Shown here: positions 1-64,000 of the stretch, one piece after another
Position numbering within the stretch: the stretch's first letter is position 1
Layout of the letters: each line of letters starts with the position of its first letter
Assembly (NCBI GenBank): GCA_950295325.1
Contig: OX485804.1
Coordinates: 32,734,001-32,798,000, forward strand
From: Polytrichum commune
Lineage: Eukaryota; Streptophyta; Polytrichopsida; Polytrichales; Polytrichaceae
Direction of reading: 5' to 3'
Length of the DNA: 64,000 bases
Notes under the pieces: generated by a model
What the model saw: only the letters and a program-made list of their open reading frames with translations
What the model was told of the DNA's origin: nothing
Databases searched by the model: none
Program-made: the position numbers and the translations under genes

Positions 1-351
1 CAAACAAATTTTATTATTAACAAAGGATTTTTTTTTTTGTGTGTGTGTGTATGTGGATGGTCCGGGTGGCACTCGTTGATGGGGAGCCTCTTGTTACTCG
101 CCATGTGTCACAACATTTGGAAAGGAAAAGCCAAAAGTCACGGAGGCCGTTTGGGATTATGTGGAGTGACATGGAGGGCCCCTTGTACGTCGGCAATAAT
201 TAAGGTGTGATGTGGTGTGCCAGGTCATCTATTTTGCCACATAGTTTAATAATAACGGCGGATTATTATTGACGAGGTCGTGTGGGGAACTGTGGATTAT
301 TGGAGTGGTTCCTGCATCTACATGTGCAAAAAGGTGCCAAAGCTAATGTAA
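1..351. other. left-edge intergenic DNA
   Basis: I see no gene here. There is a short T-run followed by a GT dinucleotide run (about 31-51), then ordinary AT-rich sequence up to the MITE that begins at 352. Confidence 0.6.
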
Positions 352-851
352 GGGCCACTTCACACACGAGCCAAGGGCCGTGACCATGAAATTGTGAGAG
401 CCCAAAAGAAAGTGTCCAATGGCCGTCCCAACACGCCTCCAACATCGTGTAGTGTGGTCACGGACCCTCAAGTGTAGTGTGAAGTCATATGTGACCGGAT
501 CCTCAACTAAATGCTATTTCAATGAATGTCTATTCATGCAGGTCCTCACACATGATAAAATAGAATACATCAACGGTTGTGAGCGTTCAGAGTGCCATGG
601 TCTCTTGGTTTTGTGTTGGGCTTAACTCCAAGAGGTGGTTTTTGAAAATAATCCAAGTGACCATGAAACATGTTCCATTTGATGCCATGTAGGACTCCAT
701 GTAGACTTTATGCCCATCTTGCATTCACATAATCCGTTGGTCCCTCAAGCATAGTGTGAAGCAAACTTGGACTGGCTCCACATTTTCCACCAATGAGAGT
801 GCTTGAAGTGTGCCTAGTCACGGGCTCTTAGTCTCTTGTGTGAAGCATCCC
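352..851 (+). mobile_element. Family A MITE, copy 1 (PIF/Harbinger-type)
   Basis: The left end reads GGGCCACTTCACACACGAG and the right end is its degenerate reverse complement. The 500-bp interior matches the copies at 12.9, 31.3, 34.2 and 56 kb. The flanks are TAA on the left and TAG on the right, a one-base-decayed version of the TWA duplication known for PIF/Harbinger elements. It has no coding capacity; open frames across it are chance. Confidence 0.85.
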
Positions 852-1095
852 TAGGGTTGAGGCATCTATAATTGATAAAATAAGAGAGTTTGCATATGTT
901 TAGGAGGAATAATAGCTAGGGATTACTTGTCTTGCAAAGAGAAACAAATTCTAAAGAGAGTTTTTTTCTTTTTTCTTTCATGAATATGGAAGATGCTACA
1001 CACTTTGAAGTGGAGAATTTTAGGGTAACACATAGTTGATCTATAGGTTAACCGATAGCCGTTCATCTAAATGCTAATGTTTGGCTACGACAGTG
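852..1095. other. spacer between MITE and CACTA element
   Basis: This is a short AT-rich stretch with no recognisable feature. Its last three bases (GTG, 1093-1095) are the left copy of the CACTA target-site duplication. Confidence 0.6.
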
Positions 1096-1125
1096 CATTA
1101 CAACAAAACACATGTCTTTTACAAC
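1096..1125 (+). repeat. CACTA left terminal inverted repeat
   Basis: It starts CATTACAACAAAACAC and continues with TCTTTTA. The canonical CACTA start has decayed to CATTA by a C-to-T change. It pairs with 11542-11571 on the opposite strand. Confidence 0.85.
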
Positions 1126-1299
1126 TGGGTTTTTCAACTTCTACAAGTGAGAAAACCATGACTTTACTGCCGTGGAAAACGACCAGTCGCTTCAGACAAG
1201 CAGTAAAATATGGTCGTAGTCATGTCGGACAAGACATTCCCAATGGACACGTTCCCAATGCCAGTGAAGTTTGGGGTGCTCCGCGTACTTTACCTCATA

Positions 1300-2110
1300 A
1301 AATCATGTCCTACTTCACTACGTCTCGTCAATATAGGTAAGATAACACACACGTCCATATATCTAAGCCTAGTGGACTCATGGCACTGGCACCAGTCATG
1401 TATGGTGTTTGCACTTCACTACACAAAGTCATATCATGTGTAATGCATATACATACATTCCAAATTACTAGTCAACGTTAACAATATGGTGGAAACAAAT
1501 ATGTTTCCACGTGACGAATATTAGTTGAATTAATTTTTCCACAATATTGTTTCCCGTAATCGCGGACAACAATGCGGGAAGTCAATAACGTTACGTAGTA
1601 AGCATCTGTGACTGCTGATAGTAAATAAATACGACAATGACATATACTTTTTATTTCATGTTATGATATGTACTTTACTAAGTGGAGTAATGTTTACATC
1701 AACCAGTGGTTTCTGGCCTACGTTGTGAGGTCATGTGGTTGTCGTATGTCTTTATTATGTATTACTAGTAATGAAGTGTATATGACTTTGCCAAGTGCCA
1801 TGTTTTAAATACAAATGAATGCGTTTATTATAACGAGTAAGATGGGTTCACTTAATATAGTCATATGTTTATGGAATGCACATTATATTTCCAATGGTCA
1901 TACTAGGCAATAATTCTACATCGTAAGCGTCTGTGACTGGTAAGAGTGAATAAATACGAAAATGACATATATTTTTTACTTGATGTCGTGATATTTATTT
2001 TACTATGTAAAGTAATGTAGTGAAGTGTATATGACTTTGTCAAGTGCCATATTTTGAATGCAAATGAATGTGTTTACATGAGGATGATTCAACATAGTCA
2101 TATATTTATG
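1300..2110. repeat. CACTA subterminal repeat region (left)
   Basis: The motif CTTCACTAC or its complement GTAGTGAAG recurs here (about 1312, 1413 and 2015, with a variant near 1768) and again near the right end (about 11342, 11434 and 11527). A longer unit containing AATAAATACGA(C/A)AATGAC occurs near 1625, 1948 and 3320. In En/Spm elements such subterminal repeats bind the TNPA protein; that role here is inferred. Confidence 0.6.
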
Positions 2111-2407
2111 GCATGTTCAATATATTCCCACTTATCATATTAGGATCACTGTGTGGAGTCATATATTTTTTAGTCACTTCACTCTGGTAAAAAATATCTT
2201 TCATTTACGAGATACATTGTAATTCATAATACAGTCATCTACCAAATGCAGTCATACAAACATGGTTATGATGTTCAAAAACCAAATTATATTTATACAA
2301 TAGTATATCAAGGATGTTTTAGAAATCACTACTAACAATGGTAAGCACTGAACTTCATAGAGATAAATGTCTGAAAATTAACAGAGGTCTACAAACCCAC
2401 TCCACAC

Positions 2408-5190
2408 TCACGTAGCCGCACACAACCTTACACAATCACTTGGCCAAAGAATGTAATGGCCTTTTGTTTGGCCAATTGTAGTGACTGGAGGGTCATCTCC
2501 AGTGAGGGGTTTAAGTAGGGGATAATCGTCTTGATATGACTCCGTGATTGTCAACGAAACGTAGGTTTTGCCAATCACCTTTGAGTACAACATCCCACTT
2601 GCTACATTCTGAATAACACCATTTCCAATGAATGTCGCCTTTGAATCCTCATCTTCATAGCCACACAAGTAAACCACATCCCTTGGAGTCTGCACAATTA
2701 CAAAAAGCATATGTTAGTATTAAGAATATATTATTTTAGAGTTGCATGTTTTACAATTATTTCATATTGCACGTTCTATAACATATGCTCACCAATTCAT
2801 TCAAGGGTTGAGTCTTCTTTAAAGCCTTCGTGGCTAGGAGAAGTTTATTACCTCGACGTTTATCCACCAATTCTTTGTCTCCTTCTTTTTTCATTTTCTT
2901 TGAGTTTTTTTTTATAGTGCTACACCTCAATTTCTCTGCAATGTGTATTTAACAATTTTAGCCTTACATTGATTAATGCATTGTAAACTGATGTAGCGAA
3001 GGCACTTCATGTAAGTAAGACTAGACATGGCCGAACGTTTCTGATTTCTTATCAACTGATTCAATATTGGCAAATTCAACCAAATTCAAAGAAAGACTTG
3101 GTTTGAGCGATTGTAGGTTGGACCCTAGTTTTAGAAATTTCTACCCCTACTTCTTCATATGCTTCACTTCCTACATAAATGTACAACTCTTTAAATCCAA
3201 GTCTAATGCCTAAACACTCCAGGGCTTTACAGATACCACAATACTGTTTCTAGTAATCGCGGACAACTATGTGGAAGGCCAATAACTATACGTAGTAAGT
3301 ATCAATGACTGATGGTAGTAAATAAATACGACAATGACCAATATTTCATATTTAATACAACGATACTTCACTATGTTGACTAATGTTTACATAACAATAT
3401 AACTTAGCATAAACATTCGGAATAATGTAGCCCCCCTTCATGAAAATGTTACATTTCTGCGACATTGGTATCGCCTCCAAAGTCAATTTATCGCCTTCAC
3501 TCAGTCGTATTCGTTTGGGTTTATGTTCCCTCTCTATTTTTGCATCCCCTTCGTGCATCTTCACATCATCGTTTGATGATGGCCTTCCAATTGACTGAAT
3601 TGCACCGCTAGAAATATCTTGTACCTATTCATAACAACTTCTATTGACCGCATTAAACACACATATTGAATAAACAAACTCAAACTCCAAACACGATACT
3701 CTGAAATTAGAAAATAATGAATTTGCATGACGTACATATAAGTTGTAAAATCTCATACTTCCCAAATGGATCGCACCAAATTCCATACTTGTTCAGGCTC
3801 CTCATGCCTTGAAGAGGTTTTTTGGGACCCGCAAGGGATCTCTGTGCTCGATACGATGGATTTTTCATATGCACTGCCAAAGTCTAGTAACTTGCTTATA
3901 GGTTCCTTTGATATTCAGCGTGCAAGAGGAGACACATTTCTATGAGAGTTTAACATTTCTTTATTAATATTGGAAAGGTGTTCTCTACGTGAGGGTGCGT
4001 TTGTCATTCTTCCACCGTGATACCAAGCTTGGTCATCACCGCATCTAGCGAGCTTTGCATTGTGTTGAAGTTTTCATCGAAGGCTCTTACCTCTGCCCTC
4101 ACTTCATCAAGTCTTGCATTGCCCGTGCGGCTTATATGCGGAGATATCCCGAATCCGCATTCATATTGAGCATCGCTAACCTCCCTCGACATAGTAAAAA
4201 ACGTTGGGTGACCACCTTTCGAACGTGATGTGTTCTTATCCCTAACAAGTTTCACATCAATATCGTCTTAGCGGGAATCTCTGTTCAATAATAAGGCCTG
4301 CACGCATGTAGCTCGTGAACAAAAAACCTCCGACAAACATATATCCTTGTATACTGTAGTTCAATGAAACAAGAAATAAACGACAACTTATCAACCTAGC
4401 TAGCACCTCCCCCTCGGATCGGCCAAACGTAAATACCTTAACATATTTCCTTACCTCCCGCATAACATTCGCCTGCTCAATCTTCTTCGGGTCGCGAGTA
4501 TGCTCCACCATATTCAACTAGTGATCCAAACGGATAGTCTCCGGTTTTCCCATACCTTTCAGTATGCGCATTTTTATTTGAGCTCTCTTGCTCTTCAACT
4601 GTTGGCCTAGATTGTTTTTAAAGACCTCATACCTTAACACTCTCGGTTCTCGTTTCGAACCACGATATTCCCAGTTCTCCTTCATTCGCGTGTAAATGTT
4701 ATCGAGAGTCGTTTCATGTTGGTCGTTTATGTTGTTAACACTCCAGTCCAGATCGTTAGAGTAGCTGCGCAAGACGTTCAGCCATTGCGGCCTATACACC
4801 CTACTAGGAAATCCCCCCAAAAAAAAACTACTAGTCACAACTCATGTTTAAAACATAAGCACATTAGCTTCAAATGAAAGAAATTATTACGTGATATTTC
4901 AGAGTATTACATGCCTAGGAAATATCTAAGGAATATTATGAATAAAATGGATTGAAAAACGTGTACCGTTTAGGGTCAAGATCCACCACAAATCTTTGTT
5001 TTCCTTCCCTTGCTCTCTCTTCAAATTGTTCCCGGCATGCTTTATTGGTAACCCTCATTTTAGCTTATATTTGCGAGTTATGTGTTGATAGCCTTCGCAT
5101 TGCAACCCATTTTTCGCCGAGTCCATCTTCTTCTTCATCACTACTATGTGCCCTCGCCGAGTGAATGCATGATGTCAATTCCCGTTTCAT
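2408..5190 (-). pseudogene. CACTA second protein, TNPA/Transposase_24-like, broken
   Basis: Coding segments on the minus strand line up in the order expected of the plant Ptta/En/Spm Transposase_24 family. Segment 1 (5190 to about 4961) is acidic then basic, with DSDEEED-like composition and REQFEERAREGKQRF. Segment 2 (about 4806-4455) contains YRPQWLNVLRSYSND and ends in KPETIRLDH, then a TAG (4518-4520) where the family has Trp, then EHTRDPKKIEQANVMRE before a GTAAGG donor. Segment 3 (about 4260-4004) has RDKNTSRSKGGHP and a coiled tail. A basic segment lies at about 3640-3430. The last segment (about 2690-2408) has VASGMLYSKVIGKTY and ILWPSD, like the family's carboxyl end. A second stop lies at 5065-5067. 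Exon borders are approximate. Its role by homology is DNA binding at the transposon ends. Confidence 0.6.
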
Positions 5191-5199
5191 GATTGTGCA

Positions 5200-6058
5200 A
5201 TGTTGGACTTGGAGCTATGGAACTTGAAGGAAAAAGAAGCAGACAAAAAAAAATTGGTAAAGTATTGATGTCTTTGTAGTATATGCGCAGGGGGAAATGT
5301 ATTGTCAAAAGCAACCATACGAAAACATCTCCGTCACTACAAACGAGATCCCACATTTACGAAATCCATATTGGTAAGTGATATATTTGCGTTAATTGAA
5401 TTATATTGTTTTGTAATTGAGACAATTGAATTTTGATTTAATATTGATTTCATTCGTGTAGGCACAAAGACGACATTTTGTTGAGGAGGCAGCTAAGGTG
5501 ATTATTCAATTGTTTTTTAAAGAGACGACAACCCCAAAAGTTTTCCCCCAAAAGAAAAATTACACTAATGAAGAGTTAATATTGATGAATTGGAGGGTTG
5601 AAGCCTTCAATGGGCAGTGGTGTGATGGCCCCATACCAAAGTTTAGTACTTTCAAGTTTCACCAAAGAAATTGGGAAGTGAAAATTTCAAAGTTTTCGTT
5701 CATGGGTTGGGGTTTATTTGCCATGGATTCCGCAAAAGCAGGCGATATTCTTTTACCATTTGTGGGTCCCCAATACACCAAGTCATAATACCGAAAAATA
5801 AAAAGTCTTGTATCCCGCTTCAAAAGTTATGTCCTTCAAGTTGAGGATGATATTTACATAGACGGGAGAGTGGAGAGGGCCAATGTTGCAGGTTTTATTA
5901 ACAACTCCATAGGGCGAGAGGAAATCGGCGATGTAGTGTGGGAGTATAGTATGCTTCCAAAACCTTCGAACAAGAACGAATGGGGTTTTGTTATGACAAT
6001 TGCATCAAGGGATATAGAAGTAGGAGAAGAGTTGTATGCGCATTACTCCGTGAATTAA
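5200..6058 (+). pseudogene. zinc-finger exon joined to a SET methyltransferase domain, inside the CACTA element
   Basis: Exon 1 (5200-5373) encodes an acidic start and CLCSICAGGNVLSKATIRKH, the C-x-C-x2-C...H finger typical of TNP2 amino termini. It ends at a GTAAGT donor in phase 0. Exon 2 begins after TGTAG at 5462 and stays in frame. It encodes SET hallmarks: GWGLFA (5705-5722), FINNS in place of the usual FINHS (5894-5908), and RDIEVGEEL followed by a Tyr three residues on (6008-6046). A natural TAA follows at 6056. Two internal stops interrupt it (TGA 5266-5268, TAA 5786-5788). The Cys after NHS and the post-SET cysteines are absent. SET domains transfer methyl groups from S-adenosylmethionine to lysine; activity here is not implied. 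Whether the finger exon normally splices to SET or to TNP2 is unknown. Confidence 0.75.
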
Positions 6059-6155
6059 ATTCATGTTATTTCCTCAAGATATGTTGCATACTTACTTCAT
6101 TGCCAATTTCAAAATTATGTCTTGCACTAGGATATTATGTCGCAAAGAAAACCAT

Positions 6156-6551
6156 AAGGCAGGTTGTATTGGACAACTTTACTTGAAGTAGTAATTTACA
6201 TTACTTGACATAGTGAACAACAACTGAATGCAGTTGAAAGGGCTAGAAGAGAACATGTGAAAGTAATTTAACCCCCTGGATTCCTCGTAAATGTACAAGG
6301 TTACCAAGAGCAAATGTATTGTTTTCTTATTCTTGATGCACATACATGCATAATACCACAAGGCAGGTTGTATTGGACAACTTACTTGAAGTAGTAATTT
6401 ACATTACTTGTCATAGTGAACAACAACTGAATGCAGTTGAAAGGGCCAGAAGAGAACATGTGAAAAAAATTTAACCCCCTCGATTCCTCGTACATATACA
6501 AGGTTACTAAGAGCAAATGTATTGTTTTTTTATTCCCGATGCACATACAAG
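6156..6551 (+). repeat. 204-bp tandem duplication within the CACTA element
   Basis: Two adjacent copies (6156-6359 and 6360 to about 6551) both start AAGGCAGGTTGTATTGGACA and run about 95% identical. They lie between the SET domain and the first TNP2 exon. They contain no convincing reading frame and are probably intronic or intergenic inside the element. Confidence 0.9.
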
Positions 6552-6705
6552 AGGTGAATAACGACATTTACAGTGCACAAAATGACATATATATGGCGAC
6601 ACAAGAATGAAGCTACATGACGGTAGAAGCAAATAATGATACGGGAACATGATTAGATGGAGACATATTACGAGAAACAAATACAGAAGTGGTGCATGAT
6701 AGCAA

Positions 6706-7391
6706 CACGGGGAGGTCACTTCATTGTCAAGTTGACACCACGTGCGGACAAAGTTTGCTACCCCTATATTACATGCCATATATAATTTTAAAATTTATGA
6801 TATTTTTTCTACATATACATAACCATTGATAGTATCTTTTGTATATTTTTATGAAATTTTTAGTCATCTTTATTTATTTTAGTAATTATTTTAGTTCAAT
6901 TATGTGTCATTCTAGTTAGAAATGGTATGTTTTATGAAAAAACAAATCATCAAATTTAATTACCACTTTTGACTATGTCATAGGTACTGTGTATATCTAC
7001 TCATGAAAAAGAATTGATAAAATTTTGACCCATTTTGGTGGTGCAACTTACCAAAAGAAGATTTTTTTTGGTCGCACGTGGTGTTCAACTTGACAATGGA
7101 GTGACCCCCCCCCCTGCAACCTCCCCCACGTGGGTGCCCATAAGCCCGGACAAGAAACTCCTCCTCCGGAAAAGCCCAACTCCAAAAAGTGCCGCCATGT
7201 AGGCGGCCATGTCATTTTATCATCCATGAGAAAAATTCACCACCATTGTTTTCTTCACCTAGTGTAAACACCCACCGGTCAAGAGTTGCATTTTCGACCA
7301 ATCACAATTGAGAAACGCCCTTTTTTTCATGACCGGTGGACTTCTCCACCGTAGTGTAAACCGGCCCTGACAATGGAGTGATCTACCCGTG
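6706..7391 (+). mobile_element. hAT-type MITE (family Q), copy 1, carrying a nested fragment
   Basis: The element starts CACGGGGAGGTCACTTCATT and ends with the near-complement. It is flanked by an exact 8-bp duplication, GATAGCAA (6698-6705 and 7392-7399). Eight-bp duplications are the hAT signature. It is the inverted counterpart of the 407-bp copy at 61.5 kb, longer by about 279 bp because of the insertion at about 7105-7381. It disrupts the first TNP2 exon: the coding frame resumes exactly across the duplication. Confidence 0.88.
7105..7367 (+). mobile_element. fragment of Harbinger element family P (right end only)
   Basis: After a C10 run, the sequence from about 7145 matches the right-hand 220 bp of the 59.5-60.6 kb element, ending GTGTAAACCGGCCC. 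It is bracketed by a 14-bp direct repeat, TGACAATGGAGTGA (7091-7104 and 7368-7381). That does not fit the 3-bp duplication made by Harbinger transposition, so it may have arrived by repair or template switching. Confidence 0.75.
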
Positions 7392-10300
7392 GATAGCAAT
7401 GAGGAAGTGGAGGTAGTTTGGATGGTCAATGAGTGTTTCAAGAGGTATGATAGTTTGCCCGGATGCGCAAACACCACACCAAACAATGAGGAAATGGAGG
7501 AAGAAGTCCATAGAAAACAAGAAGATGAGGACGAAATGGCCAATCTAGAACCACGTGTACGTGAAGAAGACAATGATGAGAATGCCGAGAGTATGGAGGC
7601 ATTATTGAAAGAAGCTAGTATTCCGCTTTTCAAGGACAGCCCTACCAACCGCTTGCAAGCAACCCTCATGCTCCTTAATATATGCACTATTTTTGGAGTA
7701 CCAAACGCATGTGTCGATGAGTTGTTGAAACCATTGAAACATGATCTACTCCCCAAAGAAAACACTTGCCCTCCATCACATTACGAGGCCAAGAAATTGG
7801 TGAGGAAGTTGGGTTTGAGCTACAACACTATTCATGCGTGCAAGAATGGCCACTGCTTGTTTAGGAATGAACTGAAGGACGCGAAAGAGTGTCCCCAATG
7901 CAAAGAATCCCGGTATGTTCCCAATTCTGATAGCATTCCAGTGAAAATGTTGCGACATTTTCCTCTTATACCTCGGTTGCTCCGAATGTACCGTTGCAAA
8001 CAGTTGGCTGAGCTTATGACATGGCATATCGAGGGGAAAAACAAAGACAACAAAGTAAGATCGATTGTGGATTCAAAGGCATGGAAACACGTGGACGCAA
8101 GGTGGCCGGACTTTGCGAAGGAGCCAAGGAACCTACGTCTGGCACTAGCATTGGATGGTGTCAATCCCTTTTCTAACCAATCTTTAAGTCATTCAATCTA
8201 GCCAGTAGTATTGCTAAACTATAATTTGCCACCATGGTTAGTTACGAAGCGTTTTTTTGTGATGCTAACCCTAATCATTCCCGGCAAAGACAGTGTGAAA
8301 GAGGAAAATATACATGTGTACTTAGCACCACTTATAGAGGAGCTACAAAGGTTGTGGAAAGGGGTGAAGGCAATTGATGGATCAATATTGGAGAAGGCGC
8401 ACTCAAGTGTGGAGAGTAATCATATCACAAACCCAAATTTCAAGCTTCAAGCGATTCTTATGTGGAGCATTTATGACTTTCCGGCCTATGGGTTGCTTGC
8501 CGGGCAAGTTACGAAGGGGTACAGGGGTTGTCTCCCATGTGGGCCACATGTGTCAACGAGGAGGTCCAAGTCTTTGGGGGAAAACGTTTATCTCGGTCAT
8601 CGTCGTTACTTGGCAATGCACCATCCGTACAAACGATTAAAAAGTAGCTTTGATGGAGAAGATGACCGCTGAGGTCCCCTGCGGGTATTGTTTCTACGCG
8701 ATATTTTGTGGTTTGCAAAACAAAGAGAAGATTGGTTGGCAAGATTGACCGGAAATAAAGGAGGAGACAAACTGGATCCAATCCACAAGCATGGAGTGAC
8801 GAGGAAGAACGCACTCTTTGCATTACCATATTGGAAGGTACACCCTAGCGACTCATATTCCCGGTATTATTGACCACATCTTATGGGCCCTACTTGAACA
8901 TCAGAATTTTACGGAGGGTTCAATTTGATTGTGTTACTGTGAAAGTAAATGTCGACCGGGACTATGAGAAATGATGCATGTCTATTAGAAGTAAATGAAC
9001 ATGACTGTTGGAGGTAATTGATCATAACTTTAGGAAGTAATTGAACACATTAGTTGTAGTCATGTTAATACTCCAATACTTATATAAGTAATGGTATGGT
9101 CATATTGGACAACAATTATTGTAACACTTTGCAAAATTTTCTTATATAGTATTTGGCAGGCAATATACTTACCCTGATATTATGTGGACCGACAGGGCCT
9201 TCTTATACGCAATACGTTGGATGTAATGCAATACAAGAAAAACATAGCAGAAAGTCTCATGAAAATCTTATTTGAGGAGAAGGATACACTCAAGGTTCGC
9301 ATAGACTTAAAGGAAGCCAACATACGGCCGCATTTGTGGCCCATACCGGGGAGAAAACCAGGAAACCTGACTTTGCCACAAGCTTCGTATGTGCTCACAA
9401 AGAAAAAGAAGGAGGTATTCGTGGATGTTGTGCGGCAGTTGAAAACTCCAACTCATTATGCTGGCCAATTGCGAAAAATAGTTCACATGGATGGAAGCCT
9501 GAAAGGATTGAAATCCCACGATTACCATGTCCTTGTGCAACAAGTTTTGTCCCTTTGTGTACGCACAATCATGAGAAAAGATGTGCGTATATGTATAATA
9601 AGACTAAGCCGCATATTCAAACGCTTATGCGTTAAAACCATCAATCCATTGAAAATGAGTGAACTAAGAGAGGATACGGCCATCACCTTGTGCATGCTCA
9701 AAAAATAATTTCCATTGACATTTTTTGATGTCATGACGTACCTTTTGGTTGAGGAATTAGATATTTGTGGGCCCGTACATACCCGTTTGATGTATACTAT
9801 GGAAATGTACTTGAAGACATTGAAGGGCTATGTTCGAAATCGCGCAAGACCCGAAGCTAGTATGGCCGAATGATATACTATAGATGAAGCGTTTGGCTTT
9901 TGCACGGAGTACATGCAAACATATATCATTACAAGGCGCAGGGTATGGGATGATAAAGAGGATCCTACAATGAACGACGAAATACTAGAAGGTGTTGGAC
10001 AACCAAAGATACTAACACCCAAGATACGCGATTGGATACATGAATTTGTGGTGAATAATGTGGCTCCATTGGAGTCGTGGAGAAAGTAAGTTACTTCATC
10101 ACTAATGCACAATGTTTTCATATTTGTGAAAAGAGTGTTCACACCCAAAGAATGAAACCATATTTTATATCATGTAAATTGGAAATGAATTTGGTATGTG
10201 ATGAAAAAAACTTCATGTATCACCAATACATGTCACTTATGTATGCTTAGAGATTGTGTACTTTACAAATATGAAAGGCATTACAAAATTGTGTTACTTT

Positions 10301-11192
10301 ACAGGCTCCACACCGCAAGTATAAGACAATACAAATTAGATCGTGAGGAATATCGAAGGAAAAAACGAAATGGCAGGATTGTTTATCCCAAAAATCTCCA
10401 AGATGAGCATTTCCACAATTGGTTCAAGTCAGAGGTCTCACATGCCAAAGCAGCGGGAGAAGAGATTGATGAAGATATGTTGGTTTTGTCTTTTCCACTC
10501 TCTAGCCAAACAACATCTTACGGATCCATATATGCTTTCGGAAACCATATTTGTGTGCATAGTGCATAAGGGACATTGACAACAGTCGACTCTGGCGTGG
10601 CCGCCACCTTCTCCCATAATTGTCGGTCAAGTATACATGCCAAGAACTTGAAGGCAGCAAACTTGGAGTATGTGGGATGAGTGGAGGAAATATTGGCCAT
10701 GGACTATGGTCGATATGAATTGGTTGTGTTGTATTGTAATTGGGTGATGGCAAACATGGTTGGGCACAATGTCACTATGAAGCGAGATAATTGTGGGTTT
10801 GTCATAGTGAATTTTGATAGATTGGTACCATTATTAGCCGAATCTTTCGCATTTTCACTCCATGTTGAACAAGTTTTTTTGCAGATGATTTGAACAATCA
10901 TGGATGAAAGGTGGTTCTACGGAAAGAGCCAAGAGTAGCAAGAGTTGTTTCTAGCAAAGACTCTATGCCGGACATAGGATGCCTATCGATAGGCAACGTT
11001 GAAGAGCATTGTGGATTGGTACCAACATCTTTAGAGAATGATGCAACACCAACTGATCCAATATTGGATAAGGTTGTGGTTTTAAGCAGCGATGAAGTGG
11101 TTGTAGCTTTGAACACAAATGAGCATGAACCATCTTATGAAGATGAAGATGAATTTGGAATTGAAGAAGATGGAAATGCTCAAATAGATTAA

Positions 11193-11571
11193 ATTAAAAT
11201 ATATTGGGTGTGTAGAATTGCCTTACTGTGTATAAATATGTACATTTCATTATTAATTAAAAAAAATGATGGATTTTTTTGTGAGTATTCAGTCTAAACC
11301 CCTAAAACATATGACACTTTGACTTGACAAATCCAAATCGACCACTTCACTATCCACAGTCATACACTAACTATTAGACGTTTCCAAACACGTTTACAAG
11401 TGCGTTCCCAACTGAATTGTTGTCCCACTTCACTACCATGACTCCGCAAAGTTAATTCGGACATGAAATGAACAAAGGTGGATTTTTATAATTCCTCCAA
11501 TCAATGTTTATAGTAGTAAAAGACATGTAGTGAAGTGGGTGTTGGAATAAAAGACGTGTTTTGTTGGAGTG
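11193..11571 (+). repeat. CACTA right subterminal region and terminal inverted repeat
   Basis: This non-coding end follows the TNP2 stop. It holds CACTTCACTA motifs (about 11342 and 11432) and the inverse GTAGTGAAGTG (about 11527). The last 30 bases (11542-11571) are the right terminal inverted repeat, ending GTTTTGTTGGAGTG. Confidence 0.8.
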
Positions 11572-12953
11572 GTGGTCAAAAATCTTATGAGGGTGATCAA
11601 TCACAAGTCGTCACCACAAGAACCCTATATCCATTCACCTTTAAAAATAAAGATCCATCCATGTCAACATTACATGACCCTAGTGAATAGTCAAATGGAC
11701 TTGGTCGACTGTGGATGCCTCAACCTTAAGAGAAGAGGGGCCTTTTTATGCACATTTTTAGCTCCGCACCCACTTCTTGTAGCATACAAAACACGCAAAT
11801 GAGGTGGATGTGTTGCAAGGTAGGAATTGGAGAGTGGCAACCTTAAGGTATTGTCGGACATGAGGCATGATCAAGGGAAAACTTGAGTTTCACATAAAAT
11901 GCTCCTTTTTCTTGCATGTTGGGTTCTTGAGGGTTTACAATTTTATTTTATTTTTATAGTGGAGGCAAGTCAAACATTGTCGCCGTTTTGTTTCCAATTC
12001 TTAGGGACTAAGAGGTTTAAGTGGTGGATATTGAGATTGTGTCCATGACGCCATGTGATTTTGGTGGTGGCATGTTTGTGTTTCAATATAGTGTTGTTTG
12101 TTGAGTTTTCATAGTTATAAACTCATTTGTTTCTTCAAGATTTGTAATTCTCTTGTGATAGTTGGTGGACTAAAGTAGTTGTTGGCACTAAATTCCACAC
12201 GTGCATTTTGTTGTCTTTTGGAAATTTTAAGAGACATGATTTTTTCTAAAATATATAATATTGGTAAATAAAAATAGTATAATATACTCATCCTTGGGCA
12301 TCCCCACATAAAAAGATGAAATTTGGAAAAGGCATGATTGAGTGATCCCAAATATTACCTTCAATAAAAGAACAAAATTCTTCCCAAAAATACCCTTTTC
12401 TCGCATGTGGGCCCATCAATCGACACTAGGTGCATCTTATGTGCATTATGTGCATTGATGATAAATAGTGTGGGTCACACTAAATCATACGTAGTTTGTA
12501 GCTTTGATCTTATCCTTCAATGGACATTTCTATTTAAGGTATGTGAAATCTTGAAGTTAAATTGGCTAGTTTTATAAGAGGGGGCTATAATGGACACATT
12601 TAGCTTTGCACACATTTCTCCTATGAAATTAAGTTTGTGAACAATTGCAAGAAATCTAGCAAATCCATATTCAATTGGCACCCATTGTCCTGACAATTTT
12701 CAATGTTTACTTCAATACCTCGTGCGTTACCAAAAACACATATTCTCTTTCTTCTTACATGGTCATATAGATCCCCTCAAATATAATGTTGACTACTTAA
12801 CCTAAAAAAAGTTTAAAAATATATATATTGATCCCACGTGGACATGTGTTTGTTCATAGACGCACCTAACTGCACACACTCACATGTAGGTGTCCGTAAA
12901 AATGTGTAATTGAATAAGGCTTGCTTACCTTAATATAAAGGACCGCAACTTTA
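11572..12953. other. intergenic, no gene recognised
   Basis: This is AT-rich sequence with only short chance reading frames. GCTTTGCACACATTT-like phrases near 11760 and 12600, echoed near 17220, suggest an old diverged repeat that I could not delimit. Confidence 0.5.
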
Positions 12954-13439
12954 GGGCCACTTCACACACGAGTCAAGTGCCGTGACCATGAAATTGTGAG
13001 AGCCCAAAAGAAAAGTGTCCAAAGGCCGTCCCAAAACACCTCCAAAATCATGTATTGTGTCACGGACCTTCAAGTGTAATGTGAAGTCATATGTGACCAT
13101 GCACTCAACCAAATTCTATTTCAATGAATTTCTATTTGTGTCGGTCCTCACGCATGATAAAATATAATAAATCAATAGTTGTGAGCATTCGGAGTGGTAT
13201 GGTCTCCCGGTTTTTGTGTTAGACCTACCTCCAACATGTGATTTTTGAAAATAATCCAAGTGACCATGAAACATGATCCATTTGATGCCATGTAGGCATC
13301 CATGTAGACTTTACATCCATCTTGCATTCACATACTCCGTTGATCCCTCAAGCATACTGTGAAGCGAACTTGGACTGGCTCTGCCTTTTCCACCAATGAG
13401 AGTGCTTAAAGTGTAATGGTCACGTGTGTGAAGTGGCTA
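12954..13439 (+). mobile_element. Family A MITE, copy 2
   Basis: This 486-bp copy begins GGGCCACTTCACACACGAG, ends GTGTGTGAAGTGGCTA, and is flanked by an exact TTA/TTA duplication (12951-12953 and 13440-13442). The interior aligns along its full length with the other family A copies. Confidence 0.88.
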
Positions 13440-13609
13440 TTAGCTCATTTGCTATGTACCTTCCCTTGTAATGACGTTGTGTGGATTGTTTCAAAATTAT
13501 TTATTGAACAATTGTGTGTGTGCAATTTTAATGAAGAGGGCATGATCAATCCCCCAAAAGTTTTGGAGTGAATCTCAAATTGTTATGAATTATTAAACCA
13601 TTGATAATC

Positions 13610-13654
<45 letters not shown>

Positions 13655-15176
13655 TTGAATGCCTATATGAGGTTCCTCCAATTATGTGGATTATTGAGCC
13701 TATAATGCTTGATAGAATTTGAGCATGTAGTCCAACTTCTTTCAAACATGTGATTTTTGGTGTATGTCCTTAGATGTGCACCTAACCATGCATTTCTCAA
13801 ATACAAGTGTTTGATTAAGATAAATAAATGAATTATGTCCACTTACCTTATTGGCTGGACCCAATAGGATCCCAAGTAGAAGTTACATTCCAACATTTAT
13901 AGTGACGAACCGTAAACAAAGAATAATAACGGCAAAGTGGACCACTTAACATTGTTTGTTGTCTTGTGTCCTTATAACTATGCAAAGTCAATGAGGGTTG
14001 TATGTTCACAAAACCTATCCTTGAGGAAGGTGATAACCTTGATTCCTATGTAAAATCCCGACATCACTTTTTAAAGCTAACATCAACACCTAAATTTGGG
14101 TCAAAGACCCCAAAATAATCTACTAAGGTTATTTTAATATGAGTCAACAATAAACCTATAGGGGGCATAATAATACTACACATCGTATGGAGTTGGGAAA
14201 CCAAAGCCATCATTGCAAATCCAATATAGGGATCATATTTAATCACATATTATGAAAGTGGAAGAAGTCAATTTGAATTCTAAAGTTTTAAACTCAATTT
14301 ATACAAACCTCGAGGTCAAACCCCGACATAAGCCATTTCAAAGGCACCTAACACACATTGGTGTCATTAATCAATGTTGTGTCATGAAACTACCACATTT
14401 CTAGTGGTGTAAGTTAGAGGTGTGCCACCAAGTACTTCAAACAAACAAGTTACAAACCCACCCTTCCCTTGCAAGGTACAGTAGTGTCACAACTAGGTCC
14501 AAATTGTTGTGGATCTAAGACATATGTTAGAGAGGGTGCTCTAATTCATCTCTACTAATTTCATAATGTAGTTTCCACACGGGATTCAAGAGGGTCTTAA
14601 CCAATGTAGGATTGACAATGTGGCAAGGCTTGAGGGGGAATTCATGGAGTTTGTCAAAATAGAGAGCCCTCTACATTACCCACAAAACCAACCCTTCCCC
14701 CCACATCCACAAAAGGGAAGAGTTTTGTGACGTCTACCGAGGAGGATGAAAACAAAAAAAATTACAATATATACTCCAATGGTTTAGGGTTTGATTTGAA
14801 TTGACCCCTAATTCGGGTTCAAAGACCCCAAATTTAGTCTAGTGAGATCCAATTGAAATTAACCAACAACAAACTTGGGAGGGGCATACTTTTATTGCAC
14901 CACCATGGTAAGTGTTGTGAAATGAAACCCCTCACAAAACAAAACCATCCTTTCCTTGTACATGTACTTAATTCAATACAATAGTGTCACAAACTATCAT
15001 AATCTTATTCAGCTGAGTTTGTACGCTAGGTGGGGTCGGGAATAAGCTCAACCATATTCAAAATTATACTTTGTTTATTCTCATAGTAGAGCACTGCAAT
15101 GGCATATTTAGGCTGAAATAATATACTTATATTATTAGAATGGAATAGTCAATGAAAACTAAATAATGTCATAATC
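13440..15176. other. intergenic with old dispersed repeats
   Basis: There is no gene. A (GA)n microsatellite lies at 13613-13649. The stretch 13719-13860 belongs to a dispersed repeat also seen at 17.4, 57.2 and 59.1 kb. Sequences near 14087-14175 and 14806-14900 are diverged direct repeats of each other, sharing GGGTCAAAGACCCCAAA-like cores. Confidence 0.5.
13613..13649. repeat. (GA)n microsatellite
   Basis: An uninterrupted GA dinucleotide run of about 18 units. Confidence 0.95.
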
Positions 15177-15367
15177 TCCCTAGGTCCAAGTATAACATCA
15201 TTCAAATTCATAAGAACGTTATGTGGGACTAACAATATTCCACAAAATATTCCCATATATTCCCACTTTCAATCCGAATGTGAGGAATGTTCTGTGGAAT
15301 ATTATCAGTCCCACATAACATTGTTATGGATCTTAAATAATATTATGAGTTATTAAGAATCTAGGGG
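15177..15367. mobile_element. foldback (palindromic) element, about 190 bp
   Basis: The two halves are near reverse complements. The left half has GTTATGTGGGACTAACAATA and the right half reads back as GTTATGTGGGACTGATAATA. The inverted match continues outward, more weakly, to CCCTAG/CTAGGG ends. It has no coding capacity and no clear target duplication. Confidence 0.7.
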
Positions 15368-15774
15368 ATTTACCCACTAACACGAGTCTTAACCCCGGAT
15401 CGACAACTTTCCTTCAAGACTTCGAAGCAAGTATCCTATGGTTTGTGATATGCTATGTCATCACATGCCTCAAACAAAATTTTAAAATATCACCTCTCCC
15501 ATTACATATGCACCACTCTCTAGATTCTAACATAAGGCCAATATAATCATCAAGAAAACGCTTGCTTGATTGCACTTCTTCCCATATTCATTTGTGGGAA
15601 TACCGTGTGGCAACCTCAAGATAAGATAAGCACAACATGCGAGGGGCAATTGTCCGGAGAACAATTTGAACTTGGCACCACGTGAACATTTAGGAATTTC
15701 TTGGGTTGAGGAATGGGCATGCATGTTATTAATGCGGATTGGGCAAAAATCTTTGAGGCATGTTAAAAACAATT

Positions 15775-15789
15775 GGGGGGGGGGGGGGG
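15775..15789 (+). repeat. G15 homopolymer
   Basis: Fifteen consecutive G bases, immediately followed by AGGGG. Confidence 0.9.
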
Positions 15790-15825
15790 AGGGGTGATGA
15801 GGATCCGAATGTTCGCTAGTGTCCG

Positions 15826-16011
15826 GAGAGTTCAAATCTTAGTGTTTCACAAGTCCAACCGGTTACATGTTATGATCTTTCGGTTTTTTTCTTTTCTTTT
15901 TCTTCATTATATTGATGTATATTCCATAGATTTCTCTCAAATGATCGGTAATTTTCTTGACGTCTTGAACTTCGATTGGTTATTTTTTGAACTCAATTGG
16001 TTCATTTGTAA
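15826..16011 (+). mobile_element. Family L MITE, left part, interrupted by family B
   Basis: It aligns with the complete L element at 45.2 kb (CAAGTCCAACCGGTTACAT and AAATGATCGGTAATTTTC are shared). It breaks at TTTGTAA, where the family B element begins. Confidence 0.65.
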
Positions 16012-16373
16012 CTACACTAAATATGGCATTTAGTATCATCAATTCTAATTGTCTTGCTCAATACTAATTAGAAAACCGCGGTGTATTGTCACCAACACTA
16101 AATGCTAACCCAACCATATTTGTCACTCCTTGTAAATTTCTTTTGGGATTATAGATTTATAGTGTTGCAATTACTGTCACTTACCAAGTGATTTCTCATC
16201 CAAATTTCAATCACCCGTGACAATATTTCATCACAGGTAGGGTTTTGGCCAATGGATGAACTCATCCATCATCCATGACAATATTTGCTCGCTTAATCAT
16301 AAGCATTGTCATTCAAAAAGTTACCATGGTGACATAAAATACCATATGACACTAACTATCATATTTAGTGTAG
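16012..16373 (+). mobile_element. Family B MITE, copy 1
   Basis: The ends are CTACACTAAATATGGCAT and ATGATATTTAGTGTAG-like inverted sequences. It is flanked by TAA on both sides (16009-16011 and 16374-16376). The length is 362 bp and it has no coding capacity. Related copies lie at 43.4, 55.5 and 57.7-59.1 kb. Confidence 0.75.
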
Positions 16374-16636
16374 TAACTTATTCTAGACATACAAGAGTAA
16401 TTTTCTGTAACTTAAGATCTAAGGTACTACAAAAGTGTGTATTCGAAGTGTGATATGAATACAAATGGAGTGAAAGAAATTTCAAATGCATTGATGCATC
16501 ACAATTTATTGGTGGACCTTGCAATGTTTGGAGTGTATTGAGGGTAAAAACCACCATGCTTGTAATTTACCAATCAAGTAAGATTTATAATTTTTATAAT
16601 TCCATTAGGAGGCGTTTTCTCCATATAGATGAGATA

Positions 16637-16898
16637 GAGGTTTGAGATGACCCTAAACTATTGGGTGATAGTGGAGAGGTACCCATTTTCGAATGGAGTG
16701 GTTGGCGGTTCGATTCCCATTGTGAAATCTTCTCTCTATTTGATGGGAAAAAACTAGCTAGATAGGTAAGAAGCCAATAGAACCCACGGCAAGGTAGGCA
16801 ATGAACCCCACCCTACACCAAGAGGATTCTTGAGCAGGGTAGGGCCAACAGGCTCAAATTCATATTAGATTGCTTGACGTTGGTTTAATTATTTATAA
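16637..16898 (+). mobile_element. tRNA-like SINE, family S1, copy 1
   Basis: It contains a B-box-like GGTTCGATTCC (about 16711) and an upstream A-box-like GGGTGATAGTGG. It aligns with the minus-strand copy at 39.4-39.6 kb over CCTAAACTATTGG... and TGTGAAATCT(C/T)CTC. A possible ATGAGATA target repeat flanks it (16629-16636 and 16899-16906). The borders are less certain than those of the other copy. Confidence 0.6.
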
Positions 16899-16999
16899 AT
16901 GAGATAATCCATAAAAAAAATCTCAATACATTTAAAGCATATTTGATAGGAACAAATTGCAACCAAATTTTTAGCATAGTTGGAGCTCATTTGCATGGT

Positions 17000-19900
17000 A
17001 GTGCCCAATATGCCTCAATACAAACAATTCTATAAGGAACAAATTTTGTTCAAATCTAGAGACTCCAAGCCCTTTGAGTATAGTAATGGTGCATCTTTAT
17101 ATTCCTCATACATTGTTGAATTTTGAGCATATTAGGGGACATAAAAATAAGCATTTCCCCTCATTTGCAAGTCATATATGACCTCTATGTCATTTAGGGG
17201 TTAAACATACACTTTTTCCTCTGCACCCATTTTCCCGTAGGATATGAAACCCAAAAATAGTGCATGATGGGTAGCAAATCTAAATCGTGTAGGGTGTCGT
17301 TCTTCTCATGGTTTTTGAAAACTTCTATGAATATCTTGATATGCATTTCCAAATTGAATGATCATATAGATTTTATCTTGATTCTTGAACATAGAATGGT
17401 TAACAAATATTGAACATGTACTTCAAACCTTTTTTAACGCGTGTCTGCTTGATGTTGGTTCTTAGTTCCACACCTAATCACAAACCACTCTAATATAGGT
17501 GTTTTATTCAAGGGATGTTTAAGATTCACGAATCAATTGAACTAGGCCCACTTACCTTATTGCCCAAAGGGTGTAAGGGCATCTCCACCACTCCCCTCCA
17601 ACCAAACCCCCCAACAATGTTGGCAATAGAATGGGTTGAGGCCCTCATGGCGAGGACAAGTGTTTGGCCATCGCCACTCCACTCCCCAATTGAAATATGT
17701 TTTTCAATGATTCAATTGTCCCATGGGGAATCCACATGTGGGAACATTCTTCCCCTAGTCAAGGGTTGCCACATGTGTCATCCCACCAGAGTTCGGGAAG
17801 TTTTTGAAGCCTTAGTGGCTAATTGCCGGTAGTTGCTACGAAGGGTCGGATTTTTTCCAATTTACATCGGCAAGAGCCGGTCTTTTGTAAAATCAATCGG
17901 CCAATTGCCTATATTTTCATATTTTCATTGGCCAATATCCAATTAAATGGAATTCATATCGGCACTAATTGTTTAAAAAATGTATGAAAAGTTATTAGAA
18001 ATCATTTCTTAGTACAAAATCCTGAATAAGTGAAAAGAAAGGCATGTTCAAAACTTTAAATTTGAAGAGTTAATATCCTTGGCAGGAATTGAACCTAGCA
18101 ATGCCTTCACCGCTTGAAGGCCAAGGGTCCCCCAATTCTTCATAGAAGCAATTGGATTTGGTCATGGAAAAGTTGCATAATTCAAAAAGTTTAAGGTTTA
18201 GGGTACTTCCTCAAGTGCATCATCAGATGCCCCATAAATCCAGTAACTCCCAAGAAGAATCGGCTACATTTCCGGGACATTTTATGGTCCATCGGCTAAT
18301 TGCCGGAGGATTGAAATTACAGTCGGATTGCCATCCGATGGTTGGAAATTTGGACCGGCCATGAGGGGAAATCCATTGGCTGATAATGAACTAGCCGTCG
18401 GTTTTCCCCGAACATAGCATCCCACTCGTTAAACAATCAAATCTAATTTCGCATGCTTAATGTGTCCACACATGAGACATTCTCCCCAAATCAAGGGTGA
18501 CACACATACCCTAATAAAAGTAATGTCAGGGTTTAGTTTATACACCAACGTGAATGGGAGCCCGTTTTTCCATGTCGTGGTCATGTTTAACCAAGCTTCA
18601 CGGTAAGTGTAGAAGTAACGTCAGGGTTTAGTTTATACACCAATGTGAATTGGAGCCCGTTCTTCCATACACATACCCCACTTAGTGTTCAAAGGTTGAG
18701 TTCTCACATGTATTGCAAATTGAAAGGCACCAAATTAGATGCACTTCATGCAAAAAAATTACCAATTCTAGAGCTTTTTGCAAAAATAAAAAACCCTAAT
18801 CCTACAATGAGTTAACAACATGCTATAGAAGCTTAAAGCCAACACTCATAGACATAACATTCCAAAGCCTATTTACATCGCTCCCTTTTCTAAAAGGAGT
18901 CACATTGGGTGAGGCCATGAATCAAGCATGTTTGATTCCTGGCATGCATCACTACTGGTATGATGGGTAGGAGTGTGTTGGTGGCTTACTTGTTGCGCTA
19001 GTGTTGGGCTTCATGCGCTTGGCAGCAAGCATACCACTTACAGACATAAAATATTATTTCATTGATGCAAACATGTACAAATCGAGTTTTGCCTCCCAAA
19101 TGCACATTCACTCTTCCTAAGTGAACAATACTCGTACTATCTATCATTCATTTTGCAAGGGTGGACTAGATTAAAAGAACATTATTCCATCATAATTCAT
19201 TGCACTAGGAGTGCAACACCCTAGTGTTGAGTAATGTTACGAAATCATAATAAAATAAAATGCACAAAATCTAACCATTCTCTCTCAACTTACTTGTAAA
19301 GATCCTCAAGACAAATAGGAATAGAATACTACACATGTATGCTAATCAAGGCCTTCCAATTATGTATACGCAAGGGTTTGTCTTATCATCTTTTAAGTGC
19401 AAGATATTATGCAACATGACAATAATCTGCATACAATGCGACAACCAATAACCATCCACATGCATGCCTAAGCATTTTGGCCACTCGGACATTCAAAGAA
19501 AATTGAGTCTTTGTGTTTGAAGCACTACTAGCTTACCTTCCGAAAATGTGATGAGTTCCAAGGTATCTCCTCTACCTCACTTTGAGTCAAGAGATTGTAC
19601 AATGTCTATCGAAGTTTATTTTTGGAACCAAGTCTCCATTGAAATGCATTACTCAACTCAAGGGGCTTGGTTTTGTGGGTCTGAATTATTTCAAAGATAA
19701 CGGAATGCAACAATTGAATTTTGAAGGCAACAAATCTCGACTCCACACTCACTCGGTTACATTTTAGGGCCTCCACATGACATGAATGTGATTTAATGGG
19801 GACGATTGGTAGATATCAATATGGATAATTTTAATCTTTCAATTATGGGAAAAGATTATTCAAATTCTTATAGACAATCCACTCTCTACAAGCATATGAG

Positions 19901-20280
19901 TCCTAGGCAACTTGTGTTGCAGTGGTGAAAATCATCATGCGTTAGTGAAAATTCTAAAAATTGACTACTGTAATAGATTTGTAAGAAATCCCACCGACGC
20001 AAGACACGTTGCATGGGTTTCATACGTTGATAGTGACTTGAGACACCTCATTGACTTTACATCCTCCTGAGGATGTTTGACAATGATCCACATGAAACCG
20101 AATCACATGTCCTTGTCAATTGTTAGTAGAAAATATATGATAGGTAAAACAACCTCCTATCGCTTATTGGTTCATTTAACCATGTGAACATAGGGGAGGA
20201 AATGTCACTTGTAGGTGAACTTGAACCAACATGTGGAGAGTTATCCGTAGTGAGCAGAGAACACAACTTCCATGTTAACA
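17000..20280. other. intergenic, no gene recognised
   Basis: No coding sequence is supported. A 105-codon open frame at 17515-17832 has no domain I recognise, is proline-rich, and overlaps dispersed repeat sequence near 17.4-17.57 kb, so I do not call it a gene. GGC(T/C)AATTGCC phrases recur around 17815-18300. Confidence 0.45.
18520..18671 (+). repeat. local tandem duplication, about 94-bp spacing
   Basis: A segment beginning GTCAGGGTTTAGTTTATACA appears twice (about 18526 and 18620), each time leading to GAGCCCGTT(T/C)TTCCAT. Shorter relatives of the GACGTGAATTTGA phrase occur at 32.27, 37.33, 56.74 and 56.86 kb, so this is part of a dispersed repeat. Confidence 0.75.
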
Positions 20281-20284
20281 TTTG

Positions 20285-21262
20285 AGAAATGGAAGGCGGT
20301 TGTCTGCACGCATATACTCCTTTGAAAAGATGAATTCACAAAAGCGTAAACTCAATTTCATGAAATTACAAACCAATTTAGCAATAGGTTCTACCAATTT
20401 CTTTGGAATCATGAACCAAGTTCACTATATAGACAACCGATTTAACTTGAACTTTCAACCAATTTCATGACATATTGTGAACAATTTCATGATTTAGTTC
20501 TCATATTCAAAACTTCACAACATCAATTTCATGAATTGTAAACTTTATTTCACAAAATGGTACATCATGTACAAGATTCTCCTAATAGCTCCCCACGACT
20601 AGATTCCACTCATGTTTGGAGGCTCTCGCCAACATCCAGATGTTGCAACACTGCACTCCAAACACGTTATGCGCTCTACTCATGCAACCAACACTCTTCC
20701 CACAATCAAATTCACAACCACACTACACTCTCAAATCACTTCAACTACATTGGGTTTGTGTTGCTTGCTTTGATGTATAGTAATCAAAGACCAGAGAAGA
20801 GCTGGCACTACTTGCATCCGGCTTTGATTTATTGTATTGAAAGACCAAAGAAAATTTGACATCAAGGTTGGAAGCTTCGAAGTAAACACATAACAAAGGG
20901 GAACCAATGAACAACAAGAAGGCAAAGAATGCGAAACGAGGAGTCAAGAAGTTGAGAATACGAAAACCACAGGGTGCAAAAAGATTTATGAAATTGGTCT
21001 GGAAGATTCATGAAGTTGTTAGAGGTAAAGGTCCACTATCTTGAAATTGAGGTGTGGCACATGTCAAGTTGGTTTAGAAGAATCATGACCTAATTCAGAA
21101 GGTGCATGAAATTTGTAGAACGCTTTGGGAGCATTGATTGGAAGGTTCATGAAGTAGCTTGGAACCTTCATGAAATTAAGTTTGCATATTTGTGCAGTCA
21201 TCTCACCAAAGTAGTAAACGAGCAACCTTGTACAAGAGGGTAATCTTCTCCTTTGTACTAGT
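20285..21262. repeat. diverged long inverted repeat around about 1 kb
   Basis: The left arm (about 20285-20470) and right arm (about 21064-21262) are complementary copies. Both contain AA(A/C)T(C/T)AATTTCATGAA and give related chance translations (KLNFMK in each). The space between is full of TTCATGA phrases. No ends or duplication could be fixed; it may be a foldback element remnant. Confidence 0.55.
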
Positions 21263-21376
21263 GGTTTGATCACAAGTTAGCACTTGGACCATGTGACTTT
21301 AATATACTCCATTTTTGTCATGACGTGAATCCTTTGTCCTTTTGCTAGATCTCTTTGGCACGGGAGGGCTTGATAC

Positions 21377-21704
21377 TACACTAAATGTCCAGTAGTCATT
21401 CGTCACCCACACACTACAAGCATATGAGTCCTAGGTAATTGACGAATGTCACTGGAAACTTGTTCTATACAACTGGAAAGTTTGCAAATCTAGCACAATG
21501 GTAGATTTGTATTGTTCTTTCATTGACGTAGGACTCATACCCTGGTAGTGATATTGTTCCCATGTCATTAACTACATTGCAACCGCTGGGTGACAACTAG
21601 AGAGGGCACATGACACCCGGTGCTACAAGACAAATCACAAAGACCACTGTAATGAACATGATACACAAATTATGATGCCACACTAAATCAAATGTTTAGT
21701 GTAG
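21377..21704 (+). mobile_element. Family O MITE with CTACACTAAAT ends
   Basis: The left end is CTACACTAAATGTCC and the right end AAATGTTTAGTGTAG, about 328 bp apart. The terminal words match families B, C and D, but the interior differs. Confidence 0.55.
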
Positions 21705-22966
21705 CGGTAATGAATCAAGCTTTGATAGGGGACCCAACAACAATGACAATCACCAAGCAGGCAAATTACTGACCATGCCTACAACATGTCCTGAATCATG
21801 CAATTGAGTATTCTTGTTTACACATGATCCGACACACACTAGAAATCCCAGAGCATTAGTCTACAGATTATTAATCTATACCCAGATGAGTTGCAAATTT
21901 TCCAGTGATGCGAGACTAGTGCTATGGGACGTCTTGTCTATTAATTGGTTCTAGGTATTGACACATTTCATCCATACCTCCAATTGACTGAATGCTAAAT
22001 ATTCTCAAAACAGCATGAGTGAAGGCTACCTGTTCTCCCCAAGTTCCTGGGTTGAAAACGTGATAGCACAGTCCAACACTGCGGCCCAACAGCCAATGCA
22101 ACGACCAATATGATCATTACACAGATTATTGATCAAGTTTACACCTGTCAAAAGAGTGGAACTCCCAAACTTATGAATTGCGAAAAAGAATGTATACTAT
22201 ATCACAAGTGCACCAGGAAATGATGAGGAATTGGTCTTTGGCTTTGACCCCTGACGATTCCCAGCAATCTGATAGTAACCCTAACTTACACCTGCGCTTG
22301 CAAACCTAACTTATGAGATGCCACTCTGTTTCTCGACTCGCTGTTCACTCTGTCACTCTGTTCTTGTAATATCTTACAAGTAATAATTTCTCCTCCTTCT
22401 CCAGAAAGGGAAGGACAAGGACCGGAAGACAGCACTGATACATGCATGTGTGCAGGTAAGACGGACGAACTGACTTGCATGGATCACGGCAAGTACTTAT
22501 CCAGTGACAGAAAGGCAAAGCCTAGCACTGATGGGAGGTGCTAAAAACGTCTGGAACAGAATGGTTCAAGGTTGAACTGAAAGATCCCTTAGAGCTGTGA
22601 ACCAATTGCAGATAAATGAAAGATGCGAGTCGGAACTAGAGCTATCTACGTCTGAGTCATCCAATTAGGAAACTTGACCGGTGCGAAGAACCCCAAGTAT
22701 CGCTTTGTGAAATCTTGAGACTACTGATCAAGAACCGCTGTACGTTGAATGTATGGAATCAAATTCAAGGTGATAGACCAAGAATGCTATCTCTTAGCGC
22801 AAAAACAATCAATGGAAAGTGACCTGGCAGCCAAGCTGCTTAGTAATTGCGAACAATACTTTCAGTGCACTGAACCAGGATGATGTGTACCATAATCATG
22901 TTTTACACGGTAAGAACTCGATGTCTGCGCGCGGACAATACGGACACTTGTGTAAACAAGGGCGCC
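21705..22966. other. region downstream of the KDSR-like gene
   Basis: Composition shifts to more balanced GC at about 22 kb and repeats disappear. No second gene is recognisable. It presumably includes the 3' untranslated region of the minus-strand gene ending at 22967; I could not fix a poly(A) site. Confidence 0.5.
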
Positions 22967-25376
22967 TTAATCCAGTTGTTTCGCTGTGGGGTTGTGCTTC
23001 CGATGGATTCGAATAATCTGCCATCTCATTACAGAGTCGGTGAAAGTGCTGATAAGTCTCAAGGGTAGGCTAAAAAAAGCTTCAAACAAATTTCGGAGGA
23101 AGGATTCAGCAGGTGCAAAACCGCGTGTAAGAGTGACACAGATCGGGCCCAGGCCAGGTGTGGTGGTTATCAAGAACGTTCCCGACTTTATCCCGGCAAG
23201 TATAATTCGTGCGACCGTTTGTGGTGATTGAGCGATGTCTCTGTTGTAGAATGAGGCAAATTGCATTCCTGTTGTTACCTCCTCGTTGCTGCAAGCTGGT
23301 CATGCACATCCAAAGGTCCGTGGGTAAGTACCGCAACTTAAAACGGTTAGTTACATCAGTGCGAAGTAGTACGAGTAGCCCGAAGTAGAGGATGAATAAA
23401 CGCAACAATATTCCCAATTTCACCAGCAATTCCTTACCGTCATCCAAGAGCGCACTCTCCACAAAGCCTGGACACACCAGATTGACACGGATGTTGTAAG
23501 GCGCAAGCTCCAATCGCAAACACTCTGCAATGCCCTTAATGGCGTATTTTGTGCTCGTGTACATTCCATTTCCATACAACCAGCACTGCATCAAATCAAC
23601 AATGGTTACGGTCAAATGTGACACTCGTAACTTGCTCATTTCTGGAGTCTCGACTAATCGCTTGCATTATTGCACGAACCATGTCCACGAAGCCAATTAT
23701 TATTCAGATTACAACCATCCCAGTACTAATTGCAAGGTTATTGAGGATTAATGTTAACAGTATGCAATTGTTGCCAATTATCCCACCTCCTTTACGTATA
23801 AGCAAATGCAAACATTCGCTGCATGTACAAGTTCTGACGATACATGCCCTTATCTCAAGGTTCTGATTCTTCGACTGAAAGCGAGTACTCCTACCTAAGA
23901 TAGGTGTAAGATAGTTGATACTTACCAAGGACGCGAGGCTTCCAATGAAGACGATTGATATGGGATGGCTACGACTGCGCATTTTGAGGTCAGCAAGTGC
24001 GGCATGCAAGGGGTATAGCGAGCCCAGCAAGTTGGTTTGCACAACTGCATTCATGTCTTCCACAGAAACCTCCTCCATAAAGCCGCTCCTGGTTATCCCG
24101 GCATTGTTTATAAGTATGTCGATAGGTCTCCAATCGTAGGACTCCCTGACCGCTGTCGATATAGCTTTGTAATTTCCCACATCTGCTGCCTATATCACAC
24201 AACAGCACCGGGAGATTATTAACTTACACGTTATGGCGGCCTTCAAAAGCCAAAATGCGACAATTTATGCACATAATCTAGACAGAACATCTCTTTGCCC
24301 TGATCAGTACAACTCCTTGGAACCATCGAGACAGGCTACATGAGTTTTGCGCGCGCAACAGATCAGGGAAGACATGATTGCGATTGAAATTTGCCTTATA
24401 AAATCAAAGGCTACTCCGAGTCTGGACGTTATTACAGGAATGGATTCTGCTTAATAAAGATCGATTGCATTGTACGAAGGAGCCTTCAGTAATTATCTTG
24501 CTCATCGCGAACTTTACATGAAGGCTGAAACGGACCGTGTCCTCATGTTGCTCTCATGTAGAAAATAGAGACTAGGCAAAATGCTTGTCAGATAAAGACA
24601 ACTGGCTTGTTCAGTTCGATACAAAGGACTAACAAGCAAGATATGTATTATCATCTGTAAGCTACAGACCGCGGCAATTTACGGATGTAGCTTGTAGGTT
24701 CATGTTGGCATCTTCAAAATTGTATGCAAGACTCAGTCTCTTCACGTAGGGCTCAAGCAATAGCTACTACAGAGATGGGAGGCCCTTACAAGCATCTCAG
24801 GAACATGATGAACAAAGAGAGCTACTAACAAATTTTTTGACGATGCTGGACTTCTCAAATCTGGCATTTCTGAACCACAAGACTTGCATTCCTTGTAGTT
24901 AAACCTTCCGCCAGAAACATAGAACAATTCAGCTCAGATACTACTTTCTCACATAACTGCTCGTCCAGCAAAGATATGCAAATCGACTAAACTTTAGGAA
25001 GCGAGATTTTGTGCGTTGCGAGCTACATTACCGTCGTGACATCAAGCCTCGAGAATTATCTCCTTTTAAGGATCTTAAAACTAAATGGAGGTATACTCGT
25101 AAACCATACCTTCACAAGAATACGCTCTGCGGGGCATTGAAGCTCCTTCAGTAGAGACTTCGCAGCCTTCTCCAATTTGTCACGATTTCTTGCTAGAAGA
25201 GTGATGAAAGCACCTTCTTGGAGCATCTCTTTGGCAACTGCCAACCCTATGCCACTCGAGGCACCTGTTAGGAACACATGCTTTCCTCGTACACTTGGAA
25301 TAAATGGTTTCCTCCTCCATACGATTGAAATCAGTACGAGAATGCCAACAGCAATTCCGGCGATACGAAGATCCAT
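22967..25376 (-). CDS. 3-ketodihydrosphingosine reductase-like short-chain dehydrogenase (KDSR/TSC10)
   Basis: By homology it reduces 3-ketodihydrosphingosine to dihydrosphingosine with NADPH at the ER membrane, the second step of sphingoid-base synthesis. Four exons on the minus strand: 25376-25110, 24189-23926, 23585-23438 and 23295-22967, all with GT-AG borders, giving about 335 aa, close to the family's usual 320-335. Residues 5-20 are a membrane anchor (IAGIAVGILVLISIVW). TGASSGIG (about 37-44) binds the dinucleotide, LLARNRDKLE favours NADPH, INNAG follows, then GSLASL, then the catalytic YxxxK as YTSTK. The carboxyl part, with SPQTVARIILAGIKSGTF and a hydrophobic stretch, resembles KDSR ends. 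The last exon's acceptor was chosen because it alone keeps the frame. The segment NIRVNLVCPGFVES is more like generic SDRs, so another membrane SDR is possible. No stops: apparently functional. Confidence 0.85.
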
Positions 25377-26999
25377 CTTGAGCTTAGTTCTGGAGTACTC
25401 GGGGTGGCTTCGTCTGAATTTATAAACCGCGCATCGAGAAGCTTACACCTACGTGCGTAGAACTTTCCAACCTCGAATGCCACCGAGTGCCGATATCAGC
25501 GTTGGCAGCCTTACGAGACGACGGCACTACGATCTTCGCTGTAGATTGCCTTGCAGACCAATTTGAGTTCACAAGGCCGCGAACTGTAGATTTATGAAGG
25601 AATACTAAAAAGGAGGAGCTCTTCACAATCGAATAAAATGCAATGTATCCTTTGAATGTAACAATGAGAAGACAAGAGAGATGAACAAAAATTTATCCGC
25701 TAACACTTAACGTCTAGCTACAATGTATATGGTTCAACTGTGGACAAGTTTTCTTAAGCCAACAAGTCTAAGCAGAGGCTTCGAGCCCGGTCTCCTCCTT
25801 AACACAAAATCCTTCGGCGTGCACGGTACTAGACAATCCAGAACCTCCCGACGAAATGCAGTTTTGAGATAATTGATCAAGTCTGTTACAAAAATCTACG
25901 ACGAGGCGGACATTTCAAGGACGTCGAAGCACGGAACAGGCCACAGGCGTAGCACGACGAGGACTCGAGGAGACAACATCAACACTAAGCGTGCCCCTGG
26001 TATGTATAGCCGGCCATCCTCATGAGCCTCGTCTCATTCAGCTTTGCCTGGACGGCACCAAAGGTATTGCTATCCTACCTTCCACAAACCAACTACACCG
26101 AACTAAATTCACTCAGAAACAGCAAGGCCAGTCAAATGAGAAAAAGTAGAAATTGCCGCTAAAATAACCGTTCGCAGAAATCCGTCGCGATTGCGTTTAT
26201 ACCGACCGCTTAGTTTGCTTACTAATCCCTCAGTCCTTGCCTCCTCCGACATTTAATACCTCTCTCTCCTCGTTTATGGCTCCCCCAAGTTACGAGTACA
26301 GAGCCAGCACAGATGAAGCGCTTCCCTCTTCAACGACGACAACGACGGAACTACCACCACATGCAATTAACTGAGCCAATTCCAAATTAAATCACCGCAG
26401 TGCAGGCGAGTCACCCCGGCCGGCCGGCCGGCCACGGATCATTGACACCCCAAGTGAAGTTAAAAACGTTAAACGTCGCTCTCATGTTCTACTGATGAGT
26501 CTCATAAACGGTTGAGCACGACCGCGGCGACGACGACGACAATTACATTGACGACAACAACTAGAAGACTGACGTGGCCCAGTAATTTCATTCATATTCC
26601 TCCAATTAAGCCGGGAAAACAAGTAAATCCGAGTCCATCTTTTTTAATCGTCTAATTTGGCAAGCAAGTTGTGGCCGAATTGGCTCCCATCGCGTGATGA
26701 TGAGATCCTCTATCAGGAATGTTTTCATCCTTACAAGTGCACTCTGACCCTCAGTAATGGAGATTATACGGAAAGCTCCACCCAACAAGCAGAAGGCCCA
26801 AAAGCTGGCGCAACCTGATTGCAAACTCTTCATGACGGCCAGCAGGCGCGACCGACCGAGGGGCGTTGGTGGCAGATTTCATCCATCTGGTGCACCACAT
26901 TCATCCACGCACCCCAGTTGCTCATAACCCTCTGATAGTGAGGCGACACCAGTCCGACCACTGCGCCTCCACCTCCCTCTCTCTCTTTCTATACTAGTA
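25377..26999. other. upstream region of the KDSR-like gene
   Basis: This is GC-richer, repeat-poor sequence, presumably the promoter and 5' flank. It contains a (CCGG)n run (about 26418-26433) and CGACGACGAC runs (about 26527). A 75-codon minus-strand frame (26606-26833) has no recognisable domain and is left uncalled. Confidence 0.5.
25417..25428 (-). promoter_or_regulatory. possible TATA box of the KDSR-like gene
   Basis: Read on the minus strand the sequence is GGTTTATAAATT, about 45 bp before the chosen ATG at 25376. The position is compatible with a very short 5' leader. It is a sequence match only. Confidence 0.35.
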
Positions 27000-29900
27000 A
27001 TGGCTCGGTGTGTGTATACTAAGAAACAATGTAATGGATTTTTCATTTTACATCAATGATGACTCTTCAGATTGTTTAAGAAATTGGAGTAAGTGAGAAC
27101 AATCTGGCCACTACACTCCATCACTCTAAGAAAATAATCTTTTAAACATCACTTTGATGTATTTTTAGTCTCGTAAGTGTTATGGTTCCCTAGATTATAA
27201 TATCAATTTCAGTCCATTGAGAGGACATGTGTATTCAATTAAGGAATCTGCAAAGATGCGCTTTCGACAACCATGAGGGAGGGCTGATTTTCCATCTAGT
27301 TTTTGTTGATGCTTCATCGTAGATTGGCTAATGCACCCCGGGGGGGGGGGGGTGGACTCTTCATTCATACCAAATACGAACTAACGTGAGTGTTGGAAGG
27401 AGTATTGTTTGAGGTATGAGCGCACATAGTATGTGTTAGGGACATGTATTGTTTTTCTCCAGTGTGTATGTTTACAAAGGCTGTTAAAATTTTCATGTAC
27501 GAAAGGGGCCCCTAGAATTTAGAGGAAAATTGACAGTAGATGTAGTAGTTCCCTCCACTTTCCCTTAGCTCATCCAAATAATGTGTATTTTAGGGTCACA
27601 TTATCATGTAATATATCCTCTTGATGAAAAAATGTTCAATGACTTTCTAGAAAGTGAAAGTGGATTATACATGCAGTAAAGGCCCGTTTATTTCATGATT
27701 TATTTTTTGTGTATGAAGCTCATATGAATATTACATATATTTATTACCATAGGTTGATAGCCGCTCCAACACACTTGTGCTGGATAAATATTTAAAATGG
27801 CAAAAGTTAGTCGGCCACTTCAAAATTTGAAAATTCCAACTATTTTTTGTAGTTTTTTCACAATTCAGGTTGGTCCAAAAATACCCTATAAATAGGTACA
27901 AGATGTTCTCACATTGGTAGTATATTCTAGTATAAAGTCCTTCCCACAAGGTGTCCACAATCCATGTGGGATATGTACACTTGACAGATGAAAGGCATGG
28001 TTGTCCTCTCGTATGTATTTGTCCGTATCTTTTGTATAACAACTTCAAATTGCATTTTGTTTGGTGGATGCGGTACTATGTTTGACTGTCTAAGGTTTCT
28101 TAGTATAACACAACTCAAGAAACAACTTCTTCTTATCACAATTAACCTCCAAAAATTTGTTCATAACCCATTTATCTCTTCAAACCTCCCCACTTCTTGA
28201 AAAGCTTGTTGAAATTCATTCATGTCTTCTGCACAAAATTTTCAACTCACAAAGCTATTCTTGGAACTAGTACTTTGTTTCTTGTACCAACTTTCTATAC
28301 TTGGACACAATTCCAAATAAGTGCATATTCTATGTGGAATCAAAGTTTAGGTTTATTATATTGTCATAAAACAAAAAAGTTCACATAGCTTTTCTCTAAC
28401 TTCTTGTACCGCCATTACACCTACCCGTCCCATCTCTCTCCGCTCCTTCAAGTACCAGGTGCCTTGCAAAACAATGCGGTGCAAGGACCATAGTGGTACA
28501 GTTTGCCCTAAGTTCATTTTCCTCCCCCAAACCCTAGGTTCTATGAGCCACCTAGGTATGTCCGCATGTCACACCAATCATGTATGTTCTCTCATACCCT
28601 TACTCCTACCCGTGCACATACCCGTTTATATGACACATACCAATACAACATTGGTCATAACCCCGATAGAGGAGGGACACCGGTCCAAGGCCCGTGCGCC
28701 TTAACCTCTCTTTCTCCATGTTGGTTGAACTAAAGGCCAATCAATTTCACGTTAATAATATTGGTCTTAAATGGTTATCTTCTCCGATTACCCACTTCTC
28801 CTAAAAGCATTGAACGAGTGATCCGTATGCAATGACACCGACTTGGGAAGGTGAAAACATTGAAAAACATTGTACCCTCCGGATCATGACTCTATTAAAA
28901 GCCCGCATTGACCTTTTATCTCAATTTACCACGGTAGTTCTACTAGGATCCAATTGGAAGAGGTCAGTTTTTATGTCTATCCCGCCCTCCCCTGGTAGGT
29001 GTTGTGAATAAAATCTAACATGTTCATTTTCCTCATAATTTTTGATGTTGGTATGAACAGTTCATTGTTCAGCCTCAATTTAACAATCTCTTTCCATTTA
29101 ACACGTTGGGGTGATACCCAGAGTATTAAAAGTGGGGCATGCTCTGCATGTAGGATTCAATATGGATGTAGGAGGATTGTGGAGGACCTATGTTGGCATC
29201 ATGTATTAAATATTTATGCTCCCATAGGGTTGGGGCTAGAGATCATGCCAATATAGGATGGGCTCCACTCTGCCAAATCATGACCCCATCATATTTTTAC
29301 GAACCTTTAGGGGGGGGGGGCATGTGATATGGCACCCTTGGGCACCCTACCAAAAATAATCGATTTTTTTATCCTAACCGAAAACTATTGCCCTTTCATT
29401 CTTGAAGGCCCTTGTCCACAAAACCCATATTGAGTCCACTTCGCCTTCAAAGTCCAAAGTCCATTATATATGTTCACTTCCTCCTAATAAATAAGCAATT
29501 GATTGGGATTTCATTACCAAAGTGGAACTATCAATAAAGCATGTAATTAACATGGAAGTCTAAAAATTTACAAAATCCTCATTAGCATTGAAGACCTTAT
29601 AATATATGTGACTTACCGTTTAGAAGGGCCTTTGTTGTTCTAAAATGGAATTTAAATTATGGTTCTATTTATAGATTTAAACTTTTATAGTACTTTAGTT
29701 AATTCCTTCTACTTACACAAGTTTTCATATACGTTCGAACTAATTAAGTGTGATTGCATTTAATTAAGCATATTAAGCCTAATTGAATGTAATGAACCTA
29801 ATTAAGCCTAAGCAAATCAGAAAGCATGCTCACCAAAGTAATTGAAGCTAATTAAATCTAATATAAGATTCCTTTAATTAATTATGATTTAATTCAGGTA

Positions 29901-30100
29901 CGAGAATTGATGTGCTTAATTATACTTGTTTTAGGTTTGATTGTGCTAGATTAGGTTTATTTTGCATACTTGCACTTAATCGGGCTTACTTAGTTCGAAT
30001 ATCCTATTGCTAGAGCTTCATGGTGTCTAGGTAACTCGTCTATTAAGAAGGCAAAAATGCAATCAAATTTTTTGAATTTTACATTATATAATATGTACAC
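27000..30100. other. intergenic, AT-rich
   Basis: No gene is supported; open frames here lack domains and codon consistency. G homopolymers lie at 27340-27352 (13) and 29310-29320 (11). Confidence 0.5.
29700..29960. repeat. AT-rich block of TTAATTA/AGCCTAAT words
   Basis: The words TAATTAAG, CCTAATTAAG and their complements recur many times in both orientations. The block could fold extensively. No unit length is constant. Confidence 0.6.
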
Positions 30101-30301
30101 GGAATATCCCAATTAATGCATGTTATCATTCAGGGTTATAAATATTTATTAATGATTTGATATTCTATCAAACAATGTCATTTATGTTGTATAATGTCCG
30201 AATTACCTATTGAACTTTCATTAATAAAAAATGAACTCCAAAGTAAGATGATACAACATTGTGTAACTTTGAATAGTAATATGCACTAATTGGGATAATC
30301 C
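30101..30301. mobile_element. Family E MITE, about 200 bp
   Basis: There is a terminal inverted repeat of about 40 bp: GGAATATCCCAATTAATGCA on the left, and GGATTATCCCAATTAGTGCA when the right end is reverse-complemented. No coding capacity, and no clear target duplication. Confidence 0.7.
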
Positions 30302-31333
30302 ATATGGTTTATTTGACTCCAGAATTAACATCAATTAAGGATCAAAGTAGTCTAGTGGTGATCAACTGGAGTGATATATCCCTCACCCATTCAAGGTCTT
30401 TGCTCATACTAGAGCCTCTTCATCCACCATGGATGAGTGCACCTAGATGCCATAAAAGTCGATCTATGTCCAAGTAATGGTGAAACACTTAATCGCCTCC
30501 ACTTACCGTAGGTTGCGATTCAATTTATCATGAGCATATCGAAATGATTTTTGTTTATTAATATCTTCAAATGGATTTTGATACCCTCAACAATTTGTTA
30601 TTCTACATGGACAAAATGAGGATGAAGTTTGGACGAAGCAAAATGAATTTCAACATTCAATGGCACGACAAGGCTTTAATATCCAACCTTCATCTTAGAA
30701 TGCAAATCTAGGTAGCTACACATTGGTTACCATTTTTCAAATCACAAAGCATGTGCGTAAAGAATACCAGTCCAAACAAACTATGAACCTAAACTCGCTA
30801 AGGTAGTTGGGTCTTAAGTGGCTCGTTTTTTTAATTGGGCCCCTACATATTGATTGGTGTGTGGTTCAATAAGGATCAAAGAGCAAACTTCGTAAAGAAA
30901 CATGTTTAAAAGATTGGACTATGTCCTCAAATATTAATAACTACTCTACTCTCAACAGTAAACGCAATTGGAACTTGGGAGGACCTCTGTATCTAGTTAA
31001 GAAACCAACAAACATACACTTCCAATAATCATAACTAAAGAGGAGGAGGTTCAGTTATTAATCCAATTTTCGCAGATGTTTCATTGTGGATTTACTAATG
31101 CAACATGAGTTTTGTTGTGTAAATCTAATCATTGGAAGTTGGAGAACATGGAAAATACACCAAATAATAGCCACATACCTTAGAAAGAAGGAAATTGTGA
31201 GTGACCTCTCATCTATTCAACTTAAAAACTTGACCTCCCATATATTTGTGGCCGTTCATCTCAAGTTACTTCCAAACTATAGTAAGTTGGGGTCTTTATA
31301 ACTAGTTCCAGTTCCACCTAAGTCAAAGACTAA
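30302..31333. other. intergenic, no gene recognised
   Basis: AT-rich. Near 31205 there is a phrase (CCTCTCATCTATTCAACTTA) shared with the family K elements at 42-46 kb, a fragment of that repeat. Confidence 0.5.
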
Positions 31334-31836
31334 GGGCCACTTCACACACGAGCCAAGAGCCATGACCATGAAATTGTGAGAGCCCAAAAGAAAGTATCCA
31401 AAGGCCATCCCAAGACACCTCCAAAATCATGTAGTATGGTCACAGACCCTCAAGTGTAGTGTGAAGTCATATGTGACCGGGCCCTCAACCGAATGCTATT
31501 TCAATGAATTTCTATTCATGCATGTCCTCACACATGATATAATAGAATAAATCAACGGTTTTGAACATTTAGAGTGCCATGGTCTCCCAATTTTGTGTTA
31601 GGCCTACCTCCAATAGGTGGTTTTTGAAAATAGACCAAGTGACCATGAAACATGATCCATTCGATGCCACATAGGAATCCATGTAGACTTCACGTCCATC
31701 TTGCATTCACATACTCCGTTGGTCCCTCAAGAGTAGTGTGAAGTAGCGAACTTGGACCGGCTCCGCCTTTTCCACCAATGCGAGTGCTTGAAGCGTAATG
31801 GTCTTGGGCTCTCAGTCTCATGGGTGAAGTGGCCCC
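31334..31836 (+). mobile_element. Family A MITE, copy 3
   Basis: This 503-bp copy has the left end GGGCCACTTCACACACGAG and the right end GGGTGAAGTGGCCCC. TAA lies before it and CAA after it, a decayed TAA duplication. The interior matches the other copies. Confidence 0.85.
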
Positions 31837-32586
31837 CAAGTGGCCTCCAAATGGGGTGGGGAATCGGGGATGCTGCTTCAGGCATTTGTACATTAATCTA
31901 AGATATTTAAAGTGTACTAGACGCTAGTACACATGTTGTATTTAAATGAAATGACAATGTAAGTGGAAATGTCCAAAATGACACCAAGACCTGTCATATT
32001 TGGTCAACTAGATGGTCCATGTCGTGTAGCTATATATGATTTATGTACTTGTGAAATAAGGCTAAAGGCCATTACCAACATGGTCCATTGATTGTAGTTG
32101 TGGAGTATCAAGTTTCAATAGGATATGTTCAATGCTCAAAGTTTGTCTTACTTTGAATAGCATCTAGTAACACACAATCATAGTAGAATCGTAGCCCTCA
32201 AGCATTTACAATAAATAAATAAATAAATGAATAGAATTACATCAATGTTTCTTTATTTGCACCGGCATGAATGGGAGTCCATTTTTCCTTACCTTGATCC
32301 CCTTTTACTAGGTGACATGGTATTTGTATTGCCTACTTTTCTGGAGGTACGTTCTTTAAAGTAATGGTTTCAGGGGGTGTCGTTTGTGAATTTTTGATGA
32401 ATTTGGTGTGGGTGTTTGGGTTCATGGGGGCAGGTTGACTGGGGCTTGGTTGTTGTCGAGCTTTCTTTTATTTAGGACAAGGTATGTGAGGTATTTTGTG
32501 GCTATTGTCACAAAATATGAATTTAGTTGATATGATGTATGCGTTTCATGAGTTTTTTTTTTTACTTTCTGAGGGGATGTTTGGAG

Positions 32587-32948
32587 ATAGATAGAAACTC
32601 CAATCCCTTTCAAGGGGCCAGCGTGAATAAAGTGTCCATTCGTAATGCCAATGACCCGATGCCCACCGGACAAGGGGACATTGGGACAAATACTACTCTC
32701 CCCTTTCGAGGATGGACACACTATAGTGACACACTATACAAGTTCCTAGCTAGCCACTAGTGCCTTGAAGATACCGGACATGGTATCCCCCCAAAGGGCT
32801 TTAAGGTACCCATATAACAAGGTCCAAGGACCCCCCCCACCATAGTTGGGTGGACTAAGGTGGTGAGCACCACGCCGGCATGGGGAATAGAATCCACAAC
32901 CTCCTCATTGGGGGCCATGAGCCCTAACCACCAAGCCAAGGCCCGTGG
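32587..32948 (-). mobile_element. tRNA-like SINE, family S2, inserted in the LINE
   Basis: On the minus strand it begins CCACGGGCCTTGGCTTGGTG, an A-box-like sequence (TTGGCTTGGTGG). A degenerate B box follows (GTGGATTCTATTCC), and the tail is TCTATCTAT. It is flanked by an exact 9-bp repeat, TGTTTGGAG (32578-32586 and 32949-32957), and interrupts LINE coding sequence. The length is 362 bp. Confidence 0.75.
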
Positions 32949-33153
32949 TGTTTGGAGTTTTCCAGGGCGATGAGTGATTGTTTGAGTACGGCTCCTTGTA
33001 CCCATGTTGTGATGGTAATGAGTGGGTTAACATTCCATCCTGCAGTATTTAACGTATGAATGAGGGGGTCATATTCTTTTGTTTTTCCCATCTTATGGTA
33101 GATTTTGGGAATCTATCATGGCAGTAGGTGAATTCTATGGATTGTAAGGTGTT

Positions 33154-33186
33154 TGATGGGATGGGGGGATGGGGGGATGGGGGGAT
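33154..33186 (+). repeat. (GGGGGAT)n microsatellite
   Basis: GGGATGGGGGGATGGGGGGA and onward: about four 8-base units of G6AT type within the LINE remnant. Confidence 0.85.
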
Positions 33187-34157
33187 CTATGGGGCCCCTA
33201 GTATACATAGCATGTTAGGTCTTAGCATGGCCATGCATGTGCATGTGTTGGGGAGGCATGTGCATTGTATTAACCATTATGGGATTGTGATGATGATTGT
33301 GTTGGTTGCAGGGATTTACTAAAGTATAGCACATTGTGTGTTTGTTGGATTGGAGTGTGTGGGCTATTTGGTGTATTGGTTGAATTGGGCTTTTATGTAT
33401 GGGTGGGTGCAAGTGGAGAGTAGGTGTGGCCATTTGTCAACTTCATGGTTTGGGCGAAGTGTACAATTGGGGTTGGGATATGTTAGTGGCCAAAAGATGT
33501 ACTTTTGGTGGTTTCCCATGTATTGGGCGTATCATAATTTTAAGGTTTGTGTAATTTGTGCATCAAATATGCCCGAGGCTTTCCAGAAGTGGTTTGAGAG
33601 TTTTTGATTGATTTACTCGTTATACACCAATTTTGTCGACGTATGTGAATTTGGATTTTGCAATTCATAGTTCTTGTTTGCGGTCGTATTAGTTTATGTA
33701 TGTTTGTAGGTTACAAATTTCTTTGCGGTGTTCGTTTGTTGGGATTCCTTTGAGCCAATAAGGCATGGTGTGTGTGATGTGCATGTGGGGTGTGGGGATT
33801 GGTTTGTTGCAAGTGGCTTCTTCGTTTGCTAGTTGGTCTGCAATTTCATTTCCTAAAATTCCAGTGTGTGCTTTAACTTTTTGTATTGTTATGTTGTGTT
33901 TGGTCCATAGAATTTGGTGGACTATGGGTGAGCTAAGTAGTTTATCAAGGTAGTTGTGTTGGGATGAGGGGTGGTGGATGTGATTGTTAATGAGATATAT
34001 GCTATTGAGGTTGTTAGTGAATATGTGTGTATTTTGTTGTTGGTCTTTTGTGGCAATGAGGGCAATGAGTAGAGAGTAGATTTTCACGCGTAGTGTGTTT
34101 GGTCTTACGGACAACTTTCCGATGTGATATATTTCATCAAGTTCTCTCTTCAACTAA

Positions 34158-34659
34158 GGGTCACTTCACACACGAGCCAAGAGCCATGACCATGAAACTG
34201 TGAGAGCCCAAATGAAAGTGTCCAAAGGCCGTCCCAACACACCTCCAAAATCATGTAGTGTGGTCACGGACCTTCAAGTGTAGTGTGAAGTCATATGTGA
34301 CCGCGCCCTCAACCAAGTGCTATTTCAATGAATTTCTAATCATGCAGGTCCTTACGCAGGATGAAATAGAATAAATCAATGATTGTGAGCGTTTGGAGTG
34401 CCATGGTCTCCCGGTTTTGTGTTAGGCCTACCTTCAAGAGGTGGTTTATGAATATAGTCCAAGTGACCATGAAACATGATCCATTTGATGCCATGTAAAA
34501 ATCCATGTAGACTTTACATCCATCTTACATTCACTTACTCCGTTGGTCCCTCAAGCGTAGTGTGAAGTAGCGAACTTGGACCGGCTCCGCCTTTTCCACC
34601 AATGAGAGTGCTTGAAGTGGAATAGTCACGGGCTCTCAGTCTCGTGTGTGAAGTGGCCC
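34158..34659 (+). mobile_element. Family A MITE, copy 4
   Basis: This 502-bp copy is flanked by exact TAA duplications (34155-34157 and 34660-34662). The ends are GGGTCACTTCACACACGAG and CTCGTGTGTGAAGTGGCCC. It sits at the edge of the LINE RNase H remnant. It is the best-preserved example of the family with a perfect duplication. Confidence 0.9.
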
Positions 34660-34855
34660 TAAGCCTTCCGGTGGTTCTTGTGAAGGGATAAGGGGATTCA
34701 GCTCCTTGCCATCCCCCTTGCAATCCTCCTCAACCTTGTCCTCATGTCCACCCTCGGGAGCCCCCATGCGGCCACCTCTTCGGTTGAGCATTTTCAAAAT
34801 GAAGGCCAAAAACCCTAAACTTTGCATTTTATACGATGGCCTACTCTCCACATAG

Positions 34856-35230
34856 TCACCCTAAGTAATTGGCAAAACATGTAATTTTGACAAAGTATTT
34901 ACATATTGCACATGTTAATGTGGTTGATACTGGTGTTTGTGTTTCTCCATCTTCATCTGCATCAGTGGCCTCCTTCAAGCTATCACCCACCACATCCTCA
35001 AGATTGCCACCAATAATATTGGGTTGTTCAAAGTCCCCATCCTCTTCGGATCCATATGATAGTGTCTGTGTTGTGTCTAAAATGTTGCATTTGAAAATCT
35101 TTGGTAATCTTTTCTCCATTTTGATTCGCCATAACCTCCGTGCACTTGAATATCGAAACGAGCATTTCCTCCTCCTCTTCGCCTTTGGGGTTGCGTAACT
35201 TGGCCTACCACTTGCATCCCCCTCTAGCAT
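34856..35230 (-). other. open frame of 124 codons, unrecognised
   Basis: An uninterrupted minus-strand frame with a basic start (PKAKRRRKCSFRYSSARRL), then an acidic middle (SEEDGDFE and DADEDGE), ending in CAICKYFVKITCFANYLG. The basic-then-acidic composition resembles transposon accessory or nuclear proteins, but I recognise no family. No splice context was established. It may be an exon of a decayed element or chance. Confidence 0.25.
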
Positions 35231-37435
35231 GTTCCCCTAGCATTGTTTAGCGCTCACACAATGAAAATAAAAAGAGTTGTTGTTGTCTTCTCGTAAGTGT
35301 TGTGATGTGTTGCAGATATCCATCGGCCATTTTATTCTTTATTGTAATGAGTAGGATCGTAATGTATAATATGATCAATTCACTTGGATTATGTTCTTAT
35401 CATTATCGTGGATACACACCACATGAAATTGTTGTCTTACTCTGACACATTTGATAGGTATCATTTGCACCGCCTACATACTACCGTATATCAGGCATCC
35501 CCACATCTTAGGGATGGCATTTGTTTATTCCACTAAACTTCTTGCCTCCTTTCATTTTAGTCTTTCTTTGTAGTTTAATATCAAGGCAGCCTATTCATTG
35601 TTTTTGTTTCAACAACATGGCAAAGCTTCGAGCTATTAGTTGTGCACTGCCTTTCACTTCACTTTTGAGCAAGAGATGGGACAATGGTAGTGGAGGAGGT
35701 GTTGCTATGCTTGAAGTTCAACTATTGTGTCAGTATGTTGCACATTGAAAAAGAATTGTTCCAAGACAATGGGGAGGTCACTGAAATAGTGCCCAATCAC
35801 CCACCGTTGATTGGGTACTAAGCCGAGCTATGCCAGAATTTATGCCAAGACTTACTAAAATTGTTGGATCAACTTATATAATATTCCTTACCGCTCACAT
35901 GCTACACGAAGGCACCCTGCCATATGTGAAATATCAAACTCAAACTCAGTCATATGGTTGAGTAATATTATGTTTGGACATTCCACAAAGGTTTTTATGG
36001 GTAGCAACACGGCTCAAAGACCATCGCAATAGATTGTAATAAAATCCTTGGACCAAACTCCAAGTTATTTGACTAAAAGACAAATTCAAGAGCTTATCCT
36101 GAAAATCACCCAATTATTTCTTAGGATTCAATTTACATACTATTAAAGTGGGGTTGGATTTAAAAAATTAGATAGATTCTAACTTGTCATATTAGGATCA
36201 GTGGACCAAACTAACCTTGCATAGGTTATTTATGAAATATGGAATGACGGGTCCCATGGACATAGCATTGCATACGCACACGTGATAGGGTTAGATATAT
36301 CCGAAAACCCCTTGTCCAACGAGTTGCTTAATGAGGAAGATTGTGATCTAGGCTATTTATCTCGTGTTTATGTCTTGGCATGATGAGGTGAGGATGTTGG
36401 CCATGGCCGTACCATTGGATGGGCTTGCCGCTTTCATTAGATGTGGAAAATGATAACGATAACCTAATTAGCACAACACCTTGAATGAAGTCCCGCAGTC
36501 CTATAAGATTACCACAATGATGAGTAGGTTAGAGAGTAGCGCCCGGGATTAAGGACATTACTTATGAAGACTATCATGGTATTCAAAGGTGGACACCTAG
36601 AATGGTTTACTTACAATAGGTAGCCATACTATTCACGAAGGTGCACTACAATAAAGTATTGCTAATATCATGAACAATATTATGATTCTTAGAATTCTAG
36701 GCGTTTAAGGACCATCCACCTAAGCTAAGGTTAGCTTTTAAATGTTTGTAACAACATGGCAAGAGGCAAATATCGCATATGTATGGGTTTAGGGCTCACC
36801 CTATAGCTTTGTGGCCGAGTCTTGGACTATACTAATTTGAGGTCTTTGAAGCTACAATGATTATTCTTTGGGGAGGGTGGAGTTTTCATTGGAAATCTAA
36901 AGGATGTGTGTGGACCCAAACTGACTAATTGTAAAAGTGATGGCCCGAGAAGGATGCAGCCATTGACCGGATAGGTCATGTTTCACGCCACTTGAAATCA
37001 CTTTTGAGTGTCATTGACTTGACCATTTTGTGCACATTTGTATGCAAAGCATAACATTTCGATGCTCAAAATAAGGAGATGCTACTGTACATGTAGGGGG
37101 GTTTGACTTACTTGCCTCTAAGGAAAGAAAAATAATAATTAATTACATGGAATAAAGTTACAAAACAACTTGCATTCCTCATCATCTCCTCTACTCTATC
37201 TTTGGAAAATACCACACAAATTTCAAGCCACTTTTCATGGCCTAATCAACTCATTTTCACCATTTTATGTTTCTACCTTAGGATTTGCTAAACAAAATAA
37301 GAAAAAGAAAATTTAACATTAGACAGTCTGACGTGAATTTGATCCCGTTGGCCATATCATGCTCAAAAGTCCCCTTGGTGCATGGTAAGGTTTACTACCT
37401 ACCTTACGGTAGGTGAGCCCTCGTATGTAGGGGTC
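35231..37435. other. intergenic, no gene recognised
   Basis: AT-rich with only short frames. No terminal repeats or duplicated blocks were found by eye. Confidence 0.45.
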
Positions 37436-37459
37436 ATGTTACCTAGTATCCTTTTGTTC

Positions 37460-37830
37460 TGTGAGGTGGGCGGGAAGTATGAGTTCTTGTTTGTTATCGA
37501 GTTTCCTCTTATTGAGAACTAGGTTTGTTAGATACTTAATAGCAATTTGGTGAGTATTTTTCATGGTTCTTTCTACTAGTGCCATTGGGATTTGTAGTTT
37601 TTTGAGGAGCTCTATACATTTTGTATGTAATCCTCTTACTCTTGCGGTGATAGTTATTAGGGATCATGTTCCAACCTTGTACTTTTATTACGTCTATTAG
37701 CAGGTTGTACTTGGTTTCTTTTGTTTGTATGGCTTGCTCAATAAATCCGTCATGTGTGAAGGACAATTCTATGATTTTCGCTAAACATCTTGCACTAATC
37801 GTGTGGTTTATACCCTAGGAGAAGTGGGCT
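37460..37830 (-). pseudogene. second LINE C-terminal fragment
   Basis: The minus strand gives SFTHDGFIEQAIQTKETKYN and LIDVIKVQGWNMIP. After a frameshift near 37660 it continues ITITARVRGLHTKC and IAIKYLTNLVLNKRKLDNKQ. These correspond to the last domain of the LINE at 32.4-34.2 kb. It is a short, broken fragment. Confidence 0.65.
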
Positions 37831-37869
37831 ACGTGGTGGAAAGAAGTGACCATTTAAGACCTATCTCCT

Positions 37870-38669
37870 TCACACTCAAATGTTCGACCAACTCTTTTTT
37901 TGCTTCCACAAACTGACTAATACCATGGCCACACTAGGGTGGCCACGCGCCAGCCAACCGGTGGCTCGGGCTCGGGGAGCAGCGAACCCACCTGCCCCGG
38001 TGTGGCACCTAGCCATCCTTGGGAACTTGGAGAGTTGCCAGCAAGGTTTGATGCCCCTATCCGGCACGAAAATAAAGTTGTGAAAACTCTAAAAACATTA
38101 ATTAAAAAGAAACCCCCCACCTAGCCAACGTCGGAGCTAGCTGCTGGGGCGGCCTTATCCCTACCCGGATGGCAAGGGCGGGCAACTCCCCCTCCTGGAT
38201 GACCGGCCCATAATCCGCGGGGGAACCTGCACCAACCGGCCTGGCTATGCCCCAACTGGACCCCCGGTGTGGCTGGTGTATGAGAGGAGGCCCTTTTCCT
38301 TTTCCTTTTCCTTTTCCTTTCTTTTTCTCTTTCTCTTTCTCTTTCTCTTTCTCCTTCTCCTTCTCCTTCTCCTTCTCCTGGCAGGGTGGTAAGTTCCGGA
38401 AGGTTGAAGGGCCTGAGTGGCAGCTTCTTCTAAATTTATAATGCAGGCCGACTCTCTTTCTCTTGGCCCAGCTCTGCTGCTCTGGAAGAGTGCCAGGGAG
38501 CACGATGATGTCTCTATGATTTTTAACCCCCACCAAAACAAACTCTCAAGAAGCCCGATTTGGTGCAGCAGCAGCAGCAGAAGGCCATGAGCTGAGGCTC
38601 CCAGAGCCTGTGCAGTTTTAACTTATGTCGGTAATAATAATTAACAAGTTGTGGAGATTGGTATTGTAA
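37870..38669. other. GC-rich low-complexity segment
   Basis: Unlike its neighbours this stretch is GC-rich, with overlapping frames on both strands that reflect composition rather than genes. It contains the pyrimidine satellite at 38284-38378 and a GCAGCAGCAG run near 38566. Confidence 0.5.
38284..38378 (+). repeat. pyrimidine-only satellite with drifting unit
   Basis: About 95 bp of uninterrupted C and T on the plus strand. About five CCTTTT units are followed by four to five TTTCTC units, then five CTTCTC units. Minus-strand lysine/glutamate or arginine-rich frames over it are artefacts. Confidence 0.9.
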
Positions 38670-39182
38670 GGGCCACTTTACACCTAGAGGTCGGGCTAAT
38701 TCGTTGTGTAACACGCTTCAAATCTTCACTTGTGATTGGTCCAAAGGCTGAGATCAGCCCCAATCCCTTTACACCTGGAGGCCGGGTCGATTTGGTGGTA
38801 TGAATTTTTAATCAAAACAATGCATGGTCTGACACAGCCTGAGCTCGTTGAATTGGGTGCACCCAAAATGAAGGGCCAATGTCACATTTCAATTAAAATA
38901 TTTTTTAAATAAAATACAAATTTTTCAACGAACCATATCCATTGGATTATGTGGAAATATGAACGGCTCTATGCTAGATTATGCTAGATCCATTGGATCA
39001 TGCTAGATTTATTGAATGGCTGAGCTTCTTGGCCCTAAGGCCTTTACATATGGAAACATTGGCCCCCATTATAATCTTATTATATTGTGTAGTTGAGGCT
39101 GGCCTCCAACCCAAAAGGGGCTGAAATTTCATGCAATTGGCCCCAAGGGGAATTGGCCCAGCCTTTAGGTATAAAGCGGCCC
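38670..39182 (+). mobile_element. Family H MITE (PIF/Harbinger-type)
   Basis: The left end is GGGCCACTTTACACCTAGAG; the right end reads back as GGGCCGCTTTATACCTAAAG. It is flanked by an exact TAA duplication (38667-38669 and 39183-39185). The length is 513 bp. It shares the terminal core of families A, F and P but not their interior. Confidence 0.85.
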
Positions 39183-39421
39183 TAAGGCTCATCACGCTCA
39201 CCAAGTGTCAGAACTAGGAAGGGTGGCCATTCGGTGCCACTAACACAGTCCTATTTAGTGTGGGTGGGAATAGTTAGCGTGGGTGGGTCACGCTAACTTT
39301 TTAGTCAAGACATAATTAATGTGTGTTTGTCTGATGTGTAATAAACCCTAGTTGCAAGCCCGGTCAATTAACAAACACTACTAGAACGGCGATTCCTACA
39401 AAATTCTTCTATATCCACGCC

Positions 39422-39630
39422 GTTTTTTTTTTTTTTTTTTAAAAAAAATTTAAATTTTTGAGATAGAAGGCCGACAGAGCAGCGTCAAAGCACAAGAGGC
39501 GGTTGACCACCTAGCAAGTTTTCCTTGAAGTAGAGAGGAGGAGATTTCACAGCCGGGAATCGAGCCGCCAACCTCATCCTTGAGATTTGGGTATCTCTCC
39601 ACAATCCAATAGTTTAGGATCATCTTGGAC
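39422..39630 (-). mobile_element. tRNA-like SINE, family S1, copy 2
   Basis: On the minus strand the head CCAAGATGATCCTAAACTAT leads to a B-box-like GGCTCGATTCCC and ends in an A-rich tail (39422-39450). It is flanked by near-identical 12-bp repeats, TATATCCACGCC (39410-39421) and CATATCCACACC (39631-39642), a SINE-type target duplication. Confidence 0.8.
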
Positions 39631-39642
39631 CATATCCACACC

Positions 39643-41280
39643 GGTTGTTGATGTACCTTTAATTCGTTGAATTGAGGTGCACTCCAATGAACTTAGCTGA
39701 AAAGTTGTGTCAACGCGTTCCTTCTTGTTGGCTACAACATTCTTGTGGAGGCATTTCCCCTAATATCTCGGTGAGGTTCACCAATTTCCCATTCCGGAGT
39801 CTCTTTTTCCACCGAACTTTTCCATGTTGTCATTGTTTTCCTCACTTTAGTGCACAAGATGTTATATGAATGGGAATTTGCTTGAACCCTCACTATGTGG
39901 TCCAATATCTTCCCTCCTCACACATGTTAGGGAACAAAGGAGGAGGAGGAGGGGGCCACATATATGTAGGTGGAAGAGGTGGAGGGAATGGAGAGTTTCC
40001 TATGATGGGAAGGGGGGAGGCATCATGATTGGATAAAGTGACATGTGAGAGGAGGTGAAGATCATGGCATGCATTCAACAAGATTATTGAGGAAACATGT
40101 AAACATGGAGGGTAAAGCTATGTCTGAGAACAATGGAGGGCAAGGCAAGTTGGAGGTCCTTCATCCTTTCAACCAACTTTCAGTTTGGGTTTGGATACCA
40201 CGCCCAACTCCACAATTCTCAAGCGCTTGTCATTGCCATATCTAAGTAATAGAACTTGGTAACCGTTAGACTCCTATAGGACAAGGAAAACGCTTTTGTT
40301 ATGGCGGTCGCATATGCCCGACCATACCAATGTAGATGTTTACATTCTAATCTTCTAATTTTGGAGACGGGCATGGTTAAAAAAGTTATGTATACAATCC
40401 TAACTTTACAAAGATATCATTTGTACATTCAAATCTATCTTAGGGGGTACCAATTGCTTTTAATAAGATGCTAAATTGGATTGAACTATTTTAGATGATC
40501 TTGGGGGGATTCTGCCTCAACCTTTAGGGGTTGAGGGTGGATTTACACTAGGGATTGAGACCTAAGAAATTCCAAAATCGAGGGATGCTAAACATAACAT
40601 TGCTAAGAGCCCTACGGAGGTTCCCTTTGTATACGGGGGATGAGCATGTGTCAACACAAATTCAAGGAATATATTATGGCCACTATTCCCTACTTAAAGC
40701 AGAGACTACACAACTGTAGCTTGCAACGACATGTATAGAGAATGGGCAAGCACACACGGGGCCTTGGGTTGGCGCTATGACTATGTCATGATTTACTTGT
40801 CAATGTATTGTGAATTCAATACAACAACGTCATGTCCAACCAACAGTTCCATATTGTGAAATAAACAATGCTCCACACAATTATTGTTCATTTTGCAAGG
40901 GTGGCCCAACATAAGAGAAGAATTTCACTCTAACCTCCATAATATCATGCATGTGGCAAGCAAGATGCACTTGATAGTAAGGAGGTCTCCAAGGTTAGCA
41001 TGGATATGTGATAGTAGAGAATTAGTGTAGCATGTGACATTATGGAATAACACAAAGTCAACATTGCAATCATGACAATGATGACAACGTAATGCGTGGG
41101 AGCGTGTAGTTTGAATTCTTTGGTGGATTGTTTTGATGTCAAAACCCATGACATATGAGAGGTAAATATCATAACAAGGAGGCACATTTAAACTGAGCAC
41201 ATTTGTTCCCTAGGGTATCAGGATATAAGAGAGGGAGTGACATAACTGACGGTGATATTACGGAGATTGGGGTGCAACAC
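39643..41280. other. intergenic, no gene recognised
   Basis: The stretch has short frames only. GGAGGAGGAGG-rich sequence lies near 39930-40020. Confidence 0.45.
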
Positions 41281-41619
41281 ACTACACGAAATATGATATG
41301 TAGTGTTTGATACACTAAATACGAACGCATACACTAAATATCACTAACCCTATGAAAGTAAGTAACATCAAATGTAAACTCAAACACTAAATATCAACTA
41401 TGGTAATATGTGGAAGTTACATGCACGAATTTAGTGTTAGTAAGGATATGGAAAAAAAAATTAACAATGATACAAGAAGAAAGGAGGTGGCAGGAGTGTA
41501 GGTGGCGGCGCATTTATGTCTAACACTAATTATCAAAGAATTGAGAATTAGTGTTGAGCATGATAGGGTGGTAACAACACTAAATATAATCAAACACTAA
41601 ATATCAAATTTTGTGTAGT
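41281..41619 (-). mobile_element. Family C MITE, copy 1
   Basis: The ends are ACTACACGAAATATGATATG and the complement of ACTACACAAAATTTGATATT. It carries many internal ACACTAAATAT words. The interior is the reverse complement of the copies at 44.8 and 58.7 kb. About 339 bp. Confidence 0.75.
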
Positions 41620-41760
41620 GCTCATTAGTGCTCTGAAAGTTCCGAACGCAAACCCTAGTAATGTAGTTCTACCCTTAGATAATACACAAGTGTGAGGTGA
41701 TCACCCATGTCCTTGCAAAGCCACGAACTTTTCTTTGGGCCTTTAGGCCTTCACCTCCTA

Positions 41761-41856
41761 GTTTGAAGTGAACTTGGACGGTCTCTGCCTTTCGACCAAT
41801 GAGAGCTCTTACATTGCCATGGTCAGGGGCCTTCAACCTTGTGTGTGAAGTGGCCC
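41761..41856 (+). mobile_element. Family A MITE, right-end remnant
   Basis: Only the last hundred bases are recognisable (GAACTTGGACGGTCTCTGCC... GTGTGTGAAGTGGCCC, then TAA). The left part is lost or too diverged. Confidence 0.65.
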
Positions 41857-41936
41857 TAAGTACTTAACAAATTCCTACCCTTTGGCACTTGCCCACAAAT
41901 TAAGGGACACTTCCGTTGTCGGAGAGAGAGGAAATC

Positions 41937-42906
41937 AAAGTAGAGGTGCCCATAACCAATCACTTAAGAGATTCTTTGCTAAATATGGAGAAGTAGAAGG
42001 CATTGTGATTTTCTCCCGTGTAGGAAGATAGATATAAGGAGGATTGCAAAAAAAATTGGTAATTTTATTCCTTAAATTAAAATGAGAATTTCTGAAACCA
42101 AAAGTTGGTCCAAACTTATTACCAATGTCTAGAGTCTACCAAAACCACTCGTTTTAACCGCTCATTCCCCCTCACTTTAGCACTCAAAACCTACACATGT
42201 GTCATGGCTCTATTGGTTCCAGCTTGATCACAATTCACTCCCCTCCTAATCAAAATTTTGGTACCCTATAAATTGCCAATGGGATCATGATCAGGAATAG
42301 GCGTCTCTACATGTATCACATATGAGCGTACCTCTCATCCATTCAACATCAAAACTTGACCCTCTATAGAGTAGAGGCGCCTATTCCCAATCAAGACCCC
42401 ATTGGGCATCTATAGGGTGCTATGATTTCGATCATGTTGGGATTGATTTCGGTAATTGCTTTTCGTGGGTGGTTATAACAAGGTTATACATTTCATGGTT
42501 TCTAAGGATTATTTTCCATGTAGGAAGCTTGTCCACCAAATTCTAGTGGAAATGTAGATGCCACCATGTGGAATCTACACTTCCATCATAATCTGGAGGG
42601 CGAAGCCGCTTACATGGAAAATAACCCTAAGTCTCCAACTTCACTTATGGTATCACCAGGGAGTCGATAGTGCCATGACCCATGCCCCCAGTATTGAGTG
42701 CTAAATTGGGGAGGAATCCGTCTCAAAATGAATGGCAAACTCTAAACATTGGCTATGCGTTCGGCAACTTTTGGCTTCAAGAATTCACAATAATTCCAAT
42801 TTAAGGAAGAAAATTTACTGAAATTTACGGAAGAAAATTTACTTCTCCATATTTGGCTCAAAATCTCTTAAAGTGATCGGTTATGGGCGCCTCTACTCTA
42901 TATTTG
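41937..42906. repeat. nested inverted-repeat block, about 970 bp
   Basis: The outer arms (about 41937-42000 and 42835-42906) are reverse complements, sharing CCCATAACC(A/G)ATCACTT and AAATATGGAGAAGTA. Inside, 42255-42310 pairs with 42370-42420, and the foldback element at 42504-42630 lies further in. There is no coding sequence. Confidence 0.6.
42504..42630. mobile_element. small foldback element
   Basis: The ends GGATTATTTTCCATGTAGG and GGGTTATTTTCCATGTAAG (right end reversed) pair, and inner segments around GTAGATGCCACCATGTGG also fold back. About 127 bp. Confidence 0.6.
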
Positions 42907-43117
42907 TTGCCAATTCGTCTCAAATGACTTGGACTAGACAAATTCATGGTTTTTAAGGGCTAATCCCGATAAAAAAAAAATAATAACCTCCGTAATTCAC
43001 ACTATTTCATGGCTTTTATGTTGAATGAATGAGAGGTATGCTCGTATATGATAATTCCCACCCTCCAAAAACCAAAAGACTGAATCTTCAAGTTCATCCC
43101 CATGCAATGAATTGGGA

Positions 43118-43363
43118 GAACAGACAGCTAGTTACGGATGAACCAACTAGGGTTTAAGACCTAACTAGTTGAAGTTCAAGACTTCGGGAAAATTACCCAT
43201 CATTCTAGAGGGATCAGTGGAATATATATACCTCAAATTCTCAAAGAAAAAAACCAAAAGATCGTAACATGTAACAACTAGTTGGACTTGGAAACACTAG
43301 GCTCTCAACCAATTATGCTAAAAAATCTCCCGGGACACCGTCCTCGTGGGACGTGACTGTTTG
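43118..43363 (-). mobile_element. Family L MITE, reverse copy, with adjoining spacer
   Basis: Reverse-complement match to the L element at 45.2 kb (GTAACAACTAGTTGGACTTG, then an AAAAATCTCCCGGG end). It is followed by about 30 bp of spacer and then family B. The same L-spacer-B order recurs at 55.4 kb. Confidence 0.55.
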
Positions 43364-43735
43364 CTACACTAAGTTGTGTATTTAGGTGTCATATGATAGT
43401 TTATGTCATTATGGTGACATTTGTAATGAATCTTCTTATGAATAAGTTTCCAAGTATTGTCATCCTAAATTACTTCTAGTTAACTTAAATGCCAATTATT
43501 GGAACAAAGTTAAATGTATTTTGCATCTTGATATTTCTGTGATGAGATATTGCCTTGAACAGTTGAAATTTGGATGAAAACTCACTCTAGTAAGTGACAA
43601 TAATTGCAACATTGTAAATCTACAGTGGCCATAAAACTAACTAAATGGGAATGACAAATAATGTTAGGTTTACATTTAGTGTTAGTGATAGTACACAGGC
43701 GGTTATCAATTGGTATCGAGCAAGACAAATAGACT
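43364..43735 (-). mobile_element. Family B MITE, copy 2
   Basis: It starts CTACACTAAGTTGTGTATTT and runs through AATTTGGATGA and GTAAGTGACAATAATTGCAA, the reverse of copy 1. The distal end is diverged beyond GAGCAAGACAA. Confidence 0.55.
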
Positions 43736-43843
43736 TGGTCAATTTAGAAGTGACCTTGACCAATTTAAAAGCAATCCCTCGTACTTAGAACCGAAAATAG
43801 CCTTAAAGACCAAGATATTCATTATGAAGACGTACACAACTAA

Positions 43844-44386
43844 GGGCCGGTTTACACCATGGACCATGAAGTCGAACCATGGAGGATAGCCTTTTTCCAT
43901 GGTCTAATTTCTTAAAAAATCAATTTACAAAGCCTTTGGGCTCCTCATTAAGTGTAAATCGAAGTGGATCAAGAGGAATGACCATGCACCAAAGAATAAA
44001 TGTGTTGATTTTTTTAACATATGTTTAAATAGGGCAATTTTGAAAGAAATTCAAGTTTGACCATTTTCTTGTCTTTTCTTGTGTGCATTTGCTCTTCGCA
44101 CAAAAAATCATCAAACATTAATTATAACAACATTTTTTCTACCATGGGTCCCTGTATTTTTCTACCAAAGCACCTCTTTTGCTTCTCCCACCACAAAACT
44201 TGTTAGACTATGTCAATGAATAATGTAGACCTTTAAATATATATTTTTGGGGACCTCGAACTCCATAGTCACTCTAACATTTTTTCCTTGATGTAAACCG
44301 AAGTGGTCCCATGATGAGTTTAATAGCCACTGCCAGATTTTACAGGGCCTTGGAACGACTTCATGGTCCATGGGGTAAACAACCCC
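43844..44386 (+). mobile_element. Family F MITE, copy 1 (PIF/Harbinger-type)
   Basis: The left end is GGGCCGGTTTACACCATGG; the right end reads back as GGGGTTGTTTACCCCATGG. TAA lies before and TAT after. The length is 543 bp. It contains GTAAACCGAAGTGGTCCC, shared with copies at 53.9 and (reversed) 60.7 kb. Confidence 0.8.
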
Positions 44387-44790
44387 TATGAAAGCCAAGG
44401 GTCATTTGTAGGATACATCTATACAAAGAACACTTTGAATTGTAGCTTATGCATATGGGATCCCAATAGAACATGCTAGTAGATGCAATTAGAGACCATT
44501 CGATTTCCAATAGGACCAAGCAAGAATTGATCCATCATGTACCAATTGGATTTTAGGTTAGTAGCTTAAAAGATTGAAGGGAGGACAATTATAGATGTTT
44601 ATAGTGAGTGCACCATTCATCCACATTCCCACGTCCATGCAACTCTTCGAGCCTTTTGACAATCTCAACGTACTTGCTCCGACTTCATTTAAGTCTACTA
44701 AGTAACAATGGGCGCACCATTGAAGAGCAAAGGACAAAGGTTAGCAAATAAGAATCGATCTCCATTGTATACTAGTCATAGCTTTATCAA

Positions 44791-45115
44791 ACTACACAAA
44801 ACATGATATTTAGTGTTTGATTACATTTAGTGTTGTTACCACCCTACCATGCTCAACACTAATTTTCAATTCTTTGACAATTAGTGTTAGACATAAATGT
44901 GTTGCTACTTTCCCTACTGTCACCTCCCTTATTATATCCTTTTTTCACATCCTTACTAACACTAAATTCAAACATGTAACTTCCACATATTATCATAATT
45001 GATATTTAGTATTTGAGTTTACATTTAATGTTACTTACTTTCATAAGATTATTGATATTTAGTGTATGCGTTCGTATTTAGTGCATCAAACACTAAATAT
45101 CATATTTAGTGTAGT
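44791..45115 (+). mobile_element. Family C MITE, copy 2
   Basis: It begins ACTACACAAAACATGATATT and ends AATATCATATTTAGTGTAGT, with several internal TTAGTGTT words. About 325 bp. Full-length match to 41.3 kb (reversed) and 58.7 kb. Confidence 0.75.
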
Positions 45116-45216
45116 TGTTCTTCGAAAAGTTTGAAGGACGAAGATTATAGATGTCTCTCTAGTGACTGTAATATTACATCCACGGTTCCATGTCCATGCA
45201 ACTCACTCTATATCGG

Positions 45217-45440
45217 TGATTGGGGAGATTTTAGGGCATAATGAGTTGAGATCCTAGTGTTTGCAAGTCCAACCAGTTACATATTGACATCCTCCGGTTT
45301 TCCTTCATTAATTTGGGGTATATTCTACTATAGATTCCTCTAAAATGATCGGTAATTTTCCTGCGGTCTTGGACTTCAACCGGTTATTTCTCAAAGTCAA
45401 CCGGTTCATGTGTAACTAATTGCCGGTTCTCCCCAATCAT
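45217..45440 (+). mobile_element. Family L MITE, complete copy
   Basis: The ends TGATTGGGGAGA and TCTCCCCAATCAT are inverted. Inside, CAACCGGTT words recur in opposite orientation. 224 bp. It serves as the reference for the partial L copies at 15.8, 43.1, 55.0 and 59.4 kb. Confidence 0.65.
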
Positions 45441-45819
45441 TGCTCCATATAGCCTTTTGGCAATATCAACGGATGGGTTCCGGCTTTATTTTAAGTCTTC
45501 TAAGTTTAAGGAGTTTTGTCACGCCATTGAAGAGCAAAGGACAAAGGTTAGGTGGGGCGTATCATGTAAGTTTACAACATGGTGATCATTTACCACCTTA
45601 CATGGCATGTTTTCCAAGTCCTTACCAAAAGGATGCATGTCAGATTTTTTTTGAGCCCGCCCGCCCCTCTCCCAACTGCCCGACCACATGCCACTTTATG
45701 GCATACATGTCCATTACAATGTAAAAAGTTTGGAGGCCATGATGAACTTCACTTACAATAAAGGTGAAGTAAGTATGTAAAGAGATGTGAAACTATAGCA
45801 AGGAGAGAGAGGGGCTGAA

Positions 45820-46002
45820 TTATCGTATACGAGCGTACCTCTCATCCATCAAACATAACAACTTGACCCTATTCAAGGTTTGTTATTGATTCACCTTAAA
45901 TGGTTTGGAGTAGACTAATTCGAGGTTTAAAAGTTGATTTTGGTTTATTTATTTTTAAAATTTTAATGTTGGATGAGTGAGAGGCATGGTCGTACATGAT
46001 AA
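45820..46002. mobile_element. Family K MITE, copy 1
   Basis: The left end TTATCGTATACGAGCGTACC pairs with TTATCATGTACGACCATGCC from the right end. The inverted match extends about 40 bp, through CTCTCATCCATC. 183 bp, non-coding. Confidence 0.7.
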
Positions 46003-46045
46003 GATTTCCCTTTCTCTAAACTTTAGTTTGGAGAGATGGAGTTAA

Positions 46046-46264
46046 CACATAGGAGCGTAGGTCCTCCCATTCATCTAGTGTGGAAGCCATGAAACTAGTA
46101 TGCAGCTCGGAGATTACTTTTTGAAACTCATTTCACATCGGAAGTAGTTTTGGAGACCTGGATTTAGTCTAGTTCAAGTCATTTGATATGAATTAGTCAT
46201 AGACTTATAGGGGGGTCAAGTTATGATGTTGGACGGATGATGAGTAGGCTCGTATGTGACTATT
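46046..46264. mobile_element. Family K MITE, copy 2, diverged
   Basis: The left side has AGGAGCGTAGGTCCTCCCAT and the right side GGATGATGAGTAGGCTCGTA, the same inverted ends as copy 1 with more changes. Further fragments lie at about 42330 and 43020-43060. Confidence 0.55.
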
Positions 46265-49073
46265 TTCTATCTCCTTTTAGTAGCCACCTTGTTCTTTTTC
46301 TCCAAAAATTGTAAGTTATTGAGGTAAGGTAGACATGTCTAATGCCCCCTCCCCACCTGTTAGGGGAGGCATCCGGCTATCCCAATGCACCTACAAGAAC
46401 TTGCTCTGGAGATTTTTGAGTAGGTTTAGTAAAGTAGCTTTCACACATGTTCATGGTTTTATCTACCAAGCAATGAATGTTGGATAGTTTTTGTCCCATC
46501 CCCAAATCCCTTACTACTCATCTATCTTATCATCGGTATTTGTTAATGGAGCTCCTCGTGCCCTCATAGCTAAGTCTAAAAAGCAACCAATCACAAGAGC
46601 GGGAGGCAACACTTTTAAAAGTCCTATATTCTTGCCTCATGTTTAGGTACCGATGGGAGGGTCGGTGCTTGAGGCTTAAAACCTCTGCTTTTAAGCCATG
46701 CCACATCATTTGCCAACTAGGCTCGGCACTAGATAATGTTGATGGTGTGAAGGCCGTGTTTTTAGAACCAACTTTTAGGCTTAGCTAAAGTCACGTGGGG
46801 AGGGGGCATAAGTTCAACATAGTAATAATTTGGGATATCTATGTTTGAGTTGTATTTGGTTAGGTGTGTATCTAAGACCAAAAAGATATTCATATGAGAT
46901 GTTCAAAAGACATTGGATTACATGTTGAAAATATGCTAACCAAATCTAGGTTCAATAGTCAACTGATTGGCAGGACTTATATGACTACTAAATGAGCACA
47001 ATAATCTTTACATTGATAATGAATAAGATATTCATACGACCTTCGATTATGAGGCAAATGGCTACACACACGATTTGGAATTGCTAATCATTGTATGTTT
47101 GTTATCTTACATGAAATGGGTGTAGAGAGAAAAATATTTGAAAAACACATGTCTACCTTATGAAGGCCTTAAGCCCAGGTGGACTCTTCATCGGAAACCT
47201 AAATGACATGCATGGGTCAATATGAATTCAAACCCCTATACACGGGAAGTGTTAGAGAGAAAAACAAACAAATAAGTAGTGACTTCATGCTAGAAAATGG
47301 ACTCATGTATTTATACTAAGCTTTGCAATTTTAATGTGATAAATGCCTCCACTACACATACAAAATATAAATCATGAATTAAAATATGCATTACATGTAA
47401 AATCCATGTTCACTTTCTAATGAGAAAGTCATTGAACATGTTTTCATCCACAACATGTAACTCAACAATTGCATCAAACAAAATAAAGACAAGAGCACAA
47501 TAACTTAGCCACAATCGGGAGAGCAAAACTCAAGGGAGCCCATGCACACTCCAAGAGCCTCAAGCTTGTCTTAAACCCAAATGCAAACCCTAAAAATAAT
47601 GGATAAGGGAGTTAATGAAGATTATTATCATGTGACAATAATGGATGAAAATGTGAACTAGATGAAACTAACACATTTGTTGTCAAAATTTTCTTTGAGC
47701 CTCAAGGCCCCCTTTCATACATTTACCTTTTATTTCAAAATTCTTAAATGTACACACTAGAGATAATTATTACCTCTCACTTACATACAATATATACGCC
47801 AAGGTCTTGAATATTACCCCTGCTAACATTCACGTTAGTTCATATGCGGTATGAAGAGTCCATTCCCTAGGGTCCTTAACCACCTAAAATATTATACCTT
47901 ATGTGGGCCTTAACCACTTACTTGTTGAAGCGAAATCATCCCAAAATCACCTAAAATTGTTCAACTTAAATCAACAACTTATTAAAGAGATTTCGTACCT
48001 CTTGTGGTAGATCTAGTTGTACAAATGGCATCTTTGTAAGTTAGGATTTTTTTCACTCAAAATGTGAGGACCATTATCTTTAGGACCTTCATCTTTAAGG
48101 GCTAATTGGTATATGGAAAACCAAGAATGGACACTTAAAAAGACACGTTACAATGAGAGTTGACTTTGTGTTTAGAAGAAGGACATCATTATAGGTTCAA
48201 AAGTCAACCCTTAAATGCTCATTTGTTGGAGGCCCCAAAAATGAGCTTGAAGGCCCCTTTGTGACACAATAACTTTAGAGATTTGTTTCACCACATCTAG
48301 TAAGTAGATGAAAAATCCAAACGTATAGATGTGTAGACCTTGTAGGTAACTTGCATCTCAAAACAATACAATTGCCCAAGTATTTCCAAGTATTATTATC
48401 TTACATAATAAGTGAGCAGTTGATCATGAATGTGAAATATGAGACCTTGACTTCTTATCAACTTTTATACTCCACATATCCAAACCAATCAAGAAATACA
48501 CCATTGGTAAGCTAAGAAATTGTTTTTGACACTTGCAACTTTTTGATGACCATGTGACCATATTTTGATTTTTTGAGACTGGACATTGTCATTCAAATCT
48601 CGGTCTTTTGAGAGAGGGACATGTGGACTTCAAAATCTGAGGGAGATACGGTTCTCAATGGTTAACATCCTAAACTCCCCTAAACCCCCAGGCTGGGGGA
48701 GCAAACACACTAGAAATCCCAACCACTGAAAATTTGAGAACATCCCTAAGTCTCTCATATTTGGTCCAATTGACAAAAACAAAATCATCCATAGATTCCA
48801 TATTTTTAACTGCATGCATGTTGATGCAAAGTTCAACTCGTGCCACTTTAGGGTACACTTCCAAGTGTCGGCAAAGCTGTTGAAAACCACTCAATAAAAA
48901 AAATTAAACATACACATGAAAGTGTGCTTATTTTGAGCACGGTGGATGAGAGTATGTGGAAGGAAGTTGAAGTTTGAGGAGGGAGAATCAACAACCTCTT
49001 TAGTATAAGAAGTGGAAATTGCACGTTCATGCCACCTTTTCAAGCACGTGATGTACATGTAGGAGGTTTATAA
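46265..49073. other. intergenic, no gene recognised
   Basis: A 2.8-kb AT-rich stretch with no convincing frame. Sequence near 46840-46930 looks like a reverse copy of the dispersed repeat at 13.7, 17.4, 57.2 and 59.1 kb. Confidence 0.45.
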
Positions 49074-49074
49074 C

Positions 49075-49304
49075 CACACTAAATATGGTATGTAGTGTCA
49101 CTTACTATTTGGAAATAAAGCAACGGTACATCTTTTTACTATTGATTTAATTGTTTACCAAGTAAAGTTGTTCATGTTCTATAATGTCCAAACAACCAAT
49201 TCGACATTTTTGGGTAAAACGTGAGATATACAATATAATATAGATGGATATAGCATTGCATAACTCCAAACAGAAAGTGACACTAAATGTCATATTTAGT
49301 GTAG
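49075..49304. mobile_element. Family D MITE
   Basis: The left end CACACTAAATATGGTATGTA runs into GTGTCACTT; the right end reads back CTACACTAAATATGACATTT with GTGTCACTT. About 40 bp of inverted terminal match; 230 bp long. Confidence 0.75.
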
Positions 49305-51933
49305 ACCTTCATCTTTCCATTTGGAAAATTTGCTAAATTTCAAGGTAGAAAGGGTGAAAAGTCTATCCAAAAGTGCTTCATAGAATATGGAACTACTCTA
49401 CTATCACTGGAATAGCATCGGCTACTTATAGGTTGCACGTTGCTCTACATGAAGTGCGCTTTATGTGGTTGCACGCAGTGTATATGTTTGACAAAGTTTT
49501 TGCAAGTTTTTCTCTTTTGACACGCAAAAACTTGCACAAAAAAAAAATGCACGTCAATTGACACGCACAATCTAGAAATTGACACATACTGTGACTTGTG
49601 AAGAGAAAAACCACACGTCAATTGACACACTAGAAATTGAAATGACACGTATTACTTGAGTACTATAAAGTGCAGCTCAAGTATCCGGAAAACATAACCC
49701 ATAACAGTAGGAGAACTTCCTACACTCACTCACATACTTAAGTTCAACTTTGCTCTTGCATTTTCCTTTGTAACCGGGAGCTAAGACGGTGATCGGAGAG
49801 CGAGACTAACTAGGAACATGGCGAGGCAAATATTTGTATCACCGTGGTGCTTGCACATCCTCCACTCCATATGAGTTTTTTCTTGCTTCCAACCAATGTG
49901 AGTTCTTCTTGCTTTCAACCAAAGTTGTTTTGAGCAATTCCCTTTGAATTGCAAAGCTCCCTTGTTGAAAGCATCTGAATCCCTTTGAGCTTTCTTGGAG
50001 CTGGAGAGGCTTCTTATTGCAAAAATGACGCAGAAGTGGCACGAAAGGTGCTTTTGGTTAGGATTGATTGTAGCGCACTTTGTTCCAGAGTGAATTGTTC
50101 TGTTGGGATAATTAACCTGTAATTATGAAGTTATGATTGTGTGGTTGCTTTCCACTTCCCCTGCCTTTCTGGAAACACCTGGAACCAATTAATTCCCAAC
50201 GATAATCAATATTCCTTCTTGTAACAAACGTTTTTTTGCCAACACACTAGAAGTATTTCTATATTTCACAATTCCAGTTCAGAGACCTAGATCAGACCTC
50301 ACCAATTGAACAACTTTTTATTCTTTTTCTTTACCTCTAAAGGATATAATATGCTTCAAGAGGATATCGGTTGATATTGATTGTTCAGCATTTAGGTAGA
50401 TAGATAAATAAATACATTCAACTAGAATCAAGCAAAGGGAGGAGCATACGTAATTGTGAGCCTCAGAGCCTCCGTACTGGAGTGCAAGAGTCACCCATGT
50501 TGATCACCTTTGAGAGTTTTTGTCCGTTGCTTTTGGCAGAGACATAGCAGAGTCTGGCTGCAGATTCAGAAGCAAAAAGTGGAGAAAGACGCCTAAATTC
50601 AAGGCTCTTGACTTCTTTTCTATATGTCGTGCATTTATCTCTAATCGCATTGCATAAGTGGAGAAACATGCGAGACCGAAGGATACTTATGCTCGATTGA
50701 TAGTTTTTTTTGTTACAAATCAAGTTTGTTTTTTATTATTCAAATATTAGTTTTCTAAAATAATGTGTAAGCCAAAAATTGAGGTGACATTTTGGAATAA
50801 AATGTAGATGTCAATTGACATTCATTTTTGTTTTTGAAAACGTCACGTGACACTTTGGATTTGAGGTTGAACGTCACATGAAATTTGTCAAACATACACA
50901 CTGGTTGCACGTTTCCATTATGTTCTTTTTAGTGGGAATCTTTTTCTTTCCCTTTTCATTATTTCCGGGATTCTATTATTGGATAGGCAAATTAACCGGT
51001 CTTAAACATCTAGAGACTGTAGGTCACATTCAAATTAAATCATTCTTTCAAGGTGTTGGAGAAAGAAAATGTTTGGAAGAAGAAAATTGCATGGAGAACT
51101 GGGTGCAAGTATGGTAAAGTGGACCAAAAAAGTGCTATGGTATCTCAAAATTATAGTTTTTTAGGTTAAATGTCTAAAAGTTGTAGCATAATGTTAATAA
51201 TTTGTTCGTGGTGATCTCTAGTGCTATGTTAAGTACTCAAATGTAGAATACCACAACGAGATCTTCAAAACTTATCATTCGAAGTAATGCTCAAAAGCAA
51301 ATGGCTATATTTGGTTTTGGGCGTAAATTCAATGACCTTCATTATTTTAAACTTGATTTTTTCCCCCATAATCCTTGAATTCATTATATGCTTGAGGTCA
51401 TGATCACTCTACACACACACACACACACACACTGGAAAATCATCAATTCAATGTAATTCTATCATATTTTGAAATTTGTTTTGACAATTACTTGCTCAAT
51501 ATCATCACTTGCACCATCTTCTAGAATATGTAGATTTTTTTGGAGATTTTTTTTGTGAACATAAATTATTTGGCTTCGTAGATCAATAGGTTTTTAAATT
51601 GTTTATGATGTGTTTTTCTTCAAAAAATTCAAAGTTTGTATATTGTCTTGAATCAATTTCACTTGAACATGTGAAAGGATCAAGAGTTGTCCACTTTACC
51701 ATGCTTGAACCCAATTTTCTTTTTAAGAAAACCATGCCATAGATTCTGAGCTCTTGATGGCATCGATGTTCCATTTCCACTTTCCAACGGTACCATGTCC
51801 TTTTACTCCAAATTTCAATTTTCAAACCTCGGCGACGTCACCCATGCGTACAACTACAATGCTATGGTATTTAGTGTCACATGCATAATAGTGTCACTTT
51901 CCTTAATTTGAGGGGTATGCTAGATTACACTAA
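49305..51933. other. intergenic, no gene recognised
   Basis: The word CACGTCAATTGACAC occurs twice (about 49550 and 49615). Segments about 51085-51123 and 51690-51720 are inverted copies sharing AAGTATGGTAAAGTGGA-like text. An (AC)n run lies at 51411-51432. The 49.7-50.1 kb stretch is somewhat GC-richer, but no gene could be read. Confidence 0.45.
51411..51432. repeat. (AC)n microsatellite
   Basis: Eleven AC units. Confidence 0.95.
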
Positions 51934-52408
51934 GGGCCAGTTTACACCATGGTCCGACTTGATGGTCCACCTTCCATGGTCCGACTTCTTAAAAAATCAA
52001 TTTACAAAGCCTTTGGGCCCCTCAATAGGTATAAACCAAACGGGGACCAAGAAGAATGACCATGCACCAAAAAACGAATGTGTTGATTTCTTTAATATAT
52101 GCCCAAAAAAGGCAGTTTTGGAAAATCAAGTTTGACCATTCTCTTGCCTTCTCTTGTCTTCATCTTATCTTCCCCAAAATAAATTTCATTAGAAATTTAT
52201 AATAATAATAATTCTTTGCCATGGCCCTCGCCTTTTTCTACTAGAGCACCTCTTTTGCCTCTCCCACCGCAAAACCCGTTGGACCATGTGAGTGTGTGAT
52301 GTACACTATTGGTACCTTGATAAAGAGATTTATTTATTTATTTATTGATTGGAGAAGAATGATGACTGGCCATACTTTGATGTATTTAGCATGTGAGTAG
52401 ATGGTGAT

Positions 52409-52797
52409 TGGAGTCAGACAAATCCAAAGAAAGAAATGGGCTAGATAACCCATTAATGAATTGTGCACAAGGGCTAGACAACACATGGACATGTTATGCA
52501 CGGGAGTTAGATAACTCCCGATTGAAGATCTTTGCATTGGAGTTAGACACCTCCCTTTGGAAGATTTGTGTGTATGAGTTAGACAACTCCAACTAGAAGA
52601 TATGAATCGGAGTTACATAACCTCTAGCAAATGGATGTTATTCATTGGAGTTAGACAACTCTCAATGGATAGATGAATCAAGTTGGAATTAGACAGTTCC
52701 AACTAGAAGAATGGATGAATCAATCAAGTTGGAATTAGGCAATTCCAACTGGAAGAATGTGATTGAGACAGAAGATGGAAGGAGGTTCTAGAAGAAC
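52409..52797 (+). repeat. array of about 11 short hairpin units
   Basis: Units spaced about 28-54 bp apart each contain a small inverted repeat around a TAGA(C/T)AA-like loop: GGAGTCAGACAAATCC, GGGCTAGATAACCC, GGGAGTTAGATAACTCCC, GAGTTAGACAACTCC, GGAGTTAGACAACTCTC, GGAATTAGGCAATTCC, GGTTCTAGAAGAACC and others. The stems differ between units but both sides change together in several of them. There is no open frame. Confidence 0.75.
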
Positions 52798-52857
52798 CAA
52801 AGATAGAAGATTCATAGTAGAACTAAATATAAAGCTATGAATAGAAGTTGTTTATTA

Positions 52858-53616
52858 CAGTCCACCCTCTATAAATGTTACACCTATAAGTGTTAACCCT
52901 CTCTAAATGTTAATTTTCTTCTACTCCCCACATATTGCACACTATAAATGTTAAACGTGTTAACTGTTAACAAAATGGTACTCCCTTCTTTGTAAATTTG
53001 ACTCTATAAATGTTAACGAATGAAATACAACCATAATATGGATGATAGAAATTACACATCCAGTTACATTCCTCTCTCTCTCACCATGCGTTAGGCCAAG
53101 GCACAGGGCAACGAGGGTGGGGTGGTGTCACCGAAGAGGATGTATGGGATGTTTTAGGCTCTATTGGTGGGACTTCTAATGTCTCATATGATGATTGTGA
53201 GGGAGAGGAGTGTGAGGTGGAACCCATTCCATCTTATAGTGACTTGCAATCTAGTTTTGGTAACATTAGAAGGTACATGGAATCACGTTCATGTGATGTG
53301 TCCAAGTATGTGGGTTTGTTGGTGCAGATTGAGAAATATTTGCAAGTTGTGCATGCAGATGAATCTCACCAAAGAACCATTGATTCATACTTCACCCGTG
53401 ATTTGTAAACTTGATATTGAATAAAGTTTTGATTGGGTTTGCAATTTTATGAATGGTATTCTCTCACAAGGACTCTTCACAATTGCTTATATTTATAAAT
53501 GTTAAGATTTGTATATTGCTCAAAAAAACAATTTTATAATTTTATAATTGTTAACACCTCTATAAATGTTAACTTTGATCCACTCCCGAGGGTTAACATT
53601 TATAGAGGGTAGACTG
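52858..53616 (+). mobile_element. pogo/Tigger-type (Tc1/mariner) element, internally deleted
   Basis: The ends CAGTCCACCCTCTATAAATG and its complement (CAGTCTACCCTCTATAAATG) are flanked by TA (52856-52857 and 53617-53618). CAGT starts with TA duplications and a CTCTATAAAT block are typical of plant pogo elements such as Lemi1. Copies of CTATAAATGTTAA recur subterminally. It is 759 bp long and retains only the transposase end. Confidence 0.85.
53112..53408 (+). pseudogene. carboxyl-terminal remnant of a pogo-type transposase
   Basis: A frame of about 98 codons with acidic text (TEEDVWDVLG, DDCEGEECEVEP) and the ending QRTIDSYFTRDL before TAA. Pogo/Tigger-like proteins often finish with an acidic stretch and a Q-T-I-x-x-F/Y-F motif. 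The DNA-binding and DDE parts are missing, so assignment rests on the ending plus the surrounding terminal repeats. Confidence 0.55.
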
Positions 53617-53944
53617 TATATTTGGAAATAGAAAGTAAAAGTAGTGCCTTTGGCATAAGAGGAAGCTCGGGGGAGGAGAGAGGATCTTTCTTTTGTCTCT
53701 CTCCTATGGTCGGGTGGTTTGAGCTTATAGTCAATCACATTGTGTATTGAGCGATTGAGGTACATGACACAGTGGATAATGTAAACCTCAAAATATGTCT
53801 TGTGGGGACCTCAAATTTCGTGGTCCCTCTGACATTTTTTCCTTGGTGTAAACCGAAGTGGTCCCGGGGCGAGTCCAACAACCAATCACATATTTCATAG
53901 GCTCATGGGATGACTTCATGGTCCATGGTGTAAACAACTCCTAA

Positions 53945-54957
53945 TGGTCAACAACTTCATCATCAGTGTCACCTCATGACACTTGGCATTCAAGTGGGCT
54001 TACTAATGTCTTGGGCATGAGTATGTTCAATAATGTTATGAGGTGTATGCCTATGTTACACAATGGTCTCCAAGTTGACCAAAAGTGCACATAAATGGCG
54101 CTTGCCATTAGTATGCTCATGAATATCTTCCTCTTGCACACTAAAATGCAAACACATGACACGTGCCACAAGCATCCTCAATAATATCTCCCCCTGGCAT
54201 ACTAAATCAAATATCTCAATGTGCTACGCTATATGTCATAATGTGAAATATTTTCTCACTGAAAAGAAGGTTTACGTACAATAACAAAGAATATCATATT
54301 GGCAATCAACGGACGTGACACTTGAAAAGCTCTAGGCATCTAGTTTAGACCCTTTGCAAATAGTGTACGTGACACTAAACACCATAAACGAAGTACTCCA
54401 AACACCATGAAATTCAAATGTACATATCGTTCATAAAGAGAAAGAAAGCAAGCGGCATGAAGTAAGAACTTTTTTTTTTTGCCATAGATTCCCGAGGCCA
54501 TTGGTGTTTCGTTTCCACTTCTCAAATGCCGGCACCGCGCCCTTAATGAATCCACATTTAAAAGGGAGTCCGAATTTTAGATTTAGGGGAGAAGCTTGGC
54601 ATTATTGTGACCCATGAGTAAATTAAAGCACTCTTGACAAATTCGACTTATGTCAGGGCAAGGGGGCCGGGTGGCCTTTGAAATGATGCTACTCAATGTG
54701 TTGGAGGACATCATATTATGAGATTAAATAATGGTAGCTTCTTCCGGTCCCCTTTTGATAAAGCCCAAGGGGGACATGATAGTCAGCAAATCATGTGGGT
54801 CACTCATCGCCCTCGCTTCAAGTGGGGAAGCAAAATTGAAGCGGCCATGCTCATGGATGGAAAATCCTATCCATTGGGCCCCGGTGCAATGAACCAACCG
54901 CTAGTTAAAAGGAAAAACCCCAATTGAGCTTGAGAAATATAATAAATGGCGGTTGAC
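53945..54957. other. intergenic, no gene recognised
   Basis: A single stretch of AT-rich sequence. Frames at 54340-54555 and 54718-54927 show no domain. Confidence 0.45.
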
Positions 54958-55487
54958 GTTCAAGCCGTGAGGAGAATTACACATATCGTGTTGGAGGAAT
55001 CTATGGAATATTCTTCAAATTAGGGTCGGTTTACACTTTGGATCATGAAGTCGGACCATGGAAGATGGTTTTGTTTCCATGGTTCAGCTTCCGTTGTCTG
55101 ATTTCTTCACAAAAAGCGATTTACAAAGCCTTTGGACCCCCTCACTAGGTGTGAACCAAGTGAATGTGGACCAAGAGGAATGACCATGTACCAGAAAGTG
55201 AATACCATGTGCTGATGTGTTTTTAACTATATGTCCAAAAAGGGCAGTTTTGTAAAAAAAATCAATCAAGTTCGATCATTCTTTTGTCTTCTTTTGTCTT
55301 CGCCTTCTCATTCTCTTTGGCCATGGGAAGACTTCACGGTCCATGGTGTAAACAACCCTTAGTGAAGAAAAAGGAAAAACCAAATGATCGTAGCATGTAA
55401 CCGGTTGGACTTGGACACACTAGGATCTCGACCAATTGCGTTAGAAAAAATCTCCCCGGCCACTATCCTTATGGACACAATTGAGTG
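54958..55487 (-). mobile_element. Family L MITE, reverse copy, split by a family F element
   Basis: Text on either side of the F copy at 55023-55358 joins into an L element in reverse. The right part has GATCGTAGCATGTAACCGGT and ends ATCTCCCC. It is followed by a short spacer and family B. Confidence 0.55.
55023..55358 (+). mobile_element. Family F MITE, copy 3, shortened
   Basis: Ends GGGTCGGTTTACACTTTGG and CCATGGTGTAAACAACCC; exact TTA duplication (55020-55022 and 55359-55361). At 336 bp it lacks about 200 bp of the usual interior. Confidence 0.8.
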
Positions 55488-55625
55488 CTACACTAAGTAT
55501 GATGCTTGGTGTCATACAATATTTTATGTCACCGTGGTTAACTTCTCTAATGACACTCCTTGTGAATAAGTTTACAAGTACTGTCATTTCATCTGATTTG
55601 TGCATGAATTTGAATGTCAATTGTT
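55488..55625 (-). mobile_element. Family B MITE, copy 3, partial
   Basis: It begins CTACACTAAGTATGATGCTT and carries AAGTTTACAAGTACTGTCAT, as in copies 2 and 4. The remainder is missing. Confidence 0.55.
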
Positions 55626-55954
55626 GAAACGAACTATGTGAATTCACCAAACTTTGCACCAAACTATGGTTGAGAGGCCGTCGGTTTTTTTTGTCAAAAT
55701 ATCAATCATTAACAAGATCTTGACCGTTAGATTCGAGGGGTTGTTTTGGGCAAGGAATAAAGTGGGATGCTCTTTTGGGTTTGGACTGCGGGCTTGGCCT
55801 TTGGAGGCTTCCCACTATGCCCGCCCGAAGCCTCCAATTATTGTATTTTATTGTCTATGTATTTTCAGCATGTTTCTTTGGACTCTCAACAAAGTTTGGC
55901 CACTCAGTCCCACGGCCTCTCGACTTCGACGGCCATAGTGTGATGCGGCCCTTA

Positions 55955-56442
55955 GGGCCACTTCACACACGAGACCGAGAGCCCCTGACCATCACACTGC
56001 AAGCACTCTCATTGGTGGAAAAGGCGGAGCCGCTCCAAGTTCGCTTCACACTACGCTTGAGGGACCAACGGAGTATACAAGTGAATGCAAGATGGACGTA
56101 AAATCTATATGGATTTCTACGTGGTATCGAATGGATCATGTCTCATGGTCACTTGGACTATTTTCAAAAACCACCTCTTGGAGGTAGGCCTGACACAAAA
56201 CCAAGAGACCATGGCACTCCAAACACTCACAACCGTTGATTTATTCTATTTCATCATGCGTGAGGACCTGCATGAATAGAAACTCATTGAAATAGCACTT
56301 GGTTGAGGACCCGATCACATATAACTTCACACTACACTTGAAGGCCCATGACCACACTACATGAGTTTGGAGATGTGTTGGGACGGCCTTTGGACACTTT
56401 TCTTTTGGGCCCTCACAATTTCATGGTCACGGCTCGTGGCCC
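55955..56442 (-). mobile_element. Family A MITE, copy 5, reverse orientation
   Basis: 488 bp flanked by exact TTA duplications (55952-55954 and 56443-56445). The interior is the reverse complement of the other copies. About 18 bp are missing just inside the distal end (GGTCACGGCTCGTGGCCC). Confidence 0.87.
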
Positions 56443-56445
56443 TTA

Positions 56446-57694
56446 GTGTCCCCTTTTGAGCCACCAAAATATCCATCGGTCACGCTTGATGAAGAAATAA
56501 ACAAGAACATCACCAAAGTGGATCTGGGCTGGGAGCCTGGCCCCTGCCACACACGTTCCATGGCTTCATGAGTGTCCCTTGCTTTGGGAGAGGGGGGGGG
56601 GGGGGGTCCGGAAGTGGATGAGGTTATATGTACACCCGCTCATCACCACATTCAATGGTCTATGTAGAATAGAATTGAAAAAGGAATTTAAAAAAATAAA
56701 AATGAAACGAATGTCAAGGTTTTTGTCTTGACGTGAATTTGAGCCCGTTTTTCTTACACTTACACCAGGTCATCGCATCATTCAATGCCATACATAGAAA
56801 AAAGGCGGAAAAAAGAACAAAAGAACAAAAGAGAACGTCAAGGTACTTGGTCTGACATGAATATGAGTCCATTCTCCTTATATTGATATGATGACATGCA
56901 TATGTATATTTTTCTGCACATCATGAGCTGCAGAAGGAAATCTTACTGCGATGCTTTGAGCTAAGTGTATGTTTGGTACTCGAGATCCCAACAACATTAT
57001 GGCATAATTCTAAGGCATGGTATGTGGGTGTTATTCAGTTCATTTTCATGTTCTCCGACTTGTACCGATTGGATCTACACAAGGAAACATGTGTTGCTTA
57101 GCAAATCTACGATGAAGCATCAACAAAATTTGGATTGAGATCAGGATACTCATGGTTTGGTTAGGGTAATGGGAAGTGCATGTTTGTTGGATCCCCTCAA
57201 TTTTCTTTCTCTTTTAAGTGTGGACCGGTTGATGAAATTTGAAAACGTAGTCTAGTTTCTTTTAAACATGTGTCTTTATGGCGTTTTGTTTCTTTGATCC
57301 TCACCTTTAACCACACACCAATGAAATACATGGGCATGAATATGAAAATTAACCGGAGAATGCCCGAGTAACTTACATGTGTGTGTATTTTGTGGGCGCT
57401 TCCAACTCCATACACTAATTTTTACCTTTGGATCATGGAGTTGGAGAATTCACCTGACTAAGAGAGATGAACCTTATTTGAATACTTTTTGTTGTTTGCT
57501 ACTTTATACTACTTGAATTTACGAGGTTGAAACTTTTATGCATCCGTAAATGTTTTTAAAGAAAGCATGATCAATCCCATCAAATTTTGGAGTTCATCTT
57601 AAATTGCCGTGAATTGTTGATGCCCATTGACAACAAGCCATAAGAAGGCCACATATATAGGTCCTTCCCCCGCTTGGATATGGTAAACTTTTTG
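56446..57694. other. intergenic with dispersed-repeat fragments
   Basis: A G15 run lies at 56592-56606. Two GACGTGAAT...GAG(C/T)CC(G/A)TT phrases (about 56740 and 56860) relate to the repeat at 18.5 kb. The stretch 57235-57375 is a copy of the dispersed repeat also at 13.7, 17.4 and 59.1 kb. Confidence 0.5.
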
Positions 57695-59103
57695 GATGAC
57701 ACTTCTAAAGAATAAGTTTACAAGTACTGTCATGGATGATGGATGAGTTCATCCATTGGCCAAAACCCTACCTTTTCTAGTCAACAACTTGTGATGAAAA
57801 ATTGTCATGGATGATTCTCGGGGTATGGAATAATAGGTAATTTGGAGAGAGGTGAGGATAGGGTGGGAGGATTAGCACCTCCAATCACAATCTCTTAACC
57901 TTCACCTTCAAAGTAGGGACTAATCCCCTTCCACCAAGCTTCCTTCTTCCTAAACTACCAAGGTGGATCCAAAAGTGGGCATTTAACCCGCGGAGCTCAC
58001 CTTGCCTCACCTTACCCTTTACTCACATAATCAAGGCATCCTCTTATTGAAATCAAACCTTGAAATAACTACACAACACATTCTAATGCCTAAACTTAAA
58101 TCCAAACCACACTTCACTCTTTTTATGTTTTGTGAATAATCATAACACATCAAAGTCAAACTAAAATTGGTTTCGAAGAGTTAATCACCACATGTGGGCA
58201 CCATTTTGGGCTCACAGTTTTAGTATGGGAGCGAATGTGCTTGCTATGTGCTTGCTATGTGTTGGAGTAGCAATATAAGTGCGAACAAATGATAGGGTAT
58301 TTTAGAAACATGGGGGCAAAAAATTATAAATGGACTTAAGAGTAATATAGGGTATCAAAAATGGCACTGGACATCTTTAAAGTACTATAGGGTATGGAAT
58401 AATAGGTAATTTGGAATTATAAGTAATGTAAGCCATTTTTCTATTAACCCAAAGTAGAAATTTACATAATGATAGCATGTGAAAAAAAGAAGAATTGAAA
58501 GTAATACCCCCCTATAAAATAGTGGTTGTTCGCACCTATATCCTTAACTTTTTAACACACTGCCCCCCCCCCCGAGGGATGATTGAAATTTGAATGAAAA
58601 AAACACTTGGTAAGTGATAGTAATCGCAACACTGTAATCCCTTAAAATATTTACAAGGAATGCCAAATAATCTTGGGTCAACATTTAGTGTTGGTGACAC
58701 TACAGTATACCGCAGTTTACAACTCCACTAAATATGATATTTAGTGTTTGATTACATTTAGTGTTGTTACCACCCTATCCTACTCAACACTAATTTTCAA
58801 TTCTTTGATAATTAGTGTTAGACATAAATGCAGTGCCACTTTCCCTACCGCCATCTCCCTTCTCCTTTTATTATTGTTAAAAAAAATTTCAGATCCTTAC
58901 TAACACTAAATTCGTGCATGTAACTTCCATATATTACCATAGTTGATATTTAGTGTTTGAGTTTGTTACTTATTTTCATAGGGTTAGTGATATTTTAGAG
59001 CGTGCGTTCTTATTCGGTGTATCAAACACTAAACATCCTATTTACTGTATTGTTGAGCAAGACAATTAGAATTGGTGACACTAAATATCATATTTACTGT
59101 AGT
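57695..59103 (-). mobile_element. Family B MITE, copy 4, split by two insertions
   Basis: The B sequence runs 57695-57815, resumes at about 58575 to 58720, and ends at about 59053-59103 with CATATTTACTGTAG. The first gap (about 57816-58574) holds about 760 bp of unknown DNA bracketed by CTCGGGG and CCCCGAG, with GGTATGGAATAATAGGTAAT at both its start and about 58391. The second gap is a family C MITE. Confidence 0.6.
58721..59052 (+). mobile_element. Family C MITE, copy 3, nested in family B
   Basis: It starts at about CCACTAAATATGATATTTAG and aligns throughout with the 44.8-kb copy. It interrupts the B element just before GAGCAAGACAATTAG. Confidence 0.7.
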
Positions 59104-59104
59104 T

Positions 59105-59250
59105 AGAAAATTTAGAATATGTAGTCCAATCTCTTTTAAACACATATCTTTTCAGTGTTTGTTCTTAGATATACACCCAACCACCGACCCATTCAAATAT
59201 ATGTGTATAATTAAGATGAGTAAACAAATTAGGCATACTCACCTTAGCAC
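59105..59250. repeat. dispersed repeat N, copy
   Basis: The phrase ATGTAGTCCAATCTCTTTTA and what follows match 13719-13860, 17400-17570 and 57235-57375. The family of origin is unknown. Confidence 0.55.
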
Positions 59251-59369
59251 TTATGATTGAGGATGAATGCTAGTGAGAAATGTGCAATCGAAGTTTCTAT
59301 ACTCCTAGAATCTCAAGTCAAAGTACAAATTCCACGGTTTGTAAAGTGATCATGTTAAGGGCGGTATAG

Positions 59370-59505
59370 CGTGCTTATGTGTATTCTATAAATTACTCTA
59401 AAATGATTGGTAATATTCCTGAACGAAGTCTTAAACTCCAAACGGTTATTTTTCAAACTCAACTGGTTCATCTTTATCTAGCAGCCAGTTCTTCCCGGAC
59501 AAATA
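59370..59505 (+). mobile_element. Family L MITE fragment
   Basis: Contains AAATGATTGGTAATATTCCT, ACGGTTATTTTTCAAACTCA and CAGTTCTTCCC, the right-hand two thirds of an L element. The left end is missing. Confidence 0.5.
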
Positions 59506-59524
59506 AACCCACCTTCTTAACTTA

Positions 59525-60564
59525 GGGCCGGTTTACACTACGGTGGAGAAGGCCTCCGGTCGGTCAAGAATGCTTGGCCAAGACATGGTTATATGAGGCA
59601 AATGGTGGATGTGCCGGACAAGAATTAAAGGCAATAAAATATTTCTTAAGGAGTCTTGACCGGTTGAAGTCTAAACACCTAGAGGAGAAGTCCACCGGAG
59701 AAATCCACCGGAGAAGAGAAGTTCACCTAATGGTGAAGATTTTTTGTGATAAAAAACCATAATTCTCTACATTCACATTGTATTAAAAGATTTCAACAAG
59801 AATTGTGTTCATAAGAATTGTGTAATATAATGTTCAATTTTATTCAAAAGATAATGAAAATTGCCAAATTGCCAATTGTCAAGTTTGGCCCATGTAGGAA
59901 ATAAATGTCTCCTTGGGTGTTTAAGAATGAAGAGGGGAAAACCCATACACATTGGACAAAGCAATACTCTTTGGTATTATTTAAGACATGCTCTCCTCTT
60001 AATCATCCTCATCAATTTCTCTCTTCTTATCTTTGATCTTCAATCATGGATAATCGAAGAAGAGAGATTTTGTGCTCTCTTATGATCTTTATGGTTTTGA
60101 AGTATTTTATCGTTTCAACTATGGCAATACCAAAAACCATCATGTATCACCATAATGCTTCAATTATGATAATGGCATATTTTTTGTTTGGGAGCAAGGA
60201 GAGGGTGGTGTGGAAATTTGACCGGCCGTTCCACAATTTCTACATCATTCTCTTCCTCTATCTCTCTACCTCCTTCAAACTCTTCCCTCAAATTCCTTGC
60301 AAGTGGAGAAGGTTGTTGAACATAAGCTCCGGAGGACAAGAGGCCGGACAAGAAACTCTTCCTCCGGAGAAGCCCAACTTCAAAAAGTGCCGCCATGTAG
60401 GCGGCCATGTCATTTTATCATCCATGAGAAAAGTTCACCACCATTGTTTTCTTCACCTAGTGTAAACACCCACCGGTCAAGAGTTGCATTTTCGACCAAT
60501 CACAATTGAGAAACGCCCTTTTTTCATGACCGGTGGACTTCTCCACCGTAGTGTAAACCGGCCC
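59525..60564 (+). mobile_element. PIF/Harbinger deletion derivative (family P), 1,040 bp
   Basis: There are perfect-looking terminal repeats: GGGCCGGTTTACACTACGG, followed by TGGAGAAG, on the left and its complement on the right, with an exact TTA duplication (59522-59524 and 60565-60567). The left half has a TATA-like stretch and the start of a transposase-like frame; the right 220 bp is the standard end, also found at 7.1 kb. It is the best candidate here for a direct relative of the autonomous element that moves families A, F and H. Confidence 0.85.
60046..60465 (+). pseudogene. amino-terminal remnant of a Harbinger-like transposase
   Basis: The frame begins MDNRRREILCSLMIFMVLKY and continues with hydrophobic text before running into non-coding terminal sequence near 60330. 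A start with M-x-x-RRR is common in HARBI1-like proteins, and the terminal repeats with a TTA duplication support the family. No catalytic DDE residues remain. Identification rests mainly on context. Confidence 0.45.
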
Positions 60565-60640
60565 TTACTTGGGATCCATTTTCCAAAGCTTTCATACATA
60601 CAAATCCAACGGAGCGTGGCTTGAATTGAGCTACTTTGAG

Positions 60641-61183
60641 GGGTTGTTTACACCATGGACCATGAAGTTGTCCCAAGGCTTTCTAAAATTTGTAATTGGT
60701 TGTTGAACTCATCCTAGGACCACTTCAGTTCACACCAAGGAAAAAAAGTGAGAGTGACCTTGGAGTTTAAGGTCCCCAAAAGACATATTTTAAGGTCTAC
60801 ATAATTCACTGACATGATCCAACGGGGTTTTGTAGTGGGGGAGGCAAAAGAGGTGCTCTACTAGGAAAAGACAAGGGTCCATGACAAAGAAATGTCGTTA
60901 TAATAATTTTTTAACAAATCTTTTTTTTGGCAAAGAGAAGTTGAAGACAAGAAAAGACAAGAGAATGAATAAACTTGATTTTTTTTTCAATTTCCTTTTT
61001 GGGACATTTAAAAAAAAAATGAGCACATTCACTTTCCGGTGCATGGTCATTCCTCTTGGTCCACATTTGGTTTACATCTAGTGAGGGGCCCAAAGGCTTT
61101 GTAAATTGGTTTTATAAGAAATCGGACTAGAAAAAGGCCAACCTCCATGGTCAAACTTCATGGTCCATGGTGTAAACTGGCCC
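60641..61183 (-). mobile_element. Family F MITE, copy 4, reverse orientation
   Basis: Ends GGGTTGTTTACACCATGGAC and GTCCATGGTGTAAACTGGCCC-type sequence; the interior is the reverse of the 43.8-kb copy. TAA follows the right end; the left flank no longer matches. 543 bp. Confidence 0.78.
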
Positions 61184-61526
61184 TAAATGTAAAGTGTTAA
61201 ACATGCTGGACTTCACCTATCATTTCCCAAAGCTTTGTTTAGGTACACCAACTTCGATGAGTGACATGCATGCCAACAACCCTAAAAGAAAAGAGACCAT
61301 ACTAACAACGGGTCTTAGGTAGTATACACCTACCTTTATATACATGACATTATGTGTGGCCGTCTAGTTGTTGGCTAACCATCACCAAAAAAAGTGCCCA
61401 AAAAGCCACAAAACAAGTCTCATGACACGGCCATGACTACAAGTGCACTTTGAAGCTAAATCCCAAGGCGTGTCGAATTGGGTAACTTTAGTTTTAAACG
61501 AGATTAGCCTCTCCATATGTTCCACC

Positions 61527-61933
61527 CACGGGTAGATCACTCCATTGTCAAGTTGAACACCACGTGCGACCAAAAAAAATCTTCTTTTTGTAAGTTGCAC
61601 CACCAAAATGGGTCACAATTTTATCAATTGTTTCTCATGAGTAGATATACACAGTACCTATGACATAGTCAAAAGTGGTAACTAAATTTGATGATTTGTT
61701 TTTTTCATAAAACATACCATTTCTAACTAGAATGACACAGAATTGAACTAAAACAATTACTAAAAAAAAAGATGACTAAAAATTTCAAAATAGTATTCAA
61801 AAGATACTATCAATGGTTATGTATATGTAGAAAAAATATCATAAAATTTAAAACTATATATGGCATGTAATATAGGGGTAGCAAACTTTGTCCGCACGTG
61901 GTGTCAACTTGACAATGAAGTGACCTCCCCGTG
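61527..61933 (-). mobile_element. hAT-type MITE (family Q), copy 2, uninterrupted
   Basis: 407 bp with ends CACGGGTAGATCACTCCATT and the complement of CACGGGGAGGTCACTTCATT. It is flanked by an exact 8-bp duplication, GTTCCACC (61519-61526 and 61934-61941). It is the reverse of the copy inside the CACTA transposase and shows that copy's original structure. Confidence 0.92.
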
Positions 61934-61941
61934 GTTCCACC

Positions 61942-62549
61942 CACCCACTCCATATGACTTTTTTCAAACCGGTGGTTCCATCATCATCATCATCAATACA
62001 AGGTTTTTTTTTTATAATGCATACGGCTCTACATAGAAAAGTCTAAATGTAACATTCAATATGGTCAAAGATTGCGTGACAACCGATAGTTGATTTCCTT
62101 GTGGAGGAGTTGAAAGTCTCTCTCCTCCATATGTTGTTCGTATATTGCACATTGGGAGGGGTGATTTTTTTTTTTATAAAGGGGGAGCACCTTTAATTTA
62201 GTCATATTAAGAATGTTTGGACGACTACTTTGTTGAATTTCATCTTTAAATGGGGGGAGGTTGAGTTCATCGGTTTTCTTCTCCAATGTTGAATATGAAT
62301 TTATTTTCACATTCTCTGGGACTTTCCATTTGATCGTCATATTTTATAATACTTTAAATGTTCATTTCCCAAGAATATATAGATACATTTTCTTCTTCTT
62401 CCAAGATTCATTATGAAGGACCAATTGCATATGATAGTAGCGAAGGGTGTGGTGACTAATGACAAGATTTCACAAAGTCATTTTAAAAGATTGCCCAAAG
62501 GAGTCTTTTGAAAAAGTTCAGACCTCCCACCGTGACCTACAATGGCTAA
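61942..62549. other. intergenic, no gene recognised
   Basis: AT-rich with a (CAT)n run near 61980. A 91-codon minus-strand frame (62065-62340) has no recognisable domain. Confidence 0.45.
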
Positions 62550-63267
62550 GGTAGAGGGTGCTAAAACCAACACCCCATCCAAAACCAACACCTATAAATG
62601 CCTCCCAATTGCTAACACTCTACAACCTTGAACCGTACCCGGCGGTGTAGGAGTGTCTGGGCCCACGGAGTGACGGTTTTAGGTGCCATTAGTGGTGCCA
62701 CCTCATAGCGGCCTCCATAACCTTCATGTAGGGTATGTAACGGGCTCCACTCTATCTCGGGTTGGTTCAAGGTGGGATTAGGGTGGCTTGTCAATGCCTA
62801 TTCTAGTCATTCTATTCACAACGCCAAGGAGGTAGGCCCACAAAGCACAAAAGGGTCATTTCCCGGGATGCAAGGGGGTCGGTTCCCGGGATGCAAGGTG
62901 ATGGTTTTGCAAGCGAACCGGGAGGGATCATGGAGGTAGCCCGTGTGGCTTTGCATACCATTACTACTTGGGCTTTGATGTAGTTTGGGTCTAATACCCA
63001 GCTATGTTGTGTTGGTTCTAGGCAATGAAGGTGGGGGTCCTCATCATATGTGAGGTTGCCATACACAGGGCCTATGGATTGGTATAAGGAAGCTAGTAGT
63101 TTTGACTTTGAATATTCATCAAATATTCAATTGAGACTAAATTTATTTTTTCTTTCTTGATACCTATGTTTAGCCCAAAGGCTAATATGAATATATATTT
63201 TATATATCAACCACATAGCCATATGTATGTGCAATAGCTTAAAGTGTTGGTTTAAGCACCCTCTACC
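62550..63267. mobile_element. Family M element, 718 bp
   Basis: Ends GGTAGAGGGTGCTAAAACCA and the complement of GGTAGAGGGTGCTTAAACCA: about 28 bp of near-perfect inversion. It is flanked by TAA on the left and TTA on the right. The interior is GC-richer and contains a short tandem TTCCCGGGATGCAAGG (about 62860 and 62885). No coding sequence recognised. Confidence 0.7.
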
Positions 63268-64000
63268 TTAGTTACCTTTCCCATTCAATAAGCATGACAC
63301 AACACGACCAAATTGTATTGCACACTCCTTGCACACCTCCCCAAAATACTCAAAGATTTTTGACAAAACTAATTGTGCCCTTATGGCAGGAACGGAAATT
63401 TAACATGACCCCAACGAAGAAAAAAATCACAATCTTGTTTACGTAATGATTTCAACAATCTACAATCTATGTACTTATGCACCAAGTAGAAAAAATTGAG
63501 TAGGCGGGAAAATCTATACTACAATATGTGTTGTTCATTCACTTCTGTTTGTGCATAATGATTCTTCTTATTCCATTCACATAGGCATCATTAAATTTGT
63601 GATTTAAAACCCACACCAGACATACCATTTTTTTGGGGTGTTGGCATTGGGGGGGGGGGGGGGGGGGGGGTTTGCCACGAGCTTTCCATAATCGACAACC
63701 CATGTTGGCCCATACTTTGCAAGCTTAGTCGAAAATAAAGTTGATCAACCTGAAGTTAGTTGGAGTTTTGCACATGTTAGGATGAATGTTGGCATCTTTG
63801 CCCCTAAGTGTAAGCCCACTAAGCAGCACATAGGGGTTGACCAATGAAGAGTGTTGTTGGGACACCTACAAGGTCTATGCAATCATGCCACAACAAGCTC
63901 ACAAGCAAAGCCACAAGGTCCCTTCCATATTTGGAGATTATCAAACACTGGTTCAAAATACTTGAAAATTAACCAAATCCTCAAGGTTAGCAAATTACTT
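63268..64000. other. right-edge intergenic DNA
   Basis: No gene is seen. A 22-base G run lies at 63649-63670. Confidence 0.5.
63649..63670 (+). repeat. G22 homopolymer
   Basis: Twenty-two consecutive G bases, the longest homopolymer in the window. The exact length may be affected by sequencing. Confidence 0.85.

Follow-up and report, generated by a model that had tools for sequence, protein, structure and literature searches.

A SET-domain exon kept by several CACTA (En/Spm) transposon lineages of Polytrichum commune

SET histone methyltransferase genes are known as cargo of DNA transposons in Phytophthora, where they were taken up by HarbingerS and MuDR elements (PMC12730594, citing Kojima and Jurka 2014). 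The Polytrichum commune elements described here are like them in this cargo, but they belong to the CACTA/EnSpm superfamily, with tnp2, DUF4218 and DUF4216, whereas HarbingerS and MuDR have transposases of other superfamilies and reside in an oomycete; the Polytrichum transposase is of the tnp2/Transposase_21 type and not of the Harbinger type. In Polytrichum, SET is further read as an exon that lies within the first intron of the transposase gene, whose finger it borrows; the comparison with HarbingerS and MuDR covers cargo, transposase and host. The initial annotation of this DNA had named SETMAR as the closest parallel. SETMAR also links a SET domain to a transposase-derived DNA-binding part; nevertheless, it is a host gene in anthropoid primates (PMC8616336) and its transposase is of the mariner kind, in contrast to a multicopy mobile element with CACTA ends and tnp2, so that the Phytophthora transposons are nearer.

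Canonical CACTA/En-Spm elements, which encode TNP2 and a TNPA-type gene, have in common with the Polytrichum elements the ends, the 3-bp duplication, tnp2, DUF4218, DUF4216 and a conserved reverse-strand open reading frame (ORF), and differ in that the added SET exon occurs only in the latter. Extra domains have been recorded in angiosperm CACTA elements, namely Peptidase_C48 and Transposase_24, and Orbi_VP1, SANT and ribosomal_S8e-like domains are mentioned as well; the terms “SET domain” and “methyltransferase” are absent from the main text of that source (PMC8978399). A term search of PMC4158355, on CACTA exon structure, gave no match, and no CACTA/EnSpm element with a SET gene was found in the result listings and opening abstract lines of the open-access literature searched, which does not include Repbase Reports. 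A transposon-borne modifying enzyme of another kind is the TET/JBP dioxygenase of DNA transposons in fungi, EnSpm elements among them, for which a role against silencing has been proposed (PMC12730594); it differs from SET in being an enzyme that acts on DNA. SET-carrying DNA transposons are already known, and what appears new here, within the literature searched, is the CACTA superfamily, the nested gene layout and the long retention under selection.

The window analysed is a stretch of 64,000 nucleotides (contig C2, positions 32734001-32798000) of a nuclear genome of 408 Mb with seven contigs of 42-78 Mb. It holds a CACTA element spanning 1096-11571, the ends of which form a 23-nt inverted pair of 78% complementarity with the 3 bp gtg on either side. 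The features of the element are collected in Table 1.

Table 1. Features of the CACTA element in the window (positions are those of the window)
Feature	Position	Strand	Remarks
Left terminal inverted repeat	1096..1118	+	decayed, CATTACAAC...; inverted pair, with gtg at 1093-1095
Conserved reverse-strand ORF, second element gene	2408..2713	-	similar ORF in copy L101 (by eye)
Finger exon remnant (CxC..C...H)	5200..5373 (left limit approximate)	+	homologues in other copies
SET exon	5462..6058	+	198 codons and a closing stop; interrupted once in frame, by TAA at 5786-5788
SET domain proper	5705..6046	+	PF00856, 36.1 bits, E 9.6e-9, profile 1-104 of 105
Approximate counterpart of clade-A TNP2 phase-0 acceptor (CACATACAG/GAGGTCAAC, the stroke marking the splice point)	6540..6565	+	decayed; by eye
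tnp2 transposase domain (Transposase_21)	8046..8666	+	PF02992, 53.3 and 136.8 bits on two halves
DUF4218 part of TNP2 gene	9709..9924	+	PF13960, 69.9 bits (stops searched as X)
Right terminal inverted repeat	11549..11571	-	reverse complement CACTCCAAC...; inverted pair, with gtg at 11572-11574

The inverted ends, the gtg flanks and a SET match above the Pfam cut-off of 22.4 bits confirm the initial annotation in placing a SET domain inside a CACTA element, between finger and transposase. The splice sites that it proposed were likewise recovered: the finger exon, which has homologues in copies L009, L028 and L048 and in the SET-less L109, L113 and L114, ends at a phase-0 donor, GTAAGT, at 5374, and after an intron of 88 bp the SET exon opens in phase at 5462, behind ..GTAG. 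Stops interrupt all three coding parts, with a TGA at 5266-5268 immediately 5' of the first Cys codon of the finger, the TAA in the SET exon and a TAG at 8199-8201 in tnp2. The window copy is therefore dead, a pseudogene of a SET-bearing CACTA element, and function has to be judged from other copies. The SET frame itself closes at 6056-6058, three residues past the final Tyr, and thus does not continue into TNP2 in the window. The reverse-strand ORF gave no match in a Pfam search and is putatively TNPA-like by its position.

We also note further features of the window. A MITE-like inverted-repeat insertion at 6709-7111, whose arms of 27 and 18 nt adjoin each other and are 93% and 89% complementary, lies between the SET and tnp2 parts and widens their spacing in the window copy; just 3' of the SET exon, at 6148-6549, there is a head-to-tail duplication with a spacing of 203 bp, 93% alike. 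Two adh_short (short-chain dehydrogenase) frames on the minus strand at 23106-24189 are probable host gene exons, and an RNase H frame at 33689-34153 on the same strand (PF00075, 34.8 bits) is probably of retrotransposon origin.

Searched by tblastn with the SET exon, the genome gave 205 candidate places, 150 of which were scored; these merged into 135 loci, many of them fragments, and a Pfam SET search returned 119 matches, host genes included. Sorted by eye, the tblastn matches comprise group A, with 24 near full-length copies at 75-100% identity (19 without stops), group B, with 36 copies at 53-63% identity (21 without stops), and a more distant group C at roughly 41-51%. Sixty SET copies, mostly picked among open ones, were fetched and with the window make 61. 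In 57 of these, no stop interrupts the frame between the last stop upstream and the final one (eight of the 57 have fewer than 196 codons); the remaining four have one internal stop each. Because the SET exon recurs genome-wide, often as an open frame, it is not a chance ORF, a candidate rejected by this recurrence and by the selection described below.

The association with the transposase is directional. A SET match lies 0.9-2.6 kb upstream on the same strand for 73 of the 150 best of 643 tnp2 candidates. Neither control gave a case: within 8 kb of these 150, no listed SET match lay downstream on that strand, and none lay on the other strand. Seen from the SET side, among the tnp2 matches listed, tnp2 stands at most 4 kb downstream of at least 18 of the 24 A copies and at least 27 of the 36 B copies. 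The other 77 of the 150 are without SET among the SET matches listed, although some may still have one. The 13 best-scoring tnp2 matches of the genome likewise have no SET among the matches listed, and the tnp2 loci L081-L086 and L091 are SET-less CACTA relatives that form a natural control group.

The ends of the elements were located by pattern. The clade-A end CACTACAACAAAACACRTCTTTTAC, with up to 3 mismatches, occurs 144 + 117 times and the clade-B end CACTACAACAGATTGGGTATTTTGTG 60 + 59 times, with 0 occurrences of the reversed-pattern control for either. Based on the 100 places listed per terminus kind, correctly facing ends stand on both sides within 30 kb of at least 21 of 36 B copies and at least 4 of 24 A copies, and at least one end was found for at least 33 of 36 and at least 18 of 24, respectively; random placement gives means of 0.04 (both sides) and 0.28 (at least one end) for B, and 0.01 and 0.20 for A. 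Among these listed ends, B ends occur at 0 A copies and an A end at 1 of 36 B copies, as chance allows. The ends are 14-17.2 kb apart in 18 of the 21 two-ended B copies. Target site duplications of 3 bp were observed in L101 (AAG) and in three of four clade-B elements checked (TCC, CTC and TGT), while the flanks of the fourth, at C7:27133613, differ (CGG versus TAA). These duplications, the inverted CACTA termini and the presence of tnp2 (PF02992) with DUF4218 and DUF4216, which L101 matches at 132 and 33 bits, are the features of a CACTA/EnSpm element. Over 7.9 kb that include the SET exon, two clade-B elements from different chromosomes are 98.4% alike, and the likeness stops at the CACTA end; this family has therefore moved fairly recently. 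Paired ends of clade-C1 and clade-C2 elements were not found in 10-kb stretches.

Two side observations concern these termini. In two of the four two-ended clade-A copies the end upstream of the finger is CACTACTAC and the downstream end is CACTACAAC; in the third copy the upstream end is CACTACAGC, in the fourth both ends are CACTACTAC, and by eye the two clade-A termini may differ by rule. Five pairs of clade-B ends are only 6-7.5 kb apart (C3:45035958-45043158, C3:48730502-48737563, C4:12776107-12783570, C6:39029013-39036030 and C2:17528421-17534561, the coordinates being those of contigs), have no SET or tnp2 inside among the matches listed, and are probably non-autonomous derivatives.

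The ratio dN/dS (omega, by Nei-Gojobori) was compared between SET and TNP2 of the same elements. Three deep clade-A pairs have SET omega of 0.14 (0.08-0.23), 0.17 and 0.13, at dS near 0.7, and TNP2 omega of 0.13, 0.12 and 0.20. In the two clade-C2 pairs compared, omega is 0.24 and 0.23 for SET and 0.12 and 0.11 for TNP2, which makes SET about half as constrained. Younger A and B pairs show SET values of 0.28, 0.57, 0.30 and 0.46 and TNP2 values of 0.30, 0.19, 0.16 and 0.10, with 0.46 against 0.10 in L021-L028, and the two clade-C1 pairs have SET values of 1.53 and 0.48, with wide intervals, and TNP2 values of 0.52 and 0.59. SET is under purifying selection, with a strength like that of TNP2 in deep clade-A pairs and mostly weaker than TNP2 elsewhere. 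The SET exon is a long-kept part of several CACTA (En/Spm) lineages in the nuclear genome of Polytrichum commune.

A one-off capture of a functionless host SET fragment had been put forward as the alternative. CACTA elements do take up host gene fragments (PMC8978399, main text), but for this family the idea is refuted and hardly credible in view of 135 merged loci, four transposase groups and a SET omega of 0.13-0.24 at dS 0.46-0.76 in the deep A and C2 pairs together; the splice phases and the SET stop have also been kept. When six host SET stretches (L115-L120), taken unassembled although most host SET genes are intron-split, were compared with the element profile as candidate donors, four matched and the best reached 13.7 bits; element copies scored 265-338 bits on this profile, into which they had themselves gone. 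A look for SET relatives in viral contigs gave 52 pattern matches, none of which was confirmed.

Synonymous sites are largely saturated between A, B and C, with protein identity remaining at 42-58%. The SET and TNP2 distances of 20 elements are correlated with r 0.95 (0 of 2000 permutations); such a correlation is expected from shared descent alone, and it counts as evidence that swapping has not been frequent, not as evidence of function. In a tnp2 tree of 41 rows with a midpoint root, the SET-bearing elements form four groups (A, B, C1 and C2), all to one side of a branch that has support 88/91, and more distant SET-less elements lie outside that side. C1 is placed within a clade of 12 rows (support 96/93), the other nine of which are SET-less. 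The single SET-less rows L089, L090 and L099 stand among SET-bearing rows; a SET remnant is present in L112, the stretch upstream of L090, while L111, the 4 kb upstream of L089, has no SET, and the stretches upstream of four other SET-less rows (L109, L110, L113 and L114) have none at E 1. This distribution is compatible with a single old gain of SET followed by loss once or twice, or with a later transfer to C1. The initial annotation had reckoned copies without SET as evidence against its reading. Such copies do exist, close relatives of C1 among the 77 noted above, and yet SET is present in four transposase groups, with an omega of 0.13-0.17 in clade A, so that they count against that reading only in part.

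The finger exon, which closes with a phase-0 donor, codes for a Met and some 66 residues bearing CPC..C...........H. The SET exon is without a Met near its start, opens in phase 0 at an acceptor 88-117 bp past the finger donor in copies having both sites, and has its own stop. A strict script joined finger to SET in 41 of the 61 copies, six by a less sure fallback acceptor and the window being among the 20 unjoined, and 40 of the 41 joined frames are open. Counted from 90 residues past GWGL onward, the first stop of all 61 copies comes 1-8 residues after the last conserved Tyr, and a continuous SET-TNP2 protein, as implied by the initial annotation, is rejected for the copies read. PolyA-like signals were seen within 600 bp after the SET stop in three of five elements, an uninformative proportion. 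A phase-0 CAG acceptor precedes the TNP2 exon of A (GAGGTCAAC), B (GACGAGTAC) and C2 (GGACC..) elements; in 14 further stretches the script found this acceptor in nine, one of them a doubtful C1 site, and missed it in five, in one of which (L132) the ORF opens just past the acceptor.

The distance from the finger donor to the TNP2 acceptor is 941-1233 bp in four SET-bearing elements, with the SET exon inside. In the SET-less L109 and L113, which have the same finger exon, a candidate TNP2 acceptor follows it after 203 and 199 bp; in the SET-less L114, finger and TNP2 share one open frame. The longer interval with SET against the short one without it points to SET as an extra terminal exon nested in tnp2 intron 1, and because the SET frame closes with a stop of its own, an alternative terminal exon within that intron is the best reading. 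Finger-SET could instead be a separate short gene, TNP2 having its own start and promoter, as would be allowed by the Met that TNP2 ORFs conserve (VIRM, VLRM, LHRM) beyond the acceptor. We consider two such genes unlikely, given that the SET-less L109 and L113 keep the finger so near the candidate TNP2 acceptor, that L114 has both in one ORF and that the phase-0 CAG acceptor is kept at the TNP2 exon of A, B and C2 elements wherever the script found one.

The GxG motif, the asparagine of the FIN/NHSC motif and the C-terminal Tyr have known roles in SET domains, and NHSC is typical of Set1/ASH1-type enzymes. Of 19 aligned element copies, 18 have a PF00856 match with an E of 0.01 or less; all 19 share GWGL and the asparagine of the FIN motif, and the final Tyr is nearly invariant. 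The nearest solved structures by sequence are the SET domains of Set1/MLL, ASH1L and NSD2, with EZH2 lower in the lists; these matches are weak (best E 2e-5) and mostly end at the FIN motif. The full NHSC and the Cys-rich post-SET of Set1/ASH1-type enzymes are not seen, as the NHSC position reads NSSI, NNSI, NSSA or NSFI, with His replaced by Ser or Asn, and the frame stops so soon after the final Tyr. A single-sequence fold of the window SET exon alone gave a mean pLDDT of 35, too low to be used. The altered NHSC and the missing post-SET Cys cluster leave methyltransferase activity of the finger-SET protein likely but not assured.

The same two departures would be expected if the SET domain were inactive and the finger-SET protein had been selected as a binding or regulatory partner, such as a TNPA-like cofactor, a brake on transposition via the shared finger or a decoy for host chromatin factors; a finger in common with the transposase would suit competition. 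This is the less probable course, though one to be taken seriously. The invariance of GWGL and of the FIN asparagine and the near invariance of the final Tyr in the 19 copies stand against it, as does the precedent of PRDM-type SET domains, which are without NHSC and some of which are nevertheless active; one of the 19 members also matches Pfam PRDM2_PR, at E 0.009.

We favor the reading, with a probability of about 0.6, in which the SET exon is nested, finger-SET and finger-TNP2 are alternative products, and self-targeted lysine methylation keeps the chromatin of the element open. In this mechanism, alternative splicing or termination would yield either a finger-SET protein of about 264 aa or the finger-TNP2 transposase, and the phase-0 sites together with the SET stop suggest that the two products have one N-terminal finger in common. 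The finger might then take the SET protein to the DNA or the partner of the transposase, that is, to the element's own ends or copies, although this step is the weaker one. There, SET would methylate a lysine, most plausibly in the manner of Set1/ASH1/NSD enzymes (H3K4 or H3K36), and the methylation could keep the element chromatin open against silencing or couple expression to transposition. Since the finger is common to SET and transposase, self-targeting is the most economical role, and an opening mark against silencing is the most likely purpose of SET. SET-less relatives are abundant, and SET is therefore not required for transposition as such.

The targeting logic would be identical if SET were a repressive writer, laying a silencing mark on the element or on host chromatin and thereby damping the activity of the element or the harm done by it, and such restraint could be selectable in a multicopy family. 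This we regard as improbable, as the nearest relatives by sequence are Set1, ASH1L and NSD2 and not SUV39 types, and as escape would be the simpler benefit for a selfish element, even though EZH2, further down the lists, leaves a repressive kind some likelihood. The preferred reading, in which SET writes an opening mark, has a counterpart in the anti-silencing proteins of Arabidopsis VANDAL elements, for which a self-encoded, sequence-targeted relief of silencing is likewise proposed; VANDAL elements differ in being MuDR elements. Their anti-silencing protein is named VANC and is not known to be a SET protein.

Plants silence transposons via chromatin marks, and few plant elements are known to counter this silencing, the VANDAL system being the usual example. 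We tentatively propose that a CACTA lineage in Polytrichum may have made its transposase gene a two-way switch, in which a single promoter and a single DNA-binding finger would give rise to the transposase or else, via the nested terminal exon, to a self-targeted histone methyltransferase that opens or marks the copies of the element. If such a switch holds true, it would be a transposon-encoded, sequence-addressed chromatin writer whose address is common to the transposase. The nested, long-selected SET exon provides a direct test of whether an element writes its own chromatin state, for which the SET-less relatives in the same genome serve as natural controls.
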